In this document: piece by piece, positions 1-64,000 of the stretch
Numbering within the stretch: the stretch's first letter is position 1
Layout of the letters: each line of letters opens with the position of its first letter
Source: Halobacteriovorax marinus
Lineage (GTDB): Bacteria > Bdellovibrionota > Bacteriovoracia > Bacteriovoracales > Bacteriovoracaceae
Direction of reading: 5' to 3'
Length of the DNA: 64,000 nucleotides
NCBI GenBank assembly: GCA_002163155.1
Contig: MAAO01000006.1
Location: 744,001 to 808,000, forward strand
Made by a program: the position numbers and the translations under genes
The notes under the pieces: generated by a model
Told to the model about the DNA's origin: nothing
The model's database searches: none
The model's input: only the letters and a program-made list of their open reading frames with translations

Positions 1-189
1 TTAAATGCGAAAATTAGGAATATTATTAAGCTAAAAAAGTACGACCTTATTCCAAATCTAGAGAAACAGATTCTCTCCATGGATGAAATTCCAGTACGTC
101 TTTCTAAAAAGCTCTGTAAAATACAAAGTATTGAAAATTCATTTCTCTTAGGTCATCTTGATTGCAGTTCACTAGTCGCAATCCAGTAA
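1..189 (+). CDS. C-terminal end of an unidentified protein (truncated by window start)
   Basis: An open frame runs from the first base to a TAA at 187-189, giving 62 residues with no start inside the window. The sequence is basic and leucine/isoleucine-rich in its first half and ends in a short hydrophobic stretch (GHLDCSSLVAIQ). No motif is recognisable. It converges on the pseudouridine synthase gene that ends 15 bp further on. The steady coding-like composition is the only support for it being a real gene end. Confidence 0.5.
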   Translation, partial: LNAKIRNIIKLKKYDLIPNLEKQILSMDEIPVRLSKKLCKIQSIENSFLLGHLDCSSLVAIQ

Positions 190-204
190 TAACTTTTTCA
201 CAAC

Positions 205-792
205 TTAGCAAGTAAGTGCAGCGTCAAAATTAGTTAGCGCTACAACGTCACCTGTCATCATGTTATCGATATGGATTTTACCAATCCTAACTCTTACAAG
301 CCTTAAGGTGGGAAATCCCACGGCCGCCGTCATTTTTCTTATCTGACGTTTCTTCCCTTCGCAGAGAGTGATAGAGACCCAACTAGTAGGTCCATGCCTT
401 TGATCACGGATCTTTTGGCCACGAGTAGGGAGCTGTGGCTCACTGTCTAGCTTGAACGCTTTACACGGGAGGGTTAGGTACTTAGTACCATTAATTCCAA
501 TCTCGATACCATTTTGTAGTAGTGACAAAGCTTCTGCAGTGATCGCACCATCAACTTGCACATAGTATTCTTTTTCTATGCCTTTGCTTCTGATTTTGTG
601 GCTCATCATACCGTCGGTTGTAAGTAACAATAATCCTTCAGAGTCGTGATCTAATCGCCCAATGGCCATGGTTTTTTCGGGGAAGTTAAATAGCTCGCCT
701 AGTAGATGTTTCTTCTTTCGTGTTTCAGGTAAAAACTGACTTAAAAAGCCATATGGCTTAAATATTTTGAAGTGCTGGTTACTGGTTGGCAT
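205..792 (-). CDS. rluE: RluE-like 23S rRNA pseudouridine synthase (RsuA family, no S4 domain)
   Basis: Isomerises a uridine in 23S rRNA to pseudouridine. The 195-residue product carries the RsuA-family catalytic motif GRLDHDSEGLLLLTTDG near residues 45-61, with D48 as the expected catalytic aspartate, and the family's KKRQIRKM...VGFPTLRLVRVRIG block near the C-terminus. It starts directly in the synthase domain (FKPYGFLSQF), with no N-terminal S4 domain, which is the architecture of RluE (U2457) rather than RsuA or RluB. The start follows no strong ribosome-binding site. It lies 47 bp downstream of a second pseudouridine synthase on the same strand, so the two may be cotranscribed. The exact target uridine is inferred from architecture only. 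Confidence 0.85.
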   Translation of the reverse strand: MPTSNQHFKIFKPYGFLSQFLPETRKKKHLLGELFNFPEKTMAIGRLDHDSEGLLLLTTDGMMSHKIRSKGIEKEYYVQVDGAITAEALSLLQNGIEIGINGTKYLTLPCKAFKLDSEPQLPTRGQKIRDQRHGPTSWVSITLCEGKKRQIRKMTAAVGFPTLRLVRVRIGKIHIDNMMTGDVVALTNFDAALTC

Positions 793-839
793 TAAATATC
801 GCCTTAATCGTAAAGTCTGGAGTAGTCACAATGAGCCTA

Positions 840-1691
840 CTAATTAGACTCATTTTCAAAGAGCAACCTATCTTCAGGTAATAGAACTTTCACTTCTTTA
901 TTAGAGTATGGATCGATAAACTCTAAAGAGTAAGATACTAACTTTAAACCCTCTTTATTCTTATTCTTCTCACCATAAATTGGATCACCTATCACTGGGT
1001 GTCCCGCGTCTGCAAAGTGAATTCTTATTTGGTTCTTTCTCTCAGTTTTTAGTGAGATATCGACCATTGTTTTATTGCCGTTAAATTCTAAACATTGGTA
1101 CTCAGTCTTTGTGAATTTCTTATTAATCTCGTTTGTAAATTCACCACTTCCATCCATTTCTCCAAGAACGATGGCCTGATACTTCTTAGTAACTTTATCT
1201 CTCCACATCTCTTGAAAAAGGTTCTGTGTCTTTGGATTATACGCGATTACAACAAGACCTTCAGTTTCTCTATCTAGTCGATTGACTATATTGGCAAATT
1301 TCTTATGCTTTTCAACGTGGCGAAATAGACTTGTCTGATCTCCAAAAGTTGTCCCTTCTGTTAAAGCTCCGGCCGGCTTTAAGTAGACACCATAATTACG
1401 AGTTTCATATAGGTTTTTAAATTCGAATGCTTCATTTAGATCAATCTTTGGATCATAGTAGCACTCAATAATATTTCCAGCCTTTTGAATAGACTTTGCT
1501 TTTCTAACTCTCTTTCTCTTAGTATTAATTGTCTGATAGACGGCCCCAAAAACCATGAGTTTTTTTATTACCGATTTTGATAGGGGTGATAGCTTCTCTA
1601 TGAGGTCAACAATAAGCATGCCATCTTCAGCTGGTAGAGTTGTAAACTTGATGTTTTGCGCCTCTATTTTTTTTTCTATCTGTTCAGTCAT
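840..1691 (-). CDS. RluA-family pseudouridine synthase with N-terminal S4-like domain
   Basis: Pseudouridine synthase of the RluA/RluC/RluD type, 283 residues. The catalytic motif is NIVNRLDRETEGL at about 134-146, with D140 as nucleophile; TKKYQAIV and RKNQIRIHFADAGHPVIGDPIYG are the usual downstream family blocks. Residues about 35-80 (LSKSVIKKLMVFGAVY, ending GNIIECYYD) look like an S4 RNA-binding domain. It is the upstream gene of a pair with the RluE-like enzyme at 205-792. The substrate, 23S rRNA or tRNA, cannot be decided from sequence. Confidence 0.85.
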   Translation of the reverse strand: MTEQIEKKIEAQNIKFTTLPAEDGMLIVDLIEKLSPLSKSVIKKLMVFGAVYQTINTKRKRVRKAKSIQKAGNIIECYYDPKIDLNEAFEFKNLYETRNYGVYLKPAGALTEGTTFGDQTSLFRHVEKHKKFANIVNRLDRETEGLVVIAYNPKTQNLFQEMWRDKVTKKYQAIVLGEMDGSGEFTNEINKKFTKTEYQCLEFNGNKTMVDISLKTERKNQIRIHFADAGHPVIGDPIYGEKNKNKEGLKLVSYSLEFIDPYSNKEVKVLLPEDRLLFENESN

Positions 1692-1784
1692 AAATTACCT
1701 ATTTTCAATTGTTTGATGATCATTAATAGTTCATTAATGATCGAATGCAAAGATGACCGGAAAAAAAGATGATTTAGTTGTCAA

Positions 1785-1846
1785 TAAATCTAAACTACGC
1801 TCCACCATTCCTTTTACTCTTTAAAATCAATAGATTACAATTAGAC
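1785..1846 (+). promoter_or_regulatory. Repeated promoter element, copy 1
   Basis: Contains -35 TTTACT (1813-1818), a 17-bp spacer and -10 TACAAT (1836-1841), 37 bp upstream of the TPR gene start. The preceding 28 bp (TAAACTACGCTCCACC core) are also conserved at 3822-3887 and 5291-5355, so this is a repeated promoter plus upstream element and not a chance match. Confidence 0.6.
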
Positions 1847-1878
1847 CATTCTTACGATATCGAACAATAGAGTTATTT

Positions 1879-2364
1879 ATGAAGAGTATTTTAAACAAAG
1901 CCATTGAACTGAGGAAGAGTGGTGATTACGAATCATCTCTAGACCTATTGAAAGAAGAGCTTAAAGTATCAAGTCATGACCCTGAGTTAAACTATCATGC
2001 AGCTTGGGCCTGTGACTGCCTTGGAAATGAAAGTGAAGCGGCTCCTTACTATGAAGCAGCAATAAAGAATGGTTTAATTGGAAATGATCTTAGGGACGCA
2101 TTACTAGGACTTGGAAGTACATATAGATGTTTGGGTGAATATGACAAATCTCTCGAAAAGCTAGATCAAGCATTAGAGTCTTTTCCAGATGATAAAGAGC
2201 TGGTCGTATTTAGAACGTTAACGCTTTTTAATTTAGGAAGACATGAAGAGTCTTATTCAGATCTGTTAAACCTATTAGTCGACACAACAGATGACGATGG
2301 AATAAAAGGTTATGGAGAAGTATTAAAAAACTACTCTAAATGTCTTAATAAGGTTTGGTCATAA
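1879..2364 (+). CDS. Tetratricopeptide repeat protein (TPR group 5 type)
   Basis: Helical-repeat scaffold of 161 residues, presumed cytoplasmic because no signal peptide or membrane segment is visible. Residues 3-60 form TPR-like helices (AIELRKSGDYESSLDLL; AAWACDCLGNESEAAPYYEAAI). The middle has the stretch NGLIGNDLRDALLGLGSTYRCLG, characteristic of the tetratricopeptide group 5 domain, where a first-repeat ligand loop is followed by another TPR (YDKSLEKLDQALESFPDD). It is a single-gene unit behind the repeated promoter at 1785-1846. The partner protein cannot be inferred. Confidence 0.8.
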   Translation: MKSILNKAIELRKSGDYESSLDLLKEELKVSSHDPELNYHAAWACDCLGNESEAAPYYEAAIKNGLIGNDLRDALLGLGSTYRCLGEYDKSLEKLDQALESFPDDKELVVFRTLTLFNLGRHEESYSDLLNLLVDTTDDDGIKGYGEVLKNYSKCLNKVWS

Positions 2365-2488
2365 TATTGTTATATAGATCGATATGTTCTAACTAGGCTT
2401 CATCATTTTCTTATTACTAATAATCAATTTTTAAATTAATCAATTAACTTTTTAAGTATTTTAGATGCATATAAATTTAAATGACTAG

Positions 2489-3139
2489 CTACTTTACTCT
2501 TTTATCTGAGAAGTAGGCCCATAAAACAATTAGCCACATTGATAGCGCTGGTCCAGCTATGGCCTGAGGAGGTGTATCTATGGGAGCTTTTGGTCCCCAG
2601 ATATTTCCAATGTAGGCGACTAGTAAGAAGGAGATCATACTCCAAAAAATTTGCTTTCTCTTTCTTGTCATTAGAGGACTTGCTTTAAGATAAAGAAAAA
2701 CTCCTATCGCAAAGATACCCAGCTCAACGACAACTGTTGCTGTCAGAGAGTTCCACATTCCTAGACCGACTTTCTGTCCAGAAAGAAGTAGAGGAAGATC
2801 TGGTCTATGAGTTAAGAAGTCTAATCCCCAGTGTGATGCTACAACTACACCAGAAGTAATGGCGGCAGTTTTGGATTTAAAAACTTTAAAAACTATTACA
2901 CCAAAGATAAGTGCGTAAAGAAGAGTCATTAGTAGGCTGTGCGAATAGGGATAGTGTGAAAAATTAAAAGGCGTTACCACTGTCGCGCTATGGTCAACTG
3001 AGACAGATTCAATTCCCATTAATACGAGCACGGGCCAAATCAAGTCCAAGAGCTGGCATGAGATGAAGAGTAATGCTAAGTTTAACTTTGGGGCCGCTTT
3101 TTTAGCTGCGAGACCGACAGCGAAGTGTCCTATAAACAT
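2489..3139 (-). CDS. Membrane protein of the YdjM/DUF457 type (predicted metal-dependent hydrolase)
   Basis: Integral membrane protein of 216 residues with about six hydrophobic segments. It begins MFIGHFAVGLAAKK and has conserved-looking His/Asp residues (YPYSHSLLM near 63-71; SHWGLDFLTHRPDLPLL near 101-118). This arrangement of GH, SHS and HxxxDFxTHRPDL is that of the YdjM/DUF457 group of membrane-bound predicted metal-dependent hydrolases. Substrate is unknown. It stands alone, convergent with the TPR gene across 124 bp that hold no clear terminator. Confidence 0.65.
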   Translation of the reverse strand: MFIGHFAVGLAAKKAAPKLNLALLFISCQLLDLIWPVLVLMGIESVSVDHSATVVTPFNFSHYPYSHSLLMTLLYALIFGVIVFKVFKSKTAAITSGVVVASHWGLDFLTHRPDLPLLLSGQKVGLGMWNSLTATVVVELGIFAIGVFLYLKASPLMTRKRKQIFWSMISFLLVAYIGNIWGPKAPIDTPPQAIAGPALSMWLIVLWAYFSDKRVK

Positions 3140-3271
3140 GAATGAATTTTAGTTTGGTCCCAGTGGGATGTAAAGGTGCAATAGTACTAGTGTCTATAGA
3201 GACTCTTTTGTGAATCTTTCTTGGTATGTCTTAGCAATTTCAAAGTCATCTTATTGATGAGCATGTTTTAG

Positions 3272-3745
3272 TTATTCTATGATGTTAACTTTGTAGATCG
3301 TTTGTAATTTACTTAGAGGTAATGGCTTAACGTGCCAGCTTTCAATATGTGGTAAGTACATAGCTTTTTCTTTAGCCTCATCTTTAACCATTGAAAGAGT
3401 TGTTATGTCTTTATAATGAAGAGGAGATACCACCAAATAAACTAAAGTCTTATCTTCAAAGCGACGAGATAAGAAGTTGTACCAGTCTCTTATTTTTTCA
3501 ATGTTATCAAACGACTCAAACCTTAAATCAAAAAGACAAACAGCATTTAAAAATCTTCCCATTGACTCATGAGAGTGAGCAGATGTTCTTCGCACGTTCT
3601 CTTTTATGGGGTGAATGAATCCTTCATTTAGAATTGAATCTAGGTTTGATCCTGATGTGTAATGAAAAACTTGTTCTTTTAGTTTTGGATAGAACTCTTC
3701 ATACATTTCATCTAATTTTAAATTTAATTCAATAACTTTTTTCAT
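3272..3745 (-). CDS. Hypothetical protein with a possible ADP-ribosyltransferase-like fold
   Basis: Soluble 157-residue protein. Residues 26-45 read VFHYTSGSNLDSILNEGFIH, the H-Y-T/S...NL.SIL..G pattern seen at the NAD-binding start of DarT/DUF4433-like and related ART-fold enzymes, and the C-terminal part has IESWHVKPLPLSKLQTIYKV. No partner antitoxin gene is adjacent: upstream is the divergent YiiM-like gene and downstream the YdjM-like gene. The homology is a visual inference; the gene could equally be a family with a similar loop and another role. Confidence 0.55.
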   Translation of the reverse strand: MKKVIELNLKLDEMYEEFYPKLKEQVFHYTSGSNLDSILNEGFIHPIKENVRRTSAHSHESMGRFLNAVCLFDLRFESFDNIEKIRDWYNFLSRRFEDKTLVYLVVSPLHYKDITTLSMVKDEAKEKAMYLPHIESWHVKPLPLSKLQTIYKVNIIE

Positions 3746-3821
3746 GATAAGATTTATATAATATTGATTAACCCTTGTCCAAGGAAGGTTAAGTACTTAA
3801 TTTTATTTAAAGAAAATTCGG

Positions 3822-3887
3822 TATGTTCAAATTACACCTCACCATTTCTTTTACTCTTTAGGATCAATATATTACCATTAAGCCTAA
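3822..3887 (+). promoter_or_regulatory. Repeated promoter element, copy 2
   Basis: -35 TTTACT (3850-3855), 17-bp spacer, -10 TACCAT (3873-3878), followed by the start of the YiiM-like gene at 3939. The upstream part (TCAAATTACACCTCACC core) matches copies at 1785 and 5291. A nested inverted repeat, TTAACC...GGTTAA with CTTG/CAAG inside, lies just before it at 3768-3792. Confidence 0.6.
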
Positions 3888-3938
3888 TCGTTTTCTTGAA
3901 CTCATTCAATTTAGTTAGTTACTTTTAAGGAGTCATCT

Positions 3939-4586
3939 TTGAAGAAATATAAAATCATAGGTCTCTTTGTAGGGACACCAAAAGAATTGGGACCTAAAAA
4001 ATATATCACATCAATAGACAAGCTAGCGGTCACTACTTCATTAGTTATCAAAAATGAATCCATTGAAGGCGATCAAGTTGCTAACCTCAAATATCATGGA
4101 GGCCCTGATAGGGTTATTCACCACTATAGTCTTGAACAATATGAGTACTTAAAATCAGCCTTTCCTAAGTATAGAGAGCTTTTTAGACCTGGTAGTTATG
4201 GTGAAAATATAACCACTGAAAAGCTAACAGAGAAAGATCTCTGTATTGGAGACATATTTAAGCTTGGAACTGCAAAGATTCAAATTACTGAAGGTCGTAA
4301 GCCATGTGGAACAATAGACTTAAAGTATGGATTCAAAGGCGTATTAAAAGAGATCGTTAACTCTGGTCGATATGGCTGGTTTTATAAAGTTCTACAAGTA
4401 GGGCATGTAAATATAGAAGACAGTCTTGAATTTATAGAGAGACCATATCCAAACTTAAATCTAGAAAAAGTCATCCACGAGCTTTTTCAAAATAAGGATA
4501 AGGATTTAATTTATCTAAAAGAAGTTTCTGCTTGCCCGGCACTTTCGACAAGATGGAAAGAGCGTATTCTAAGATTCTTAGATTAA
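3939..4586 (+). CDS. yiiM: MOSC domain protein, YiiM-like
   Basis: Molybdenum cofactor-dependent MOSC-domain protein of 215 residues. In YiiM the activity reduces N-hydroxylated bases such as 6-hydroxylaminopurine. Visible family features are GDQVANLKYHGGPDRVIHHYS (46-66), FRPGSYGENITTEKLTE, IGDIFKLGTAKIQITEGRKPCGTID with the Cys expected to bind the cofactor, and a C-terminal three-helix YiiM extension. Translation begins at a TTG preceded by AAGGAG at 3927-3932, which decides the start. It is alone behind the repeated promoter copy 2. Confidence 0.85.
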   Translation: MKKYKIIGLFVGTPKELGPKKYITSIDKLAVTTSLVIKNESIEGDQVANLKYHGGPDRVIHHYSLEQYEYLKSAFPKYRELFRPGSYGENITTEKLTEKDLCIGDIFKLGTAKIQITEGRKPCGTIDLKYGFKGVLKEIVNSGRYGWFYKVLQVGHVNIEDSLEFIERPYPNLNLEKVIHELFQNKDKDLIYLKEVSACPALSTRWKERILRFLD

Positions 4587-4605
4587 AGAAGTATAAGAAA
4601 GCTTG

Positions 4606-4676
4606 ATATGCTCAAACTTAGCTCCACTATTTCAAAGCAAGACAATCACCTTATATTCTCATTTAAGCTTAATCCT
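4606..4676 (+). repeat. Diverged fourth copy of the intergenic repeat
   Basis: The first 24 bases (TCAAACTTAGCTCCACTATT core) match the upstream part of the promoter repeats at 1785, 3822 and 5291, and the last 10 (ATTTAAGCTT) resemble the end of copy 2, but the TTTACT -35 is lost and the -10 is unclear. It precedes the secreted-protein gene at 4809 by about 130 bp. Confidence 0.4.
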
Positions 4677-4808
4677 GAATTTATTACAGAGTTTTTTGTT
4701 TAGTACCTAGATGTAATCGATAGGTGCACAGAGGTGTATTACTGTTCTTTTCAAGAAAGGCATTTCGCTGTGAAATATTTAAGCGAATTTAAAAGATGGA
4801 GAAAGGTT

Positions 4809-5240
4809 ATGAAACAACTACTACTAGGACTCACTTTATTAGCAACTACTTCTAGTTTTGCTTCTTATGATTTAGGTAATGGAGGAATATTTTCCAAAAC
4901 TGATAGTAATGGGATTGATATTTGTAGAATGGATATTGCATTTGGAGAAAATGAAAAAGGTGAATATACCTGTACTTTTAGTGGCTTCAAAAGATTTATC
5001 GACCCTCAAGATGAAGACACGTACATGAGTGATGGACTTCTTGTGAGTGGGATTGTGACTTTGGACAAAAATCACAAAGTCATATGTGTAGGATCACATC
5101 TTTCATTACTCAGACCAGTTAAAGATAGGGCCACAATAACTGAAAATAATGATGGAACCATTGATATTGTACTAAGAAGTAAAGTGGCGTTTGGTGAATC
5201 TTCGAAAGTTGAGTGTAAGGGGATGAGAAGGAGTAACTAA
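4809..5240 (+). CDS. Small secreted protein, function unknown
   Basis: 143 residues beginning MKQLLLGLTLLATTSSFASY, a clear signal peptide with likely cleavage after SFA. The open frame extends upstream to 4734, but the ATG at 4809 follows GGAGAAAGG and puts the signal peptide at the N-terminus, so it is preferred. The mature part has four cysteines (ICRMD, YTCTF, VICVG, VECKG), which could form two disulfides in the periplasm. No family recognised. Confidence 0.7.
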   Translation: MKQLLLGLTLLATTSSFASYDLGNGGIFSKTDSNGIDICRMDIAFGENEKGEYTCTFSGFKRFIDPQDEDTYMSDGLLVSGIVTLDKNHKVICVGSHLSLLRPVKDRATITENNDGTIDIVLRSKVAFGESSKVECKGMRRSN

Positions 5241-5290
5241 TCTTACGAGCGTTCATGGAGGCGCACTTTTTTGTAGGATAAAAAAAATCT

Positions 5291-5355
5291 ATTTGTCTAA
5301 ACTAAGTTCTTCTGTTTCTTTTACTCTTTAAATCTAATATCCTATAATATTTAAA
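5291..5355 (+). promoter_or_regulatory. Repeated promoter element, copy 3
   Basis: -35 TTTACT (5320-5325), 17-bp spacer and a consensus -10 TATAAT (5343-5348). It is the best promoter of the set, yet points into a stretch with only gene debris before the SRPBCC gene at 5699. Confidence 0.6.
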
Positions 5356-5639
5356 TGGGAAAAAAAATAGGATAGGTCCAGCTGGAAAAAGTAAAATTCG
5401 CATTCTTGTGTCTTCAAAAGATACTTCTAGGGAGTCTGTGAAGCTTGAGTTTGAAAATCAACCAGGTGATAATTGAGCTCCAAATATTTTACAGTTAATG
5501 AAACTTTTTTAAAGTAAGAGCAGGTGTTCAATTCCTCGAAGCCGCTCCAAAGTTCGCACAAAAAATAGGAATGTTTGTACTAGGAACAATTGGAACTCTG
5601 GTAGGTTATAAATCAATTTATGTCTCCATCAAGCATTAG
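5355..5639 (+). pseudogene. Degenerate coding remnants
   Basis: No intact gene lies between 5241 and 5699. After the promoter, an ATG at 5355 opens a frame that stops within seven codons, but a shifted frame reads IGPAGKSKIRILVSS... to a TGA near 5476, and a second one near 5522-5639 reads AGVQFLEAAPKFAQKIG then a hydrophobic stretch (MFVLGTIGTLVGY) to a TAG. Both look protein-like but lack starts, so this is probably one or two decayed small genes. The original product is not recognisable. Confidence 0.35.
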
Positions 5640-5698
5640 AATAAACTTAAAGCAGATTAGAGTTATTTTATATTTGCTTAAACTGCAAGGATTTTGAA

Positions 5699-6118
5699 AT
5701 GAAACTAAAGCATAGTATTACAATTAACTCACCACTAGCTTCTGTATGGAGTACAACTGTTGATGTGAACAATTGGAACAAATGGACTCCAACTATTGAA
5801 ACCTCTTCTCTAAATGACGAATCTTTTTCCTTAGGTAGCTCGGCTACTATTAAACAACCAGATATGGCAGAATCAATTTGGACCATCACACAGTTTGAAG
5901 ATAAAGAAAGCTTCACATGGGAAACTTCAGTACCAGGACTAAAAATGATTGCTAGTCATCGCTTGGTAGAAGTGAACCCGAATGAAACAACCAACATTTT
6001 AATTCTTGAAGTGAAGGGGCTTTTGTCTTTTATTCTATGGCCTATTTTGAAAGGTAAAATTAGAAATTCTCTTGAAAAAGAAAATGAAGGGCTTAAATCT
6101 TTTTGTGAACAAAGATAA
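5699..6118 (+). CDS. SRPBCC-superfamily lipid/ligand-binding protein
   Basis: 139-residue START/Bet v1-like protein. It begins in the usual way for polyketide cyclase/dehydrase-type SRPBCC proteins: a first beta strand KHSITINSPLASVWSTTVDV followed by NNWNKWTP, then paired strands (SIWTITQFEDKESFTWET; ASHRLVEV) and a long C-terminal helix. No signal peptide. A hydrophobic stretch (LLSFILWPIL) before the final helix fits the ligand pocket. Ligand unknown. Confidence 0.75.
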   Translation: MKLKHSITINSPLASVWSTTVDVNNWNKWTPTIETSSLNDESFSLGSSATIKQPDMAESIWTITQFEDKESFTWETSVPGLKMIASHRLVEVNPNETTNILILEVKGLLSFILWPILKGKIRNSLEKENEGLKSFCEQR

Positions 6119-6185
6119 ACAAGTACGCATACTCATAGAAAGCTTAGCAAACTCTCTAATAGTAGTACGTACTAGCAAAGTGAAC

Positions 6186-6500
6186 TTAATCCATTTTAAT
6201 TAATTCTGAAACTTCAAGCGTTCCGCCATGTACTAGGTGCGGGCAAGACTTTAAAAGCTCTAGAGCGGCCTCTTTATTCTCTGCTTTTATTATTGAAAAA
6301 CCTGAAATTGGATTTGAACTTGGTTGGTTCTTTGAATCATTTTCCCCAAGTACAATTGTATCCATTGCCATGTGCCCTGGATTAATTAATGCATCTCCTA
6401 GTCTGGCTGCCCAAAGCTGCCATTTCTTCATACTTTCAGAAGCTTCTTCTGGAGTGCTTGGCTTCTGTCCGCCGTGGTAAGTAAAAACAAATTCTGTCAT
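6186..6500 (-). CDS. YciI-like (YCII-related) protein
   Basis: 104-residue dimeric alpha-beta barrel protein of the YCII-related type. It starts MTEFVFTYHGG, has MKKWQLWAARLGDALINPG in the helix-loop region and ends with NKEAALELLKSCPHL...GGTLEVSEL, the order seen in YCII-related proteins, often annotated as DGPF-domain proteins. Enzymatic role is unproven in most members. It follows the membrane-protein gene at 6514 by 13 bp, with GGAG before its ATG, so the two form an operon likely controlled by the HxlR-type regulator. Confidence 0.75.
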   Translation of the reverse strand: MTEFVFTYHGGQKPSTPEEASESMKKWQLWAARLGDALINPGHMAMDTIVLGENDSKNQPSSNPISGFSIIKAENKEAALELLKSCPHLVHGGTLEVSELIKMD

Positions 6501-6513
6501 AGTGGTCTCCTGG

Positions 6514-6927
6514 TTATTTAGTTTGAGAACGATAGATAAAACCTAAAGCTGTTCCGGTTAAAGTGAATTGTATAAATTGAAAAATCGTATGGAAGATAAG
6601 AAAGTCAGAGGCTGGCTCTATTTGTATCTTGGCCGCCGTTGCAAAACCCATCGCTGTATAGGTCATCAAACCTATGATGAGATTAAACTTGATCGCCTGA
6701 AAGATAGTGTTATCTTTTTGCTTTAATATGAAAGGGTAGAGATAGCCAATGACAAGTCCTTGAATAATTATGGCCGATATTCCCATCCACATGACGGGGT
6801 GTTCACGTGTTATGGCTCCCCATTCTTTGTACTTGTCGTGAAACCAAATGACGTGCCACGGGTAGGCCCAGCCCATAGTGATCATGAAATATGAAATAAG
6901 GAATTTAATTTGTTTAATGTTCACCAT
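6514..6927 (-). CDS. Four-helix membrane protein, first gene of the HxlR-controlled operon
   Basis: 137 residues with about four membrane segments (FLISYFMITMGWAYPW; MGISAIIIQGLVIGYLYPF; FNLIIGLMTYTAMGF; FQFIQFTLTGTALGFIY). The frame extends to 6957, but that start would overlap the operator; the ATG at 6927 follows AGAGAGA and is preferred. The function is not recognised. Divergent from the HxlR-type gene and probably its main target. Confidence 0.7.
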   Translation of the reverse strand: MVNIKQIKFLISYFMITMGWAYPWHVIWFHDKYKEWGAITREHPVMWMGISAIIIQGLVIGYLYPFILKQKDNTIFQAIKFNLIIGLMTYTAMGFATAAKIQIEPASDFLIFHTIFQFIQFTLTGTALGFIYRSQTK

Positions 6928-6944
6928 CTGTCTCTCTTGAAATA

Positions 6945-6996
6945 ATACTTGTGTCATGCAAGTATGTTTGCATTTATACTTTTATTATGCAAGTAT
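6945..6996. promoter_or_regulatory. Double HxlR-type operator between divergent genes
   Basis: Two 21-bp inverted repeats, ATACTTG-N7-CAAGTAT at 6945-6965 and ATACTTT-N7-CAAGTAT at 6976-6996. Starts are 31 bp apart, about three helical turns. The inner TACT-N7-AGTA matches the published operator style of HxlR/DUF24 regulators such as YodB. The second copy contains TATACT (6975-6980), a plausible -10 for the regulator gene, so autorepression is expected. Confidence 0.7.
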
Positions 6997-7003
6997 TAAT
7001 TCC

Positions 7004-7444
7004 ATGGTAACTAGAACTGAACATAGGGATCGATCAGGATGTCCCGTTGCATGCGCCTTAGATATTTTTGGAGATCACTGGTCTCTACTGGTCATTAGAA
7101 ATCTAATGTTTACTGACCTACATGAATATAAGGACATGCTTAAATCTGAAGAGAAAATTTCGACGAATATTCTTACGGCACGGCTTAAGTTGCTTGAAGG
7201 TGAGGGGCTTATTAGTTCAACTCCTCACAAAGAAAGCCAACGTAGAAAACTCTATTACTTAACCCAGAAGGGAAAAGACTTAGTTCATATTATGACAAGT
7301 ATTGTATTTTGGTCTCAGAAACACTTGTACGAATTTCTTGATATACCTAATGAAAAAGAAGAGTTTTTAAAGCTTGGCCCAGAAGTCTTTGTTCAAAAAA
7401 CTTTGGAAAAATTAGAGCAATGGGAAAAAGAAAATATAACATAA
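7004..7444 (+). CDS. HxlR-family (DUF24) winged-helix transcriptional regulator
   Basis: 146 residues; DNA-binding repressor or activator. CPVACALDIFGDHWSLLVIRNLM at about 13-35 is the HxlR signature, with the conserved Cys (C13 when counted from the ATG at 7004) that in related proteins senses electrophiles or oxidants; EEKISTNILTARLKLLEGEGLI is the recognition-helix region and LYYLTQKGKDL the wing. The ATG at 7004 is chosen over the upstream frame at 6956, because that longer frame would run through both operator copies. A second Cys is present at about 17. Confidence 0.88.
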   Translation: MVTRTEHRDRSGCPVACALDIFGDHWSLLVIRNLMFTDLHEYKDMLKSEEKISTNILTARLKLLEGEGLISSTPHKESQRRKLYYLTQKGKDLVHIMTSIVFWSQKHLYEFLDIPNEKEEFLKLGPEVFVQKTLEKLEQWEKENIT

Positions 7445-7544
7445 TTTTAATAACCAATTCTTAAAATCTTCAATCATGCCCTACATATTCTCTGTACTTA
7501 CTTGTCTATAATTAGAACTCCTATTGCATTAAGACGAAGGCGTT

Positions 7545-7849
7545 AAGCAGGCAAGTTCAGATTATGGTGAAAGAAGATACGAACCTCTTATTTTACTGAA
7601 AATGGAGTTGCAATACTATCTAGCGTCTTAAAATCTGATCAAGTAGCTTTATTGAATATTGCAATAATGAGGATCTTCACGAAACTTAGAAGTTTTCTGA
7701 TGCTTGAAAAAGAACTAACAGAACGCATGGATGGAATCGAAGCAGGGTCGAATAAAGTTTTTAAAGTTGTATTTGAGAAGTTAGATAATCTAGAGGAAAA
7801 GTTACCGTCGCATGGTAAAGATAGACAGAGGATAGGACTTAAGGACTAG
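7545..7849 (+). pseudogene. Frameshifted remnant of an ORF6N-domain (phage antirepressor-like) protein
   Basis: Around 7553-7591 one frame reads SSDYGERRYEPL; after a shift the next reads FTENGVAILSSVLKSD...NIAIMRIFTKLRSFLML and runs to a stop at 7849 through FKVVFEKLDNLEEKLP. This is the order in ORF6N/KilA-type proteins: a GGRRY-PY block, FTE(N/H)GVAMLSSVL, (V)NI-IMR-F-(R/K)LR and a terminal helix. The N-terminal half is absent, so this is a decayed fragment, probably of phage or mobile origin. Confidence 0.7.
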
Positions 7850-7916
7850 GAGCTTTGGGAAGTATATCTTCTTATTCCATTAACGTTTTTCAATTAGAAT
7901 TAGCGTAGGAGGAATT

Positions 7917-8285
7917 ATGAAGAAGTTACTTCTAGTTGAAAATGAAAAGTCTGAAATTAACCGCATTTCAAGTGTTCTTTGCAATTATGAATACAATGTG
8001 AAGAGAGTAGGCTCTAGTGCAGAAGGGCTTGATTATATAAAAGAGAGTCACCCCGATCTTCTTATTATTGATTTAGAGGAGAATGAAAAACTAGCTCTCT
8101 CTCTCATATCAGATACTGCTAAGAAAAGTCCTAGAACTTCTATTCTAGTACTTGTTTCAAGTTTAGAAACAGATGCGACTATTAAGAGTTTGGAGTGCGG
8201 AGCTGATGCATTTATCCACAAGCCTATTGATGAAGGATCTCTTTCTGCTTACTTGGATAAGAGACCGGCCCAGATGGCCATGTAG
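7917..8285 (+). CDS. Single-domain response regulator (receiver)
   Basis: 122-residue stand-alone receiver. The phospho-acceptor Asp is in LLIIDLEE at about 50-57. The N-terminal acidic pair is replaced by E-N-E (LLLVENEKSE), and the Lys is in FIHKPID near residue 100. The usual Thr/Ser is in LVLVSSLE. With a non-canonical acidic pair, Mg binding may be altered. AGGAGG at 7908-7913 gives a strong ribosome-binding site. It lacks an output domain and has no adjacent kinase. Confidence 0.85.
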   Translation: MKKLLLVENEKSEINRISSVLCNYEYNVKRVGSSAEGLDYIKESHPDLLIIDLEENEKLALSLISDTAKKSPRTSILVLVSSLETDATIKSLECGADAFIHKPIDEGSLSAYLDKRPAQMAM

Positions 8286-8295
8286 TTTACTAACT

Positions 8296-9273
8296 TTATT
8301 CGATATCAAATTCATCGATGATCTCAAGTCCAAGGAGGGCCTCTATAATGTCTTCTAGTGTTACTATTCCCACAAAGTTTCCGTAATCATCGACTACAGC
8401 ACATATATGTTCCTTCCTCTCAAGCAAACGAAAGAATAAGGTTTTTATTCTCACGTACTTAGGAACTATTAACATGCGTTTTATATGACTTTCAAGAATG
8501 ATCTCTTGATCTTTTGCTACGACTTTTAAGAGTTCATTCTTTAAGACGTAACCTCTTATATCGTCCTGATCTTGTCCAAAGATGGGAAGGCGTGAGTAGA
8601 TGATATTGATTACTTTTGTTGAAGATTCTTTAGAGGGCATATCATATTTGAGTCCAATGACATCTTTAATCTCTGTCATAATTTCAACTGCGGTAATGTG
8701 TTTAAATTCCATTAATTTTTTTATAAGTTTATATTCAGATTTCTCCAAAACTCCATCTCTTAGTCCTATCTCGACGATGGCCTGAACCTCCGCCCGCGAA
8801 ATCTTCTCATATCCTTTGCCGCTTATGGCCCTAGAGATTATTTCGCTTATATAGACTAATGGATAAGTCATAATAATCATCGGGGGCAAAACTTTTGCCG
8901 CAAAAGGCGAGATGAACTTCCAGTAGTGAACGCCGATGGATTTAGGAATAATTTCGCTTAAAAATAAAATGGCCAGAGTTAGGAAAATGGAGAAAGCAGT
9001 TACCCAATGATTTGAAAACAGTTTCTGTGCTTGGGCCCCTGCACCCGCTGCTCCAATTGTATGAGCAAAGGTATTTATTGTTAAAATAGAAGCTAATGAT
9101 CTTTCAATATTTTCTTTTAAAGGTGTTAGGCTTTTACACAGTTTGGGATTAGTTTCTTTTAAGGACTCTAGGTAATTAGGAGTCACACTTATAATAACTG
9201 CTTCAAGTATAGAGCATATAAAGGAGAAGCCGATAGCTAACAATATATAGAGAATAAGTAGGTGCAAAGACAC
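8296..9273 (-). CDS. CNNM/CorC-type membrane protein (DUF21 plus CBS pair)
   Basis: 325 residues. Residues 1-about 160 form a DUF21 transmembrane domain, with four hydrophobic segments and the LFLSEIIPKSIGVHY motif near 105-119. After a linker (KISRAEVQAIVEIGLRDGVLEKSE) comes a CBS-pair region ending ICAVVDDYGNFVGIVTLEDIIEALLG. The family includes CorC/MpfA/CNNM proteins tied to magnesium or sodium-coupled divalent cation export. The C-terminal CorC_HlyC domain is missing, so the protein stops shortly after the second CBS motif. Confidence 0.85.
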   Translation of the reverse strand: MSLHLLILYILLAIGFSFICSILEAVIISVTPNYLESLKETNPKLCKSLTPLKENIERSLASILTINTFAHTIGAAGAGAQAQKLFSNHWVTAFSIFLTLAILFLSEIIPKSIGVHYWKFISPFAAKVLPPMIIMTYPLVYISEIISRAISGKGYEKISRAEVQAIVEIGLRDGVLEKSEYKLIKKLMEFKHITAVEIMTEIKDVIGLKYDMPSKESSTKVINIIYSRLPIFGQDQDDIRGYVLKNELLKVVAKDQEIILESHIKRMLIVPKYVRIKTLFFRLLERKEHICAVVDDYGNFVGIVTLEDIIEALLGLEIIDEFDIE

Positions 9274-9399
9274 CCTCCCTGTCCTGTAAAAGAGGTCTGT
9301 ATGTAATTATACACTTATTTCAAGGTGCACCGTAAAATCTCTGAGAGGAATTTGAAGATCTTGTGTTTAGAATTTAGGAAAACTAAAGGTTATTGAGGT

Positions 9400-9867
9400 T
9401 TACTTAATCTTAAGGACTGTATATTCGAAACCTTTCTGTCTTCCAAGAGAACTAATATAACAAGAGAAAATAGTTGCTGTACCTGGAGTATCACAATAGA
9501 AATTTGGTTTGACTACCTTCACATTTAACAAGTTATTCTTGCAAGATAGCTTGTCTATAAAGAATTTAGACTTGAATTTTCCTGGTCTATATAACTCAGG
9601 TTTCATCTTATGTTTTTCGTAGCACTTTGTCGCTTTTCTATCCATTATAGTTGCAGTGACCAGAGCTCCTCTTTTCGAAAAGACAATATCTTTTCTTTTT
9701 TGTAAGCTTGTGGAAAGAGCATTCTTATTAGAGATGATATGCTCTTTACAGCTTGTTATCTTAAGCTTCAATTCTTCACAGGGAGTATCAAATACTCCGA
9801 TGGCAAACTTAGCATTAGTTGTGGATGACATGAGTAGTAAAATAGTAACTTTAATATATTTATTCAT
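9400..9867 (-). CDS. Secreted Cys-containing protein, function unknown
   Basis: 155 residues when started at the ATG whose first base is 9867; the N-terminus MNKYIKVTILLLMSSTTNA is a signal peptide, which argues against the longer frame to 9972. The mature protein has six cysteines (DTPCEELK, TSCKEH, KCYEKH, LSCKNN, FYCDTP, FSCYIS), enough for three disulfides. It is basic. No family recognised. Confidence 0.65.
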   Translation of the reverse strand: MNKYIKVTILLLMSSTTNAKFAIGVFDTPCEELKLKITSCKEHIISNKNALSTSLQKRKDIVFSKRGALVTATIMDRKATKCYEKHKMKPELYRPGKFKSKFFIDKLSCKNNLLNVKVVKPNFYCDTPGTATIFSCYISSLGRQKGFEYTVLKIK

Positions 9868-10025
9868 AGAGTAAACTTTAATGTTTCCGAAAGATCTTTG
9901 AAAGTCTTTTTTACTTCTCAAAAACATTCTTGAGCAAAATAACCTTTCTTCATAGTATTTGCCTATGTTCATTTGAATAAACTATAATCATAGAACCTAT
10001 CTTACCGGTTAAAGGGATATTCTTC

Positions 10026-10763
10026 GTGGATAATGGTTATTACGTTTTAGAAAATTTTGTGAATGAAGAAAATTTAGTAGAGTTAGAACATATTCTCGAA
10101 AAATTTCATAAATCTTGGTGTGAGAAGAATAAAGAGTTCTTTGAGCGAAATGCTATTAATAGTGCTTATATTACCAGTGGAGAGTTCTTACAACCGTCTG
10201 AACGTCTGTGCTTATTGAAGTTTATTGCTTCTAAAAATGTTGTTAAGGAAGTTTTCAACGTTCTGGGGACTAATGCCTGCTTTTTAAATTCTCAACTCTT
10301 TTTTGATCCCTATAATGAAAACCAAGCAAATTATTGGCATAGAGATATTCAATACTCTGGAATGGATGAAAGTGAGCAACGTAATATCATTGAGGCCAGT
10401 GGGCATGACGTAGTCCACTTCAGGTTGGCGCTAAGAGACGAGTTGGGAGTAGAACTTATTCCGAGTAGTCATTCTAAGTGGGACTCTTTAGAAGAGCTAG
10501 ATACACGTTTGGAGAAAGCAGGGAAAAAGCCTAGTGATGATATAAGCACTGGAAGATGTATAGCTTTAAAAAGAGGAGATGTTCTCGTTTTTGACGCTAA
10601 TATAATTCATCGTGGTCATTATGGAAAAGAGCGGCTCTCTTTTGATCTCTTATTTTGTAAAGAAGATCCTTCTATTCTTAAATATGCAAATGTTGATTGT
10701 TTTCCAAATAATGACGAATTAGATCAAATTGATCATGCTGAAATTTTTAAACATATTACTTAG
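10026..10763 (+). CDS. Phytanoyl-CoA dioxygenase (PhyH)-family Fe(II)/2-oxoglutarate oxygenase
   Basis: 245 residues. The iron-binding triad appears as H105-R-D107 in NYWHRDIQ and H195 in ANIIHRG, with R203 in KERLSF positioned for 2-oxoglutarate. The N-terminal half (GYYVLENFVNEENL) has the typical PhyH start. It starts at a GTG following AAAGGGATATTC. No neighbouring biosynthetic genes give a substrate. Convergent with the solute-binding protein gene, 8 bp apart. Confidence 0.82.
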   Translation: MDNGYYVLENFVNEENLVELEHILEKFHKSWCEKNKEFFERNAINSAYITSGEFLQPSERLCLLKFIASKNVVKEVFNVLGTNACFLNSQLFFDPYNENQANYWHRDIQYSGMDESEQRNIIEASGHDVVHFRLALRDELGVELIPSSHSKWDSLEELDTRLEKAGKKPSDDISTGRCIALKRGDVLVFDANIIHRGHYGKERLSFDLLFCKEDPSILKYANVDCFPNNDELDQIDHAEIFKHIT

Positions 10764-10771
10764 CTACTTAT

Positions 10772-11524
10772 TTAACATTCCTGCGAGTAGAGATCTTTGT
10801 ATTTTTTTAATATCTCTTTATACTTTCCATTATTTTTAATAGTCTTTAGACCTTTATTAAAATCGTCGCGAATTTTCTTATCTAAGAACCTTACTGATCT
10901 CTTTGTAGGTTTTCCTATAGAGTGAAAGTTGAATAATTTCTTTCCATCTTTTTTGCTGGATTCTAATTTTAAGCGACTAAGGAAAATGTTTTTATCTGAA
11001 ATAGCAATATCAATTCTCTTTCTAAGTAGAACTTTGACTTGTCTCTTTTGATCAAAGCTTTCTGTGTAGCCCTTATTTTCTTTGGTCATTTCTTCAAATT
11101 TAGGTCCAAAAATTTTACTTGCAGATTTAAAGGCCCAAATTCTCTTATTATAGAAGTTTTTAATATTGTTTAATTGAAAGTTGTTCTCTTTAAGTGAAAT
11201 AGCGCAGTCGATATAATTTAAAGTTAGGTTTGAGCTGTAAATGGGATGTTTAACTTGATCATATAAGTTATTGGCCATATTTGATGTGATAGCATCGATC
11301 TCTTTCATATTCAGTAAAATGATCCCTCTTCTGAAGTGGACATCAATACGGCGTATTTTTTTAAAACCTGCCGCTTTCAAGGCTTCATTTACTATTTCAT
11401 ATTCAATTCCTGTCTCTTCGTTGTGATAGAGATAGGGTGGCATGGACTTAGTCGAAGCTAAGATTAACTCTTTAGCGAATATATTTTGAAAACATAGAAT
11501 AAAAATTAAAAAGAGATATTTCAT
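10772..11524 (-). CDS. Periplasmic solute-binding-like protein (SBP_bac_3)
   Basis: 250 residues with signal peptide (MKYLFLIFILCFQNIFA). The mature N-terminus ELILASTKSMPPYLYH and GIEYEIVNEALKAAGF match family-3 amino-acid-type solute-binding proteins, and the C-terminal NKGLKTIKNNGKYKEILKKY is the usual last helix. No ABC permease or ATPase gene is nearby; as with many such proteins in this lineage it may act in sensing or as a stand-alone binder. An in-frame TTG at 11530 is an alternative start. Confidence 0.78.
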   Translation of the reverse strand: MKYLFLIFILCFQNIFAKELILASTKSMPPYLYHNEETGIEYEIVNEALKAAGFKKIRRIDVHFRRGIILLNMKEIDAITSNMANNLYDQVKHPIYSSNLTLNYIDCAISLKENNFQLNNIKNFYNKRIWAFKSASKIFGPKFEEMTKENKGYTESFDQKRQVKVLLRKRIDIAISDKNIFLSRLKLESSKKDGKKLFNFHSIGKPTKRSVRFLDKKIRDDFNKGLKTIKNNGKYKEILKKYKDLYSQEC

Positions 11525-11540
11525 TTGCAACTTCTGTCGT

Positions 11541-12152
11541 TTGATTGAATTGATATTATATGATCTTTTCAGCTGTGATACACTTAATTATTTAAAAAGA
11601 TTTATTTTATATTTCTCTATCTTTTGGGAGTCAGTTATTAAATCCTTAGCTTTTTTGTTTCTATTTCTTTCTTTAAATGTATTTTCTGCGGAACTAGGTT
11701 TAAAGAAAAATGGAGAGTTGCTAAAAATAGTTTCTCTCTCAACTACTCATAGTGGAAAAATTTTAGGAATCAAGGCAAAAGAAATTAATCTATATAATGC
11801 TTGGAGAGGTTATAGTCGTACTTATGTGGGTTATGCACTCTATAATCTATTAGATAATGTCTACGGAGAAAGTTGGAAGAGCGCTAGAACCATAAGTTTT
11901 AAGGCCATTGACGGTTACACAATGGTTGTTCGTATAAAGAAGATGTTAAAAGCTGCCAAGGGAAAGGTGGGACTTTTGGCCTTTAAAGAAAAAGGAAAGA
12001 GCGGCTTTACTCCCGTTAAAAAAGGAGCAAAGCTTGTTGACCCTGCTCCTTACTATCTAGTTTGGTCAAATTTCTCTGATGGAGATAAGGCCTCACACGG
12101 GGACAATCTAAAATGGCCCTATCAACTAAAAGAGATAAACATATTGTATTAA
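11541..12152 (+). CDS. Exported protein, unknown; weak molybdopterin-fold resemblance
   Basis: 203 residues by the given start. A hydrophobic stretch at about 34-49 (KSLAFLFLFLSLNVFSA) is a good signal peptide, so the true start is probably nearer to it, perhaps a non-ATG codon; the first 33 residues are doubtful. The mature part holds SFKAIDGYTMVVRIKKML and PAPYYLVWSNF, faintly like the DGY segment of small sulfite-oxidase-type domains; this is a weak inference. It is divergent from the solute-binding protein gene with only 10-16 bp between starts. Confidence 0.6.
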   Translation: MIELILYDLFSCDTLNYLKRFILYFSIFWESVIKSLAFLFLFLSLNVFSAELGLKKNGELLKIVSLSTTHSGKILGIKAKEINLYNAWRGYSRTYVGYALYNLLDNVYGESWKSARTISFKAIDGYTMVVRIKKMLKAAKGKVGLLAFKEKGKSGFTPVKKGAKLVDPAPYYLVWSNFSDGDKASHGDNLKWPYQLKEINILY

Positions 12153-12293
12153 TTAACCGACGTTTCTTCTTGGTTAAACCTCATGATTTTCTCAAATTTA
12201 GTTCATTCTAAGCAAGCTTTTCATTGAGTTCCATCACTAACTCACCGATAATATAGGCACATAACCTATTTTTTAGCTTTCAAGGAGCGTTGC

Positions 12294-13037
12294 TTGAGTA
12301 ACTCAGATGACAATAATTCAAAATCAGAAAAAGATCTCAATACCTATGAAGGAATTGCAGAATTTTACGACACTCTCATGCTGCAAGGTTATTACGACTA
12401 TGACGAAATCACTAGGGATCTAAATGGGATCGTAGGTGAGCGTACAAAGTTATTGGAGTTAGGAGTAGGAACTGGTCTAGTCGCTGAACAATTACTTAAA
12501 GCAAATCCTAATTATAAAATCACAGGCATTGATAACACTGAATCTATGATTACCCAGGCCCAGGAAAGGTTGGGGGATAAGATCAATTATGAATTGCAGG
12601 ATGTTACTAAATTAAAAATTGATACAAAGTTTGAAGCGGCCTTCTCTGTCGGAGGGTGCTGGTACTTTATTGATAATGGTAGTGAACTTGAGTTGATTAG
12701 TCACATAGACGATCTTGAAACTTGCAAAGAAAGTTTAAGAAAAGTTGTTGAACATTTGGAGCCAGGTGGAGTTCTCGCTTTGGCACTACAAGATGTTCAT
12801 AGTAATTACTCAAAGAAACTTACGGATGAATTAACATACACACAAGAAATTTTTAAAGAAGATAATGGTTTTACTAAACATTACTTTTTTGAAAATAAAG
12901 AAGGCTTAGTGGCGGAACAATTCTATCGCTACCTTGTGGTATCAGGACAAGAAGTTCACGACCTCTTTAGTGAGTTAGGTTGTGATGCAGTTGGGCTTAA
13001 TCCGTCTAAGAAGTTCTTCGTTTATAAGAAAAGGTAA
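12294..13037 (+). CDS. Class I SAM-dependent methyltransferase
   Basis: 247 residues, soluble. Motif I is LLELGVGTGLVAEQLL (54-69), followed by ITGIDNTESMI with the acidic residue that binds the ribose, then FEAAFSVGGCWYF and LEPGGVLALAL. Starts at a TTG after AAGGAG at 12281-12286. The next gene begins 3 bp after its stop, so translation is probably coupled to the dehydrogenase-aminomutase fusion. The methyl acceptor is unknown, but the context suggests a small amino-acid-derived molecule. Confidence 0.85.
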   Translation: MSNSDDNNSKSEKDLNTYEGIAEFYDTLMLQGYYDYDEITRDLNGIVGERTKLLELGVGTGLVAEQLLKANPNYKITGIDNTESMITQAQERLGDKINYELQDVTKLKIDTKFEAAFSVGGCWYFIDNGSELELISHIDDLETCKESLRKVVEHLEPGGVLALALQDVHSNYSKKLTDELTYTQEIFKEDNGFTKHYFFENKEGLVAEQFYRYLVVSGQEVHDLFSELGCDAVGLNPSKKFFVYKKR

Positions 13038-13040
13038 TTC

Positions 13041-15281
13041 ATGAGTTCTAAATTAAGTATATGTTTTGTAGGAATTGGCAATATGGGAAACCCCATGGCC
13101 GCAAATCTCATAAAAGCAGGTTATCCTGTTACTGTCTTTGATCTCAATAAAGAAAAAGCAGAGAACTTACTTGTCCTTGGAGCAAGTTGGGCAAACGACT
13201 TAGGCCTGGCGGTTGAAAGTGCTGAGGTTGTGATTACTTCTCTTCCAGGGCCACCTCAAGTGCAAGAGGTGATGTTTGGGGAGAGTGGCATACTTAAGAG
13301 AATTAAGACCTCTGCAACACTCATAGACACTTCAACTAGTTCTGTAGAACTAGCGAAGCAGATTGCAAGTGAAGCGAAAGATCGTGATTTTAATTATCTA
13401 GAAGCACCAATTACAAATGCTGTGGATGGAGCGATTCTAGGTGAGCTGGCTTTCTTTATTGGGGGAAGTGAAGAGTGTTTTGAGAATCACCGAGATATTT
13501 TTGAAGTTCTAGGAACTGATCTCTTCTATGTGGGAAAACATGGAAATGGAAATATCACAAAACTCATCACTAATCTTCTATGGTTCATTGGAGCCGCGTC
13601 GATTGGCGAAGGTTTAATGATTGGCGCCAAGGCAGAGATTCCTCTTGAAACAATTTGGGAAGCGCTAAAATCTAGTGCTGGAAATAGTTGGGTAGTGGAG
13701 CACGATGTGCCTTCAATTTTTGCTGGTCACTATGATCCAAGCTTCTCGCTTGATCTCTGTTGTAAGGACTTAGGTTTAGTTAATGATATTGCTAAGGAGC
13801 AAGGATTTGATTTAACCATGGGTTCAATGGCACAAAAAGTTTTTGAACAGGCGAAAGAAAAATATGGAGGTTCTGCACCAGAGCTTTCTGTTGTAAAAGT
13901 TTTGGAAGAACAAATGGGACTGCTTCTGCGTCCTAGTAAAGCTATAGAAAAAGAAAGTGAGCCAGTAGAGCTCAAACAAAGTGAACTCATGAGTGAGGCA
14001 CATCTACATATGCCTCAAGGGGTGGCTGAGAATTATCGTTACTGGGGTGATGATAAAACGATCTTTGTAAAGAATACTAAGGGATGTAAACTCACTGATA
14101 GTAATGGCAAGACTTTCATTGATTTTCGACTCGGTTATGGACCAATTATTCTAGGTTACGCTGATGAGAGAGTAGATAATGCTGTTATCGCGCAAATTAG
14201 AAGCGGGGGAACTCTCTCTGGCTTTGCTACAGGTCTTGATACTCAAGTGGTTAAACAAATTAAATCCATGTGTCCAAATATTGAAAAGATGCGTTTCGCT
14301 AATTCTGGAACTGAAGCGGTCATGGGAGCAGTGAGAACGGCTAGAGGATTCACTAAACGTGATCGCATGGTCATTGTTGAAGGCGGTTTCCACGGTTTAT
14401 ATGACGAGATGATGTGGAAATCTAATATGGAGAACTGGGACCCTAAAGGATCTGCAGCTCCGGATATTATTCCCTTTGGTGGAGGGATTCCAATGAGTAG
14501 TCGCGACTTAGTGGATCTACTTCCTCTTAATAACTTTGAAGAATTAGAAAGTCTTTTTAAGGCGAAAGGTGAGCAGCTTGCCTGTGTAGTACTTGAGCCC
14601 ATCATTGGAAATTGTGGCAGTATCTCTTCTACTAAGAAGTGGTTAGCGCGCTTAAAAGAGCTGTGTCATCAAAATGGTGCGCTCTTAATAATGGATGAAG
14701 TGAAAACAGGATTTCGCGTGGCAAAAGGTGGAGCGCAAGAGCTCTACGGTATTCATGCTGACCTTACGACTTACGCTAAGGCGATGGGGAATGGTTATCC
14801 TGTAGCTGCTTTTGGTGGACGAAGAGACGTGATGGATGTGATTGGTTCTCAAGAAGGTGGAGTTGTCCACGGCGGAACTTATACAGCAAACTTAGTTGGT
14901 CTCGCTGCAGCTAGTGCCACTCTAGATATTTTACAAAACACCAATGCTTTAAAAACTGTGGATGAAGTGGGATTAGAAATTCAAAAAGTTCTGGGAAGTG
15001 TTTTTTCTGCTGCTGGGATAGATCATACATTTGCGGGACCTGCATCTATGTTTGGAATTCACTTTACAAGTATAGAGCCAACAAATTACCGAGATTGGAG
15101 AGTGGCCAATAATTCTCTTTATGAAGCTTTTGCTTGGAACTTAATTGCTGGTGGAGTGATGTTAGAACCTGATTCTCGCGAGCCTTGGTTTATTTGTGAG
15201 GCCCACCGTGAAATGGATCTCTCTTGGTTTGAAGATGTAGCGACTAAGGCGATGGCGAAAGCATTGAAAGATGTTAGTTAA
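13041..15281 (+). CDS. Fusion: 3-hydroxyisobutyrate dehydrogenase-like + glutamate-1-semialdehyde aminomutase-like
   Basis: 746 residues in two complete enzyme domains. Residues 1-about 290: beta-hydroxyacid dehydrogenase, with GIGNMG (11-16) for NAD(P), a TSTSSVE segment, and catalytic Lys174 in GNGNITKLITN. After a linker, residues about 325-746: class III aminotransferase of the glutamate-1-semialdehyde aminomutase type, with ANSGTEAVMGAVRTARG for phosphate binding, IMDEVKTGFR, and PLP-binding Lys580 in YAKAMGNGYPVAAFGG. Both active sites look intact. A plausible role is oxidising a hydroxy acid to a semialdehyde that is then aminated or isomerised, but the order and substrate are inferred. 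It sits between a methyltransferase (3-bp gap) and a thiol peroxidase. Confidence 0.9.
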   Translation: MSSKLSICFVGIGNMGNPMAANLIKAGYPVTVFDLNKEKAENLLVLGASWANDLGLAVESAEVVITSLPGPPQVQEVMFGESGILKRIKTSATLIDTSTSSVELAKQIASEAKDRDFNYLEAPITNAVDGAILGELAFFIGGSEECFENHRDIFEVLGTDLFYVGKHGNGNITKLITNLLWFIGAASIGEGLMIGAKAEIPLETIWEALKSSAGNSWVVEHDVPSIFAGHYDPSFSLDLCCKDLGLVNDIAKEQGFDLTMGSMAQKVFEQAKEKYGGSAPELSVVKVLEEQMGLLLRPSKAIEKESEPVELKQSELMSEAHLHMPQGVAENYRYWGDDKTIFVKNTKGCKLTDSNGKTFIDFRLGYGPIILGYADERVDNAVIAQIRSGGTLSGFATGLDTQVVKQIKSMCPNIEKMRFANSGTEAVMGAVRTARGFTKRDRMVIVEGGFHGLYDEMMWKSNMENWDPKGSAAPDIIPFGGGIPMSSRDLVDLLPLNNFEELESLFKAKGEQLACVVLEPIIGNCGSISSTKKWLARLKELCHQNGALLIMDEVKTGFRVAKGGAQELYGIHADLTTYAKAMGNGYPVAAFGGRRDVMDVIGSQEGGVVHGGTYTANLVGLAAASATLDILQNTNALKTVDEVGLEIQKVLGSVFSAAGIDHTFAGPASMFGIHFTSIEPTNYRDWRVANNSLYEAFAWNLIAGGVMLEPDSREPWFICEAHREMDLSWFEDVATKAMAKALKDVS

Positions 15282-15319
15282 TTAAAAATCATAAGGATAA
15301 TGGTAAAGAGGAGTGGAGC

Positions 15320-15901
15320 ATGCCGAGAATGTTAGTCATATTATTTCTATTAGGAGCAATAGCGTCTTGTAACTCTGCCCCTGAGATAACTATTAATAAG
15401 GAAAGTACAACTCCTGGAACGCATCTCTTTGCCGGAGATAAGAGAGTTGAGCTCTATAAAGGCTCAGTGGCAATTGGAGACAATCTGAATGATCTCTTAG
15501 AACAGAAAATGGGTCAAAGGCCCATTAAAGAAATTACCGTAGTTAATATTGTGCCTTCTATTGATACTAAAGTTTGTGAAGCGCAGACTCATCTCTTAGG
15601 CGAATCAAAGAAGCTTAAAAGCTCAATTGCTAAAATCACTATTAGTCGCGACTTGCCTATGGCGCAAAGTCGTTTTGCTAGAGAAGCTAAATTAGAGAAT
15701 ATTACTTACCTCTCAGATTATAAGACGGGAGATTTTGGAAAGAGCACTGGTCTTATGATGAAGGGAAGTGAATTGTTGGCCAGGGGAGTTATCGTGACTG
15801 ACGCTAAAGGTATTATCAAATATATTCAAATCGTCACAAATGTCTATCATCTCCCAGATATGGATAGGGCCTTTAACTTCGCCAATAAATTAAAAAAATA
15901 A
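15320..15901 (+). CDS. tpx: Lipid-anchored thiol peroxidase (Tpx/peroxiredoxin family)
   Basis: 193 residues. Tpx core: VPSIDTKVCEAQT with T83 and peroxidatic C86, ISRDLPMAQSRF, TYLSDYKTGDFGKSTG and ARGVIVTDAKGIIKYIQ. The resolving Cys expected at about 120 is replaced by Ala (SRFAREAK), so it should act as a one-Cys enzyme. The N-terminus has a lipoprotein signal ending AIASC (C17), unusual for Tpx, which is normally soluble. GGAG precedes the ATG. It is the third gene of the operon that starts at 12294, 38 bp after the fusion gene. Confidence 0.83.
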   Translation: MPRMLVILFLLGAIASCNSAPEITINKESTTPGTHLFAGDKRVELYKGSVAIGDNLNDLLEQKMGQRPIKEITVVNIVPSIDTKVCEAQTHLLGESKKLKSSIAKITISRDLPMAQSRFAREAKLENITYLSDYKTGDFGKSTGLMMKGSELLARGVIVTDAKGIIKYIQIVTNVYHLPDMDRAFNFANKLKK

Positions 15902-15932
15902 ACTAAGTCTATAGATAATCTCTATCTCTCAC

Positions 15933-15956
15933 GGGGTCAAAGCTCTTTTTGACCCC
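15933..15956 (+). terminator. Hairpin after the thiol peroxidase gene
   Basis: GGGGTCAAA and TTTGACCCC are perfect 9-bp arms around a six-base loop, 31 bp after the stop. No U-tract follows, so it may be a 3'-end stabiliser or Rho-assisted terminator rather than a classic intrinsic one. Confidence 0.45.
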
Positions 15957-16065
15957 AATATCAAATAGTTATACCAAGCTCATCTGTAATCATTACAAGC
16001 TCAATGGACAAACTCTTAAGTGGCATGGTTTCTTTAGTTTTAGAAACTCAAACTAAGGGGAATAT

Positions 16066-17442
16066 ATGTTGTTCAGAATTAGTTTTATTAAGTTTATATT
16101 GGTTTTTTCAAGGCCTAGTATCATCTTACTTTCTGCCTTACTCTCAACCTCTTCCTTCGCTCAAACTGACCAACTACTTACTCCACAAACTCACAATCTC
16201 ATCAATCAAGTTGCCACCCAATTTAACACCATCAACAGTGAAACCATCCTAGAGAAATTAACAAATTCAAGTGAAAGTACTCTTCAACTTATCGCCATAG
16301 AGAAGGCGATTGATAAAGAGTTTAATAACTTGATTACAGCAGGCTTAAGTACAGCAGAAGCGATTAGAGATATTGAAAACTATGCTGAGGAACAAACAAT
16401 AATTCTTCCAAAAGATATAAGAGAGAACCTATTAAACTTCGTTAGTGATATTTTAAATAGAAAAAAACAAAGAAATAAACTTCTCTTAGATGACACCTCT
16501 CCAAACTTATTCTACGAGTCTCTATTTGGTCAATTAGAAAAAATGAGAGAGCAGTCAAAGAATGAATGGTTAGAAGTTATAAACGATAAAGCTAAAAGTC
16601 TTAATAAATTAAAGTACCCATCTCACCCTAGAAGAATTCTGCAAAGAGATATCACTATTAGTAAATCTGAAAGTTTCAGTGCTTCAGTGAAGGCCTCAAT
16701 TTTTGGAGTTGAAATATCTGCAGGACCAAAACTATCTTTTGAGAGACGTTTTGTCATCAATGCAAAACTACTCGCTCCTGGTCATGAACCCATCGTAGTA
16801 CAAAGTGCTAGCTTAGGAGTTGGAGTACTTAATCACAGTACGGATCGAAGAATTGTCTATCTCTGTACAGTAACGGCTCAGGCGGTACATAAACTAACAG
16901 GGACGGCGGGACTGACTGTATTTGGTACAGGAGCTTCAATTGAGAGAGGGCGCTGGGAATCATTATCTGTGCAACAAACAAGTGAATTAAAGGAAGTACC
17001 ATTCGCTCACGCTAATGGTAGACGTTACAATTTAGCTGATATTGAAAATGAATGTAAGAACTCTTTCTATAAGAGGGTTAAAGCTTCCATGAGTAAAGAG
17101 TTAAAACTGGCGGCGTCAGAGTTAGTCTATAGAAATTCACAAAATGAATGTGCTACTGATTATCAATGTTACGATTGGCATAGATCTCTGTTGGGTATTA
17201 TTCGAATGGCCTCAGTTCCTAGATGTGATACGACAATAGTTAATGGCAACCCGATCAATATTTGTAAAGTTAGAGGAAGAAAAGGTAATGCCTGCGCTGT
17301 AGTAGATAAGAATGGAAAACGCTTATCGGCCGGTTTCTTTGAATACCCCTGTGATAATGGGCTAAAATGCACCGTTGTTAGTGAAGGGGGCTGGTTCACT
17401 AATGGTAAAATATACGATGTATGGCGCGCTCAGTGCCTATAA
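16066..17442 (+). CDS. Large secreted protein with Cys-rich C-terminus, unknown
   Basis: 458 residues. The ATG follows AAGGGGAATAT; residues 1-33 form a long signal sequence ending TSSFAQ. Residues about 35-170 are predicted helical, about 190-320 are beta-rich with long stretches of small and hydrophobic residues (SASVKASIFGVEISAGPKLSF; GTAGLTVFGTGASIERG), and the last 110 residues carry about ten cysteines (CATDYQC, RCDTT, NICKVRG, NACAVV, YPCDNGLKC, RAQCL). This suggests a disulfide-stabilised exported protein, possibly adhesive or membrane-active. No known family recognised. Confidence 0.75.
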   Translation: MLFRISFIKFILVFSRPSIILLSALLSTSSFAQTDQLLTPQTHNLINQVATQFNTINSETILEKLTNSSESTLQLIAIEKAIDKEFNNLITAGLSTAEAIRDIENYAEEQTIILPKDIRENLLNFVSDILNRKKQRNKLLLDDTSPNLFYESLFGQLEKMREQSKNEWLEVINDKAKSLNKLKYPSHPRRILQRDITISKSESFSASVKASIFGVEISAGPKLSFERRFVINAKLLAPGHEPIVVQSASLGVGVLNHSTDRRIVYLCTVTAQAVHKLTGTAGLTVFGTGASIERGRWESLSVQQTSELKEVPFAHANGRRYNLADIENECKNSFYKRVKASMSKELKLAASELVYRNSQNECATDYQCYDWHRSLLGIIRMASVPRCDTTIVNGNPINICKVRGRKGNACAVVDKNGKRLSAGFFEYPCDNGLKCTVVSEGGWFTNGKIYDVWRAQCL

Positions 17443-17570
17443 TCAACAAAATTTAATCTAATTTCAAAGACATATATTTTATTTTCGGCGATTTCACCTA
17501 ATACACTTATTTTACACAAATTTTTCATAGAATTAGCGTAAAATATCTTTAGAGAAAAGGATGTAATAGA

Positions 17571-19016
17571 GTGAATCGCCCACAACACCATACTATTGTA
17601 ATTAGTGACCTGCATCTATCAGATGCAGAGCCTATTCATGAAAATAACCCACTGTGGAAGAAATTTCGCCGAAAAGAATACTTTATAGATAAAGACGTGG
17701 CGGCTTTTCTTGAAAAACTTGATGCTGAATTAGAGGCCCCAATTGAGTTGGTTTTAAATGGAGATATCTTTGATTTTGATTCCGTTATGTCGGTACCAAA
17801 ACATGGAGAGTTTTCCTTCTCCTCAAATGAAAAACATCGTGGTCTAAATTCGGAAGAACATAAGTCCGAATTTAAGATGATGTGTATCCTACGCGACCAT
17901 AGTCATCTCTGTATGGCATTCCAAAATTTTCTCCAAAAAGGTCATAAGATTATCTTCACTATCGGTAATCATGATCTAGAACTTCATTGGCCAAAGGTGC
18001 AACAGGCGCTAATAAATGCCATTGTTCCAAATAATGTGCATAAAGAACAAGTGGTCATTTGTGAATGGTTCTATCTAAGTGGGGGAGACACCCTGATTGA
18101 ACACGGGAATCAATACGATCCTTATTGCTTATGTGCTAATCCCATTAATCCCTTAGTGAGAAAAGGACGTAAAGATATAGTAAGACTTCCATTTGGAAAT
18201 CTCGCCAATAGGTATATGGTCAATGGCATGGGACTCAAAAACCCTCATCACGACAGTTCCTTCATTATGAGTGGATTAGGTTTTATGATTTACTTCTTTA
18301 AGTACGAGTTGCGTATACAGCCTTTTCTTCTGGTTACGTGGCTACTAGGAGCGCTTAGAACACTCATTGTTTACACTAAGGAAGCTTGGCTTCCTCCCTT
18401 GAAAGACCCTCTAACTCTAACGAAGAGAATCGAAGAGATTGCTAAACGTTCGCAAGCAACGGCTAATCAATTACTGATGCTGCGTGCTTTTCACGCTCAT
18501 CCTGCTTCCTATAATCCCTTTATGGTGCTTAGAGAATTGTGGCTAGATCGTGCCATTCTACTTATGGTGATTGTGTGGGGATGTTTTCAAATCTTTTCAA
18601 CCACCAATGTCGTTGTTGAAGTTTCTTACTGGTGGTTCTTAGTTCCTCTATTCATCTGTTTGCCCTTCTTTGCTTGGTACTCGCAAGGAGTGAACTCTGA
18701 CGTTAGGGCCCATGCAAAGGCCGCTGAAAGTAAAATTTCTCCTGTGGGACGAGCATTTGGAGTTTCAAGGATAATTCAAGGACACACCCATAGATTAGGT
18801 CATCGGTTTATCGACAGTGTGGAGTATATAAATACTGGAGCGTGGACTCAACTCTTTCACGATGTGGAATGCGAGAAACCTTATGGGAGAAAACCATTTG
18901 CTTGGATAAAACCTACTAGTGGAAATCACCGTACATCAAATTTATATGAATGGAAGAATGGCGAATTTCTCCCTATTGGTATGGGAGATAAATCAGCTGC
19001 AGAGAAACTAGCCTAA
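17571..19016 (+). CDS. Calcineurin-like metallophosphoesterase with C-terminal membrane segments
   Basis: 481 residues. The five phosphoesterase motifs are all present: ISDLHLS (D13, H15), LNGDIFDF, TIGNHDLE, a His in LIEHGNQYDPYC, and GHTHRLG at about 405-411. Two hydrophobic segments lie between them (AILLMVIVWGCFQIF; WWFLVPLFICLPFF). This is LpxH-like in motif order but much longer, so a lipid-related phosphoester substrate is possible. Starts at a GTG. Its last 9 bp overlap the convergent glutaredoxin gene. Confidence 0.82.
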   Translation: MNRPQHHTIVISDLHLSDAEPIHENNPLWKKFRRKEYFIDKDVAAFLEKLDAELEAPIELVLNGDIFDFDSVMSVPKHGEFSFSSNEKHRGLNSEEHKSEFKMMCILRDHSHLCMAFQNFLQKGHKIIFTIGNHDLELHWPKVQQALINAIVPNNVHKEQVVICEWFYLSGGDTLIEHGNQYDPYCLCANPINPLVRKGRKDIVRLPFGNLANRYMVNGMGLKNPHHDSSFIMSGLGFMIYFFKYELRIQPFLLVTWLLGALRTLIVYTKEAWLPPLKDPLTLTKRIEEIAKRSQATANQLLMLRAFHAHPASYNPFMVLRELWLDRAILLMVIVWGCFQIFSTTNVVVEVSYWWFLVPLFICLPFFAWYSQGVNSDVRAHAKAAESKISPVGRAFGVSRIIQGHTHRLGHRFIDSVEYINTGAWTQLFHDVECEKPYGRKPFAWIKPTSGNHRTSNLYEWKNGEFLPIGMGDKSAAEKLA

Positions 19017-19373
19017 GAGAACATTCTGTTCAAAGTAATTAATGATTTCATCTGATTCATAGAGCCAGCGTTCTTCACCATTAACACTTATTTTTAGGCA
19101 AGGTACTTTTATTTTTCCACCACCATTGGCCAGTTCTTCTCGGAATTGTTGATCATTCTTAGCGTCTCTAAGAGGAATAGATATATTATGTTTCTTCATA
19201 TGGCGTCTGACTTTGACACAGAAAGGACAAGCGTTAAATTCGAAGAGCTCTAAATTTTGAGTTTTCTCAATAATTCGTTGTCTTTGCACATCAGAAATTT
19301 TCTCTGGTCTGGGGCTAGTTAATTTATCTAGTAAGAGAATGATGATTCCTAATATCTTTCTTATAATTTTCAT
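19008..19373 (-). CDS. Membrane-anchored glutaredoxin-like protein
   Basis: 121 residues with a hydrophobic N-terminal helix (ILGIIILLLDKL). The thioredoxin fold starts at LELFEFNACPFCVKVRRHM with the dithiol C49-P-F-C52; KIKVPCLKI gives the cis-proline and LYESDEIINYFE the GSH-binding segment. Like GrxC-type enzymes it could reduce disulfides with glutathione. The start codon overlaps the stop of the upstream Dus gene by 4 bp, showing cotranscription. Confidence 0.82.
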   Translation of the reverse strand: MKIIRKILGIIILLLDKLTSPRPEKISDVQRQRIIEKTQNLELFEFNACPFCVKVRRHMKKHNISIPLRDAKNDQQFREELANGGGKIKVPCLKISVNGEERWLYESDEIINYFEQNVLLG

Positions 19374-20335
19374 ATAACCCTATCTGCTATGTCTTGTTCA
19401 AAGATCCATTCTACGGCGTCGTTATAGTGCTCAATAGATCTGGCCTTCTTAATTTTCTTATACACTTTATGATCATCTTCAAAAACATCTCTTAGATAAA
19501 TCCAATGTCCTCGCATCTTAGCGAGAAAATCACTCTTAGCATTATCAAGTTCGAGGTAGCCCTCTGTGATGAGTTTATGCATTTCGAAGAGTTTAGATTT
19601 ATAAGTTTCTTTTGTAAAAGTTTGACCTTTTATTTGAGCTAAGAGTGCGGGGTTGGAGAGTACTCCTCGTCCAATCATCCACCTGCTTATACTTGGTAGC
19701 GTCTCTCTCATTCTCTTATAATCGGCGACAGTTTTTATATCTCCATTATAGCAGGGAATGGTATTTAAAAGGGGAAGACAATCTGCAAAAGAATCCACAT
19801 CAACTTCGCCTTTATAGATTTGTTTTCCAAGGCGAGCGTGAATGGTGAAGTCATTTATTTCCAAGTCGTTGATAATGGGGATAATTTTCTTTATTTCTGA
19901 ACTATCTTCTCTTCCGAGTCTTATTTTAACTGAGAACTCTAAAGGACATTTATTTTTAATTGTAGTGAGCAGTTTCTCTACTCTTTCTGGGTGAAGTAAG
20001 AGGCCTGAACCTTTAGTTCTATTGGCCACCATAGGATAGGGACAACCCATATTAAGATTCACTTTCTTGACCCCTAGATCTTTGAAGATATGGGCCACTT
20101 GCATAAATTGATCCACTTCTTTAGTGAGCACTTGACCTGTGGTCTCTAAGGCATTCTTAGAAAACTCCACATCAGCTAATTGCCTCTGATTCAATTCACC
20201 TGAGGCCACGGGCACAATATAGGGTGCTAGAGCACTGTCAGCTCCCGCAAAGGTGGCATTTAGAGCGTTTCTATAAATATAGTTGGTAACGCCTCTAATG
20301 GGGGCAAGAATGAGGTGGTGATCAAAATTACTCAT
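19370..20335 (-). CDS. tRNA-dihydrouridine synthase (Dus family)
   Basis: FMN-dependent reduction of uridine in tRNA. From the ATG at 20335, 321 residues: HHLILAPIRGVTNYIYR is the FMN-barrel start, NLNMGCPYPMVANRTKGSGLL holds the catalytic Cys (about 98), VKIRLG and FTIHARLGKQIYKG supply the Lys and His of the active site, and MIGRGVLSNPALLAQIKG binds FMN phosphate. The frame continues upstream to 20371, but the shorter start better matches family length. Upstream gene of the Dus-glutaredoxin pair. Which Dus class is not assigned. Confidence 0.85.
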   Translation of the reverse strand: MSNFDHHLILAPIRGVTNYIYRNALNATFAGADSALAPYIVPVASGELNQRQLADVEFSKNALETTGQVLTKEVDQFMQVAHIFKDLGVKKVNLNMGCPYPMVANRTKGSGLLLHPERVEKLLTTIKNKCPLEFSVKIRLGREDSSEIKKIIPIINDLEINDFTIHARLGKQIYKGEVDVDSFADCLPLLNTIPCYNGDIKTVADYKRMRETLPSISRWMIGRGVLSNPALLAQIKGQTFTKETYKSKLFEMHKLITEGYLELDNAKSDFLAKMRGHWIYLRDVFEDDHKVYKKIKKARSIEHYNDAVEWIFEQDIADRVI

Positions 20336-20451
20336 GAGGTAGAAATACCTCTGAGTAACGTACTTAGTCAAATTAATGTGTATTTAGGTAATGCCAAAGC
20401 CATCTATGTAGATTAGCGTATTCTTTAGAACTAGTAAGAAACGAGGATAAA

Positions 20452-21258
20452 ATGAAATTTGCTATTATTGGTGGAACTCACGGTAACGAACCTGTCGGAA
20501 TTAAAGTTATTGAATCTCTTAAAAATAATAGTGATCATTCATTTAGAAATTCCTTTAAGACATTTCTTGGAAATCCAAAAGCCTACGAATTAGGTAAGAG
20601 ATATGTGAATAGTGATCTCAATCGTGCTTTTGGGAATGATGAATCTAGTCTTGGAAATGAAAAGTCTCGCGCTAGCGAACTGCAAAGTGACATTGTGGGA
20701 AAATATGACTTTCTCCTAGATCTACATACGACAACTTCTAGTATGGGTCTTACAGTTATTCTCACACACTTAGATGAAATTTCTCTCAAGAGTGCTTGCT
20801 ACTTGAAAAAGATGATTCCTGATTTAAAAATTATCGTCTCTGTTCGCGCAGGAAAGGAATGTCCCTATACTATTAGTATGGTCTCTTCAGGTTTAACGGT
20901 GGAAGTAGGTCCAGTGGCCAATAACGTGATTAAAGCAGAACTCGTTATTGCGACTAGAAAAATGGTCGATCTATTACTTGATTATGACTTTTCTGAAAAA
21001 TTTGATTATCAAACGACAGATTGTTTTAAAACAATTGGCATCAAGAGTCTCCCCGAAGGGGGAGAGTGGATGGTGCATCCAAATATTGATGGACACGACT
21101 TCATGGAACTTAAGAATGGAGATCCTATGTTTATCAATATAGATGGAGAAGTTTTAAGTTACGAAGGGGAGACTATTTATCCACTCTTTGTAAATGAAGC
21201 TGCTTATCAAGAAAATAATACTGCTTTTGAATTCGCTATTAAGTCTACTCTGAAATAA
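20452..21258 (+). CDS. Aspartoacylase/succinylglutamate desuccinylase-family zinc hydrolase
   Basis: 268 residues, soluble. Zinc ligands are H10 and E13 in GGTHGNEPVG and H92 in LLDLHTTTS; DLNR (55-58) is the carboxylate-binding Arg motif and E151 in VEVGP the general acid/base. The family removes acyl groups from amino acids such as N-acetylaspartate. Length fits aspartoacylase. The start follows GAGGATAAA. Substrate is unproven. Its stop abuts the convergent Ig-like lipoprotein gene with no gap. Confidence 0.82.
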   Translation: MKFAIIGGTHGNEPVGIKVIESLKNNSDHSFRNSFKTFLGNPKAYELGKRYVNSDLNRAFGNDESSLGNEKSRASELQSDIVGKYDFLLDLHTTTSSMGLTVILTHLDEISLKSACYLKKMIPDLKIIVSVRAGKECPYTISMVSSGLTVEVGPVANNVIKAELVIATRKMVDLLLDYDFSEKFDYQTTDCFKTIGIKSLPEGGEWMVHPNIDGHDFMELKNGDPMFINIDGEVLSYEGETIYPLFVNEAAYQENNTAFEFAIKSTLK

Positions 21259-24189
21259 TTATGGAGTGAATCCCATAAGGATCGTTTCATCTCTATCGGC
21301 CCCCGGGCCTTCATCATCATAAATCATAAAACAGGGATTAGAACAGATGAGTCTTGTTCCTGCTGCTACCGTGGCGCCATCTGTGTACTTCAGAGCAAAG
21401 GGTGCATTGGCATCGGCACCAGCATTTTGAGTGGTGTTAAAAGTTCCTTTAATAGATCCGTCAGGATTAATAACTTGTACTGTACTAGCAACTAAACTAA
21501 TGATTCCTATGTAATCAGCATCACGAGGAATTCCATAACTTGTGGCGAGCATACTCACGGGTAGATGAGGAGTCGCATTAATTCCATCTTGATCCGCAAT
21601 TTGTAGAAGAGATACAGGTTTGTCTGCAGTCACTCTAGTCGCATATCTTGTGAGATTATCTTTATAAGTTCTACCCACATCCATTTTTCCGTTTATATTG
21701 AGAACTCCTGAGTAATTCTTCCCACTTTCATTTCTCCAAGCATTAACTGTTGTCGTATCTTCGATCGCCGTAACAAACCAAGAGAAACCAATGAGATCAG
21801 TTGCAGCGGGAGTTAGCACTCTAGCATCTTTATCGTAAGCTCCTCCTGAAGTTGCTAAATAATAGACATTAATTTTCTGATCACTCACTACTTGCCAAGG
21901 TCTTCCGTCTACTAGTGTTACGGTAAATTCGTGAACTGTTCCACCTGGAATATTCTTATAATCCACAACATCAAGTGTTCCATCACCATCTAGGTCTTGT
22001 AAGATTTGTACAAATGAAGTTTGTGATATGGCCGCGACATAGACTTTTGGATTATTTCCACCATAACGGTATTGATAGGTTGTAAATTTCTTTCCAGCGT
22101 AAGCTTCACTGGCCCATGGAGCGGTACCGTAACCTTGTGTGACAGCGTAACAAGCTTTAGTTGATTCAATCCTATCTCCTTGATCGACTTTATCAGCTAC
22201 ATTGCCTGGATCTTCAATTGAAATCACTTCTCCGGCATTCACAATTCCAAGGTCAACCGGGTTACTAGGGTCTGCCGCCTTTATCCAAGTGATTTGATTT
22301 CCGTCTTCAAGGGAAACAAGACTAGTAGGAGAGTCTACTCCCACCATGGCAAGTTTAGGGAGCGTAGCGAGACCACCACCACTTAGAGTGAAGCTTAGTC
22401 CCGTGTTGTAACAAGATGAAATATTTCCTGCAAGGTCAGTTGTTTTTAAATAGAATTGATTCAACCCATTCTGCGAACCATCAACCGCTAGAGTTGTGAG
22501 TACACTAAAAGCTCCGCTGCTTATCGTATCGTTACCAATAGTATCGCTACAAGCTGCATCTCTATAAATAGTTACTGTAGAACCTTCTTCTGTGGAATCA
22601 ATAGTTCCTGCAAAGATAGGAGTGGAATCATTTGAAGTTGTTGCGTCTCCAGGTGAGCTCATAGTGACACCTGTTGGATTATTAGGAGCGGTTTGATCTT
22701 CTTTATAAACTTTTGGTCCGAGGCATCCGGTTGCATTTAGGGAAGTGTCAGTAATGATGAAGTAGTAGGAGTAAGTCCCTTCTGCAGCATTAGTAAAAGT
22801 CATATCGTGAGTCGTAGCTCCTGAAACTTCAGTTCTAATTGAAGAGCTACAAATAGAATCAGTAAAGGCCTCAATGGAGTCACCGTTGGCAATGGATCCA
22901 ATTTGAATGGTGACGCTATTGCCACTTCCTTGTCCACTTGTAGGATTTGTAAAGGTAATAGAAGGAAGGGCGGTTGTTGTATCTTTAGTTACAGGACTTG
23001 AAATAGTTCCAGAAGGATTACTCGCATCATCAGTTGTGGCAACAGAGACAGTATAGGCTCCATCTGCGAGGAAGAAGATATTAATTCCTGAGTAGAGCCA
23101 ATTTCCACCAGAACATGTTGTTGAAAAAGGAACAACATCGACTGTTCCTGAAACTGTTTTTCCGCTCTCGCTACAAGTTCCGTTAACTGTATAAAAAGTT
23201 TCATTGATTTGTGTGATCATGGCGGGACTAGTAATCGTTAGTGTTGGTGCCAAGACATCTTTTATGACATTGGTTGCAGTTGTCGTTGAATTAGAAAAAG
23301 TATCTGCATGTGTGACACTTACTGATCTTGTTAACGAGTCAGTCACAGCAGAGACATTTTGAGTTGTAAAACTAAATGCTCCTGCGCTACAGGCGACACT
23401 GGCCGTAAAAACACCAATTGTTAAATCTACATTTTCACCATTTTCACTACATGTACCGCTTACATTGTAAGAGTTCACGTTTGCTAAGTTAATACTTGTT
23501 AGGGCATTAAGGGTGAGAGTAGGGGCGATAGAATCTTTATTCATATTTGTTGTATCAGGAGTTCCTACATTACCAGCACTATCAGTTCCAGTTATTGAAA
23601 TGGCGAGAACACCTTGAGGCTCTAATGAAATATTTGTGGCATTAGTAGTAAATACTCCTGCTGTACAAGTTCCCGTTATAGCGGTTGTTCCAATCGTTCC
23701 ATTAATGACACCATCTTCATTACAGGTACCAGCAATTGTATAGATTGATTCTGAAACGAGATTTGCATTTGTGACACTTGTAATACTCACACTAGGAGCA
23801 ATAGTGTCTAAGTCTAAATTGATAGAGTGTGTTTCACCTGAGCTATATTCAATTGAAGTTGTGTTGGGTCCTTCACTTAACCAAGACTTTTGAAAAGTTT
23901 CTGAAAAAGAACCGCCACTACAGTTTGTAGAGACAACTGAGCTCCCCGCTACTTTTATGTCTAGTGATTCACCATTTGAAGAACAAGTTCCTGAGAAGGT
24001 AAATGTGGCAGCGTCAGTGCTCATAAATATTTGGTTGTTGATAGGGAGAGTAATTGCAATTGATTTAATGACAACTTGAGGTGGACTTGAGGTCGCTCCT
24101 ACTTCTTCACTATTTTGATTATCATTAATACAACCAGACATGGCTGTCATAAGAAGTAAAGATAATGTGAAGAGGCTTAACTTTTTCAT
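21259..24189 (-). CDS. Large lipoprotein with tandem Ig-like repeats and a beta-rich C-terminal half
   Basis: 976 residues. The signal peptide ends TAMSGC, a lipobox. Residues about 45-420 contain four or more repeats of around 90 residues with the pattern Y-V-G-TC-E(D/N)G...G...CSGG/AG-F, an Ig-like fold with a paired-Cys signature in each; a longer repeat with CSDTIG- and CSSSIRT-type Cys follows. Residues about 610-976 form a distinct domain (YAGKKFTTYQYRYGG; IQILQDLDGDGTLDVVDYKN). Surface-exposed adhesin or envelope component is likely. The ATG at 24189 is chosen over 24198, which has the same frame. Confidence 0.8.
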   Translation of the reverse strand: MKKLSLFTLSLLLMTAMSGCINDNQNSEEVGATSSPPQVVIKSIAITLPINNQIFMSTDAATFTFSGTCSSNGESLDIKVAGSSVVSTNCSGGSFSETFQKSWLSEGPNTTSIEYSSGETHSINLDLDTIAPSVSITSVTNANLVSESIYTIAGTCNEDGVINGTIGTTAITGTCTAGVFTTNATNISLEPQGVLAISITGTDSAGNVGTPDTTNMNKDSIAPTLTLNALTSINLANVNSYNVSGTCSENGENVDLTIGVFTASVACSAGAFSFTTQNVSAVTDSLTRSVSVTHADTFSNSTTTATNVIKDVLAPTLTITSPAMITQINETFYTVNGTCSESGKTVSGTVDVVPFSTTCSGGNWLYSGINIFFLADGAYTVSVATTDDASNPSGTISSPVTKDTTTALPSITFTNPTSGQGSGNSVTIQIGSIANGDSIEAFTDSICSSSIRTEVSGATTHDMTFTNAAEGTYSYYFIITDTSLNATGCLGPKVYKEDQTAPNNPTGVTMSSPGDATTSNDSTPIFAGTIDSTEEGSTVTIYRDAACSDTIGNDTISSGAFSVLTTLAVDGSQNGLNQFYLKTTDLAGNISSCYNTGLSFTLSGGGLATLPKLAMVGVDSPTSLVSLEDGNQITWIKAADPSNPVDLGIVNAGEVISIEDPGNVADKVDQGDRIESTKACYAVTQGYGTAPWASEAYAGKKFTTYQYRYGGNNPKVYVAAISQTSFVQILQDLDGDGTLDVVDYKNIPGGTVHEFTVTLVDGRPWQVVSDQKINVYYLATSGGAYDKDARVLTPAATDLIGFSWFVTAIEDTTTVNAWRNESGKNYSGVLNINGKMDVGRTYKDNLTRYATRVTADKPVSLLQIADQDGINATPHLPVSMLATSYGIPRDADYIGIISLVASTVQVINPDGSIKGTFNTTQNAGADANAPFALKYTDGATVAAGTRLICSNPCFMIYDDEGPGADRDETILMGFTP

Positions 24190-24214
24190 ATATTCCATAA
24201 GTTAAAGTGGCTTT

Positions 24215-24246
24215 CCTAAAATAAGTATAAACCAACTTATTTTTAG
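24215..24246 (-). promoter_or_regulatory. Inverted repeat upstream of the Ig-like lipoprotein gene
   Basis: CCTAAAATAAG and CTTATTTTTAGG form a near-perfect hairpin of 11 pairs with one extra T. On the minus strand its loop includes TATACT, a plausible -10 with TTTACC 16 bp upstream, so it may be an operator over the promoter of the gene starting at 24189. Confidence 0.35.
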
Positions 24247-24271
24247 GTAAATTTGCTCACACTTTAATAGC

Positions 24272-24388
24272 TTAGTTATATTGAATAGTTAGTCCTTTTT
24301 CTTGCACTTTATTGATGATTTCTACATATAAACTCAAGGCAGTCTCAAAATTAAACTGCCCACTTTTCCAAGCACTTAAGGTAAATAT
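24272..24388 (-). pseudogene. C-terminal remnant of a decayed gene
   Basis: On the minus strand a frame reads IFTLSAWKSGQFNFETALSL...NKVQEKGLTIQYN and ends at TAA (24272-24274). It has a natural amphipathic-helix composition but an in-frame stop lies just upstream and there is no start. The original gene is not recognised. The rest of 24199-24546 holds no other gene I can support. Confidence 0.3.
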
Positions 24389-24546
24389 TTAAAGATAAAG
24401 ATAGGACAATCCCTGTTTTTCTAAGCTCTTATTTAAAAAATTCACTTTTTCTCGGCTTATTTAATGAAAAATATTGAGTCCAAATTGAGAGGAGTTGATT
24501 TAAAAAGTATTAATGAATGTTTAGGGGGGGAGTGGAATCTGATTTT

Positions 24547-25206
24547 TTATAAATGCTTTAAGACACCATATTTAAAAGGGGACCAAATGCTGGTCTTTAC
24601 TCCCATTCTCTTAAGCCCTTTATTAGTCCACATATTACAGGTGTTGAAGAGATGAAACTTTCCTCGTGCTTGATAGAAATTATCAGAGCTGGTGTAGTTT
24701 TTTCCAGAGTGAAGTATTAACTTATCATTTTCTAATTTTAAACTCTCTCTTATATAAGAGATTAAAATTTTGTATTGGCGCTTTGATATTTTTAACTCTC
24801 TTGGACTTTTTTCGAATTGATTAGGAGTATGGTAGAAATCAAAGTGCATAACGGACTCAGTTGGAAGAAGCAGGGCAGTGAAGCCCAAATCAAGAGTGAA
24901 ATTTTCCCAACGAGGCATCTCAAAATAAAAACGCTTATCTCCCCAGCCAATGGCCACGTAAGAGAAATCTTTAAAATCTATTTTATAATCTCTTGGTCTA
25001 ATCAATTCACTCCAATCAATGAATTCATTCTTCACTGGTAAGAGAAACTCTGTGTGAATAGGATTTGAGGCAACATAGATGGTGATGTCTTTTTCTTCCT
25101 TTACAATTTCTTCTGTAGTGACAAAACTTAGGATAAAACTCCACATGAAGTAGGCGAGAGGAATAAGTACGAATGATGCTAGTAGCGTAAAGACGATTTT
25201 TTTCAT
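24547..25206 (-). CDS. DUF2459/TIGR02117-family protein
   Basis: 219 residues. An N-terminal membrane helix (VFTLLASFVLIPLAYFMWSFI) precedes an extracytoplasmic domain with ASNPIHTEFLLPV, YVAIGWGDKRFYFE, ESVMHFDFYHTPNQ and NTCNMWTNKGLKRMGVKT. This is the motif order of the TIGR02117 family, probably a Cys-His hydrolase fold, with the Cys in NTCN and the His in PIHTE as candidates for catalysis. Biochemical role unknown. Followed 49 bp upstream by the DCC gene on the same strand, in the order given by transcription from 25666. Confidence 0.78.
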   Translation of the reverse strand: MKKIVFTLLASFVLIPLAYFMWSFILSFVTTEEIVKEEKDITIYVASNPIHTEFLLPVKNEFIDWSELIRPRDYKIDFKDFSYVAIGWGDKRFYFEMPRWENFTLDLGFTALLLPTESVMHFDFYHTPNQFEKSPRELKISKRQYKILISYIRESLKLENDKLILHSGKNYTSSDNFYQARGKFHLFNTCNMWTNKGLKRMGVKTSIWSPFKYGVLKHL

Positions 25207-25255
25207 AAGTACTTACGTTTCGGAATCTTTTGAAAGAAATTTGATTAAGTTATAC

Positions 25256-25666
25256 TTAAGGAAGTAGTCGAGACTTTTGATCTGCTGGTATGAGAGCACA
25301 AGTTTCAATTCTACTAAAAATGACGAATCTCAACCTTGCAAATAACTTATAAAGAAAGTCTGAAATAAAGTGAGGACAAAGTTTTATTCCCCAACTCACA
25401 AATTTATAAATTCCCCCTAAACTTTTCGTGATAATTTCAATCGCCTGTGCGTGAATGAATATGGTTTCATTTTTATAGAGTGCTATGGAATCTGAGTCTA
25501 AGTAGTGTTTTGCAATTTCAAGTTTATTAAAGGTCTCTCCAAAAAGAGGAGCATAGTAGTAATCGAGTTTATCACTATGGTTTAAGAGTAGAATAACAAA
25601 TCGATTGCATACTAAGCACTCACCATCAAAAAATACTATAGTCTTTTCTTTTAATTCACTATCCAT
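25256..25666 (-). CDS. DCC-family thiol-disulfide oxidoreductase-like protein (DUF393)
   Basis: 136 residues. The signature DGECLVCNRFV (D14-G-E-C17-x-x-C20) is present, followed by LYYAPLFGE-like residues and a C-terminal helical segment ending FARLRFVIFSR. The family is predicted to act on thiols but remains poorly characterised. It faces the lipase-maturation-factor-like gene across 58 bp; in other bacteria DCC domains are found beside or fused to HTTM and lipase-maturation-type membrane proteins, which fits. Confidence 0.82.
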   Translation of the reverse strand: MDSELKEKTIVFFDGECLVCNRFVILLLNHSDKLDYYYAPLFGETFNKLEIAKHYLDSDSIALYKNETIFIHAQAIEIITKSLGGIYKFVSWGIKLCPHFISDFLYKLFARLRFVIFSRIETCALIPADQKSRLLP

Positions 25667-25724
25667 TATTTTATTTTAGATTTTTTAAGTTGTTATTACA
25701 TCAAAAAAGTTAAAAAATTTATCT

Positions 25725-27197
25725 ATGCTTAAGTTCTTAGAAATTTTCTCTGGCCAAGACTTTGTGATAACGAAAATGATATTTCAAAGAAGTCTCGCCT
25801 TCATCTATTTAATAGGTTTTCTCATTCTCTTTAATCAGGGAAAAGCTTTGCTAGGTGAAAATGGAATTCTTCCCGCTAAGATTTTCTTGGCCAAGATTAA
25901 GTTTGCCCAATCACCAAGTCTCTTTTTTCTAAACGGATCCGATACTGCACTCATGCTTATGAGCTTTTTTGGTGTGGTGCTGTCGCTGTTAGCACTCTTT
26001 GGCATTACTGAACGTTTTGGTTTTACGGTCAGTATCGTAAGTTGGTTTCTTCTTTGGGTGGTCTATCTAAGTTTTGTAAATATCGGACAGACTTGGTACG
26101 GCTATGGTTGGGAGTCCATGTTATTAGAAACTGGTTTTCTCGCCATCTTTCTAGGGCCCGCCAATGTCGCTCCTCCAGTGCTGGTGATTTGGCTTTTGCG
26201 CTGGGTGTGTTTTAGAAATATGTTTGGGGCGGGGATGATAAAGTTGCGGGGAGATTCTTGTTGGAAGGATCTCTCGTGCATGTACTACTTCTATGAAACT
26301 CAACCAGTGCCCAATCCTTTGAGTCTCTACTTTCATCGACTTCCAAAGATTATTCACAGAGGCTCAGTTCTGGTGACGTACTTTGCTGAAATCGTTGCAC
26401 CACTAGGTCTTCTCATTCCCATAGGTGCAGTCAGTGCCATTTGTGGATTAATTGTTATTGGTTTTCAGGGCATGATTGTGATTAGTGGAAATCTCGCTTG
26501 GCTAAATTACATTTCAATCATTCTTGTGATTCCCTGTTTTAATGATCAATTTCTAAGCAAGCTTCACTTTTCAATTCCAAATGGAATTCTCCCAACACCA
26601 GTTCCTCATCTATGGGCCAGTTATCTCTTAGCAGCTTTTGTTTGTTATAGAAGTATTGGACCGGTGTTTAATCTCTTCTCCGACCGACAAATTATGAATA
26701 GAAGTTTCGACCCCCTTCACTTGGTAAATACCTACGGCGCATTTGGCAGTGTCACCAAAGATCGCAATGAACTGGTGATGCTTGGAACCATGGACGCAAA
26801 TCCTGAAAGTGCAGAGTGGAAAGTGTATGAATTTAAAGGAAAACCCACTGATCCCATGAAAAGACCCGCTTGGATGAGTCCCTATCACTGGCGTATTGAC
26901 TGGCAGATGTGGTTCGCCGCTTTTGGTGATTACCGCTACAGTCCGTGGATATTGAACTTTATCGCCAAACTCCTAGTGGCCGATAAAGAAGTTTTGGGCC
27001 TAATTGGCAGCGATCCCTTTAAGGGAGAGCGGCCTAAATGGATAAAAGTCGACTTCTATCAATACCATTTTCAAGACCCAGGAAAGGAAGGCTGGTGGAA
27101 GAGAAGGTATAAAGGAGAGTGGTTACCACCCCTAAACCTTGAGAATGAGAGCTATAGGGACATTTTAAGGGAAAATGGGTGGATAAAGAGTGAGTAA
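25725..27197 (+). CDS. Lipase maturation factor (LMF1/LMF2)-like membrane protein
   Basis: 490 residues with about seven to nine membrane segments. Family blocks are visible in order: LFNQGKALLGENGILPA, WYGYGWESMLLETGFLAIFLGP, RWVCFRNMFGAGMIKLRGDSCW, YYFYETQPVPNPLS, LVNTYGAFGSVTKDR and, at the C-terminus, RPAWMSPYHWRIDWQMWFAAFG. In animals LMF1 helps fold secreted lipases in the ER; bacterial homologues are thought to act at the membrane. The divergent DCC protein may supply the redox partner. Start is an ATG without an obvious ribosome-binding site. Confidence 0.85.
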   Translation: MLKFLEIFSGQDFVITKMIFQRSLAFIYLIGFLILFNQGKALLGENGILPAKIFLAKIKFAQSPSLFFLNGSDTALMLMSFFGVVLSLLALFGITERFGFTVSIVSWFLLWVVYLSFVNIGQTWYGYGWESMLLETGFLAIFLGPANVAPPVLVIWLLRWVCFRNMFGAGMIKLRGDSCWKDLSCMYYFYETQPVPNPLSLYFHRLPKIIHRGSVLVTYFAEIVAPLGLLIPIGAVSAICGLIVIGFQGMIVISGNLAWLNYISIILVIPCFNDQFLSKLHFSIPNGILPTPVPHLWASYLLAAFVCYRSIGPVFNLFSDRQIMNRSFDPLHLVNTYGAFGSVTKDRNELVMLGTMDANPESAEWKVYEFKGKPTDPMKRPAWMSPYHWRIDWQMWFAAFGDYRYSPWILNFIAKLLVADKEVLGLIGSDPFKGERPKWIKVDFYQYHFQDPGKEGWWKRRYKGEWLPPLNLENESYRDILRENGWIKSE

Positions 27198-27288
27198 ATT
27201 TCACTATGCACTTTAAATCTCATGCTAGTGATGTTACATCTCATTTTTAAAAGATTAAGAAAATTAGTAGTTTAGGAGCATTTTATTT

Positions 27289-28581
27289 ATGACTTTTGAT
27301 CAAAAGTTAAAATTATATACATTGGGCAATATCGAGAAACTTCCTCAGTACAATATCTTAACAGATGAGATGAAGGAAGGCCTACGTGTTGTGGGTAATA
27401 TTCTTCCATTTAGAGTAAATAACTATGTGACTGAAGAGTTAATTGATTGGGACAATGTTGAAACTGATCCTATTTTTAGACTGACTTTCATGGATAAGTT
27501 AATGCTCTCTAGTGAGCAGTATAATAAAATGAACGCAGCTCTTAATCACGAGCACTCTAGTCCTGCTGATATTAAAACAATCGCAAACGAGATTAGAGCT
27601 GAACTTAATCCACATCCTGCAGGACAACTCTCTGCGAATGTTCCTACAATGGATAATGAACCAGTACCTGGTTTGCAACATAAGTATAGAGAGACGGCGC
27701 TGATTTTTCCTTCACAGGGACAGCAGTGTCATAGCTATTGCACATTCTGTTTTAGATGGCCGCAATTTATCGGTGACGCGACTTTAAAGTTCGCCACTGA
27801 TCAAGCGAAGACTTTCGTTAAATACCTAAGAGAGCACAAAGAAATTACTGACGTTCTTATCACGGGTGGTGATCCCATGATGATGAATTCAAGAACACTT
27901 GGTCTCTATATAGAGCCTCTTTTAGCAGAGGGAATGGAGCATATCCAAAATATTCGTATTGGATCTAAGTCTCTATCTTACTGGCCTTCAAAATTTGTTA
28001 ATGATGCTGATGCTGAGAATATCTTAGCTCTCTTTAAGAAAGTTGTTGATAGCGGTAAGCACTTGGCCTTTATGGCGCATCTTAATCACTGGAAAGAAAT
28101 CACAACTGATACGGCCCACCAAGCGATCGCAAATATTAGATCTACTGGTGCGGTGATTAGAACTCAATCTCCCATTATCAAACACATCAATGACGACGCA
28201 GAAGTTTGGTCAAAGATGTGGAAAGAGCAAGTTCGTCTTGGAATGATTCCATATTATATGTTTGTAGAAAGAGACACAGGTCCTAGTCACTACTTTGGAC
28301 TCTCTCTTGAGCGTGCCCTTGATATTTATCAAACGGCAATTAGAAATGTTTCAGGACTTGCTAGAACTGTACGTGGACCTTCTATGTCTGCTCATCCTGG
28401 TAAGGTTTGTATTGAAGGAATTTGTGAGATCAATGGCGAAAAAGCCTTTATTCTCAATATGCTTCAATCCAGAGATCCTGAATTAGTTAAGGCCCCCTTC
28501 TTTGCAAAGTTTGACGACAAAGCTGAGTGGTTAGGGGATTTAGAGCCAGCGTTCAATACCAAATTTCCTTTCGAGAGTTAA
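27289..28581 (+). CDS. KamA-family radical SAM protein (lysine 2,3-aminomutase-like)
   Basis: 430 residues. The radical SAM cluster is C147-x3-C151-x2-C154 (CHSYCTFC), followed by GGDPMMMNSRTL as the SAM-binding GGDP loop. A region near 380 (MSAHPGKVCIEG) stands where the PLP lysine of lysine 2,3-aminomutases occurs. It is longer than EpmB (about 340), so lysine or another amino acid, rather than EF-P, may be the substrate. AGGAG at 27271-27275 precedes the ATG. The Cys-rich small gene follows 5 bp after the stop. Confidence 0.83.
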   Translation: MTFDQKLKLYTLGNIEKLPQYNILTDEMKEGLRVVGNILPFRVNNYVTEELIDWDNVETDPIFRLTFMDKLMLSSEQYNKMNAALNHEHSSPADIKTIANEIRAELNPHPAGQLSANVPTMDNEPVPGLQHKYRETALIFPSQGQQCHSYCTFCFRWPQFIGDATLKFATDQAKTFVKYLREHKEITDVLITGGDPMMMNSRTLGLYIEPLLAEGMEHIQNIRIGSKSLSYWPSKFVNDADAENILALFKKVVDSGKHLAFMAHLNHWKEITTDTAHQAIANIRSTGAVIRTQSPIIKHINDDAEVWSKMWKEQVRLGMIPYYMFVERDTGPSHYFGLSLERALDIYQTAIRNVSGLARTVRGPSMSAHPGKVCIEGICEINGEKAFILNMLQSRDPELVKAPFFAKFDDKAEWLGDLEPAFNTKFPFES

Positions 28582-28586
28582 TTTCT

Positions 28587-28847
28587 ATGAATGAAAATGA
28601 TTTCAATGAAGCTTTAGGTGAATTGGTAACTTCTGAAAACCTTTCTGCCTTTAGTGTCGTTGATCGCTTCTGCAATGATTGTGGCGACCTAACTCCTCAT
28701 CATGTTGACGAGTCAAAAGCTCATGAAAGTGAGCTTAGAATTGATAGTGAAATTGAAGAAGAACAAGTTATGGTGGCGCCTATCTCAAGTCTAGAATGTG
28801 TCATCTGCCGTGAAAATGAAGAAAATTGCCTGGATGACCTCTACTAA
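28587..28847 (+). CDS. Small acidic protein with zinc-ribbon-like Cys pairs, coupled to the KamA-like gene
   Basis: 86 residues from the ATG at 28587, 5 bp after the KamA-like stop, so translation is likely coupled. The protein is strongly acidic. Two Cys pairs, C-N-D-C at about 27-30 (FCNDCGDLTPHHV) and C-V-I-C at about 71-74 with a further Cys (ENC), could form a zinc ribbon. No family recognised; a partner or modifier of the upstream radical SAM enzyme is an inference from position. Confidence 0.65.
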   Translation: MNENDFNEALGELVTSENLSAFSVVDRFCNDCGDLTPHHVDESKAHESELRIDSEIEEEQVMVAPISSLECVICRENEENCLDDLY

Positions 28848-28886
28848 AAGGTACGCGGTTACTTTTCGTGATTTGGATGATTTAAA

Positions 28887-29420
28887 CTAATTCATCACCT
28901 TCTTTAAATCGATTAATCCCTGATAGAAATTCTTATTGAATTTAACTTTTAAACTTCTTGAAGTAGAGCGAACGGTTCCTGTTGCAGTGAATTTTAATTT
29001 GTCCTTACAGTCTAATATTCCCTTTATAAAATCTTTCGTAATCGCAATGTCTGCCGTCTCTACAGTGAAACAATCGCCGTTTGTGCAATCTTCTTGGTAA
29101 GTCTTATTCCACTTCTCTATATCACTGGTAAAACTTACAGAATCTTGCTGATCACATTGGTAAGTGATTTTATTGTAATAGAGCGCATCTACATGGGTTT
29201 CTATTTTCATTCTCCAAGACTTCTTATTCTTCGTTTCACTTATATAGGGAAATATGTAGAGTGCCTTTTCAAGAAAATTCTCTCCTCTGCTTTCAATTCT
29301 GGTGGACTTATAGAGTAGAACATCTTTATTAGTTGAACTTATTTCTTTAATAGGTGTTTTATCAAAATTTACACTCGCGCAAGAAGAGAGCAAGAAACTG
29401 AGTAGAATGATTTTCTTCAT
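28887..29420 (-). CDS. Lipoprotein, function unknown
   Basis: 177 residues. MKKIILLSFLLSSCASVNF is a lipoprotein signal with the lipid-attached Cys at 14. The mature domain alternates short beta strands (TRIESRGENFLEKALYIF; KIETHVDALYYNKITYQC) and has four Cys, two near YQCDQQDS and EDCTNGDCFT. No family recognised. Convergent with the KamA operon across 39 bp. Confidence 0.7.
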   Translation of the reverse strand: MKKIILLSFLLSSCASVNFDKTPIKEISSTNKDVLLYKSTRIESRGENFLEKALYIFPYISETKNKKSWRMKIETHVDALYYNKITYQCDQQDSVSFTSDIEKWNKTYQEDCTNGDCFTVETADIAITKDFIKGILDCKDKLKFTATGTVRSTSRSLKVKFNKNFYQGLIDLKKVMN

Positions 29421-29500
29421 TTGAACCTTTTTGTAGAATATTTTTTCTTAGCTATAGTATAATGAATTACTACGAAATAAAAATAAGTTTAAGGTTGTGT

Positions 29501-29962
29501 ATGAAATCCATAATATCCCATATTGAAATCAATGTTCTAGACTATCCAGCCGCCATTCGTTTTTATGACCTGGTACTCATTCCCATGGGTTTTAAAAGAC
29601 TCAATTGTATGATGGAGTGGACAGCCTATAGCGACGGACAGAGTAAGTTCATTATTTGTCCAACAGATGCTGAATTCAAGAAGGAAGGTTATCACCGTAA
29701 AAGAGCAGGTCTCAATCATCTTGCATTTTATGCAAACTCTAGAGAAGAGGTTGATGACTACTATGAAAAAACTCTTAAGCAGAATGGCATTAAGGCCTTG
29801 TATGAGGAAAACGCCTTTGGTGATGATGATTACTATGCTGTCTTTTTTGAGGGACCAGATCGCTTGAAACTTGAATATGTCTACGCTCCCAGATACTGCC
29901 AAGAAGATGCCTGGCCAAATAATCTAGCGGATGAGTTTGATCCCTACGCAATTAAAGAATAA
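29501..29962 (+). CDS. VOC-superfamily (glyoxalase/dioxygenase-like) protein
   Basis: 153 residues from the ATG at 29501; the open frame extends upstream to 29462, but the shorter start gives the usual first strand (SIISHIEINVLDYPAAIRFYDLVLIPMGF). AGLNHLAFYANSREEVDDYYE and VFFEGPDRLKLEYVY are the second module of a VOC fold, with a candidate metal-binding His at about 21 and Glu at about 136. Substrate unknown. Its stop lies 3 bp from the convergent receiver-HD-GYP gene. Confidence 0.8.
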   Translation: MKSIISHIEINVLDYPAAIRFYDLVLIPMGFKRLNCMMEWTAYSDGQSKFIICPTDAEFKKEGYHRKRAGLNHLAFYANSREEVDDYYEKTLKQNGIKALYEENAFGDDDYYAVFFEGPDRLKLEYVYAPRYCQEDAWPNNLADEFDPYAIKE

Positions 29963-29965
29963 AAT

Positions 29966-31312
29966 TTACTGTGAATTAATGAGCTTTTTTAGAAAGGGGA
30001 GATATTTTGGATCCACTTCATTTAGATGTTTTGTTTCAATTTCTACTAGGGCATCCATGGGAGATAAATTATCTTCTGGGTTCTTATTGAGTATATAGTG
30101 ACAAAATAAATCAATGAGATAAATGATCTTTGCACTAGGGCTTATCTGCATTTTACCCAACTTAAAGGGAAAACCTGTTCCATCACAACTCTCATGATGT
30201 TGTAGAATTATTTGAATGAGATTCGGTGGGAATTCATGATAGTTATTCATGAGCTCTGTTCCATGAATGGGATGATCTCTATATGTTTTTAATTGTTCCT
30301 CGGTATATTCTGAAGGGGACTTATGTTGTAATTCCTTTGGAAAGTCTTTAAGGCCCACATCATGGAAAATTCCTGCAAGTCCTAAGAGATTGAGTGTAGT
30401 GGGTGTATTCCAATCCATTTTAATAGCGAGCTGAACTGAGTATATACTCACTGCTAGAATGTGAGCGTAGTAGTAATCACCATGCAACGCCAATTCTTTT
30501 AATAAATTTAGAGCATTCTTACTTTCTGCAAGATTTGTTATAATGGAGTCCACAAAAACTTTTGCTTCATTGAAAGTTTCTTGATCTATTTGCGAATGAT
30601 AGATTTTTCCAAGAATGATATCGCCAGCATCGATGAGTATCATTTCTTTTTTATCAGGAGTGACAGAATCAAGGTTTTGAATATTAGCAACTTGTTTTTC
30701 TATACTTCTATGGAATGACTCGTAGTCATCCTTAGTTAGGTAGAGAGATTTTAAACCTTTTCTTTCTAAGGACTTTAATTGTTCTAAATCTACTTGCCGG
30801 CCATCGTGTGAAATTTTGATGAATTTACTCTCAGAGAGTTTTATAAAAATGGGAAAACCAATCTCTACTCCCGAGTAGAAATGGTCCATATTCAATTGTC
30901 TATAATCATCACTAATTACATGGTGAACATCTTCAACATCTCCACGTTCAAATATTTGTTGGATTTTCTTTATGAGTTCATCTTTATCAATTGGTTTATG
31001 TAGGAAGTATTTAAGCCCTTGATCGTGGGCCTGCTTAGTCTCCATGAGATTATCAAACGAAGTCATTAGGAGGATGGGAGTTTTATGATTTTCTTTTATA
31101 GTATTGAGAACTTCAAAGCCACTCATCTTAGGCATTTTTAAATCACACAGCACCAAGTCTACTTTATGTGTATCAATCACATCAATAGCTTCCACTCCAT
31201 CGCTCGCCTCAATGGTCATACAATTTGTTTCAGAGAGATGTCTCTTTACTAGAGCTCTAATATCCTCATCATCATCCACAATTAGAATTTTCTTACTCTT
31301 AAATCTTAACAT
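29966..31312 (-). CDS. Receiver plus HD-GYP-type protein (probable c-di-GMP phosphodiesterase)
   Basis: 448 residues. Residues 5-125: receiver, with ILIVDDDEDIR, phospho-acceptor in VDLVLCDLKMPKMSG (about D57), and FLHKPID for the Lys. Residues about 265-445: HD domain with AGIFHDVGLKDFP and ILQHHESCDGTGFPFKLG. This is the HD-GYP layout but with HD-G-F-P in place of G-Y-P, a variant found in the HD-GYP family of predatory relatives. Metal ligands HD and HHE look intact. Predicted to degrade c-di-GMP when phosphorylated; not proven. Confidence 0.82.
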   Translation of the reverse strand: MLRFKSKKILIVDDDEDIRALVKRHLSETNCMTIEASDGVEAIDVIDTHKVDLVLCDLKMPKMSGFEVLNTIKENHKTPILLMTSFDNLMETKQAHDQGLKYFLHKPIDKDELIKKIQQIFERGDVEDVHHVISDDYRQLNMDHFYSGVEIGFPIFIKLSESKFIKISHDGRQVDLEQLKSLERKGLKSLYLTKDDYESFHRSIEKQVANIQNLDSVTPDKKEMILIDAGDIILGKIYHSQIDQETFNEAKVFVDSIITNLAESKNALNLLKELALHGDYYYAHILAVSIYSVQLAIKMDWNTPTTLNLLGLAGIFHDVGLKDFPKELQHKSPSEYTEEQLKTYRDHPIHGTELMNNYHEFPPNLIQIILQHHESCDGTGFPFKLGKMQISPSAKIIYLIDLFCHYILNKNPEDNLSPMDALVEIETKHLNEVDPKYLPFLKKLINSQ

Positions 31313-31619
31313 TATTCCTCGTCTTAACTTTTCGACTAAGCTCTGCTCTTTATTAACTTAAGATTAAATTCATTTGTGAATGAAGCCTTTTTGTTGACTA
31401 TTTTGAGTATTTATCCAATTGACTCCGTGTTTCAATAGGGCTTTTTCGCAAAATTTTAACAAAAAAGTGTCACGCTAAGTGCTTGATTTTATAGGAGTAT
31501 TTTGCACCTCGTAAAATGTTTCTTAAGTGAATTTCCCTTAAGGCGTAGCAAAAGTAAAAATCTTATGGGAGAATATTTCAAAATCATTTCAACACATACA
31601 TTTTTAAAAGGATTATAAA

Positions 31620-31949
31620 ATGGCTGAAGCAAAAGGTTTAAAGAAACCCGTTACATTAAAATCTGAACTAGCAACTATGCTAGGTGAGAAAGAACTTCCA
31701 AGAACAGAAATTACTAAGAAGCTTTGGGAATACATCAAGACTAATGAGCTTCAAACTAAAACTGAAAATGGTAAGCCAGAAAATGCTGGAAAGTATATCG
31801 TTGCTGATACTACTCTTCTTGCAATCTTCAAAAACACAAAATCAACTAGTAAGTCAGGAAAGTTAACTGATTTAACTAGTATGAAAGAAGGTGATACTAT
31901 CAACATGATGCAAATGGCAGCTGTTGTTGGTGCAAACATCGAATCATAA
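31620..31949 (+). CDS. SWIB/MDM2-domain protein
   Basis: 109 residues. The SWIB fold is visible in order: KKPVTLKSELATMLGEKELPRTEITKKLWEYIKTNELQ, then KYIVADTTLLAIFKNTKS and KEGDTINMMQMAAVVGANI. In eukaryotes SWIB domains belong to chromatin-remodelling subunits; in bacteria they are known from chlamydiae and some Bdellovibrio-like species. A 307-bp upstream gap without another gene contains TTGACT boxes but no clear promoter. AAAGGA precedes the ATG. Confidence 0.88.
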   Translation: MAEAKGLKKPVTLKSELATMLGEKELPRTEITKKLWEYIKTNELQTKTENGKPENAGKYIVADTTLLAIFKNTKSTSKSGKLTDLTSMKEGDTINMMQMAAVVGANIES

Positions 31950-31959
31950 TTAAAGTTAG

Positions 31960-31987
31960 GCGCCTATATCTTTAGGCGCTTTATTTT
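31960..31987 (+). terminator. Intrinsic terminator after the SWIB gene
   Basis: GCGCCTA (31960-31966), loop TATCTT, TAGGCGC (31973-31979), then TTTATTTT. Seven GC-rich pairs with a following T-tract, just before the convergent protease gene's stop. Confidence 0.8.
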
Positions 31988-33222
31988 CTCTCTCTTCTTT
32001 TTACATTTTTCTTTTTTTCACCAGGTACATATTTTTTAAATTTCCCATCTATGAAAGAGTAGGTAGGCTTACCATTTTTGTAATAGTAATTCTTGTAGAT
32101 ACCTATTTGCTTGTCACCTATAAAAGGTCTTGAGTGTAATACTTTATAGGTGTTGCCATTAACCACTTTCAATTTTTCTTTGACCTTATTGGTTTTAATA
32201 TAACTCTCTCTCCTTTTTACATCGGGACATACTCCGTTTGCGTCAGGAACGTTACCGGCGCTTGAGAGGATGTTTAATCTATAACTACCAGCAGATAGGA
32301 GATCAGCATCAACGTTCTCATATCCTCCTCCCCAGGAGTTTCTCATGATGAATTGATTAGTTTGGCAATTATATCCAGCAATGATGAGGGCGTGGCCACC
32401 ATCATGAGAGGAGTGGGATTCATCTTTTAATATTTTAGAATATCCTTTAACCGAAACTCCAATAGGCTGACATTGGAGATATTTTAAAATGAGATCTTTC
32501 TTAGTTGCCGTGGATTTATTGGAGAGGTACTCAGTTTTATTCTTTAGTGAGTTAGCGAATTTCTTAACCTGCGCTCTTTCTTTTAAACATTGATTTGTGG
32601 GAACTTTACTAAACTCTCGGTCAACACCTTCTCTGATTAGTGAACTCTTAACCGTGCTACATAGTCTTGTAATTTGTTTGATTTCATTATTATCAACTAG
32701 GCCATCACTCTTACATTGCCCAATAAGCTTTTCTAGTTTTAATTTATTAGCTCGCACACACTTAAGCGCTTTAAATGAATTTCCAGCAAATGCAAACTCA
32801 CTGTAGGGTCTCGTATTTTCAAAACATATTCCCTGACCTTTTACGATTTTAAAATCATCATCTGAGAAGCCTACTTCTTTAAAGAATTCTCTTGTCTCTT
32901 TGTCTTGCAATTTGGCATTGGTGAAGTCATACATCCTAGTGGAGATATTCTTTCCCTTATTAGGACCCTGATAGTGCTGTCTAAATAGGTCATTCTCAGA
33001 AAGATCAATATTGCGATCAAAGAGTAAGCTATGTGTCGCTTCCATTAATCCGACGATTTGAAAACTATGACAGGAGTTCACACCACATTGATTACCAATG
33101 GATTTCTTGGGCCAGAGTTTAGTAAAGTTCTTAGTCGAATGTTTTGCGCATTGATTGCTCTTCACTGCAAAGGTAGTGAGTGGAATGAATAAACTCATTG
33201 CTATGATGAAGAAATATCTCAC
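31981..33222 (-). CDS. Secreted papain-family (C1) cysteine protease
   Basis: 413 residues with a signal peptide (MRYFFIIAMSLFIPLTTFA). The catalytic Cys is C51 in NQCGVNSCHSF, with Q45 six residues before it as in papain; the catalytic His is in HDGGHALIIAGYN and the Asn in RNSWGGGYENV. The region between is longer than in papain and Cys-rich. Exported C1 proteases of this kind could degrade prey proteins, an inference from the presumed lifestyle. It lies 6 bp before the methyltransferase-like lipoprotein gene. Confidence 0.83.
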   Translation of the reverse strand: MRYFFIIAMSLFIPLTTFAVKSNQCAKHSTKNFTKLWPKKSIGNQCGVNSCHSFQIVGLMEATHSLLFDRNIDLSENDLFRQHYQGPNKGKNISTRMYDFTNAKLQDKETREFFKEVGFSDDDFKIVKGQGICFENTRPYSEFAFAGNSFKALKCVRANKLKLEKLIGQCKSDGLVDNNEIKQITRLCSTVKSSLIREGVDREFSKVPTNQCLKERAQVKKFANSLKNKTEYLSNKSTATKKDLILKYLQCQPIGVSVKGYSKILKDESHSSHDGGHALIIAGYNCQTNQFIMRNSWGGGYENVDADLLSAGSYRLNILSSAGNVPDANGVCPDVKRRESYIKTNKVKEKLKVVNGNTYKVLHSRPFIGDKQIGIYKNYYYKNGKPTYSFIDGKFKKYVPGEKKKNVKRRERK

Positions 33223-33228
33223 TTATAT

Positions 33229-33801
33229 CTACCTTGCTAGAAATTTTATATTGGTTACTAAATTAGTTTCTATGACTTGACTGGATACTTCTGCATTTGG
33301 AAATGCATCTATCACCATTTGATGAATTACTTGTGCGTAATCTTCCGGGTGTGAGAGGTAGATATGACCTCTAGGTCTCAGAACCCTTAACATCTCTTGA
33401 ATAGACTTTAGAGATATGGGAGCATTCTCTACGGTAATTTTGTCAATGGTGTTATCAGCAAAAGGAATATCGTCTGATCTGCCTTTAACCCAAAAAGGAA
33501 TTTCGCGTCCCCATTCTCCCGTGGTACTGGTGTGAGGTTGGGGGTTTATATTTATAGCATCACTATATCTTCCTTCTCCTCCAAGATCTAAATGGAGTGG
33601 GACTCCTGCTTTCTTTTTTAAGGCATAGAGTTTTTCTGCCCTTAGCTTTGGCGAGAGTGATTTGAGAATGAGCGAATTGACTGTCCAATTACAACTAAGA
33701 GCTTTAGCCGCATTGGTAGAGCTCAAAGTTCGATGGCCGCTAAAACTAGAACAGGAGACTAGAATTGTGGAAAATAAGAGTAGGCTTAATATTTTTTTCA
33801 C
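33229..33801 (-). CDS. Lipoprotein with a SAM-methyltransferase-like fold
   Basis: 190 residues. The N-terminus MKKILSLLLFSTILVSCSSF is a lipoprotein signal (C17). The mature part has HLDLGGEGRYSDAININP (motif I and post-I), GRSDDIPFADNTIDKITVENAP and SIQEMLRVLRPRGHIYLSHPE, an ordinary class I methyltransferase sequence order. A methyltransferase attached to the outer surface of a membrane would have no SAM supply, so it may be non-catalytic or act before export. It is upstream of and 6 bp from the papain-like protease gene. Confidence 0.72.
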   Translation of the reverse strand: MKKILSLLLFSTILVSCSSFSGHRTLSSTNAAKALSCNWTVNSLILKSLSPKLRAEKLYALKKKAGVPLHLDLGGEGRYSDAININPQPHTSTTGEWGREIPFWVKGRSDDIPFADNTIDKITVENAPISLKSIQEMLRVLRPRGHIYLSHPEDYAQVIHQMVIDAFPNAEVSSQVIETNLVTNIKFLAR

Positions 33802-33966
33802 TCTAACTTATCGTAATCTTACAAAAATAGTTTAGTTTAAAATTCTGATTTTGAGGGGAATGTATCTATAATTACAGACAGTTAGCTCTTGTCTAGACTC
33901 TGTACGCCCCTATAAATCCTTCACTTTGCTTATAAATAAGCCTTCTTTGTTCTAAGATTGATCATT

Positions 33967-34860
33967 ATGAGATTACGACTTCGTCTACTTATCCTCATTT
34001 CTCTTATGACTTGTCAGCTCGCTTTAGCGAGTGCTGGGCGGTTTATTTCTCTTGAAACTAAAGGTGGAAAACAGCTCTCTGGTGAGTTGGTGGCCATTTA
34101 TGATCACAGTAAGTGGTGGTGGAATTCAAGTGATTCGAAAACCTATGCTGTATTTGAGAGTTCAAAATCAGCTACTGATTGTTTTACTTTTATCAATGAT
34201 TCTCAAATTAATTCTCTCAAAATTATAGAGCAGGTAAATTTTAAGAAATCATATAGAGATTTTCTTATAGAGAATAAATTACTTATTGAGAAGGCCCCTA
34301 CAAGGGAGTGGCAATATATCATAACTGGTAATGGTGATTACCATGACTTTGAAGATGGATTTGGAAACTTTGCATGGGATATTGTTCATGTGGATAAATT
34401 TCTTAAAACTTTTAAAAACCAGGGGCTAGTAAACTCTGACTATTATTCTTTTGGAAAGAAAGTCTATTCCCCAGTGAGTGGAAGAGTTGTCGAGGTAGAA
34501 GCTTTGGGAGTGGACAATATTCCAGGTGATTATCCCAACGGAGCCATTAATAACTTTGTGGGAATAAAGATGAAAGGTAATTTTCACTTCTATATTCTTC
34601 ATTTTAAAAAAGATTCAATTGGCAAAAATATTAGTGTGGGCAGCAAAATAAAATCAGGCGATTTTCTAGGCCTACTTGGAAATAGTGGTGTCACCTTAGA
34701 GCCCCATGTGCATATGACTATGTTTTGGTGGGATGAATCGGCTAAACGATTTTGGAGTATTCCAAGTTTTTTTAAAGCTATCAGTGTTAGGAGCGAGTCT
34801 AATTCTACTCCTGAAACTCAATTAAATTACTCACCCTTGAAGGGGAGTTTCATTCTTTAA
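33967..34860 (+). CDS. Exported M23-like peptidase (partly degenerate)
   Basis: 297 residues; signal peptide near residues 1-22 ending QLALASA. C-terminal domain resembles LytM/M23: VYSPVSGRVVEVEALG, HFYILHFKKDSIG, VGSKIKSGDFLGLLGNSGVTLEPHVHM with the HxH motif. The first metal ligand pair is unusual: only FAWDIVHVD is seen where HxxxD is expected, so activity is uncertain. An in-frame TTG at 33958 could be the start. It could cleave peptidoglycan crosslinks if active. Confidence 0.75.
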   Translation: MRLRLRLLILISLMTCQLALASAGRFISLETKGGKQLSGELVAIYDHSKWWWNSSDSKTYAVFESSKSATDCFTFINDSQINSLKIIEQVNFKKSYRDFLIENKLLIEKAPTREWQYIITGNGDYHDFEDGFGNFAWDIVHVDKFLKTFKNQGLVNSDYYSFGKKVYSPVSGRVVEVEALGVDNIPGDYPNGAINNFVGIKMKGNFHFYILHFKKDSIGKNISVGSKIKSGDFLGLLGNSGVTLEPHVHMTMFWWDESAKRFWSIPSFFKAISVRSESNSTPETQLNYSPLKGSFIL

Positions 34861-34980
34861 CTATTTGAATTTATTCTGTTTTAATAAAGTTCTCAAATTC
34901 TTGAATTCAAATCCCCGCTAGAACAGTCATAGTGTAGAATCTCTAATTAAGAAAAGTTATTTTTTAAGGATGATTATATT

Positions 34981-35430
34981 GTGAGTTTTAGTGAGAAAGA
35001 TTTAAATTCATTCTTTAGGTATGCTCTGAGTTTAACTCATAACGATGAGAGCGCTTATGATCTGGTCTCTCATGGAGTGGAGAAAGTCTTAGCGCGCCCC
35101 TTTGTTTTAAATAAGAAGGCCTATGCCAAGACTTGTATGAGAAATAAATTCTTTGATGAGTATAAGAGACAGAAAGAGATGGTTGAATACATTGATGACA
35201 CTGGACTCGCTTACTTAGAAGAGACCCACATTAATAAAGATCTAGTGGCCAATTTACTTTCTAAACTAAATCCTGATGAGAGAGAACTCTTATACCTATG
35301 GGCGGTTGAGGATTATACAATTGTTGAAATTTCCAAACTTAAAGGAATGCCCAAGGGCACTGTGAATTCGCAAATTTTTAGAATAAAAAAGAGGTTAAAG
35401 AATTTAAAAGGGGAGTTAAGTCATGAGTAG
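34981..35430 (+). CDS. Small ECF-type RNA polymerase sigma factor
   Basis: 149 residues. Region 2 is visible in SFFRYALSLTHNDESAYDLVSHGVEKVL and KKAYAKTCMRNKFFDEYKRQ; region 4 in LLSKLNPDERELLYLWAVEDYTIVEISKLKGMPKGTVNSQIFRIKKRLKNL with its helix-turn-helix. Starts at a GTG after AAGGATG. The membrane protein gene downstream begins 8 bp before this gene's end, so it is the probable anti-sigma factor. Targets unknown. Confidence 0.85.
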   Translation: MSFSEKDLNSFFRYALSLTHNDESAYDLVSHGVEKVLARPFVLNKKAYAKTCMRNKFFDEYKRQKEMVEYIDDTGLAYLEETHINKDLVANLLSKLNPDERELLYLWAVEDYTIVEISKLKGMPKGTVNSQIFRIKKRLKNLKGELSHE

Positions 35431-35953
35431 TTTAAAAGGACAGATAAAGGATCATTATCAGTCCAAGAAACTGTCTAGTGATCAAATTGAACGACTGCAA
35501 GGAGCTAGGCAACCCTTTTTCCTTTGGGGTGCTATCGGTAGCTCTCTAGTGGCCTGTAGTCTTCTCTTTGTCCTATTCTCTACACCTAATTTTGACAATT
35601 TAGTGATGAAGGAAATTACCTATAATCACTTTAAAAACTTATCTGTAGAAATTAATACTAGTGAGTTGTCTGAAATTCAAAAGGCGCTGCCAAGACTAGA
35701 CTTTACTATAGTTCAAAGCTCTAAGTTTCCAAGTGATAAATGGAAAGTTATGGGTGGCCGCTACTGCAGTATACAGGGACAAATAGCTGCTCAGATAAAA
35801 CTAATGAAACTTGATTCGGGACAGGTTTATACTTTCTATCAATCGAGAGGACGAAGTGAATTCAAAACAGAATTTACAGAGAGTAATATCGATGGGGCCC
35901 AGGTTAAAGTTTGGTCCGAAAAAGGACTTCTGATGGGAGTTGCTGGACCCTAG
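35423..35953 (+). CDS. Single-pass membrane protein, probable anti-sigma factor
   Basis: 176 residues. Residues 1-29 are cytoplasmic and basic, followed by one membrane helix (FFLWGAIGSSLVACSLLFVLF, about 31-51) and a periplasmic domain with a single Cys (RYCSIQG). The 8-bp overlap with the ECF sigma gene and the one-helix topology point to an anti-sigma factor. No zinc-finger (HxxxCxxC) motif is present in the N-terminal part, so it would bind sigma by another surface. Inferred from context. Confidence 0.65.
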   Translation: MSSLKGQIKDHYQSKKLSSDQIERLQGARQPFFLWGAIGSSLVACSLLFVLFSTPNFDNLVMKEITYNHFKNLSVEINTSELSEIQKALPRLDFTIVQSSKFPSDKWKVMGGRYCSIQGQIAAQIKLMKLDSGQVYTFYQSRGRSEFKTEFTESNIDGAQVKVWSEKGLLMGVAGP

Positions 35954-36712
35954 TTATTCAATACCATATTTCTTCCAAAGGCCAGAAAGCTTATGGGATT
36001 GACTTAAAGTTCTTATGAAATTATTCATTTCTCTAACAGAGGGAGAGAAATCCTTTCTCACAAGAATAGTGTGATTGTAAATTTGATCATACTTTTCTGA
36101 GACCAAGTATTGATCTTTTAGCTCAGGCCTCTTTTTAATAAATTGATTGAAGAATGATTTTGTGACAATGGCAATCGCTGTTTGATCTCTTGAAATGATG
36201 TAATTTAAGTTGGACTCGTGATTTGTTCCAAGTTCCATATTGAAATACTTTTTGAGAAATTTTCTATCACTTTTAAATTTTGCAAATTGATAGTGGTAAC
36301 CCAAAATTCCTAAAATCTTTTTATTCTTTAGATTTTTAAAATATTCTTGCCCTCTACCTGTTGCGGACTTGGCAATGAAAACTTCGCCGCCTTTTAGAAT
36401 CACTTTTGAAGCAAGTATAGGATATTTATTCCAGCCCCACACACGATTCTCAAAGAAAATCATATCGTAATCTTTACCTTTAAAATCTTTATATCTTCTC
36501 TTTGGAGAGGTGAGTTTAAAAACGAATTGGTATTTTTCCTGGGATTGATTTAAAAGACGAATTAAATCTATCGTTATACCTGAAGTATTTCCCTTCTCCT
36601 GTGAAATAAAGGGAGGAAAAATATAGCCACCAACGACTACAATCTGCCTCGCAAGGACACTTGAAGATAAGAGGAAATAGATGGAACAGAGTCCAAGAAT
36701 AACTTTTTTCAT
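35954..36712 (-). CDS. Periplasmic solute-binding-like protein (SBP_bac_3)
   Basis: 252 residues; signal peptide MKKVILGLCSIYFLLSSSVLA. RQIVVVGGYIFPPFI and GITIDLIRLLNQS give the first lobe of a family-3 binding protein, and MNNFIRTLSQSHKLSGLWKKYG the end. It resembles the protein at 10772 in length and plan, and also lacks nearby ABC transporter genes. No gap separates its stop from that of the convergent anti-sigma gene. Confidence 0.75.
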   Translation of the reverse strand: MKKVILGLCSIYFLLSSSVLARQIVVVGGYIFPPFISQEKGNTSGITIDLIRLLNQSQEKYQFVFKLTSPKRRYKDFKGKDYDMIFFENRVWGWNKYPILASKVILKGGEVFIAKSATGRGQEYFKNLKNKKILGILGYHYQFAKFKSDRKFLKKYFNMELGTNHESNLNYIISRDQTAIAIVTKSFFNQFIKKRPELKDQYLVSEKYDQIYNHTILVRKDFSPSVREMNNFIRTLSQSHKLSGLWKKYGIE

Positions 36713-36876
36713 GGAGAGAAACTATATCAAAGAAAATTAAGGACAAGTACTTAATATCGCTAATTACTGTTTATAAGCATACATCTTATGGATTTCTTAA
36801 ATTTGTATGAGTTTAAACTTAAGTGTGGTTGTGAACTTATTAGTTAGAACATAGAGTTATTTGTGCGAATTGGTCA

Positions 36877-37206
36877 CTAGTTACCCATGGCCTCTTTTAC
36901 TTTAGATTGGATATCCTTAAATTGCGCGGAGTCAAAATCAATATTGTTAGCTGCACTATCTACGCTATTAGAAACACTTGGGTTATTTGACTGGTGCTCT
37001 GAGGCTATTTCTCGACCTTTATCTTTAAGATTCTTCCAGTCCTTTGTATCCATATTCGAAAGCTTTTTCTGAGCATCTTTCATCTGCTTCTCACTTAGGA
37101 GTCCTTGCGCCTTCATTTGTTTAATCATTGATTGAACATCATTCTTTTCTATATTGAAGGCAAAAGTACTTGAAACCATTAGAAATAATACCAGAATTTT
37201 ACACAT
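36877..37206 (-). CDS. Small secreted helical protein, unknown
   Basis: 109 residues. The first 16 residues (MCKILVLFLMVSSTFA) are a signal peptide. The mature protein is highly charged and helical, with SMIKQMKAQGLLSEKQMKDAQKKL and SAQFKDIQSKVKEAMGN, and no cysteines. Function unknown. A strong AGGAG precedes its ATG (37213-37217 on the minus strand). Confidence 0.7.
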   Translation of the reverse strand: MCKILVLFLMVSSTFAFNIEKNDVQSMIKQMKAQGLLSEKQMKDAQKKLSNMDTKDWKNLKDKGREIASEHQSNNPSVSNSVDSAANNIDFDSAQFKDIQSKVKEAMGN

Positions 37207-37329
37207 ATATTGTCTCCTAGCTCTTGATTATACTCGATAGGATAAAGTTCTCCTTTTAAAGTGACATTTCAGCAGTTTAGAAGGTAATTTAGCTTTATAT
37301 TGTGCCAATCTTAAGAGGATATAGCTGTC

Positions 37330-37977
37330 ATGAACTTTATTGACCCCAGGATTTTAGATTATTCAATTGATAAATCAACAACTCCAAGTTCTGCCTGTGA
37401 TGACATTGAGAAGTATACTGTGGAGAATCATCCACTTCATCGCATGTTGTGTGGAAGACTTGAGGGTTCTCTTCTGGCCTTTTTGATTAGACTTTCAAAG
37501 GCCAAGAAAGTTTTAGAGCTTGGAACTTTTACGGGTTACTCAGCACTCGCCATGGCAGAAGCCTTGCCAGCGGATGGTGAAGTGGTGACTATTGATAAGA
37601 ATAAGAAAATTTCGGCCATATCGATTCCTTTTTGGGAGAAGTCTGAGCATGGTCGTAAAATTAGACCCATGTATGGCGATGCAAATCTCGTTCTAGACGA
37701 GTTAGAGGAGACTTTTGATTTAGTCTTTATCGATGCAGATAAGAGAAATTATAAGAGTTACTTTGAAAAGTGTTTATCTCTTTTAAATATTGGCGGCGCC
37801 ATTGTTGTGGACAATGTCCTTTGGTCGGGGAGAGTTGTAGAGGGTTATTCTTCTGAAGAAGAAGATAAGAGCACCACTTTTCTCGTTGAATTTAATGATT
37901 ATATTTCAAAGCGAGATGATTTAATCAAAACTTTATTACCCATTAGAGATGGAATTTATCTCATTCAAAGAAAGTAG
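37330..37977 (+). CDS. SAM-dependent O-methyltransferase (caffeoyl-CoA type)
   Basis: 215 residues. AKKVLELGTFTGYSALAMAEALP (motif I), VVTIDKNKK (acidic ribose ligand), YGDANLVLDELEETFDLVFIDADKRNYKSYFE with the metal-binding Asp, and NIGGAIVVDNVLWSGRV match the cation-dependent O-methyltransferase family. Substrate unknown; members methylate catechols. Transcribed with the TM2 protein gene 5 bp downstream. Confidence 0.85.
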   Translation: MNFIDPRILDYSIDKSTTPSSACDDIEKYTVENHPLHRMLCGRLEGSLLAFLIRLSKAKKVLELGTFTGYSALAMAEALPADGEVVTIDKNKKISAISIPFWEKSEHGRKIRPMYGDANLVLDELEETFDLVFIDADKRNYKSYFEKCLSLLNIGGAIVVDNVLWSGRVVEGYSSEEEDKSTTFLVEFNDYISKRDDLIKTLLPIRDGIYLIQRK

Positions 37978-37982
37978 AACTT

Positions 37983-38420
37983 ATGACAACTGTAATTATT
38001 AGAAATGAAGAAAGAATTGTCGATACCCATAGTCTTCTCATTGGTTATATCCTTTGGATTTTTGGATTCATGGGATGCCATCGGTTCTACTACGGTAAAC
38101 CAAAAACTGGTATGTTATGGTTTTTTACAGGAGGACTCTTTGGCGTAGGTTGGTTAGTAGATTTATTTCTTCTACCAAGTATGGATCAAGATGCAGATAT
38201 GAAGTATTGGGATGGGCCTGTTCAGTACCCAATCGCATGGATATTGCTTGTCTTTCTAGGTGTCTTTGGAATTCATAAAATTTATATGGAAAAGTATCTT
38301 TTTGGAGTTCTCTACTTTCTAACTGGTGGCTTCTTTTTCATAGGTGTGATCTATGATTTTTGGACACTAAACGATCAGATTAATGAGTTTAATAAAGCGA
38401 ATAAATTGAAGACTCTTTAA
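37983..38420 (+). CDS. Double TM2-domain membrane protein
   Basis: 145 residues. Two TM2-like units: LLIGYILWIFGFMGCHRFYYGKPKTG with LWFFTGGLFGVGWLVDLFLLP, and AWILLVFLGVFGIHKIYMEKYLFGVL with YFLTGGFFFIGVIYDFWTL. Each has the G-x-H-(R/K)-x-Y-x-(G/K) motif and a D in the following helix. The family has no settled function. Its end overlaps the convergent GDPD gene by 4 bp. Confidence 0.83.
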   Translation: MTTVIIRNEERIVDTHSLLIGYILWIFGFMGCHRFYYGKPKTGMLWFFTGGLFGVGWLVDLFLLPSMDQDADMKYWDGPVQYPIAWILLVFLGVFGIHKIYMEKYLFGVLYFLTGGFFFIGVIYDFWTLNDQINEFNKANKLKTL

Positions 38421-39142
38421 TTACATAGATTGACATGACTTCTTGCTTTAAAGACTCCATGAAGTCCTGAGGCCTTAATTAATTTACACCATTTCTTGTT
38501 AAGGCCAAATATCTTTTTAAATTTAGAGGAAAAGGAAAGGAACCCAACTCTAAAAGGCATATTATATTTCTTTTCAAAAATAATATCTGCATTCTTCATA
38601 TACGACTCGTTAAACTCTTTTAACATTTCGATAACCTTTACTTTGGCAGCGTCTGTTCTAATATATTTTAATTCCACTGTCATAGGCTTTATTAAGCCTT
38701 GTTGTTTTGACACCCTAATAAATTCACTAAGAGTAGGGACTAATTGATCAGGATGATCTGTTAAATGAAGCCTTCTCAATTGAGAAAATGTTAACTGTTG
38801 TATTTTTACTTTATGACGTTTTCTACTTGAACTAGAGAGTCCAAGTTCATCGTAAATACGATCTAGCTCTAACTTGTTCTGCTTATAAGAGATCATTCTT
38901 TTAATATACTTATCGTGAAATATTACAATTTCACCATCTTTTGTTTCTTGAATATCAAATTCTAAATAGAGAAAGTCTTTGCGATATTGTATTCCTTCAA
39001 TAGAGTGCTCTAGTGCTGTTAATGAATTCTCAGGTAAGTGACTGTAGTACTCTTTCTTTCCACCACCGGCACGGTGACCAAGGTTCTTGGCGCTAATGCC
39101 ATAGCATAGTAATGACAATAAAATAATCAAGTACTTCTTCAC
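38417..39142 (-). CDS. Exported glycerophosphodiester phosphodiesterase-family protein
   Basis: 241 residues; signal peptide MKKYLIILLSLLCYGISA. GHRAGGGKKEYYSHLPENSLTAL (H-R and E-N), FLYLEFDIQETKDGEIVIFHD (E-x-D and H-D) are the GDPD active-site motifs that bind the metal and phosphodiester. The C-terminal half is less conserved, ending in FGLNKKWCKLIKASGLHG. Likely hydrolyses glycerophosphodiesters from lipids outside the cytoplasm. Confidence 0.8.
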   Translation of the reverse strand: MKKYLIILLSLLCYGISAKNLGHRAGGGKKEYYSHLPENSLTALEHSIEGIQYRKDFLYLEFDIQETKDGEIVIFHDKYIKRMISYKQNKLELDRIYDELGLSSSSRKRHKVKIQQLTFSQLRRLHLTDHPDQLVPTLSEFIRVSKQQGLIKPMTVELKYIRTDAAKVKVIEMLKEFNESYMKNADIIFEKKYNMPFRVGFLSFSSKFKKIFGLNKKWCKLIKASGLHGVFKARSHVNLCN

Positions 39143-39288
39143 AATAAACTCCTGTAGAGAACTCTTCGGTCAGGATAAAGGGAACATTAATAACGGGTAA
39201 TTACAGGGAAATGTGTCTCTATTAAATTATGATTTTATTGAGCTGACACTGCTGCTGAACAATCTAAAATGTACTAAGCAGGAAAACT

Positions 39289-40458
39289 ATGAATATACCT
39301 ATATTAGATGATGAATTTAAAAAATTACAAAATGAGTACGCTCTGGAGCTTCCTGAGTTGATCGATTCTATTGAAAAATTCTTAATGAAGATCGAAGAGC
39401 AAAGTGAAGCTGAATCTTCTATGAAGGATTTAAAGAGAATCGTTCACAGTATTAAAGGGACTGCCGGATCTTATGAACTGGGTTGGGTCTCCTCTCTATG
39501 TCACCAATTTGAAGATCATATTGATGACACTCTAGAGGAATTTAATGAAATTCCTCAAAACAATGTGCAAGAATTACTGAACTATATTGACCTCTTTAGA
39601 TGTTATGTCGCAGATTTTTTAAAGCAATCCATAGATGAAGAATCTTACGTTAAGAATTTAGCCAAATTGACTAACAAAGAAGTTGAAGTTGGATCTGTAG
39701 AGAAAAAGAAAGTTCTTATCATTGAATCTGCTTCTACTTTACTCAAGGCCTATAAGCTTTTAATAACTTCTTTAAATATGAGTTACGCCACGGCGATTAG
39801 TGGTCGTGAAGGTTTTGAACGTTTACTCATTGAAAAATATGATTACCTTATAACGGGACATGCTACTGGCATTGTGGATGGTCCTAGTTTAATTGCTATT
39901 TCTAAAGTTTTTAATGGTGAATCTAGGGGAGTTAAGACTATTCTTACGACTTCCATAGACGAACTAAATCTTGTGCCTGAGCAGAGGCCTGATTTCTTAG
40001 TGGAGAAGAAGTTAGGTATGATGGAGAAAATTCAAGATATCCTTGAAGGTAAAGAAGAGTTAGAACCAGATTCTAACGTTCATTCTGTGGAGAAGATTCT
40101 TTGTATTGATGATGATGAATCTGTTTTAAAATTATTGAAATTATCTTTCTCCAAAATTGAAGGAGTAGAAGTTGCGTGTGCAAGTTCCATAGATGAAGGT
40201 GAGAAACTTTTAAAATCCTTTAATCCCAATCTCGTTTTATTGGACTATTATCTGGAAGAACATACAGGTGTTGAGATTTTACAAGAGCTAAGACAAAAAC
40301 ATAATTATAAGAAGGATGTTATTTTCTTAACTGCAGCTTCCAAAGAAGAGGAATTGCAAAAGATTTATAATTCTGGTGCGATTGGAGTTATCTTAAAGCC
40401 CTTTGTTCCCAAAAGGCTCTATAACTCAATATTAGAAATGATGAAGAAAACTGCTTAA
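39289..40458 (+). CDS. Hpt plus two receiver domains
   Basis: 389 residues. Residues 5-120: Hpt with phospho-accepting H53 in IVHSIKGTAGSYELG. Residues about 140-260: degenerate receiver (VLIIESASTLLKAYK) without the usual acidic pair. Residues about 265-389: receiver with ILCIDDDESVLKL, phospho-acceptor in LVLLDYYLEE, and GVILKPF. A phosphorelay intermediate; no kinase is adjacent. Transcribed alone, convergent with the secreted protein gene at 40460. Confidence 0.85.
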   Translation: MNIPILDDEFKKLQNEYALELPELIDSIEKFLMKIEEQSEAESSMKDLKRIVHSIKGTAGSYELGWVSSLCHQFEDHIDDTLEEFNEIPQNNVQELLNYIDLFRCYVADFLKQSIDEESYVKNLAKLTNKEVEVGSVEKKKVLIIESASTLLKAYKLLITSLNMSYATAISGREGFERLLIEKYDYLITGHATGIVDGPSLIAISKVFNGESRGVKTILTTSIDELNLVPEQRPDFLVEKKLGMMEKIQDILEGKEELEPDSNVHSVEKILCIDDDESVLKLLKLSFSKIEGVEVACASSIDEGEKLLKSFNPNLVLLDYYLEEHTGVEILQELRQKHNYKKDVIFLTAASKEEELQKIYNSGAIGVILKPFVPKRLYNSILEMMKKTA

Positions 40459-40459
40459 T

Positions 40460-40798
40460 TTATTGAATTGATAAGTAGTATTCATAGAGACTGTCAATTA
40501 ACCTTCCGTATTGAACAGGGCTTACAGATTCTGATTCACCTTCTTCAATTTCTCTATTAAGACTCACTTCGATATCATCTTGATCTTCAGTGGTTCTCAC
40601 TTTAGAACAAAAGTCTTCACCTAGATCTTCTTTAATTTCTCTGGCAGAAAACTGAATGAATAAATCATCTGATTGTGAATTCAACATTTCACTACAAGAT
40701 AAATTACTATAGTAGTCAAAACTCTTCAATTCTGATGAATTGGCTGAGACACTACTAAGACTTGTAACTAGAGTGAGCAATAACACGATGATTTTCAT
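40460..40798 (-). CDS. Small acidic secreted protein, unknown
   Basis: 112 residues; signal peptide MKIIVLLLTLVTSLSSVSA. The mature part is acidic, with two Cys (LSCSEML, DFCSKVR) and a terminal helix (LIDSLYEYYLSIQ). No family recognised. Convergent with the Hpt-receiver gene, 1 bp between stops. Confidence 0.65.
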   Translation of the reverse strand: MKIIVLLLTLVTSLSSVSANSSELKSFDYYSNLSCSEMLNSQSDDLFIQFSAREIKEDLGEDFCSKVRTTEDQDDIEVSLNREIEEGESESVSPVQYGRLIDSLYEYYLSIQ

Positions 40799-40998
40799 AA
40801 TTCTTCCTTAGGTTTTTTCTCTTAATTAAAGCAATCCCTATGCCAGAACCTCCTCCTTGAATTCAGCCACTTAGCTGGGTGAAGCTGTCTGATTTTCAGC
40901 AGATGTCTAAAGCTTAAGCATATTTAACAAGGTAAATTTAGTTAAACTTAAATGAATTCTCCTAGTCACTTCACCGAAATGTAATTGAAAGGGGAGAT

Positions 40999-41376
40999 AT
41001 GATAGTTTTCTTAGATGATGATGCCGATTTTACAATCTTATTAGAGAAGAGCTTTTCTAATTTTGGAGTAGATGTCGCTGTCTTTAATTCAATCCAATCC
41101 CTTGAAAGTGTCGACGCTCTTAAGAGTACAGATATTCTCTGTTTTGATATTAAATTAAATAATGAAAACGGAATAGAATATATCAAATCGATTAGGGACC
41201 GTTTTCCCAATTTATCCTTTCTCTGTTTTTCAAATTATGTAGACCTCTTGGAAGAGGAATTACTCTCTGTTGGGGTACGCTATCATGTTGTTAAGTCTGA
41301 TGATTTTGATCTGTTAAAGGATGAGCTTTCAAAAATTTTAGAAGAGCGTGAACTTCTGGGATTAAAAGCTTCTTAA
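40999..41376 (+). CDS. Single-domain response regulator
   Basis: 125-residue receiver. MIVFLDDDADFTILL has the acidic pair, ILCFDIKLNNENGIEYI the phospho-acceptor Asp (about 52), and VRYHVVKSDDFD the Lys. AAAGGGGAG precedes the ATG. It sits 120 bp upstream of the histone gene, in the same direction. Confidence 0.83.
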   Translation: MIVFLDDDADFTILLEKSFSNFGVDVAVFNSIQSLESVDALKSTDILCFDIKLNNENGIEYIKSIRDRFPNLSFLCFSNYVDLLEEELLSVGVRYHVVKSDDFDLLKDELSKILEERELLGLKAS

Positions 41377-41432
41377 CAAACCATTTTTTCTATGAATGTA
41401 AGACGAAGTTAAAAAAAGTTGCCATTAGCTTA

Positions 41433-41462
41433 TTGACGAAAACTCAACTTCAAAAATAGAAT
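41433..41462 (+). promoter_or_regulatory. Promoter of the histone-fold gene
   Basis: TTGACG (41433-41438), 18-bp spacer, TAGAAT (41457-41462), about 35 bp upstream of the ATG at 41497. Four of six -10 bases and five of six -35 bases match sigma-70 consensus. Confidence 0.55.
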
Positions 41463-41496
41463 ACTAGAACTATATTAATTTACACTGAGGTTAAAA

Positions 41497-41736
41497 ATGG
41501 CAAAGAAGAAAGCTACTAAAAAAGCAGCAACTAAGAAAAAATCATCTGCAAAGAAAAAGGACATGCTACTTGTAAGTTCTAAAACAAAAGAAGCTTTAAA
41601 AGGTAAGGGATACAATGTATCTTCTGATGCTCTAGAGGCGATGAATGAATATGTTTACTGGTTAGTAGACCAAGCTCAAAAGAAATGTACTGCGAATGGT
41701 AGAAAGACTATCAGACCTTACGATATCTTAGCTTAA
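41497..41736 (+). CDS. Histone-fold protein with N-terminal lysine-rich tail
   Basis: 79 residues. Residues 1-21 (MAKKKATKKAATKKKSSAKK...) contain eleven lysines and resemble histone H1/AlgP-type DNA-binding tails. Residues 22-79 form a single histone fold: short helix (SKTKEALKGKG), long central helix (SSDALEAMNEYVYWLVDQAQKK), then TANGRKTIRPYDILA, the L2 loop and short third helix. The NGRKTIRPYDI stretch matches the GRKTVKAED segment of archaeal histones. Bacterial histones are established in Bdellovibrio; the lysine tail here is extra. It likely packages or bends DNA. Followed by a strong terminator. Confidence 0.88.
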   Translation: MAKKKATKKAATKKKSSAKKKDMLLVSSKTKEALKGKGYNVSSDALEAMNEYVYWLVDQAQKKCTANGRKTIRPYDILA

Positions 41737-41741
41737 TTTCA

Positions 41742-41776
41742 TTTAGGGGCTAATTCTTGGCCCCTAAATTATTTTT
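41742..41776 (+). terminator. Intrinsic terminator of the histone gene
   Basis: TTTAGGGGC (41742-41750) and GCCCCTAAA (41760-41768) form a perfect 9-bp stem with a 9-base loop, then TTATTTTT. Starts 6 bp after the stop. Confidence 0.85.
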
Positions 41777-41860
41777 CACTTCAAATCATCTTAGCTGATA
41801 ACTTTAATTGACTGTTTTTTAGGGACTCCTTATAATATGTGCAATACATAGGAGTTACAC

Positions 41861-42745
41861 TTGAAACGGATTTCAAATATACTATTCATTCTTATCTTAA
41901 GTTCTTCGTGCGCATTCTTGTCTAAAGAGAAAAAAGAGTTCGATAGCTTACAGAAAGTCACTATTCTACAGGCCAAAATTTTTAATGGGAAAATCAAAAA
42001 ACTCAACCTGATTTATCCTTTTCAGACTATTGCTGCAAAACTCTTTTGCGCGGATAGAGAGATGGCCTTAGGGGCGCTTAAGAACGGTCTTCGCCAAGTT
42101 TTCGTCTCAAGTGATAGGCACATTGAAACTGGAGACGTTATTTGTGAATACCGCTTCAAAGTGGATGAAGTTGATAAGTCTCTGGTTGTGGCAAAACTTA
42201 AAATTGAAAACTCTAAGTACCCTTTAAGAAAAGTGAGAGTACCAAAGAAGTATGCCAAACTTAGTGATAAAGCTATCGCCAGATGGAAGCGCGAAACTAA
42301 AACTTTAGATGAAGTTTATAAGAATGCCATTGTTGATAGAAAATTATTTCAAAGTAAGTTTAAAAAACCATTAGCTTCTAAGATTACTGCCATCTATGGA
42401 TCTAAGAGGGTCTTTAATGATATGAAGCATTCTTGGCACTCGGGAATTGATTTCAGGGCGAGAAAGAAAACTAAAATACCGGCTTCTAATAGAGGTAAAG
42501 TTGTTCTTGCAAGACATCACTTTTTTACAGGTAAAACTATTATCATAGATCATGGTTTAGGAATCATGACTATGTATTGCCACTTGAGCTCGTTGAAAGT
42601 TTCTGAGGGGGATATTGTTCCTCTCGGTGAGATCATCGGAATATCAGGCAATACGGGTCGCTCAAGCGCTCCTCATCTTCACTGGGGAGTGAGAGTCAAT
42701 GGAAACTGGGTTGATGGCTTCTCTCTCTTAAAAGAAGGTATTTAG
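41861..42745 (+). CDS. M23-family peptidase, lipoprotein
   Basis: 294 residues from a TTG start. MKRISNILFILILSSSCAF is a lipoprotein signal (C17). The C-terminal LytM domain is complete: HSWHSGIDFRA (first His/Asp pair), GKTIIIDHGLGIMTMYCHLSSL, GEIIGISGNTGRSSAPHLHWGVR (HxH). These are metal ligands of an active peptidoglycan endopeptidase. A predator could use it on its own or prey wall; inferred. AGGAG precedes the TTG (41849-41854). Confidence 0.85.
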   Translation: MKRISNILFILILSSSCAFLSKEKKEFDSLQKVTILQAKIFNGKIKKLNLIYPFQTIAAKLFCADREMALGALKNGLRQVFVSSDRHIETGDVICEYRFKVDEVDKSLVVAKLKIENSKYPLRKVRVPKKYAKLSDKAIARWKRETKTLDEVYKNAIVDRKLFQSKFKKPLASKITAIYGSKRVFNDMKHSWHSGIDFRARKKTKIPASNRGKVVLARHHFFTGKTIIIDHGLGIMTMYCHLSSLKVSEGDIVPLGEIIGISGNTGRSSAPHLHWGVRVNGNWVDGFSLLKEGI

Positions 42746-42750
42746 AACTT

Positions 42751-43197
42751 TTAGAATTTAACGATTAGAAAAGTTCCAGAAAATAAAAGCAAACCGCCAA
42801 TTACTCTATAGAGATTAATTGGTTTAATGGGTAGTCCTAAGATTCCATAGTGATCTAAAATTAAACTAATCGCTAGTTGCCCTGCAATGATTAGCGAGAC
42901 CCAAGCGGTAGAACCAATCTTCGGCACAGCAATAATAGCTCCGTAAACAAAACAACTTCCAATAAAGCCCCCGCATAAGAGGAGAGGATTAATATCTGCC
43001 AATTGTTTTATATTTGGAAATTGAACTGGTCCTACAATCATTAGAGTTAAAAAGACCAGAAAGCCACCAGTAAATGAAATAAAGCCCGCTACTATAGGGT
43101 GCCCAATTTCTGAGGAGAGCTTGGAGTTGATGATGGCCTGAAAAGGAACCATAAGGCCTGCCCCGATTCCCATGGCTATATAGATTAAATATTGCAT
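42751..43197 (-). CDS. DMT-type membrane protein (DUF606/YdcZ)
   Basis: 148 residues with five hydrophobic helices. The family starts with IYIAMGIGAGLMVPFQAIINSKLSSEIGHPIVAGFISF and ends with RVIGGLLLFSGTFLIVKF, as in DUF606 proteins of the drug/metabolite transporter superfamily. Substrate unknown. Its stop lies 5 bp after the convergent M23 gene. Confidence 0.8.
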   Translation of the reverse strand: MQYLIYIAMGIGAGLMVPFQAIINSKLSSEIGHPIVAGFISFTGGFLVFLTLMIVGPVQFPNIKQLADINPLLLCGGFIGSCFVYGAIIAVPKIGSTAWVSLIIAGQLAISLILDHYGILGLPIKPINLYRVIGGLLLFSGTFLIVKF

Positions 43198-43308
43198 AAC
43201 GTATCCTTTTTGTTAATTATGTCATTAATTTAAAAAATTTGAAACGATTGGCCCTTGCAACTGGCAAAACTTATGAGAAAATAAAGCTAAAGACTTCATG
43301 GAGATCGA

Positions 43309-44418
43309 ATGTCATTAACAATTATTTTATTAGTTTTAAATCTCATCGCCATTTCACTCATTATTAAAAAAATCTATTTCAATCAATCTTCTTTCGAAAT
43401 AAAAGACAGTTTATATCAGTTTAAAGAACAGATAGTTGAGAAAATGAATCGAGATGCCAAGGACCAGACAACTGAACTCCATTCTTTTAAAACAGATCTC
43501 TTCTCTCATCAGCAAGAGAGTATGCTGGGGCTCCATAAAATTATCGAATCAAGATTAGATAAAATTTCATCTAAAGTTCAAGAAAATCTTGATCGTGGTT
43601 TTGAAAAAACGAATCAGACTTTTCAAGGAATCATCGAGAGACTTGCAAAAATAGATGAGGCGCAAAAGAAAATTGAATCGCTTTCTTCAAATGTGGTTTC
43701 ACTTCAAGAAGTACTTACAGATAAGAAGAGTCGTGGAATATTTGGAGAAGTTCAACTCTCTAATTTACTGAGCTCAGTCTTTGGTGATAAGAGTGATAAG
43801 GTTTACAAGACTCAACACCTTTTAAGTAATGGAAAGATTTGTGACGCTGTTCTCTTTCTACCTGAGCCTATTGGAACTATCTGTGTGGATTCAAAATTTC
43901 CACTTGAGAACTTTAAACGAATGATCTCAAAAGAAAATGACGAAACACAAAGAGCACTATTTTCTAAAGAATTTGTAAAGAATGTCAAAAAACATATTGA
44001 TGATATTGCAGACAAATATATCATCTCCAATGAAACGGCAGATCAAGCAATTTTATTTCTACCTGCAGAGGCCATATTTGCTGAGATTCACGCCTATCAT
44101 CCAGAGCTGGTGGATTACGCCAACAGTAGAAGAGTGTGGCTAACTTCACCCACCACATTCATGGCCACCCTGACGACTGTGCAAAGTGTTATCTTAAACT
44201 TAGAGAGAAATAAGTACATGTCAGTGATGCACGAAGAGATTAACAAGTTAGGGGACGAATTTGAGCGCTATCAGGACAGATGGGATGATCTAGCTAAACA
44301 CTTGAATACAGTATCCAAAGATGTGGATAAGATTCACATCACTTCGAATAAAATAAGTGGCAGATTCCAGAAGATAATGGCAGTAGATATTGATAATAAC
44401 GAATATTTAGACTCCTAA
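43309..44418 (+). CDS. rmuC: DNA recombination protein RmuC homologue
   Basis: 369 residues. N-terminal membrane helix (IILLVLNLIAISLIIKKIYF), long coiled-coil region (about 40-135), then the RmuC nuclease-like domain: SRGIFGEVQLSNLL, LSNGKICDAVLFLP, CVDSKFPLENFKRM, DIADKYI and NETADQAILFLPAEAIFAEIH. RmuC limits inverted-repeat-stimulated recombination and acts near the membrane. The GEVQL...CDAV...DSKFPLE order is diagnostic. Confidence 0.9.
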   Translation: MSLTIILLVLNLIAISLIIKKIYFNQSSFEIKDSLYQFKEQIVEKMNRDAKDQTTELHSFKTDLFSHQQESMLGLHKIIESRLDKISSKVQENLDRGFEKTNQTFQGIIERLAKIDEAQKKIESLSSNVVSLQEVLTDKKSRGIFGEVQLSNLLSSVFGDKSDKVYKTQHLLSNGKICDAVLFLPEPIGTICVDSKFPLENFKRMISKENDETQRALFSKEFVKNVKKHIDDIADKYIISNETADQAILFLPAEAIFAEIHAYHPELVDYANSRRVWLTSPTTFMATLTTVQSVILNLERNKYMSVMHEEINKLGDEFERYQDRWDDLAKHLNTVSKDVDKIHITSNKISGRFQKIMAVDIDNNEYLDS

Positions 44419-44486
44419 GACTAGTCTGACCTTGTTTTTTCAGCTATACTGACAAAATACTTATAACAAAAAAAAATGGAGCACTC

Positions 44487-44621
44487 ATGAGTTTTGAGGT
44501 ATTTGTAGGAATTTTAATAGTTAGTATTTGGGCAATGTTTCCAATCTCTCTTATTATTGCCACTAAGACTTTTGACGATGATATTATCGGTGGTGGACAC
44601 CACGATGATGAAGAACATTAA
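44487..44621 (+). CDS. 44-residue membrane peptide with acidic/His tail
   Basis: MSFEVFVGILIVSIWAMFPI then more hydrophobic residues, ending in DDDIIGGGHHDDEEH; one membrane helix, then an acidic His-rich tail that could bind metal. GGAG lies 6 bp before the ATG and a strong terminator follows, which supports a real gene. No family recognised. Confidence 0.6.
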   Translation: MSFEVFVGILIVSIWAMFPISLIIATKTFDDDIIGGGHHDDEEH

Positions 44622-44652
44622 ATAAACATTTTTTCGATATTCTATATTGTAG

Positions 44653-44677
44653 GCCCACTCTTTTAGTGGGCTTTTTT
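44653..44677 (+). terminator. Intrinsic terminator after the 44-residue peptide gene
   Basis: GCCCACT (44653-44659), loop CTTTT, AGTGGGC (44665-44671), then TTTTTT. On the minus strand the same stem is followed by fewer T residues, so it is mainly for the plus strand. Confidence 0.85.
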
Positions 44678-44681
44678 ATTT

Positions 44682-45116
44682 CTAACTGGCTTTCTTTGTC
44701 ATTTTCTTTGTTACTTTCTTAGATGCTTTCTTGACATCAACGCTCGTCATTTTCTCGATGAGAATTTTTAGAAGCTCACGTTTAAAAGGCTTTTGAATGA
44801 GTGTCACATTGGGCAGAGTATCTAGTCCATATTTGTATTTATCCATTTCTCCTGTCATGAGAAGAATGGGTGTTTCAGAAAATTTTATTATTTCTTGGGA
44901 GAGTCTAATTCCATCTTTTCTTGGCATCATTAAATCTGAAATAATAGCTGAGAAGTTCTGTCTTCTGGCCTTTTGCGAAGCTTCCATACCATCTATCGCT
45001 GTGACAACTCCATAACCTTGATCGCGCAGATAATCGGCCAAGAGTTCTCTATACTCTTCGTTATCTTCAACTAGCAGAATCATTTTCTTTTCTTTTTCCC
45101 AGGAATTCTTACTCAT
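44682..45116 (-). CDS. Response regulator with lysine-rich C-terminal tail
   Basis: 144 residues. Receiver: ILLVEDNEEYRELL, phospho-acceptor in AIISDLMMPRKDG, TPILLMTGE and LIQKPFKREL. The last 20 residues (SVDVKKASKKVTKKMTKKAS) are lysine/threonine/serine-rich like an AlgP- or histone-type tail, so it may contact DNA. Cotranscribed with the receiver gene at 45134. Confidence 0.82.
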   Translation of the reverse strand: MSKNSWEKEKKMILLVEDNEEYRELLADYLRDQGYGVVTAIDGMEASQKARRQNFSAIISDLMMPRKDGIRLSQEIIKFSETPILLMTGEMDKYKYGLDTLPNVTLIQKPFKRELLKILIEKMTSVDVKKASKKVTKKMTKKAS

Positions 45117-45133
45117 TATCGCCTCATAGTTTG

Positions 45134-45538
45134 TTAAGCACTTATATTTTTTGATTTCTTATATTCTGAAATGAGTTTACTGACCAATAAAGGTATAATT
45201 TCTGGTTTAAAAGGTTTTGGCAGCAGCATTACATTCTTTAAATTCTTAAGTCTTATTTCGAAATTTTCTAATTCTCCTGTTATTAAGAGAACCGGTGTTG
45301 TATCCATGGAGATAATTTCATTTGTTAACTTCACTCCATCTTTCTTAGGTAAATTTAGATCAGTAATTATGAGCGCGAAGTCTTGATTCTTCATTTTTAA
45401 AGTTGCCTCTATACCGTCTTTAGCCATGACCACGTTATAACCACCGTGCTCTAAGCTATGAGCGAGAATATCTCTGATCTCTTGGTTATCATCCACGATG
45501 AGAATATAATCCTGTTCGCTCTGTTTTACAGTGAGCAT
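45134..45538 (-). CDS. Single-domain response regulator, paralogue of the neighbour
   Basis: 134 residues; ILIVDDNQEIRDILAHS, phospho-acceptor in ALIITDLNLPKKDG, TPVLLITGELENF and LLPKPFKPE. Very similar to the protein at 44682, so the two arose by tandem duplication, but it lacks the lysine tail (ends SEYKKSKNISA). Confidence 0.83.
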   Translation of the reverse strand: MLTVKQSEQDYILIVDDNQEIRDILAHSLEHGGYNVVMAKDGIEATLKMKNQDFALIITDLNLPKKDGVKLTNEIISMDTTPVLLITGELENFEIRLKNLKNVMLLPKPFKPEIIPLLVSKLISEYKKSKNISA

Positions 45539-45661
45539 TTCATCTCCATCTCAAAACATAGTTCTATTATAATCGGTGATAAGTACAAGAATAAATACTT
45601 AAGAATGTGGGGATCTATTAATACTCTTTAAATTACCGCTATTTATAAATGAATTTAATCT

Positions 45662-46300
45662 CTAGAGGCGATCATTTAACCATAGTCTTAATGCCATTAT
45701 TTCGTCGATACAGATTTCATGGTCCATGGTGTACTCGTGCCAACTTATCTCAAGACCTTGAGATTTTAGAAGTTTGACCTGAGAATCTACATCTTCAAAT
45801 TCGATCGCTTGGTCTTGATGACCGTGAGCTATAAAGAGGGGTGTCGATTGGTGATGAGCTTTTGCCTGTGCATCCATGTCTTCTAAATAGATTCTTGGAC
45901 TCAAACAAATAATTCCCGCAAAATTTCGCTCCCAGCTTAGAAAGCTGTGAAGTGCAATACAACCTCCCTGAGAAAAACCAGCAATAAAGATATCTTGATC
46001 TTGATAACCCTGATCGTTGAGCTCACTGATGAGCTTGGAGAGGGATTGGATGGAGTTTCTAATCCCAGTGATGGGATTACCTGGTGGAATATCGTACCAA
46101 GAGAAACCGAAGTAGTAGGGCTTAGGCGCATTGATTAAGAGGTAATCCAGGCCAGTAATATTTATCTCCTGCGCAAATCCCACAAAAGAGGATTTATGGT
46201 CTCCAAGTCCATGCATAACGATCATGATTTTAGTGGAGCTTTTAGGTCCATTAAGTTTGGCAGGCAAAAAAGTACTATCGAAGTGTTTTGAAGAAATCAT
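45662..46300 (-). CDS. Phospholipase/carboxylesterase-type alpha/beta hydrolase
   Basis: 212 residues, cytoplasmic. Nucleophile S110 in GFSQGG, Asp163 in HGHQDQAIEF and His194 in MDHEICID give the triad. IMIVMHGLGDH is the oxyanion-side motif. The family (YtpA/EstB-like) hydrolyses short-chain esters or lysophospholipids. Confidence 0.85.
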   Translation of the reverse strand: MISSKHFDSTFLPAKLNGPKSSTKIMIVMHGLGDHKSSFVGFAQEINITGLDYLLINAPKPYYFGFSWYDIPPGNPITGIRNSIQSLSKLISELNDQGYQDQDIFIAGFSQGGCIALHSFLSWERNFAGIICLSPRIYLEDMDAQAKAHHQSTPLFIAHGHQDQAIEFEDVDSQVKLLKSQGLEISWHEYTMDHEICIDEIMALRLWLNDRL

Positions 46301-46398
46301 CTCACTTTTCTATCAGGATGGGCGAAAAGATACAAGTAAGGTTTAGCGTAAAGCTTGCCAGTGAGAGCAATTGCCTCATAGCGTTAAAAACAGAAATT

Positions 46399-46404
46399 AG
46401 TTAT
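46399..46404 (+). promoter_or_regulatory. -10 box of the L25 gene
   Basis: A perfect TATAAT at about 46399-46404, roughly 50 bp before the L25 start. No good -35 lies 16-18 bp upstream. Confidence 0.4.
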
Positions 46405-46454
46405 AATAATTTTGTATCCAATATTAGGATCAAAAAAGTCACGGAGGTACTTAT

Positions 46455-47069
46455 ATGTATGAACTATTAAAAACTCAATTTAGAGAAGAACCTGTTAAAG
46501 CTCTTAGAAAAGAAGGGTACGTTCCAGGTGTGGTATATGGAAAAGGTATGGAGTCTGTGAACTTTAAAGTTCAATCTAACTCAGTAGATAAGTTCCTTAG
46601 CCATTCAGGAAAAGTTTTTGAAATTGATGTTGCAGGAAAAGGGAAGCACCTTGTTTCTCTAGATAATGTTCAATGGGATAGCATGGGAGATCATATGCTA
46701 CATATCTCATTTCATAAAATTTCTGCTAACGAGAAAACAACTGTTACACTTCCAATTCACTTTGAAGGAACTTGTGCTGGTTCAAAAGCCGGTGGAATCG
46801 TTCAACACGTTCTTAATGAAGTAGAAGTAAAAGGAATGCCTGGTGATATGCCAGAATTCATTACAGTTGATATCTCTGAACTAGATATTCACGGTCACTT
46901 TGCTCTAAAAGATATTCAAGCACCAAAAGGTCTTGAGTGGGCGCATGATGTAGAAGCAAACGTAGTTTCTTGTCATCCTCCTAAAGTAGAAGTTGAAGTA
47001 GAAGAAGTTGCTGAAGTTGTAGAAGCTGTTACTGAAGAAGTAGTAGCTGAAGATAAAGAAGCTGCATAA
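46455..47069 (+). CDS. rplY: 50S ribosomal protein L25/Ctc
   Basis: 204 residues, the long (CTC) form. N-terminal L25 domain: EPVKALRKEGYVPGVVYGKGM, SKVFEIDVAGKGKHLVSLDNVQWDS-type sequence and HISFHKI; then the TL5 C-terminal beta domain from about 95. It binds 5S rRNA. The last 32 residues are acidic, with repeats of VE/EV, common in long L25 proteins. CGGAGG precedes the ATG. Expressed alone, with an intrinsic terminator right after. Confidence 0.9.
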   Translation: MYELLKTQFREEPVKALRKEGYVPGVVYGKGMESVNFKVQSNSVDKFLSHSGKVFEIDVAGKGKHLVSLDNVQWDSMGDHMLHISFHKISANEKTTVTLPIHFEGTCAGSKAGGIVQHVLNEVEVKGMPGDMPEFITVDISELDIHGHFALKDIQAPKGLEWAHDVEANVVSCHPPKVEVEVEEVAEVVEAVTEEVVAEDKEAA

Positions 47070-47073
47070 TTCA

Positions 47074-48528
47074 ATTAATTTTTTAAATAAATGGCCCAAG
47101 AATTTCTTTCTTGGGCTTTTTTTATTCACCCTTTGTAATCAATTTATTTTCGCTGCCAGTAAGTCTCAAACGGGCTTTAGTTGGGTTCCTGATCCTAGTA
47201 GGGAGCATTACGGAAGTTGTTATGAATATGATTTAGAAACTGGTGGTCAAAAATTTCAAAAAAAAGTTTCAAAGAGTAAATGCCGTCCTAAACTTGTTAA
47301 GAATATTTGGATCCCTAGCTCTTCTGGAGTGGGTGGCAAGTGTTATGAAGTTGATAGAGATACCGGTGGTTCTAACTACTCAAGAATAACTTCTGCTCGT
47401 AACTGTTCTTCAAAAAAAGCTAGCTACATTTGGAAACAAACAGGTGAGATTCAAGGAGAGTGTTATGAACACAGTGGTGAGAGTTATAAAGTAAAAGTTG
47501 AAAAAAGTAAGTGTGCCTTTGGAGGTATTCTCCATCACTTCTTACCAAGGAAGAGTGGTTGGGGTGGTCGATGTTACGCTATCGCTGAAGATGGTGGTCC
47601 AGCGGCTTATATAGAAAGTGTCAAAATAGAAAAATGTAAACCTGAGAATACGACGTTTATTTTAAATCAAGCTCGAGGTAACTTACAGGGTGAATGTTTT
47701 GAAGTTGATGCTGATAGTGGAAGAGGAAGTTATTCCAAAAGTGTTAAAAGAGATAAATGTTTAGCTAAGAAGGAAGCTCGTTATTCTTGGAGAAAAGACC
47801 AGTCCGGCCTCAGTGGAAAATGTTTAGAAGTTAAAGAGTCAACACAGGGCCTTGCTGCGCTAAAGGAAGTGACCTATAAGAAGTGTATTGATTTTGAAAC
47901 AACGTTTACTTTTAAAAGAGTAGATCGCTTATCAGGACTTTGTTTAATTATTGATAAAGTAAGTCTTGGAGAAGTCTTTTCAAGGGTCGTTTCCAAGAGG
48001 AATTGTCTAAAGCAAGCGGGAGTAACTGAGAATACCCTGCTACAAAAGAAAAATGGAAAGTATGATTGTTTTCAAGTAGATACTAAGACAGAGGGCAATC
48101 TCTTTATAGATAAAGCTCCTAGTTCCGATTGCATGGAAAAACTCTCAAAGCCCAGATGGGTAAGTGATGAAACGGGTTGGGATGGAAAGTGTATGGCGAA
48201 AATTAGAGTTGCCGAGAAGATTGTTGAGAAATCAGTTTCTAAATCAAAGTGTCGACCTGATGATGTCTTTATCATGTGGCATAATTTAAGTAAATTAAAT
48301 GGTCAGTGTTATGAAGTGCATGGGAAATATGGAAGTGAACAATATGCAGTGATTATTGAAATGAGAAAATGTAAACCGAAAAATTTAAAGACTATCTTCT
48401 ATAGAGCGCCTAAGGCATTGAGTGGAAATTGCTATATTGTTGACGTTAAGACAGGTGGTGAAAAATACAATAGGTTGATTGGTACAAGAAAATGTAAAGA
48501 GAAACTCATGACAGTTCCTCTTAAGTAA
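47074..48528 (+). CDS. Secreted protein of about eleven two-Cys repeats (GxCYEVD...KC)
   Basis: From 47092 the frame encodes KWPKNFFLGLFLFTL, then QFIFAASK, a clear signal peptide, followed directly by the repeats; the first in-frame GTG is only at 47329, inside repeat 2. There is no ATG, GTG or TTG between 47092 and 47329. An ATT at 47074 is the nearest candidate, otherwise a frameshift at the T7 tract would join the ATG at 47091. Each repeat is about 38-41 residues: G-x-C-(Y/F/L)-E-V-D...TGG-x-x-Y...K-C-x-P. Repeats look surface-exposed and disulfide-bonded; function unknown. Confidence 0.7.
   Translation: MNFLNKWPKNFFLGLFLFTLCNQFIFAASKSQTGFSWVPDPSREHYGSCYEYDLETGGQKFQKKVSKSKCRPKLVKNIWIPSSSGVGGKCYEVDRDTGGSNYSRITSARNCSSKKASYIWKQTGEIQGECYEHSGESYKVKVEKSKCAFGGILHHFLPRKSGWGGRCYAIAEDGGPAAYIESVKIEKCKPENTTFILNQARGNLQGECFEVDADSGRGSYSKSVKRDKCLAKKEARYSWRKDQSGLSGKCLEVKESTQGLAALKEVTYKKCIDFETTFTFKRVDRLSGLCLIIDKVSLGEVFSRVVSKRNCLKQAGVTENTLLQKKNGKYDCFQVDTKTEGNLFIDKAPSSDCMEKLSKPRWVSDETGWDGKCMAKIRVAEKIVEKSVSKSKCRPDDVFIMWHNLSKLNGQCYEVHGKYGSEQYAVIIEMRKCKPKNLKTIFYRAPKALSGNCYIVDVKTGGEKYNRLIGTRKCKEKLMTVPLK
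47094..47123 (+). terminator. Intrinsic terminator of the L25 gene
   Basis: GCCCAAGAA (47094-47102) and TTCTTGGGC (47108-47116) are 9-bp arms, then seven T residues. In the next gene's reading frame the same bases encode the start of a signal peptide. Confidence 0.85.
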
Positions 48529-49059
48529 TTAGATTCCAATTGCTTGTTGCAGTGGAGCCTTATTGTAGGTAAAGAGTTCTGTTAAATAAGCTGTCTTATA
48601 TTGTAGATAGTGAGAAGATCCTGGGATTACTGGATTCATAATTGATCCCTTCACCACGTAACTCTCTTTCGATATTATTTCAGAATCATGATCTCTATTT
48701 AAGCTACAGTGTCCTAGTTCATGAAAAATCATTACTTCTCTCTGGTGTACACTCGCTGAATTCCACCAACTCTGTTTGATAATAACTTCTTTTGTACCAT
48801 CACTATAAGTATTGCAGACACCATCAAAGCTAGTGTTCTCTGTATCACCAAAATTAATAGGGACATCACCAATAACAAATCCTGGTTGATTTAGGTAGGT
48901 TTTGGCGTAGCTAGTAAAACTTTGCGCATAAGATTTAAAAGTAGGGTCACTAATGGCAAATTGCCGAGAGCCATCTTTTTGTTGAATATGCTTTTGTTTT
49001 TTCAGCCCACAGCTGGCAAAAATTAAAGTCATAAATAGAATAGTCACTAATTTGTGCAT
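48529..49059 (-). CDS. Lipoprotein with HExxH zinc-peptidase motif
   Basis: 176 residues from the ATG at 49059. The N-terminus MHKLVTILFMTLIFASCGLK is a lipoprotein signal (C17). MIFHELGHCSLNRDHDSEII carries the zinc HExxH motif and a further HD; the segment resembles M10/M12-like or DUF-type metalloproteases, not firmly placed. Its stop abuts that of the Cys-repeat gene. Confidence 0.72.
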   Translation of the reverse strand: MHKLVTILFMTLIFASCGLKKQKHIQQKDGSRQFAISDPTFKSYAQSFTSYAKTYLNQPGFVIGDVPINFGDTENTSFDGVCNTYSDGTKEVIIKQSWWNSASVHQREVMIFHELGHCSLNRDHDSEIISKESYVVKGSIMNPVIPGSSHYLQYKTAYLTELFTYNKAPLQQAIGI

Positions 49060-49239
49060 ATATTCCCCTTGGTGCACGCACATTTATTAAAGCAAGTCTC
49101 ATACCGTTTTAATTTAAGTAAAATTAGGTGGTTACTGGGCATTTATTGTAGAAAAAAGTGACATTTTGTAAAGTTGTCTTCTTTTTGATCAGTTTTTATT
49201 GCTATAATAGGTGAATAGTTTTTATGAGAGAGAAGAAAT

Positions 49240-49620
49240 ATGTCTATGAAGAAAATTTTAATTGTTGATGATGAACCTGATATTCGTTTGATTTTAAAAG
49301 ATCACTTTGAAGAGTTTGGTTATAAGGTGACTGAGGCAGATAACGGTGTCACAGCTTTGAAGAAATTCTTAAAAGGTTCTTTCGATGTAGTCATCACCGA
49401 CATCAAAATGCCAGAGATGAATGGCCTAGAGTTTTCAAGTAAGATTCGAGAAACAGACTCTGAAGTTCCTATTTATTTAGTTACAGCTTTTAGTGAGTAT
49501 ACAGAAAAAGATATAATAGCAATTGGCGCTGAAGCGATCATTTTTAAACCTTTTGATTTAAGTGAAGTCGTTGATGTTGTAGACAAGAGAGTACGAGGAT
49601 TATCTAATGAGAAGTCTTGA
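49240..49620 (+). CDS. Single-domain response regulator
   Basis: 126 residues. ILIVDDEPDIRLIL, phospho-acceptor in VVITDIKMPEMNG (about D54), TAFSEY and FKPFDLSEV are complete receiver motifs. A TATAAT box lies at 49203-49208. Its 3' end overlaps the DUF962 gene by 14 bp. Confidence 0.85.
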   Translation: MSMKKILIVDDEPDIRLILKDHFEEFGYKVTEADNGVTALKKFLKGSFDVVITDIKMPEMNGLEFSSKIRETDSEVPIYLVTAFSEYTEKDIIAIGAEAIIFKPFDLSEVVDVVDKRVRGLSNEKS

Positions 49621-50062
49621 GCAGTGGTTAGAAGAGTATGGTGTAAGTCATAAAAACCCTACCAATCAAAAAATCCATAAAGTCTGTGTGCCTCTCATCG
49701 AATTTTCCCTGCTTGGAATTCTTTGGGTCTTACCAACTCCAGAGATCTTTTGGGAAGTGCCCTTTTTAAATTGGAGTACTATTTTCTGCTTCTTTGCTCT
49801 TTTATTTTATATCTCTTTAAAAAACTTGCGCTATCTAGTGGCTTCGACTCTTGTCATGTTACCGATGCTTTGTTTGATTAACTATCTGCAAGCTCGCTTC
49901 GGTGGGATTGTAATCTATGCTTACTTTTTAATTTTCACTCTTGCATGGATAGGGCAATTTATAGGGCACAAGATCGAAGGAGTGAAACCTTCATTTTTAA
50001 AAGATCTCGCTTTTCTTTTAATCGGACCTTTGTGGATTATGAAGTCACTTCTTAAAGATTAA
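49607..50062 (+). CDS. DUF962/Mpo1-like membrane protein
   Basis: 151 residues. N-terminal HKNPTNQKIHKVCVPL holds the H-x(8)-H motif, then four membrane helices and WIGQFIGHKIEGVKPS, the second conserved His. In yeast Mpo1 this iron-binding His set carries out alpha-oxidation of long fatty acids. Coupled to the receiver gene by overlap. Its end overlaps the convergent TrmB-like gene by 18 bp. Confidence 0.8.
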   Translation: MRSLEQWLEEYGVSHKNPTNQKIHKVCVPLIEFSLLGILWVLPTPEIFWEVPFLNWSTIFCFFALLFYISLKNLRYLVASTLVMLPMLCLINYLQARFGGIVIYAYFLIFTLAWIGQFIGHKIEGVKPSFLKDLAFLLIGPLWIMKSLLKD

Positions 50063-50632
50063 GTCAAAGGCCTTACCACCTCTTTCTAGATACTTTCTCT
50101 CAAAGTGGGTGCGTCCAATGAAACCATCTGCTTGGGTGTAGATTTCATTTTTTATACACTTAAGCTTCCAAACCTTAGTCATAAACTCAACACACTCTAG
50201 AGCGTAAAATTCTTCATTTGTTGCCATGTGAATGGTTCCGTTAGGTTTTAAGCAACTAATCACTTTTTCCATAAAGGGCATGGCGTGAAAGCGCTTATTC
50301 TGCTGTGAGGGTTTAGGGTTTGGATTAGGGTAGAGAAAGTAGAAACGATCCACTGACTCATCAGGTAAGAGATGAGTGACCCAAGAGATACCATTTTCAT
50401 GCACTGGTTTTAAGTTAGTAGGAGAGTTGTGATTCACATATCTTCTAAGGAACTTATCAAATTTCTCTCTTGTGTGTTCAATCGCCACCAAGTAACGCTC
50501 AGAGTTCTTTAGGGCGTATTGAACAGGGTGCAGTCCTACTCCACAACCAATCTCAATATCAAGGGGGAGATTGGGCAGAGTAAATGACTTTTCCTTAGGA
50601 TTTGGAATAAATTGTTGATTAAATTTTCTCAT
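50045..50632 (-). CDS. trmB: TrmB-like tRNA (guanine-N7) methyltransferase
   Basis: 195 residues. LDIEIGCGVGLHPVQYAL is motif I, YLVAIEHTREKFDKFL the acidic ribose ligand, FYFLYPNPNPKPSQQNKRFH the family's PDPWxKxxHxKRR-like segment in a variant form, and GTIHMATNEEFY the final motif. It is shorter than E. coli TrmB, so target G46 is inferred from fold and not proven. Confidence 0.65.
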   Translation of the reverse strand: MRKFNQQFIPNPKEKSFTLPNLPLDIEIGCGVGLHPVQYALKNSERYLVAIEHTREKFDKFLRRYVNHNSPTNLKPVHENGISWVTHLLPDESVDRFYFLYPNPNPKPSQQNKRFHAMPFMEKVISCLKPNGTIHMATNEEFYALECVEFMTKVWKLKCIKNEIYTQADGFIGRTHFERKYLERGGKAFDLIFKK

Positions 50633-50691
50633 GGGTTAAACCTAACATAATTGTAATAGGGTTAGAAATAAAGTCGTGCTATAAATTCAAT

Positions 50692-51567
50692 ATGGAGAAT
50701 GTCTACCTTTACGGACTGGGTGCAAATTTGGCATTTGCCCTAGGTTCACAAGTATTCACTATTTACGCGAGAAAGATTTCATCTGCTTGGATGAATTGTT
50801 TTAAAGCGCTTATTGGGCTGATGGGCTTTGGATTGTTTGTTTCGCTCTTTTCTACTTGGCACTCCATAGACTTAAAGTTCTTTCTTTTATTTTTCACCTC
50901 AGGCTTTATAGGACTTGGTGTGGGGGATATTTTTCTCTTAAAGGCCTTTAGTAAAATGGGTCCCGGAAGAACGCTGATGCTCTTTGGTTTTCAACCACTG
51001 ATTATAGGAATTCTAAGCTACTTCATTTTTGGACAAGTCATTGACTCCATGAAGTTTTGGGCGATTCTATTTTTCATTCTCTGCCTAGGAACCTTCTCTC
51101 TTGAATCTTTTAAGAAGAAAGGACACTGGGATATTTCCTCTATATCAATTGCCTTTATTGGAATGTCACTGGACGCCATAGGTGTGATTATTACTAGATA
51201 TAGTTTTGATCACAATCCTACGCTCTCTGCTATGGAGGGAAACTTTCATCGCTGCATTGGAGCGTTGAGCGTGTTTATTCTTCTTTCAATTTTTAAACCA
51301 TTTGATTTTATAGCTAAGTGGAAAACTCAAAAGAGCTTTGATAAGAAAATGTTGATCTTTGGAAGTTTGCTGGGAACTTTTCTGAGTCTTGCTCTTTATT
51401 TGAAGGCAATGCAAACGGCTCATCTGGCCACGCTCTCTGGAATTGCTATTACAGGAACTATCTTCTCGAGCCTCTTTGAATCTATAATCGAAAAGAAGTG
51501 GCCTAGTCGCTACCTCTTGATGGCCTTTGTCTTCTTTCTTTGTGGTATGAAGTTTTTGATTTTATAG
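50692..51567 (+). CDS. EamA/DMT-superfamily transporter
   Basis: 291 residues, about ten hydrophobic helices arranged as two EamA repeats (FIGLGVGDIFLLKAFSKMGPGR in the first; LGTFLSLALYLKAMQTAHLATLSG in the second). Substrate not indicated. Stops 4 bp before the convergent Grx2 gene's stop. Confidence 0.83.
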   Translation: MENVYLYGLGANLAFALGSQVFTIYARKISSAWMNCFKALIGLMGFGLFVSLFSTWHSIDLKFFLLFFTSGFIGLGVGDIFLLKAFSKMGPGRTLMLFGFQPLIIGILSYFIFGQVIDSMKFWAILFFILCLGTFSLESFKKKGHWDISSISIAFIGMSLDAIGVIITRYSFDHNPTLSAMEGNFHRCIGALSVFILLSIFKPFDFIAKWKTQKSFDKKMLIFGSLLGTFLSLALYLKAMQTAHLATLSGIAITGTIFSSLFESIIEKKWPSRYLLMAFVFFLCGMKFLIL

Positions 51568-51571
51568 TCTT

Positions 51572-52216
51572 TTAATCTTTCCAAAAGTCTATATGGTATT
51601 CAAAATTACATTCTTTTTTGATTCTTTGTAAGTAGTCAAAGATCTTGTTAGAAAATTGAAACTCTGGAAAGATAAACATTCCCCACAGATGAGAGGCAAT
51701 CATAATATCAATAATGGAGATCTCTTCAGATTCATAGAAGGTTGTAATTTTACTCTCTAGTGCACTGAGGGTGACTTCTAATCCCTTTAAGTAAGTTTCT
51801 TTATCTAAGATCAACTTATTAAATGGACCACGTTTAACTTCTTTCTTCGTTTGAAAATACTTTCTTGATTTTTCATTGAACTCTGGAGTCCACATCCAAT
51901 AAGGCATACAAAGACAGTGAACATCTTTTCCAATTTTTGAGAGAAGTTCATTCACTTGAGTTAATCTCTCTTCTGTTAAGAGATTAAAGCTTAAGGTATT
52001 AGCACTATCCATTTTCTTAATGATATCAAGACTCTCATTACTAAGAGATCCATCAGCAAATTCCACAATGGGAAGCATTTTTTTTCCCATTAATTTAATG
52101 GGCGTAGCTTCATCGTCGTAGGGGAGAACGATAGACTCAAATGGGAGATTTAAATAATTAAAGGCCATTCTTACTCTGACGCAAAAAGGGCAGTGAACAT
52201 AGTGATATAACTTCAT
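51572..52216 (-). CDS. grxB: Glutaredoxin 2 (GrxB)
   Basis: 214 residues. MKLYHYVHCPFCVRVRMAF with dithiol C9-P-F-C12; the cis-Pro is in MLPIVEF and SNESLDIIKKMD is the GSH site. The C-terminal part is all helical, as in the GST-like Grx2 group, unlike the short glutaredoxin at 19008. Length matches E. coli Grx2 (215). Confidence 0.88.
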   Translation of the reverse strand: MKLYHYVHCPFCVRVRMAFNYLNLPFESIVLPYDDEATPIKLMGKKMLPIVEFADGSLSNESLDIIKKMDSANTLSFNLLTEERLTQVNELLSKIGKDVHCLCMPYWMWTPEFNEKSRKYFQTKKEVKRGPFNKLILDKETYLKGLEVTLSALESKITTFYESEEISIIDIMIASHLWGMFIFPEFQFSNKIFDYLQRIKKECNFEYHIDFWKD

Positions 52217-52330
52217 CTCACTACTTTAGGTGAAATGCATCCCGCCGGCAACTTAACAGTAGAGAAAAAAGAGAACAATTCCTTAACAGAGTGATTTATT
52301 ATCTCTAAAATAAAGGCACTAGGAGATTTT

Positions 52331-54202
52331 GTGTCATTAAAGTTAATCAGCTCAGATAAAAGGTTCTTTCCACTATTTTGGACAATGTTTCTCGGTGCCC
52401 TAAATGATAATTTCTTTAAAAATGCTTTAATTATTCTCATTACCTATCGTGGTATTTCCCTAATGGATCTACCATCTTCGGCGCTAGTGGCCATGGCGGG
52501 AGGGATTTTTATTCTTCCTTTCTTTCTCTTTTCTGCAACCGCAGGGCAACTGGCAGATAAATTATCAAAGACAACTCTCATAAGAGTTACCAAGATTACT
52601 GAGCTCTTTGTCATGCTAGTGGCGACGCTAGGTTTTTACACCGGAAATTACCTTCTCTTACTAGTGACACTTTTCTTAATGGGAACTCAATCTACTTTCT
52701 TTGGTCCGCTTAAATATGGAATTATTCCGCAACTGTTAGGACGCTCTGAACTTGTGACGGGAAATGCCTTCATTGGAGGAGGAACATTCCTCGCTATCTT
52801 GATTGGAACCATTCTGGGTGGACTTTCTATTTCTGCAAAGGATCCTATCTTAGTGGTCTCTCTGGGAGTGATGGTAGTTTCAGTGCTTGGAATAATTTTC
52901 TCATTCTTTATTGAAGATGTTGAACCCATGGATCCAGAGGTCAAACCTGATTTTACTTTTGTTAGGCCCACTATGGATATTTTAAAATTAACCATGAGTG
53001 ATTCTAAAATTTTTCATACCTGTATTGGTATTTCTTGGTTTTGGTTTCTGGGTGCCGCGATACTTTCTCTGTTGCCGGCGCTATGTAAAGACATCTTCTA
53101 CAGCTCAGAAAAAGTAGGGACTATGTTCCTTGCCAGTTTCACTATTGGCATGGGTATCGGATCTTTCTTTGCAGAGCGACTCTCGCAGAGAAGACCTGAA
53201 GTTGGAATGGCGCCTTTGGCACTATTGGGAATGAGTTTCTTTATGTTTGACTTGGCCTATTGTGGTTTGAACTTTTCAAAACCAGTTTCAAGTGAACTTT
53301 TAAACCTATCTCAGTTCTTTACTTACGACTATTCCCTGCGGGCGTTAATTGATCTACTCTTTGTTTCCATTTTTGGAGGAATGTATATCATCCCTCAATT
53401 TACATTCTTACAGGACTACACTCCTAGAAATATCTTATCTCGAATTATTGCAGGAAATAATATTTTAAATTCTCTGTTCATGGTGAGTGCCGCCATACTT
53501 ATTATGGTTCTGGCTTCTAGTGGATTGAATATTCCGAAAATATTTATCATCTTGGCAGGATTAAATTTCTTATTTTCATTCTATAATTACTACGTAAACT
53601 CTGCCGTTACTATTCGTTTCATTTCATGGTTTATTGCAAAGATTTTCTACCGCATAAGTATTGAAGGTAGAGAGAATATTCCTGAGAGTGGCTCGGTCAT
53701 TATTGCTGCTAATCACGTGAGCTTTATTGATTGGATTTTAATCAGTGCCGCCAGTCCCAGACCTGTGAGATTTGTTATTGATCAAGCTTTCTACTTTTCT
53801 AAACCCCTTAACTTTTGGTTTAAACAAGCACACCTCATTCCCATTGCCACCACAAAAGAGAGTCCAGAAGTTTTAGAAAATGCTTTTACCTTAATGAAAG
53901 AAGGACTGCTAAATGGCGATGTTCTTGGTTTATTTCCTGAAGGCTGGATTACTCGCGATGGACAAGTGAGAAAATTTCAACCAGGTATAAGAAAGATTGT
54001 TCGTATGGATCCTGCTGTAGTCGTTGTCCCGTTAGTGATTAAAGGACTATGGGGCTCATTCTTTTCTTTTGAGGGAAAGGGAGTTCTTAGGGGCATTTCA
54101 TTTAAAAGAAGAAGAGTTATTTTAAAAATATTACCAGCAATTGGTCACGACGAATTTGATTTTAAAAAATTAGAGGCCATTGTCCATGAGGAGCATGCAT
54201 GA
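52331..54202 (+). CDS. Fusion of MFS transporter and PlsC acyltransferase (Aas-like without the ligase)
   Basis: 623 residues from a GTG. Residues 1-about 430: LplT-like MFS domain (RFFPLFWTMFLGALNDNFFKNAL, then about 12 helices). Residues about 435-623: PlsC-type acyltransferase with NHVSFIDWILI (H-x4-D) and GLFPEGWITRDG. In many bacteria LplT-PlsC-AMP-ligase (Aas) proteins recycle lysophospholipids; here the ligase is absent, so the enzyme would use acyl-ACP or acyl-CoA from elsewhere. The stop overlaps the PPC gene start by 4 bp. Confidence 0.85.
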   Translation: MSLKLISSDKRFFPLFWTMFLGALNDNFFKNALIILITYRGISLMDLPSSALVAMAGGIFILPFFLFSATAGQLADKLSKTTLIRVTKITELFVMLVATLGFYTGNYLLLLVTLFLMGTQSTFFGPLKYGIIPQLLGRSELVTGNAFIGGGTFLAILIGTILGGLSISAKDPILVVSLGVMVVSVLGIIFSFFIEDVEPMDPEVKPDFTFVRPTMDILKLTMSDSKIFHTCIGISWFWFLGAAILSLLPALCKDIFYSSEKVGTMFLASFTIGMGIGSFFAERLSQRRPEVGMAPLALLGMSFFMFDLAYCGLNFSKPVSSELLNLSQFFTYDYSLRALIDLLFVSIFGGMYIIPQFTFLQDYTPRNILSRIIAGNNILNSLFMVSAAILIMVLASSGLNIPKIFIILAGLNFLFSFYNYYVNSAVTIRFISWFIAKIFYRISIEGRENIPESGSVIIAANHVSFIDWILISAASPRPVRFVIDQAFYFSKPLNFWFKQAHLIPIATTKESPEVLENAFTLMKEGLLNGDVLGLFPEGWITRDGQVRKFQPGIRKIVRMDPAVVVVPLVIKGLWGSFFSFEGKGVLRGISFKRRRVILKILPAIGHDEFDFKKLEAIVHEEHA

Positions 54203-54618
54203 AATTCAAACAAGAAGGAAATACTATTTTTGCAGTTATTGATAAGGGTGAAGATCTCTTTGCAAGTCTCTATGAAATTCAAAAAAAAGTCGGTTTCACT
54301 GGTGCTCAAGTCTCTGGAATTGGGGCCCTAAAAAATACTGAAATTGGTTTCTATCACTGTGATGAAAAGAACTACGACAGAAGTGTTATTGAAGCAGAAA
54401 AAGAACTTCTCTCACTCTCTGGAAACTTTACCTTTAACGAAGGTAAACCCTTCTTTCATCTGCATACTGTTCTTGGAAATGAAGACTATTCAACTTGTGG
54501 TGGACATCTCTTTAGTGCCGTCGTCGCTGTCACTTGTGAAGTCTTTTTGCAAACAAACTCAATGAGTATCGAGCGAAGACCCAATGAAGAAATAGGCCTT
54601 AGTCTTTGTGAGTTATAG
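54199..54618 (+). CDS. PPC/DUF296-domain protein
   Basis: 139 residues. TGAQVSGIGALKNTEIGFY, FFHLHTVLGNEDYSTCGGHLFSAVVAVTCEVFL are the conserved PPC (DUF296) segments, including the His pair and GGHL. Bacterial members are trimers; plant homologues bind AT-rich DNA. Start codon overlaps the previous gene by 4 bp, so it is the second gene of a run with the PseT-like gene (next base after the stop). Confidence 0.83.
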   Translation: MKFKQEGNTIFAVIDKGEDLFASLYEIQKKVGFTGAQVSGIGALKNTEIGFYHCDEKNYDRSVIEAEKELLSLSGNFTFNEGKPFFHLHTVLGNEDYSTCGGHLFSAVVAVTCEVFLQTNSMSIERRPNEEIGLSLCEL

Positions 54619-55059
54619 ATGAAAGAAATCATCATTGTTGATTTAGATGGAACTCTCTCTAATTGTGAGCACCGAGTTCACCACGTTGAATCTGATCCCA
54701 AGGATTGGAAATCTTTCAACGAGGGCATGGTTAATGATGAACTCAATGTTTGGTGCAGCAAGTTAATTTCTTCTATGAAGTCCACTGGAACAGACACTAT
54801 CCTCTTGACTGGTCGCGGTGAAGAGTTTCGTCGTGAGACTGAATCTTGGCTAGAACAACATGGAATAGAGTACTTAGAACTCTTTATGCGCGCAGCAAAA
54901 GATTCGCGTACAGACTGTGTCGTAAAAAAGGAGATCTACACTACTCAAATCTCTCCAAAGTTTAAAACTTTGTTTGTTGTAGAAGATAGAAGAAGTGTAG
55001 TAAAAATGTGGAGAAGTATTGATTTAACTTGTCTCCAGTGTGACTGGGGTGATTTTTAA
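54619..55059 (+). CDS. Stand-alone T4 PseT-type 3'-phosphatase domain
   Basis: 146 residues. IIVDLDGTLSNCEHR gives the DxDGT phosphatase motif, LLTGRGEEFRRETESWLEQH the second, and MRAAKDSRTDCVVKKEIY and FVVEDRRSVVKMWRSIDLTC..GDF align with the C-terminal phosphatase half of phage T4 polynucleotide kinase-phosphatase, where the equivalent sequence reads DDRTQVVEMWR. The kinase domain is absent. It likely removes 3' phosphates from nucleic acid ends; one acid in the EDR motif is Glu where T4 has Asp. Confidence 0.82.
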   Translation: MKEIIIVDLDGTLSNCEHRVHHVESDPKDWKSFNEGMVNDELNVWCSKLISSMKSTGTDTILLTGRGEEFRRETESWLEQHGIEYLELFMRAAKDSRTDCVVKKEIYTTQISPKFKTLFVVEDRRSVVKMWRSIDLTCLQCDWGDF

Positions 55060-55071
55060 GAAGGAAAGACC

Positions 55072-55272
55072 ATGAGTCCTAGGATGCAAATCATCAAAGA
55101 AGAAAACACTCTAACTCTAGTGGGAGATTTCCATGAAGAGGGGATGCCACTCTCTGAAGCCAAGGAGTACTTCTTAAATTGGATGGAGTCTTACCCGCAA
55201 GCGGTGGATGATAATTACTCTTTCTATTTTGAAGATAAAGCAGGAAATAAGACAGAACTTAAGTTACAATAA
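55072..55272 (+). CDS. Small acidic protein, unknown
   Basis: 66 residues; AGGAAAG-type ribosome-binding site before the ATG, 12 bp after the PseT-like stop. The acidic sequence LSEAKEYFLNWMESYPQ and YFEDKAGNKTELKLQ look like a small alpha-beta protein. No family recognised. Confidence 0.6.
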   Translation: MSPRMQIIKEENTLTLVGDFHEEGMPLSEAKEYFLNWMESYPQAVDDNYSFYFEDKAGNKTELKLQ

Positions 55273-55313
55273 ATACAATTCATCATTAATTTTAAAGCAC
55301 CAAGGATGGTCAA

Positions 55314-55982
55314 ATGAAATTATTAATCCCAATTCTCTTTCTTTCTCTAGTACTCACTTCATGTAAGGGTGAAAAAGATAAGAAAGACGAAAATTCTGAC
55401 GAACGATTCAATTTTAATAAAGAAATATCTCCAGAAAGAACTCTAACTGATAGTGAATTTGCTGTGGTGAAGTCTCTTTGTACAGACTTGCAAACAAAGA
55501 GAATATACTTTGAGGCGCGTGGTGATAGAGAATTAGAATTTACCTATAATTTAACAAATACCAATTGTAGTGGAGTGAGCTCAGTTCCCGGTGATTATGT
55601 AGCCACTCTAAGGGTTTCAATTTCTGGTGATTTAGAAATCGAAGGACCTAGAGGACAGATTTTCGCTGATGATGTTCTGACTGATGTTCACCCTTCTATT
55701 CTCTCTATCTGTACTGATGTGCTAAGTGGAACTAATGTTTCCAACACCAGAACAGTGGGAGCTCTTAAGTATCAATACCGCTTTTTAAAAGCTGATAATT
55801 ACATCTTAGAAGTTGCCAAGTTTGCACAAAATGTTGATGGTCTCTATATCCCAACATTTATCGAATCCTTCTCTGTGCTCTCTTCTGTTTTCGGCTCAAA
55901 GACCGGTATGGTTTTCGATAGAATTCAAGTAACTCAGTGTTCGAATGGGAAAGCGAAGAGTAATCGTCAGTTTCTGAAATAG
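55314..55982 (+). CDS. Lipoprotein, unknown
   Basis: 222 residues. MKLLIPILFLSLVLTSCKG is a lipoprotein signal (C17); the next 25 residues are charged. The beta-rich mature part has four further Cys (SLCTDLQ, NTNCSG, SICTDVL, TQCSNG), so two disulfides. No family recognised. Confidence 0.75.
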   Translation: MKLLIPILFLSLVLTSCKGEKDKKDENSDERFNFNKEISPERTLTDSEFAVVKSLCTDLQTKRIYFEARGDRELEFTYNLTNTNCSGVSSVPGDYVATLRVSISGDLEIEGPRGQIFADDVLTDVHPSILSICTDVLSGTNVSNTRTVGALKYQYRFLKADNYILEVAKFAQNVDGLYIPTFIESFSVLSSVFGSKTGMVFDRIQVTQCSNGKAKSNRQFLK

Positions 55983-55990
55983 TCTCTGTC

Positions 55991-56311
55991 TTAAAACTGT
56001 CGTGGTGTAAATTTGCCATGACAGTAATTAACAACGTGGTTGTTAATATTAGGTAGGGCAAAATCTCTATAAACTTTATCTTCCAGCTTTGCTTCATTAA
56101 CCATCCTTGGTTGAAACTCATACTTACTTTCTATTATTGCAAGATCTAGGCCTGATATTTCATAGGTTTGGCCTGTATTCGTGGTCAATAAGTCACCAAA
56201 ATGTACGCAAATTGTCACCGAGGTGAGAACTCTGTTAACTCTTGTCAATTCTACGTGGGCCCTATTGCAAAGGTTACTCACGCAGGGGATAAAGAAATTC
56301 GGAGGTACCAA
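55991..56311 (-). CDS. Possible small protein, unknown
   Basis: 106-residue frame, MVPPNFFIPCVSNLCNRAHVE through VTICVHFGDLLTTNTGQTYE to NNHVVNYCHGKFTPRQF. Composition is coding-like and it lies in an otherwise empty 330-bp gap, but no start signal is seen and the alternative minus-strand frame at 55858 overlaps it. A perfect TTAACAAC-GTG-GTTGTTAA palindrome lies within it at 56028-56046. Confidence 0.35.
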   Translation of the reverse strand: MVPPNFFIPCVSNLCNRAHVELTRVNRVLTSVTICVHFGDLLTTNTGQTYEISGLDLAIIESKYEFQPRMVNEAKLEDKVYRDFALPNINNHVVNYCHGKFTPRQF

Positions 56312-56313
56312 GT

Positions 56314-56772
56314 ATGAAATATTTAATTTTCACATTCCTTATGTCTACAAAACTCTATGCCACAGAACTTATTATCCCTGAATTTAAAAAGAAAGTGCTC
56401 ACGGTGAATATCGTGCATGCAGAGCCTTTTGATTTTGATACATTTGTCTTAACAAATAGATTTAATAAGCAATTCACTCTTGTCTGTTCTGGCAATCCTT
56501 TCTACGGTAATAAGTCCTCCTATCTCGAGTATGAAAATTTCTTTGGCTCTCATGTGGCAGACTTTAAGTTCAAACAAAATGTTGCCTGCCATGTCTTAAA
56601 AGAGCACCTCTATGCAGTTTTTGAAGGAGTTAATCGAGACAATCAAATTCAAATATTTCTCAATCGTGAGAGTGGACTCGTTGAGAAAATAATTCTTCCA
56701 CCTATTGATCCTCTCTATGATGGAGAAGAGCATACGCCTCTAGAAGATATTAGAGAATTGGCTAAATTGTAG
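56314..56772 (+). CDS. Small secreted protein, unknown
   Basis: 152 residues; signal peptide MKYLIFTFLMSTKLYA with cleavage before TELIIP. Two Cys (LVCSGN, VACHVL). The mature domain alternates strands and turns and ends in an acidic helix. AGGTACC-type ribosome-binding site (CGGAGG at 56299-56304). No family recognised. The next gene starts 35 bp on. Confidence 0.7.
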   Translation: MKYLIFTFLMSTKLYATELIIPEFKKKVLTVNIVHAEPFDFDTFVLTNRFNKQFTLVCSGNPFYGNKSSYLEYENFFGSHVADFKFKQNVACHVLKEHLYAVFEGVNRDNQIQIFLNRESGLVEKIILPPIDPLYDGEEHTPLEDIRELAKL

Positions 56773-56807
56773 TTGGCAGTAACTCTATTCACAGTCATAA
56801 TTAAAGT

Positions 56808-58001
56808 GTGAATGAGTCATTAAAAAAGAACATATCAAGAGTATTTATATTCGATAGCAGTTGGATGTTTCTCATTCTACTTCCTGTTATTGTCCCTTAT
56901 TATAGATCAAAGGGATTATCGATGCAGGAAGTGTTTGAGCTGCAAGCGATCTTCTCTTTTTTCGTACTTATTTTTGAATTACCTTCGGGATACTTGGCCG
57001 ATCTCATAGGAAGAAGAAATACTCTCATTAGTGCTAGCTTTATTCACGCCATTGGTTTCTCTCTGTTGCCTTTGACTAATGATTTCTATTCATTAATCTT
57101 TGTGCAAATTCTTTTGGGAATAGGAGTTTCCTTATTTTCTGGAACTGATATTTCAATTATCTACGACTCTCTTCATGCTATGAAAAATGAAGTGTACAAA
57201 GATAATGAGGCGACTCTCATTGGAAAAAAGATTTTCTATTCACAAACTTCTGAGGCCGTTGCCGCCATCGTTGGTGGATTTCTTGTGGTTTATAGCTTAA
57301 ATACCCCTGCCTACTTTCAAGCGGTATTTTGTTGGTTACCATTCTTTGTTGCCTGGACCATTAAAGAGCCACCAAGAGAATTACTATCTAGTAAGAAGCA
57401 TAAAGAGAATTGGATTCATATTATTAAGAGTCTCTTCAAGCAAGGTGCATTTTTAAATCTCATCATACTCAATACTATCTTTTATAGCGCCGTTACGCTT
57501 GTGGCGGTTTGGGCTTTTCAAGACTATTGGAGATTACAGGGGATTGAATATAAGTACTTTGGCTACCTTTGGTTTTCTACTAATATTGTCGTAGCAATAG
57601 TTGCTAAATTTGCTCACCGTTTTGAAATTCGTTTTGGAAGTACAGTAGCTCTTGTCACCATTGGTCTTCTCCCTATAATTGGCTTCTTTGGAATGGGATT
57701 CTTTGGGGGAGTTGTAGGAGTCTTCTTTTGTTTTGCTTTTCAATTTTGTCGTGGTCTTTCTCAAGTTATTTTAAAAGATGCTCTCAATAAAAGAGTTGGC
57801 GGTGAAATGCGTGCCACTGCGAATTCGATTGTAGGGCTTGGGATGCGAATTGTTTTTATTATTTTTGGACCTATCCTTGGGTGGTTTATTGATAATAAAG
57901 GATATGAAGCGGGCTTTAATTTTTTCGCTGTTCTTCTGTGTGTGGTTTTTGTCTTATTTCTCATACCGCTACTTAAATTAAAAAATGAATTTAGAACTTA
58001 A
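56808..58001 (+). CDS. MFS transporter
   Basis: 397 residues from a GTG. About twelve hydrophobic helices; the loop 2-3 motif reads SGYLADLIGRRNTLI (G-x-x-x-D-x-x-G-R-R), the standard MFS motif A. Loop 8-9 is weaker. It resembles sugar/drug-type MFS proteins but no substrate is indicated. Confidence 0.85.
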   Translation: MNESLKKNISRVFIFDSSWMFLILLPVIVPYYRSKGLSMQEVFELQAIFSFFVLIFELPSGYLADLIGRRNTLISASFIHAIGFSLLPLTNDFYSLIFVQILLGIGVSLFSGTDISIIYDSLHAMKNEVYKDNEATLIGKKIFYSQTSEAVAAIVGGFLVVYSLNTPAYFQAVFCWLPFFVAWTIKEPPRELLSSKKHKENWIHIIKSLFKQGAFLNLIILNTIFYSAVTLVAVWAFQDYWRLQGIEYKYFGYLWFSTNIVVAIVAKFAHRFEIRFGSTVALVTIGLLPIIGFFGMGFFGGVVGVFFCFAFQFCRGLSQVILKDALNKRVGGEMRATANSIVGLGMRIVFIIFGPILGWFIDNKGYEAGFNFFAVLLCVVFVLFLIPLLKLKNEFRT

Positions 58002-58045
58002 AATATTTTTGAATTAATATAATAATTTTTTTCAATGGAGGAAAA

Positions 58046-58423
58046 ATGAAGAAATTACTATTAGCGCTCTTAACACTTACGGTTTTTGTTGGATGTTCAA
58101 CAACTACAAAATTCACTATCCCTAAAGACACGACTCTCTTTATCGAAGGACAGGAGTTATCTTCTGAACAAGTTGTAGAGTACAAGAGAAATCCTTTCTT
58201 TTGGAATGTGGCGAAAGGTATTCCTTATAGACTAGAGAGAGATGGGAAAACAATTGATGAAGGAAGATTAAAGTCATCTTTTAGAGTTGTTTCTGTTTTC
58301 TGGACACCGGCAGCTGTCATTTATTGGCCACTAGGGTTCCAAAAAGGTGGATACGACTTCACGAAAACTCAGGAGACGATTCGTCCTTCTAAAGATTATG
58401 TGACAGTTAATCATAGAAAATAA
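58046..58423 (+). CDS. Small lipoprotein, unknown
   Basis: 125 residues; MKKLLLALLTLTVFVGCSTT is a lipoprotein signal (C17). TKFTIPKDTTLFIEGQEL and YWPLGFQKGGYDF follow, with one hydrophobic stretch (VVSVFWTPAAVIYWPLGF) that could be a second membrane contact. GGAGG precedes the ATG. An intrinsic terminator follows. Confidence 0.75.
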   Translation: MKKLLLALLTLTVFVGCSTTTKFTIPKDTTLFIEGQELSSEQVVEYKRNPFFWNVAKGIPYRLERDGKTIDEGRLKSSFRVVSVFWTPAAVIYWPLGFQKGGYDFTKTQETIRPSKDYVTVNHRK

Positions 58424-58450
58424 TTTAAAATTTTAAGAAGATAAAAGATA

Positions 58451-58478
58451 GGCCCACAAGTTGTGGGCCTTTTTTTTT
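58451..58478. terminator. Terminator between the lipoprotein and transketolase genes
   Basis: GGCCCAC (58451-58457), loop AAGTT, GTGGGCC (58463-58469), then nine T residues on the plus strand. On the minus strand the same stem is followed by TATCTTTTATC, so it may serve both convergent genes. Confidence 0.85.
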
Positions 58479-58481
58479 GAA

Positions 58482-60488
58482 TTAAAATGAAAGGCAGGCT
58501 TCAACGATATCGTTTTCACCCATACCATGAAGAGCATAGAGCTCATCGGCTTTGTAAGCAGACTGACCAAACTTACCTTTATTAGCTAATGACTTAACTT
58601 TAAAAGTAATGTCATTCATCGCTAATTCATGAACAAGTGTGGCACCCATTCCGCCGATTAACTGATGATCTTCAACTGTTACTAGTTTTCCACCAGTGTT
58701 AGAAAGAACTTCTTTGAAAGTTTCAATATCTACAATATTTGTAAACGGATTATTTACAACTGTAGCTTTTACACCTTTCTCTTTTAAGATCTTGGCAGCC
58801 TTTAGTGCTTTTTGTACAAGAGGACCGTTGGCGACGATTGTCACGTCACTTCCAGTTTCAAGAACTTGAGCTTTTCCCCATTGGTAGTTTAGATCTTTCT
58901 TATAGTATTCAGGATGACTCTCTCTTCCGAAGTAGAAAAGTACAGAGTCAGCTACATTTCCAGCTTCTCTTTCTCTTTTTATATTTTCAATCGCCCCAGT
59001 CATATAAGCTTCTGCTTCACTTGAACATGAACACACTACTGTTGTTGTGTGAGGAATTGATGCTGTGGCCGCTAGGTAAGTTGTCGCTTGGTGAGAAGCA
59101 CCATCTGCAGCATCTTGAAAACCTGCGTGACTTAAGAGACCAATCACTGGCGCTTGAGATAGAGCACTCATAATTAAAGGAAGATTTCCTTTTGTTATGG
59201 CAAATTGAGCAAAAGTATCAACGATAGGAATCAGTCCTTGTTTAGAGAGACCAACCGCTGTGTTAATCATATTTGATTCAGCGATTCCAATATCAACGAA
59301 GTGTCCTGGGAACTCTTGTTGAAAGGCCTTTATACCAGTTGATCCTTGTAGGTCAGCCGATACAGAAAATACTGGAAGTCCTTTCTTGGCAGCAGCTATG
59401 GCCGCTCTAGCAAATCCTGGTTGAACTTTTTCATTCTTAACTGCACTGGCAGCTTTTTCACTAGCAGCTGGTTTTGAATTTAAAATGTCTGTGGCCCAAG
59501 TAGCTAACTCGTCAGGTGTATTATCTTCAAAGATTTCATCTAAGAAAGCTGGAAGTTTTTCATCATAAGCTTTTAGTGGGTAACCATGTCCACCAGAAGC
59601 ACTTTCTTCAGTTGATTTATTTCCAAAACCTTTAATAGTTTTGAAAATAATCACTACAGGCTTCTTAGAGTTTGCTTTCGCTTTCTCAATTGCTGTTTCA
59701 ATAGTGTTATGAACTTTTTGTAAGTTATGACCTTCTTCTTCTTTAATCACTTCCCAACCAAGAGTAGCAAGAGAGTCAAAAGTTGGTGTCATAGAGAAAG
59801 AGTCTTCTTCGATTCTTCCTGAGAGTTTAGTATTATTGTCTGAGATAATGAGAACAAATGGGTTTAAATGACCTTTTGCTGCAAGACCTGGAATTGCCGC
59901 GAAACTTTCTTTTGTTTCACCTTCCATACTTCCACCATCACTAAGTAGGCAGACTGTTGTTCTATCATTACCAATAATTTTATCAGCAAGAGCAAGACCT
60001 TGTGCTTGTGGAGTACCCGATCCTAGAGGACCATTTGAAAGATAAACTCCTTCAGGGTTTAAGTGGGCTTCACCGTGACCAGTAAGCTTACTCTCAACAG
60101 ATCTAAATTTTCTTAGATCTTCAAAAGTTAAATTATCAAATCCATAATTTGCTCTAAGAGCATAGATTCCATTCTCGGCGTGACCAGCATCATTAACAAA
60201 GTTAAATTGCTCGTACCAAGGAGTTGATTTATTTTGAAACATAATTCCGTGGATGGAAGAGGACATTTCTGCGAATGCGGCAGGACCACCCCAGTGGCAA
60301 GCTGCGCCTCCAATGACGGCATGCTGATTCATAAGAGCGACTAATCCTCTTGTCACCTTAGGGCAGGCGAGAGTGATCTCTTCTCCATTAAGGGAGTTGA
60401 CTGTAACTGAATACTTAGGACCTTGTTGCGGCGTAGCGGCCAGTTTGTTCTCAATAGAAAGGGGTTTTAACGTAGAAAGAGTGCTCAT
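58482..60488 (-). CDS. tkt: Transketolase
   Basis: Thiamine-diphosphate enzyme of the pentose-phosphate pathway, 668 residues. The start at 60488 is chosen because GGAG lies 6 bp before it; a longer frame reaches 60527. N-terminal domain: MNQHAVIGGAACHWGGPAAFAEMS, TVCLLSDGGSMEGETKESFA for Mg/TPP binding, ISDNNTKLSGR; pyrimidine domain: HFVDIGIAESNMINTAVGLSK with the TPP Glu; SHAGFQDAADGASHQATT; C-terminal domain from about 540. Length is typical. A 370-bp gap upstream holds no gene. Confidence 0.93.
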   Translation of the reverse strand: MSTLSTLKPLSIENKLAATPQQGPKYSVTVNSLNGEEITLACPKVTRGLVALMNQHAVIGGAACHWGGPAAFAEMSSSIHGIMFQNKSTPWYEQFNFVNDAGHAENGIYALRANYGFDNLTFEDLRKFRSVESKLTGHGEAHLNPEGVYLSNGPLGSGTPQAQGLALADKIIGNDRTTVCLLSDGGSMEGETKESFAAIPGLAAKGHLNPFVLIISDNNTKLSGRIEEDSFSMTPTFDSLATLGWEVIKEEEGHNLQKVHNTIETAIEKAKANSKKPVVIIFKTIKGFGNKSTEESASGGHGYPLKAYDEKLPAFLDEIFEDNTPDELATWATDILNSKPAASEKAASAVKNEKVQPGFARAAIAAAKKGLPVFSVSADLQGSTGIKAFQQEFPGHFVDIGIAESNMINTAVGLSKQGLIPIVDTFAQFAITKGNLPLIMSALSQAPVIGLLSHAGFQDAADGASHQATTYLAATASIPHTTTVVCSCSSEAEAYMTGAIENIKREREAGNVADSVLFYFGRESHPEYYKKDLNYQWGKAQVLETGSDVTIVANGPLVQKALKAAKILKEKGVKATVVNNPFTNIVDIETFKEVLSNTGGKLVTVEDHQLIGGMGATLVHELAMNDITFKVKSLANKGKFGQSAYKADELYALHGMGENDIVEACLSF

Positions 60489-60860
60489 TAGATAACTCCA
60501 AAGTGGAATGTTGGTTTTTAATGCCAATAGGCTAATCCTTTTTTAAGAGAGTGTTAAGGTATTCATTTGGACTTGATGCGAAAAAAGAGCAAAGTTTTCA
60601 TGTCTTAATTTTTATTTAATTCCAAAGGGTTACACGGGAAAGTTCTCTTGAGATACAGACGTCTAACTATGAGTAATTATTAAGTAGTTGGCACTTGAGT
60701 CAATTTCTCTGAAGATTTGATTTTTTAGGGTGCCTTCTAAAGCCCCAGGATTAAAGAGTTCTAAATAAATAATATAAATTCTGCTTAAGAAAAACTATAT
60801 TTGTCCGATATAATAGTAAAATAGGAAAGAATAAGAACCCTTTTAGTTTAGAGGAAAACT
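60489..60860. other. 372-bp intergenic region, no gene seen
   Basis: Low-complexity AT-rich sequence. No open frame with a start, tRNA or recognised RNA could be supported; TATAAT at 60809-60814 is a likely -10 for the small gene at 60861, with a poor -35. The upstream half may hold the transketolase promoter. Confidence 0.4.
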
Positions 60861-61100
60861 ATGTGTGACGTATGTAAGGCCGAAGGTTTAGATTCACAAT
60901 TTATGAATGGAAGTAAGAGTAGAATTTCTCCTTCTAAGCTGTTCCGTGTTTTTAAAGGTCAAACTGCCACAATTAAGTTGTGTTCAATTCATGACATACA
61001 ACTCTTTATGCTAGGAGAGCAGAGGTTTCTCTTAGAAAATCTAGGTTTTCTTAAACATCTCAATCATAATCGCAGAAATTTTGTCACAAGTTCATTCTAG
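60861..61100 (+). CDS. Small Cys-pair protein, unknown
   Basis: 79 residues, MCDVCKAEGL at the start (C-x-x-C), then LCSIHDIQLF (C-x-x-H) near residues 50-60, so a possible single zinc site. Basic in the middle, helical at the end (FLLENLGFLKHLNHN). No family recognised. GAGGAAA precedes the ATG. Confidence 0.65.
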   Translation: MCDVCKAEGLDSQFMNGSKSRISPSKLFRVFKGQTATIKLCSIHDIQLFMLGEQRFLLENLGFLKHLNHNRRNFVTSSF

Positions 61101-61118
61101 CCTGATTGGCTCCACTGG

Positions 61119-61139
61119 CCCTATAATAGAGTTATAGGG
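61119..61139 (+). promoter_or_regulatory. Hairpin over the -10 and ribosome-binding site of the aldehyde dehydrogenase gene
   Basis: CCCTATAA-TAGAG-TTATAGGG, a perfect 8-bp stem with a 5-base loop, ends 7 bp before the ATG. It contains TATAAT (61122-61127) and half of AGGGAG. It could be an operator over the promoter, or an RNA hairpin that hides the ribosome-binding site. Confidence 0.5.
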
Positions 61140-61146
61140 AGCACAT

Positions 61147-62568
61147 ATGCAGATTCATTCTTCGTTCATTAATGGACGTTACTCAACTCCAAATTCAAAG
61201 AAAATAAATGTTATCAATAAGTTTGATGGACGTGTGGTTAGTAAAGTTACTTACTGCACTGAAGAAGATATTGAAGAGGCGATTTCAACTTCTAAATTGG
61301 CCTTTGAAGAATATAAGAATTTTAGCGCCGGCAAGAGATATGATCTGATTGCAAAGTTAGTCGCTCTACTTGAAGTTAAGAAGGAAGACTTTGCGACACT
61401 CATTGCACAGGAAGCTGGTAAGCCTATAAGTTATGCTAGAGCAGAAGTTCTTCGGTGTGTGAGTACTTTGAAGTTTGCTCTCGAGGAAAGCCGCAGAGTG
61501 GGAGGAACAGTTGTTCCGATGGATTTTTCCCATGGTGAAAATCGAAATTCATTTACTCAGAAATTTCCCATCGGCCCTATAATTGCCATTGCGCCTTTTA
61601 ACTTTCCTCTAAATTTAGCACTTCATAAAATTGCACCGGCCTTGGCCTGTGGTTGTTCCATAGTATTAAAGCCATCTCCTTATACTCCCTTATCATCTCT
61701 TCTCTTTGCTGAGTTGGTTGAACAAGCAGGATTTCCTAAAGGGGTATTAAATGTTGTTCTTTGTAGTAATGAGCAAAGCGAGTACTTAGTTAAACATGAG
61801 ACTTTCAAAATGCTCTCTTTTACGGGGAGTCCAAAGATTGGTTGGATGTTAAAAAATATCGCAGGAAAAAAGAAAGTCACCCTTGAGCTGGGTGGAAATG
61901 CTGCTGTGATTGTTGATGACAGTGTTGATATAAAGAAAATCGCTGATGATATTGCTGTTGGAGCTTACCTTTATGCGGGACAAATTTGTATCTCTACTCA
62001 GAGAATTATTGTTGAACAATCTATATACGCTGAATTCAAAGAGTTACTCATAGGCGCTATACAGAATATTGCCATTGGAGATCCCCTAGATGAACAAACA
62101 ATCGTTGGACCTCTCATTGATAAAGAACATCTAAGAAGAGTGGAATCTTGGGTGGAAGAATCTAAGAACTCTGGCGCTACAATTCTCTGCGGTGGACGTG
62201 TGTTAAATGAAGATCAAAACCTGTATGAACCTACACTTATAGAAAACCACTCTAATACTGATCTGGTTTTCTGTGAAGAAGTCTTCGGACCAGTGGCCAC
62301 TATTTCTTCATTTAAGGATTTTAATGAAGCTATTACTTTGGTGAATGATTCTAAATTTGGTTTGCAAGCGGGAGTTTTCTCTAATCGCTTAGATAGAATT
62401 AAGCAGGCCTTTAATGAACTGGAAGTTGGCGCCGTACTGGTAAATTCAATCCCTGGTTTTAGAATTGATCACATGCCTTACGGGGGAGTGAAAGATTCTG
62501 GTCTTGGAAAAGAGGGATTGATCTACGCCATTTCTGATATGACCGAAGAAAAACTACTGGTGTTATAA
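61147..62568 (+). CDS. NAD(P)-dependent aldehyde dehydrogenase
   Basis: 473 residues, full-length for the superfamily. E247 in VTLELGGN is the base and C281 in GQICIST the nucleophile; APFNFPLNLALHKIAPALACGCSIVLKPSP is the cofactor-binding region and FGPVATISSF and FGLQAGVFS close the fold. Resembles lactaldehyde/succinate semialdehyde-type enzymes; aldehyde unknown. The GNAT gene starts 2 bp after its stop. Confidence 0.9.
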   Translation: MQIHSSFINGRYSTPNSKKINVINKFDGRVVSKVTYCTEEDIEEAISTSKLAFEEYKNFSAGKRYDLIAKLVALLEVKKEDFATLIAQEAGKPISYARAEVLRCVSTLKFALEESRRVGGTVVPMDFSHGENRNSFTQKFPIGPIIAIAPFNFPLNLALHKIAPALACGCSIVLKPSPYTPLSSLLFAELVEQAGFPKGVLNVVLCSNEQSEYLVKHETFKMLSFTGSPKIGWMLKNIAGKKKVTLELGGNAAVIVDDSVDIKKIADDIAVGAYLYAGQICISTQRIIVEQSIYAEFKELLIGAIQNIAIGDPLDEQTIVGPLIDKEHLRRVESWVEESKNSGATILCGGRVLNEDQNLYEPTLIENHSNTDLVFCEEVFGPVATISSFKDFNEAITLVNDSKFGLQAGVFSNRLDRIKQAFNELEVGAVLVNSIPGFRIDHMPYGGVKDSGLGKEGLIYAISDMTEEKLLVL

Positions 62569-62570
62569 TT

Positions 62571-63128
62571 ATGAGTTTTGAAATTCTACCCATAGAAATT
62601 GATGACGTTGATGAAGTATTAGCTTTCACTGATAAGTGGATTGGTAAGAACTACTACGACAAACAAGAACTCTTAGATATTCTACATATGGGAATACGAG
62701 ATGGCTTGAATGCTTCACTAAAAGCTGTGGTCTCAGGACAGCTGGCCGGAATTCGTATTTCTCTAGCTCCAGGCAATTGGATTAAGCCTACTTCTAGGGG
62801 GCTGACTAAAGACCTTTGGAATGTGGAGAGTGATTCTATGGCCTATTTTAAAAGTCTCTTTGTTTCAGGGGATTTTCAAAAAATAGGAATTGGTAGAGCG
62901 CTTTCATCTGAGTCTATTCGGGTCTTAGGTGAAATGGGGGCCAAGGGAGTTCTCTGTCATTCTTGGCTTGAGTCTCCGGGTAATAGTTCACAGAAATACC
63001 TCTTAAGTTTCGGATTCCAGCCAGTTAAAGAACATAAACTCTTTTGGTCAGTTATAGACTACGTGTGCACTAAATGTGGACCTAGTAAATGTTCTTGTAC
63101 GGCCATTGAAATGGTCAAATACTTATAG
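62571..63128 (+). CDS. GNAT acetyltransferase with C-terminal Cys cluster
   Basis: 185 residues. The acetyl-CoA loop is KSLFVSGDFQKIGIGRALSSESI (about 96-118), the family's Q/R-x-x-G-x-G/A motif; then GAKGVLCHSWLESPGNSSQKYLLSFGFQPV. The C-terminus has C-x2-C-x4-C-x-C (VCTKCGPSKCSCTA), an added zinc- or Fe-S-type site not usual in GNAT proteins. Coupled to the aldehyde dehydrogenase gene. Confidence 0.8.
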   Translation: MSFEILPIEIDDVDEVLAFTDKWIGKNYYDKQELLDILHMGIRDGLNASLKAVVSGQLAGIRISLAPGNWIKPTSRGLTKDLWNVESDSMAYFKSLFVSGDFQKIGIGRALSSESIRVLGEMGAKGVLCHSWLESPGNSSQKYLLSFGFQPVKEHKLFWSVIDYVCTKCGPSKCSCTAIEMVKYL

Positions 63129-63157
63129 AATTTCCTTAAAAATCCGATACCTATATT

Positions 63158-64000
63158 GTGATTTTTAAAGTTTTAATAGTCCTTATTCTGGGATTTACTC
63201 ATATTGGTTGCGCGAATATCTCTTCTTCAAAAAGTAGAGCTCCTTCTTCTATGTCTTTTAATGATACCTGTCATTCTCTCATGTTAAGTTTTATGAATAG
63301 GCGAACTCCTGTAGTCGATGTTCTTGATGAGTTACTTTCTTTAAAAAATATAAATGAAACTTTATTTGAAAATATGAAATTAGATATTTTAAATGACCTT
63401 AAAGAGGGAAAGAATAATAATATCTTTATTACACCACTAGAGAAAATTGCATATATGGAAGCTTATGTAGAGTTCCACAGTAAGTATCCGCTCACTATCA
63501 GTATGGCGGACATCCATAAGAAATTGACCTCAAAAAACCGTAAGAAACTAGCTAAACTTTTAAATGGTGCAGACTTTGATCAAAAGTGGACTAAGAGGAA
63601 GTATCGAAAATTTATTTTTAAATACTACGCTTTAACCAGAGACGCCAAAGAGCGTCCACGTCTATTTACAAACTTTAGTGAAGAAGTTCAGCGCTTCATT
63701 TTAAGAAGAGCGGAACAACAAATTCTCATGGATCACTTTGTAAAAAGAGGTCCTATTGTCTCTAAAATAAGGGCGCGTATAAAATTATCTATTAGTTTAG
63801 TGTTTAATATAATGATGCTTAGAAAAGTAGGAGCGTTCTATAGCTTCTATGAGTTGAAATTATTTTCTCCCAGTGATGAAATTATAGATAAGATTTATAA
63901 GAATGGTCTGCTTAGTGTTAAAGAAGAATTAATCTCACAGTATAAATTAAGATCAGGTATTGAGGTGACATATAATGAGCTTAGGCCTTATATGATTGCT
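63158..64000 (+). CDS. Lipoprotein, truncated by the window end
   Basis: 281 residues from a GTG at 63158 and still open at the last base. MIFKVLIVLILGFTHIGCAN is a lipoprotein signal (C18). The mature part is highly helical and basic, with KKLTSKNRKKLAKLLNGADF and KWTKRKYRKFIFKYYALT and no recognised domain. No start other than the GTG is available upstream of the signal peptide. Confidence 0.75.
   Translation, partial: MIFKVLIVLILGFTHIGCANISSSKSRAPSSMSFNDTCHSLMLSFMNRRTPVVDVLDELLSLKNINETLFENMKLDILNDLKEGKNNNIFITPLEKIAYMEAYVEFHSKYPLTISMADIHKKLTSKNRKKLAKLLNGADFDQKWTKRKYRKFIFKYYALTRDAKERPRLFTNFSEEVQRFILRRAEQQILMDHFVKRGPIVSKIRARIKLSISLVFNIMMLRKVGAFYSFYELKLFSPSDEIIDKIYKNGLLSVKEELISQYKLRSGIEVTYNELRPYMIA

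Follow-up and report, generated by a model that had tools for sequence, protein, structure and literature searches.

What kind of histone is encoded at positions 41497–41736 (+) of the window, by which we mean the whole 64,000-nucleotide stretch of Halobacteriovorax marinus DNA analysed here, and what does the lysine-rich tail ahead of its fold do? The open reading frame (79 aa, stop codon included in the coordinates) translates to MAKKKATKKAATKKKSSAKKKDMLLVSSKTKEALKGKGYNVSSDALEAMNEYVYWLVDQAQKKCTANGRKTIRPYDILA, with NGRKTIRPYDILA as its C-terminal end. A sequence-only reading had divided the product into a 58-residue core and a 21-residue tail with eleven lysines, and that description stands: the tail comprises residues 1–21 (41497–41559, +), with 11 Lys and no acidic residue, and the core comprises residues 22–79 (41560–41733, +). 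We consider it probable that the protein is a nucleoid-associated histone, highly expressed in its Bacteriovoracia host and of the alpha3, face-to-face (FtF, HLp-like) type, with a flexible lysine tail that would raise DNA affinity and compaction.

The gene and its expression signals

The gene encodes a real, conserved protein. Its orthologues are widespread in the same family and are present in named Bacteriovoracaceae and Halobacteriovoraceae (Bdellovibrionota) assemblies, and further ones come from other records, among them some labelled Omnitrophota or Myxococcota. Computed for orthologues within the genus, pN is 0.02–0.07 in the core against a pS of 0.44–0.71, and the core is under strong purifying selection; in the tail pN is 0.08–0.20 against a pS of 0.39–0.70, and a tail pN below pS indicates that the tail is translated as protein. 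These values, together with a window-wide comparison of lysine content in which no other ORF of at least 100 aa exceeds 6 lysines among residues 1–22 (mean 1.9), rule out a chance lysine-rich ORF.

A promoter-like sequence, TTGACG-18-TAGAAT, lies upstream of the gene at 41433–41462 (+), and a Shine-Dalgarno sequence, GAGG, is at 41487–41490 (+), 6 nt 5' of the ATG. The -10 region recurs upstream of the histone gene in genus relatives as AAAATA(G/A)AATA, and GAGG likewise precedes the start in these relatives. An intrinsic terminator follows at 41741–41779 (+), with a 13-bp stem, a T tract and an RNA fold z-score of -6.1. Having a promoter-like site and a terminator to itself, the gene looks monocistronic, that is, a single-gene transcription unit. 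It is flanked by a response-regulator gene on one side and an M23 peptidase gene on the other, and the neighbourhood of M23 peptidase, YdcZ-type transporter, RmuC and bL25 is kept within the genus and partly beyond. No conserved operon with a chromosome gene, such as SMC in Leptospira, was found, and the neighbours show no functional link. The idea that the tail results from a mis-called start was rejected: relatives share the GAGG, the initial MAK and the reading frame, and for an internal start at residue M23 the AAGGA is just 1–2 nt off, which is too close.

Codon usage and other DNA-packaging genes

The computed codon adaptation of the histone gene to the ribosomal-protein genes is 0.79, which ranks third of the 74 in the window (mean 0.60), with the ribosomal proteins themselves at 0.62–0.78. 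Taken as a proxy for expression, this codon usage suggests that the histone is abundant in the cell. Four HU/IHF-like genes are present in the genome as well, two of them scoring 0.83–0.84, so that packaging may not fall mainly to the histone; most likely it is a main nucleoid histone, with the tail adding non-specific DNA contacts.

The second histone of the genome joins a ZZ-like zinc finger to an HBb-like histone (156 aa; L115:1259-1729 (+), G000:C13:224758-225228) and has a codon adaptation of 0.54. This ZZ histone is widespread in the family.

A single histone fold

Residues 22–79 form a single histone fold, as had been proposed from the letters of the sequence. The search by sequence returned HLp at E=4.5e-12 and HBb at 5e-4, and the profile search returned them at 2.1e-19 and 5.5e-13 respectively. 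The Pfam histone family PF00808 scores 20.3 bits, slightly under its 21.4-bit cut-off, and a genome-wide PF00808 search missed the window histone at its E cut-off, so that absence in that search means little. In a single-chain AlphaFold2 model built on a 66-sequence alignment, helices are predicted with good confidence at residues 27–35, 43–66 and 74–78, and the tail is of low confidence (pLDDT about 50 or below). Three helices with a long alpha2 and a short alpha3 give the modelled chain the prokaryotic alpha3 histone pattern, matching solved histones. Residues 21–77 of the model superpose on HLp with an rmsd of 1.0 Å and 46% identity over 57 residues, and a structure search places them among histones, with HLp, HBb and HTkC (of Thermococcus) on top, and not in another fold. 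Archaeal nucleosomal and eukaryotic histones rank clearly lower (Z 5.1–5.5 for nucleosomal histones). Nucleosomal histones have a full-length alpha2 and alpha3 and a four-helix-bundle interface; in the window model alpha2 and alpha3 are short.

Which kind of histone

The closest relative by sequence and profile is HLp of Leptospira perolatii (PDB 9QT0-9QT2; PMC12701072), which with HTkC is one of the solved FtF alpha3 histones, and whose tetramer wraps approximately 60 bp of DNA (PMC12701072). What defines the FtF class is structural, a tetramer in the shape of a torus. HLp and the window protein share the single alpha3 fold and the N/R/D interface and clamp residues. Read from the sequence alignment, N67, R69, D76 and K63 of the window protein correspond to N53, R55, D62 and R49 of HLp, for which we take the residue roles from PMC12701072. 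Among the 66 relatives, N67, R69, K70, T71 and D76 are invariant (66/66), which includes the R-x-T...D motif of loop 2 (the RD clamp: R69, T71 and D76), and position 63 is R in 49 and K in 17, the window protein having K. Judged by alignment, the FtF marker residues within the fold (K63, N67, R69, T71 and D76) are thus largely conserved. There are departures from HLp, in that the window protein has a 21-residue lysine tail whereas HLp is 63 residues long with about seven unresolved N-terminal residues, has K instead of the FtF arginine at tetramer position 63, and continues for three residues after D76 where HLp has one, i.e. two extra C-terminal residues. Both this lysine and the longer C-terminus mean that the interface could differ from that of HLp.

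These departures bear on a second model, in which an HBb/Bd0055-like dimer bends or coats DNA edge-on and forms no face-to-face tetramer. HBb (Bd0055), the dimeric histone of Bdellovibrio bacteriovorus (PDB 8CMP, 8FVX, 9EZZ), shares the short alpha3 fold and the RKT...D motif, its fold match is effectively tied with that of HLp (Z 7.3–7.6 against 7.5–7.7), the host shares its phylum with Bdellovibrio, position 63 is Lys and not Arg, and there are extra C-terminal residues, as in HBb. However, sequence and profile put HLp first by a wide margin, and HLp, not HBb, is the nearest relative. HBb is only about 30% identical, has no long tail, and has S and D at the two tetramer positions in the alignment; its hallmark, the absence of the interface Arg and Asn, is not seen here, since every one of the 66 relatives has the Asn together with a basic residue at position 63. 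In addition, the HBb-like histone of this genome is a separate gene, the ZZ histone. We therefore think an HBb-like dimer unlikely.

In the FtF model that we favor, we infer the oligomeric state, DNA wrapping and role of the tail from these likenesses. The core would dimerise through the histone handshake, and the dimers would probably pair face-to-face through K63, N67 and R69, both by homology, with the tetramer bending or wrapping some 60 bp of DNA around itself as in HLp; wrapping, by this analogy, is plausible. Through its charge, the flexible lysine tail would contact the phosphate backbone non-specifically, either on the same duplex or on neighbouring ones, and these contacts would give higher affinity and compaction.

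The lysine tail

Among 44 window-type relatives the tail is 5 to 43 residues long, many having just 5–8 residues; one relative with a tail length of 0 probably reflects a start-site call, and two genomes (G051 and G052) were assigned to 'type B' solely on C-terminal length, the tails of both being of window type. The ends are nearly fixed: 37/44 begin with MAK, and 43/44 have K/R and then E/D where the tail joins the core. The interior consists of K, A, T, S and P. Almost every tail among the window-type orthologues keeps a net positive charge, and acidic residues hardly occur outside the core junction. No conserved motif beyond MAK...K[E/D] was seen among the relatives, and no DNA tandem repeat was found within the tail. 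Mapped as a label on the core tree, a weak tree given so short a core, the long tail changes at least three times on well supported branches and 11 times by parsimony.

Such repeated gain or loss, the spread of lengths and the many very short tails are what would be expected if the tail had expanded near-neutrally as low-complexity sequence that does little apart from adding charge. This reading is compatible with the explanation given for the core, although the near-universal net positive charge, the scarcity of acidic residues and a tail pN below pS all speak against it, and we hold it to be possible but doubtful.

A different reading makes the tail a regulated signalling platform like eukaryotic tails, with lysines that are acetylated or that bind the ZZ-finger histone. 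There are eleven modifiable lysines and a ZZ-like finger histone in the same genome, and Schwab et al. (PMC11390915) raise the idea that ZZ-finger histones read tails and judge it unlikely. The ZZ histone is found in 14 of 29 genomes with a tail of at least 15 residues against 5 of 17 with a shorter one (Fisher p=0.24, a rough test as the genomes are related), and by genus in 4/10 against 4/9 (p=1.0). The absence of any co-occurrence signal with long tails across the family speaks against the ZZ histone as a tail reader, and the lack of a conserved motif and the low codon adaptation of the ZZ histone also argue against a platform, which we regard as highly improbable.

The tail pattern fits an expanding, AlgP/H1-type K/A/T repeat that grows and shrinks internally. 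AlgP/H1-type repeats (PMC9239181) have the same disordered K/A/P/T composition and vary in repeat number, and DNA binding has been reported for the AlgP repeat (PMC9239181), although in AlgP this is a 154-residue C-terminal domain with no histone fold. The earlier description of the tail as H1-like is borne out by its disorder in the model and by this repeat character, and in composition the tail appears closest to H1/AlgP-type repeats, not to the conserved H3 or H4 tails. A more speculative proposal, unlikely in our estimate, treats the tail as a compaction dial that can evolve. In this view the K/A/T repeat inside the tail changes length across the Bacteriovoracia between fixed MAK...K[E/D] ends and, along with the other KKAT-repeat proteins of the genome (pure repeat, SWIB-domain and response regulator), would tune phase behaviour or the bridging of DNA by the histone. 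Were this so, tails would arise by repeat growth, and not by the route proposed for Leptospira histone tails, the gain of a start codon further upstream (PMC10919886).

Three other proteins of the genome carry a K/A/T-type repeat. A single-domain response regulator (PF00072) at 44682–45116 (-) of the window has a lysine-rich C-terminal tail, KKASKKVTKKMTKKAS, and adjoins a similar regulator at 45134–45538 that has none. A 133-aa protein (L129:1381-1782 (+), G000:C1:343880-344281; codon adaptation 0.83) consists of nearly nothing but KKVAKKATKK repeats and is H1/AlgP-like. In a 224-aa protein (L131:1635-2309 (-), G000:C12; codon adaptation 0.82) a KKAT/KKVA repeat of about 140 residues precedes a SWIB/MDM2 domain (PF02201, E 7.8e-29).

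Comparison with other tailed histones

The likeness to eukaryotic core histones suggested by the sequence-only reading is compositional only. A basic N-terminal tail ahead of a histone fold is common to eukaryotic H3/H4, to Asgard tailed histones and to the window protein, and that part of the comparison holds; it does not extend to the fold, where H3/H4 and Asgard histones score a Z of about 5 against 7.7 for HLp and have a longer alpha2 and alpha3, nor to the tails, which are well conserved in eukaryotes (PMC10919886) and here are a K/A/T repeat of variable length.

That reading also held that known bacterial histones lack such a tail, which the literature contradicts: Schwab et al. 2024 (PMC11390915) give positively charged tails for most bacterial FtF histones, a group that includes Bacteriovoracia. 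According to Hocher et al. 2023 (PMC10627809), most bacterial singlet histones have no long tails. The tailed FtF histones of Schwab et al. share with the window protein the organism class, the fold type and the positively charged N-terminal tail, and the window protein may already be in their set. It belongs to an already described kind, as one more tailed bacterial FtF-type histone, and adds a tailed, apparently highly expressed example from a lineage known for predatory bacteria. The many close relatives, which combine a well conserved core with tails of 5 to 43 residues, form a natural length series, convenient for asking what such a tail does free of eukaryotic modification machinery, and how it originates.

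Other histones encountered

Several Bacteriovoracia have, besides the window-type histone, a second FtF-like one that is mostly short-tailed and ends in ...SDF/TDF (loci L083-L099, L151, L153-L156, L158 and L161-L164); it was not found in the genome of the window. A short-tailed histone of this ...SDF/TDF type is also encoded on a 109-kb predicted viral contig from IMG/VR (L121:3004-3195 (+)), where a helicase-like ORF lies on one side of it and a highly acidic repeat protein on the other, and it is a candidate for phage origin. Finally, a contig of a 'Euryarchaeota' MAG (L102:6001-6348) encodes a doublet histone of two folds, with the same NGRKT..D motif ending each half.

Follow-up and report, generated by a model that had tools for sequence, protein, structure and literature searches.

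Results

Layout of the locus

The window analysed here, a stretch of 64,000 nucleotides from Halobacteriovorax marinus (contig MAAO01000006.1, positions 744,001 to 808,000), comes from a member of a family of predatory bacteria. It carries the gene for ribosomal protein bL25, which scored 113.7 bits against NCBIfam TIGR00731 (cut-off 73.1), followed by the reading frame of a putative secreted protein (Table 1). Listed from stop to stop, this frame runs from 47047 to 48528, the preceding in-frame TAG being at 47044-47046; it lies in the +1 frame relative to L25 and remains open across the L25 stop codon and the terminator hairpin behind it. The original prediction had the frame open, with a signal peptide, from 47092; the open frame and the signal peptide both stand, but the opening lies earlier, inside L25. 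It had also reported that no ATG, GTG or TTG precedes 47329 in this frame, which we confirmed, the first such codon being the GTG at that position. Between the upstream TAG and the hydrophobic core, the only conceivable starts are CTG 47047, ATA 47053, CTG 47062 and ATT 47074.

Table 1. Features of the L25 locus and the overlapping secreted-protein frame (positions in the window)
Feature	Position	Strand	Basis or remark
bL25 ribosomal protein gene, 204 aa, upstream partner	46455..47069	+	ORF list; NCBIfam TIGR00731
23-nt stretch shared by the L25 3' end and the secreted-protein frame (+1)	47047..47069	+	stop-to-stop frame; relatives
CTG, preferred candidate start codon, shared with sister species G046	47047..47049	+	relatives, tree; weak Shine-Dalgarno here (-0.7)
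Second candidate start (CTG), five bases upstream of the L25 stop codon region	47062..47064	+	CAG in G046
ATT, start candidate of the original prediction	47074..47076	+	2/5 genus genomes; TTT in sister species
Putative signal peptide of uncertain start, with n-region, hydrophobic core and FAA ahead of SKS	47047..47157	+	by inspection: translation, hydropathy, low-confidence model helix
L25 intrinsic-terminator hairpin, codes part of the putative signal peptide (WPKNFFLG region)	47093..47117	+	motif search, RNA fold, relatives
Terminator T7 tract, codes part of the hydrophobic core	47117..47123	+	sequence
Mature protein, Cys-pair repeats (GxCYEVDxxTxG...KC)	47158..48525	+	alignment, model
Stop codon of the secreted-protein gene	48526-48528	+	

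The convergent neighbour at 48529-49083 on the minus strand appears by eye to code for a small lipoprotein-like protein with an HELGH motif like that of zinc proteases. The L25 region is also flanked by three small genes that look by eye like single-domain response regulators (44682-45538 on the minus strand, 49240-49620 on the plus strand).

The terminator hairpin lies within coding bases

The hairpin reads GGCCCAAGAA-TTTCT-TTCTTGGGCT and is followed by the T run, all of it within coding bases, as the original prediction of a signal peptide coded through the L25 terminator had it. RNA folding of 47093-47117 gave the expected hairpin. It has 10 pairs (5 of them GC), a T7 tract and a dG of -15.5, and so shows the GC-rich stem and T tract of an intrinsic (Rho-independent) terminator; it is the sole terminator-like site on the plus strand within 46000-49500. 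L25 was matched in 63 of the 129 family genomes, and the best 30 places were taken as loci; three of these (L042, L044 and L055) were left out of the terminator, hydropathy and codon-column counts. By one common rule, a terminator follows L25 in 26 of the 27 scored loci, the exception being L054. Terminators and hydropathy were accordingly scored in 26 loci (6 with the gene and 20 controls), while codon columns were compared in all 27 (6 with the gene and 21 controls). Because terminators follow L25 so regularly, the hairpin is L25's own, and it is the secreted-protein gene that has come to run through it. In the six gene-bearing genomes, the terminators are no weaker than in the controls (dG of -15.5 to -18.9 versus -9.8 to -19.6).

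The encoded protein

The N terminus of the frame is basic and then hydrophobic, and a Cys-repeat protein follows up to 48528. The acidic L25 tail, read in +1, gives the lysine-rich n-region. A basic n-region followed by a hydrophobic core is the pattern of a Sec signal peptide, and the protein is probably exported. The long members of the family share the Cys-pair repeats in the alignment. An AlphaFold model built from a 5-sequence alignment (pLDDT 82.9, pTM 0.52) consists mostly of beta strands and short helices, with a helix at 18-36 modelled at low confidence. Pfam held no family for the protein, NCBIfam gave a chance match only (E 0.24), and a search of PDB sequences with profile A2 found none; Foldseek with the model returned query TM-scores of 0.06-0.13 among the 50 matches listed, which we took as no fold match. 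Two size classes occur in the repeat family, a long one with open frames of about 460-545 codons and one of half that length (about 250-295), which suggests that a block of repeats was duplicated.

Conservation of the arrangement

Relatives of the secreted protein were found in 23 of the 129 family genomes, including all five of the window's genus; a search of genome contigs with an alignment as query gave 7 relatives, and one with a single sequence as query gave no match. Each of the five genus genomes (that of the window species and those of its sisters G043, G044, G045 and G046), as well as G119 from another genus, has the gene immediately behind L25 and in its +1 frame, which stays open across the L25 stop, the spacer and the hairpin, and the signal peptide is coded through the terminator. 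Such a recurrence goes beyond chance. The GGCCC of the hairpin stands 23 nt past the L25 stop in 5/5 genus genomes, the stem of G044 and G045 having one extra G ahead of it; in control genera without the gene, this spacing differs by 1-15 nt in all nine within-genus pairs (L25 identity 0.70-0.85). Likewise, the distance from WPK/GPK to a conserved FSW is the same in four of the genus genomes and shorter by one codon in G046. Within the frame, the best 11-residue hydropathy is 2.0-2.78 in the six gene-bearing loci (2.53 in the window) versus -1.7 to 1.92 in the 20 controls. In the controls, the +1 spacer frame meets a stop in columns 0-8 in 5/21 cases and is open in 16/21. Since most control loci are open too, openness of the spacer alone is weak evidence, and it is the conserved protein and the fixed spacing that carry weight. 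One stem pair swaps between A-U and U-A with pairing retained, in a set of five sequences for which shuffles were not decisive; the hairpin and the protein code appear to be kept together.

A protein tree of twelve long family members, ten of which make up the displayed alignment, places the six genomes with the L25 layout on one side of a branch (support 84/79). Within it, the window species and G046, whose proteins are 38% identical, group together at 85/89, below the program's starred level; supports are thus moderate, and G119 sits on a long branch. With the same layout in the genus genomes and in G119, a sequencing artefact is unlikely, and the sister species' retention of the layout makes this look like a real, if unusual, gene arrangement rather than an error. 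In particular, a corrected T-tract length yielding a normal ATG start, named beforehand as a possible refutation, is improbable given four other assemblies with the same in-frame layout, among them G046, which also has no ATG, GTG or TTG.

The start codon

Codon columns were numbered from the codon that contains the end of the L25 stop. Several relatives have a standard start codon inside L25: an ATG at column -6 in G044 and at column -7 in G119, a TTG at column -9 together with an ATG further upstream in G043, and a TTG at column -9 in G045, which has no CTG at columns -12 to -2. The window species and G046 have no ATG, GTG or TTG, and the sole candidate common to both is a CTG at column -7. 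Shine-Dalgarno pairing, scored with a general anti-Shine-Dalgarno sequence rather than with that of this genome's 16S, is of the GAGG type for the G043 ATG (-5.8), the G045 TTG (-6.8) and the G046 CTG (-7.0), the last with GAGG at a good distance. The window CTG 47047 pairs more weakly, at -0.7, than the typical random position (median of 400, -2.0). This poor score fits ribosomes delivered by L25, or low expression, and would equally fit a wrong guess at CTG. A CTG in the L25 tail proves little by itself, since 14 of the 21 control tails have one somewhere at columns -12 to -2, although only 1/21 has it at -7. As the window species and G046 group in the protein tree, starting at CTG may be particular to these two. 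Switches to CUG are very rare, at 2 of 61,358 ancestral AUG starts in the portion of a published survey consulted here (PMC5622118). The original prediction of a frame that lacks a normal start codon is supported; comparison with close relatives places the start inside the 3' end of L25, upstream of the positions then proposed.

Elsewhere in this genome, infC (L068) probably uses a non-AUG start, having an ATT behind GGAGGTGA and no ATG, GTG or TTG before the IF3 domain; the infC of Escherichia coli also has an AUU start. Other long members of the repeat family start in or beside the end of the upstream gene, so that a start inside the upstream gene fits the family. In G030, the hydrophobic core is preceded by a single ATG, GTG or TTG, namely a GTG lying 46 nt within the end of the upstream gene; in G034, the stop codon of the upstream gene is overlapped by a GTG, with other in-frame TTG and GTG codons present; and in G032, an ATG lies 3 nt past the upstream stop. 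G055, G001 and G056 have ordinary ATG starts. In G030 and G034 (L016 and L009, both on reverse strands), the gene preceding the repeat gene looks by eye like a response regulator, similar to those flanking L25 in the window; the repeat gene overlaps its 3' end and the GTG start seems to lie inside it.

Discussion

The account that we favour, and hold to be reasonably probable, is that a real gene in the +1 frame overlaps the end of L25, starts at a non-AUG codon in the L25 tail (probably CTG) and is translationally coupled to L25, with ribosomes crossing an intact terminator. The frame, the hairpin, the conservation and the lack of a standard start are observed, while the exact start codon, the coupling, the read-through, the antitermination and the secretion are inferred. 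Translation would begin within the L25 tail, in this species most likely at CTG 47047, with ribosomes supplied by the translation of L25. Two pieces of L25's ending would furnish the signal peptide, the GAA-rich acidic tail giving the lysines, and the hairpin with its T tract giving the hydrophobic core. The mRNA would arise by read-through of the L25 terminator, at which most L25 transcripts should stop. Ribosomes finishing L25 close behind the RNA polymerase could in some cases restart in the L25 tail and cross the hairpin; a ribosome translating the overlapping frame covers the hairpin and should thereby promote transcription of the gene that it is reading. Passages of a review (PMC7858274) state both that coupled ribosomes can relieve intrinsic terminators and that such terminators stop transcription almost completely when they lie within the first 100 nt of an open reading frame. 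Taken with these passages, the position of the hairpin, 46 nt after CTG 47047, suggests that a freshly loaded ribosome may come too late, in which case the model requires either that L25 pass its ribosomes on or that the terminator simply leak.

Other starts have to be weighed against CTG. Reinitiation at ATT 47074, just past the L25 stop, with an AUU as in infC, would give a signal peptide of ordinary length (MNFLNKWPKNFF...FAA); the codon is also ATT in G045, and infC in this genome appears to use ATT with a strong Shine-Dalgarno sequence (-13.6). The conserved AUU behind strong pairing that marks infC was, however, not found at ATT 47074, which has no Shine-Dalgarno sequence (-0.3) and reads TTT in G046, G043 and G044, and the relatives bearing ATG or TTG start further upstream, within L25; this candidate of the original prediction is weakened and we regard it as unlikely. 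Even less likely is that the start has been lost in this lineage, so that the gene is decaying or silent, or that only a non-exported form is made from GTG 47329. The missing standard start and Shine-Dalgarno sequence of the window species would be explained in this way, but the frame is intact to its end with the Cys columns retained, the sister G046 shares this condition while having an uninterrupted frame and a GAGG ahead of its CTG, and a start at GTG 47329 would remove the first repeat and the conserved FSW segment. The remaining start proposed beforehand, slippage in the T7 tract from the ATG at 47091, can hardly be credited, and the same goes for a sequencing error in the tract: a one-base shift from this ATG does enter the frame, but the explanation fails because no sister species has that ATG, their T tracts differ, and the frame is in any case open upstream through the hairpin.

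A start codon would be unneeded if L25 ribosomes shifted +1 near the L25 stop to give a fusion of L25, signal peptide and repeats. The +1 frame is retained in all six genomes, and a ribosome already near the RNA polymerase would cross the hairpin easily. Yet the L25 ends (GCT GCA TAA, GCT GCT TAA, GCC GCT TAA, GCA GCT TAA and GCC AGC TAA) share no shift motif by eye, some relatives have plain ATG starts, and a ribosomal protein ahead of a signal peptide would make little sense, so that we rate a frameshift as very improbable. The source of the transcript is a separate matter. The original claim that read-through, or a promoter upstream of the hairpin, is needed, and hence that expression is tied to L25, is supported by the position of the hairpin and by the relatives. 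A separate promoter inside L25, in place of read-through from L25, would be compatible with translation as we propose it and would permit regulation apart from L25, but no sigma-70-like site (9 of 12) was found on the plus strand within 46000-47091, and a transcript from it would still have to cross the hairpin; we think such a promoter rather doubtful.

As to the origin of the signal peptide, the GAA-rich L25 tail read in +1 encodes lysines in almost every scored L25 locus, and the hairpin with its T tract, read in the same frame, often gives G-P-F-x-F or similar. The parts of a signal peptide may thus have lain ready in the L25 tail and terminator, although this is suggestive only. An 11-mer hydropathy of at least 2.0 occurs in 2/8 of the terminators in the window versus 10.75% of 2000 random stretches, too few terminators to generalize from. 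Tentatively, and with well under even confidence, we propose that a secreted repeat protein captured a terminator-born signal peptide and that in the window's clade the start then drifted to non-AUG, so that the protein would be made only by L25-coupled ribosomes, which would in turn prevent the terminator from cutting short the gene's own mRNA and so make the gene self-licensing. If so, secretion of the protein would be tied to ribosome supply.

The same DNA appears to have been conserved across several species in two roles, as a terminator and as the code for a signal peptide, in a lineage that lacks a standard start codon. Gene callers limited to ATG, GTG and TTG will shorten the protein to a start at GTG 47329 and so lose its export signal. 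The locus also offers a natural setting in which to test whether ribosomes drive antitermination, and a possible path by which signal peptides originate. Our literature search, which was thin on subscription journals, turned up no paper describing a conserved signal peptide whose code runs through the terminator of the gene upstream.

Overlapping genes, rare CTG starts, intragenic terminators and neighbours attenuated by a terminator are each already known singly. In E. coli, the frd terminator precedes the ampC coding sequence, whereas here the terminator lies inside the coding sequence and would code for a signal peptide. The frd operon terminator acts as the attenuator of ampC, as stated in part of one report (PMC11838884), and in both cases the upstream operon's terminator lies in the path of the next gene's expression, whose control region overlaps the upstream end. 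With infC, the window gene would share a lasting non-AUG start, but infC has a strong Shine-Dalgarno sequence and the window gene none. Like other overlapping, translationally coupled pairs in bacteria, the gene would start within the 3' end of its upstream partner, but it differs from them in the apparent non-AUG start in two species and in the intact terminator between the partners. Finally, intrinsic terminators inside coding regions are described in portions of a report on Zymomonas (PMC7566282), and, as with the intragenic terminators relieved by following ribosomes in the review passages mentioned above (PMC7858274), translation through the hairpin could prevent termination here; unlike the intragenic terminators in those portions of the two sources, the one described here is a neighbour's conserved terminator that codes for part of the next gene in several species.
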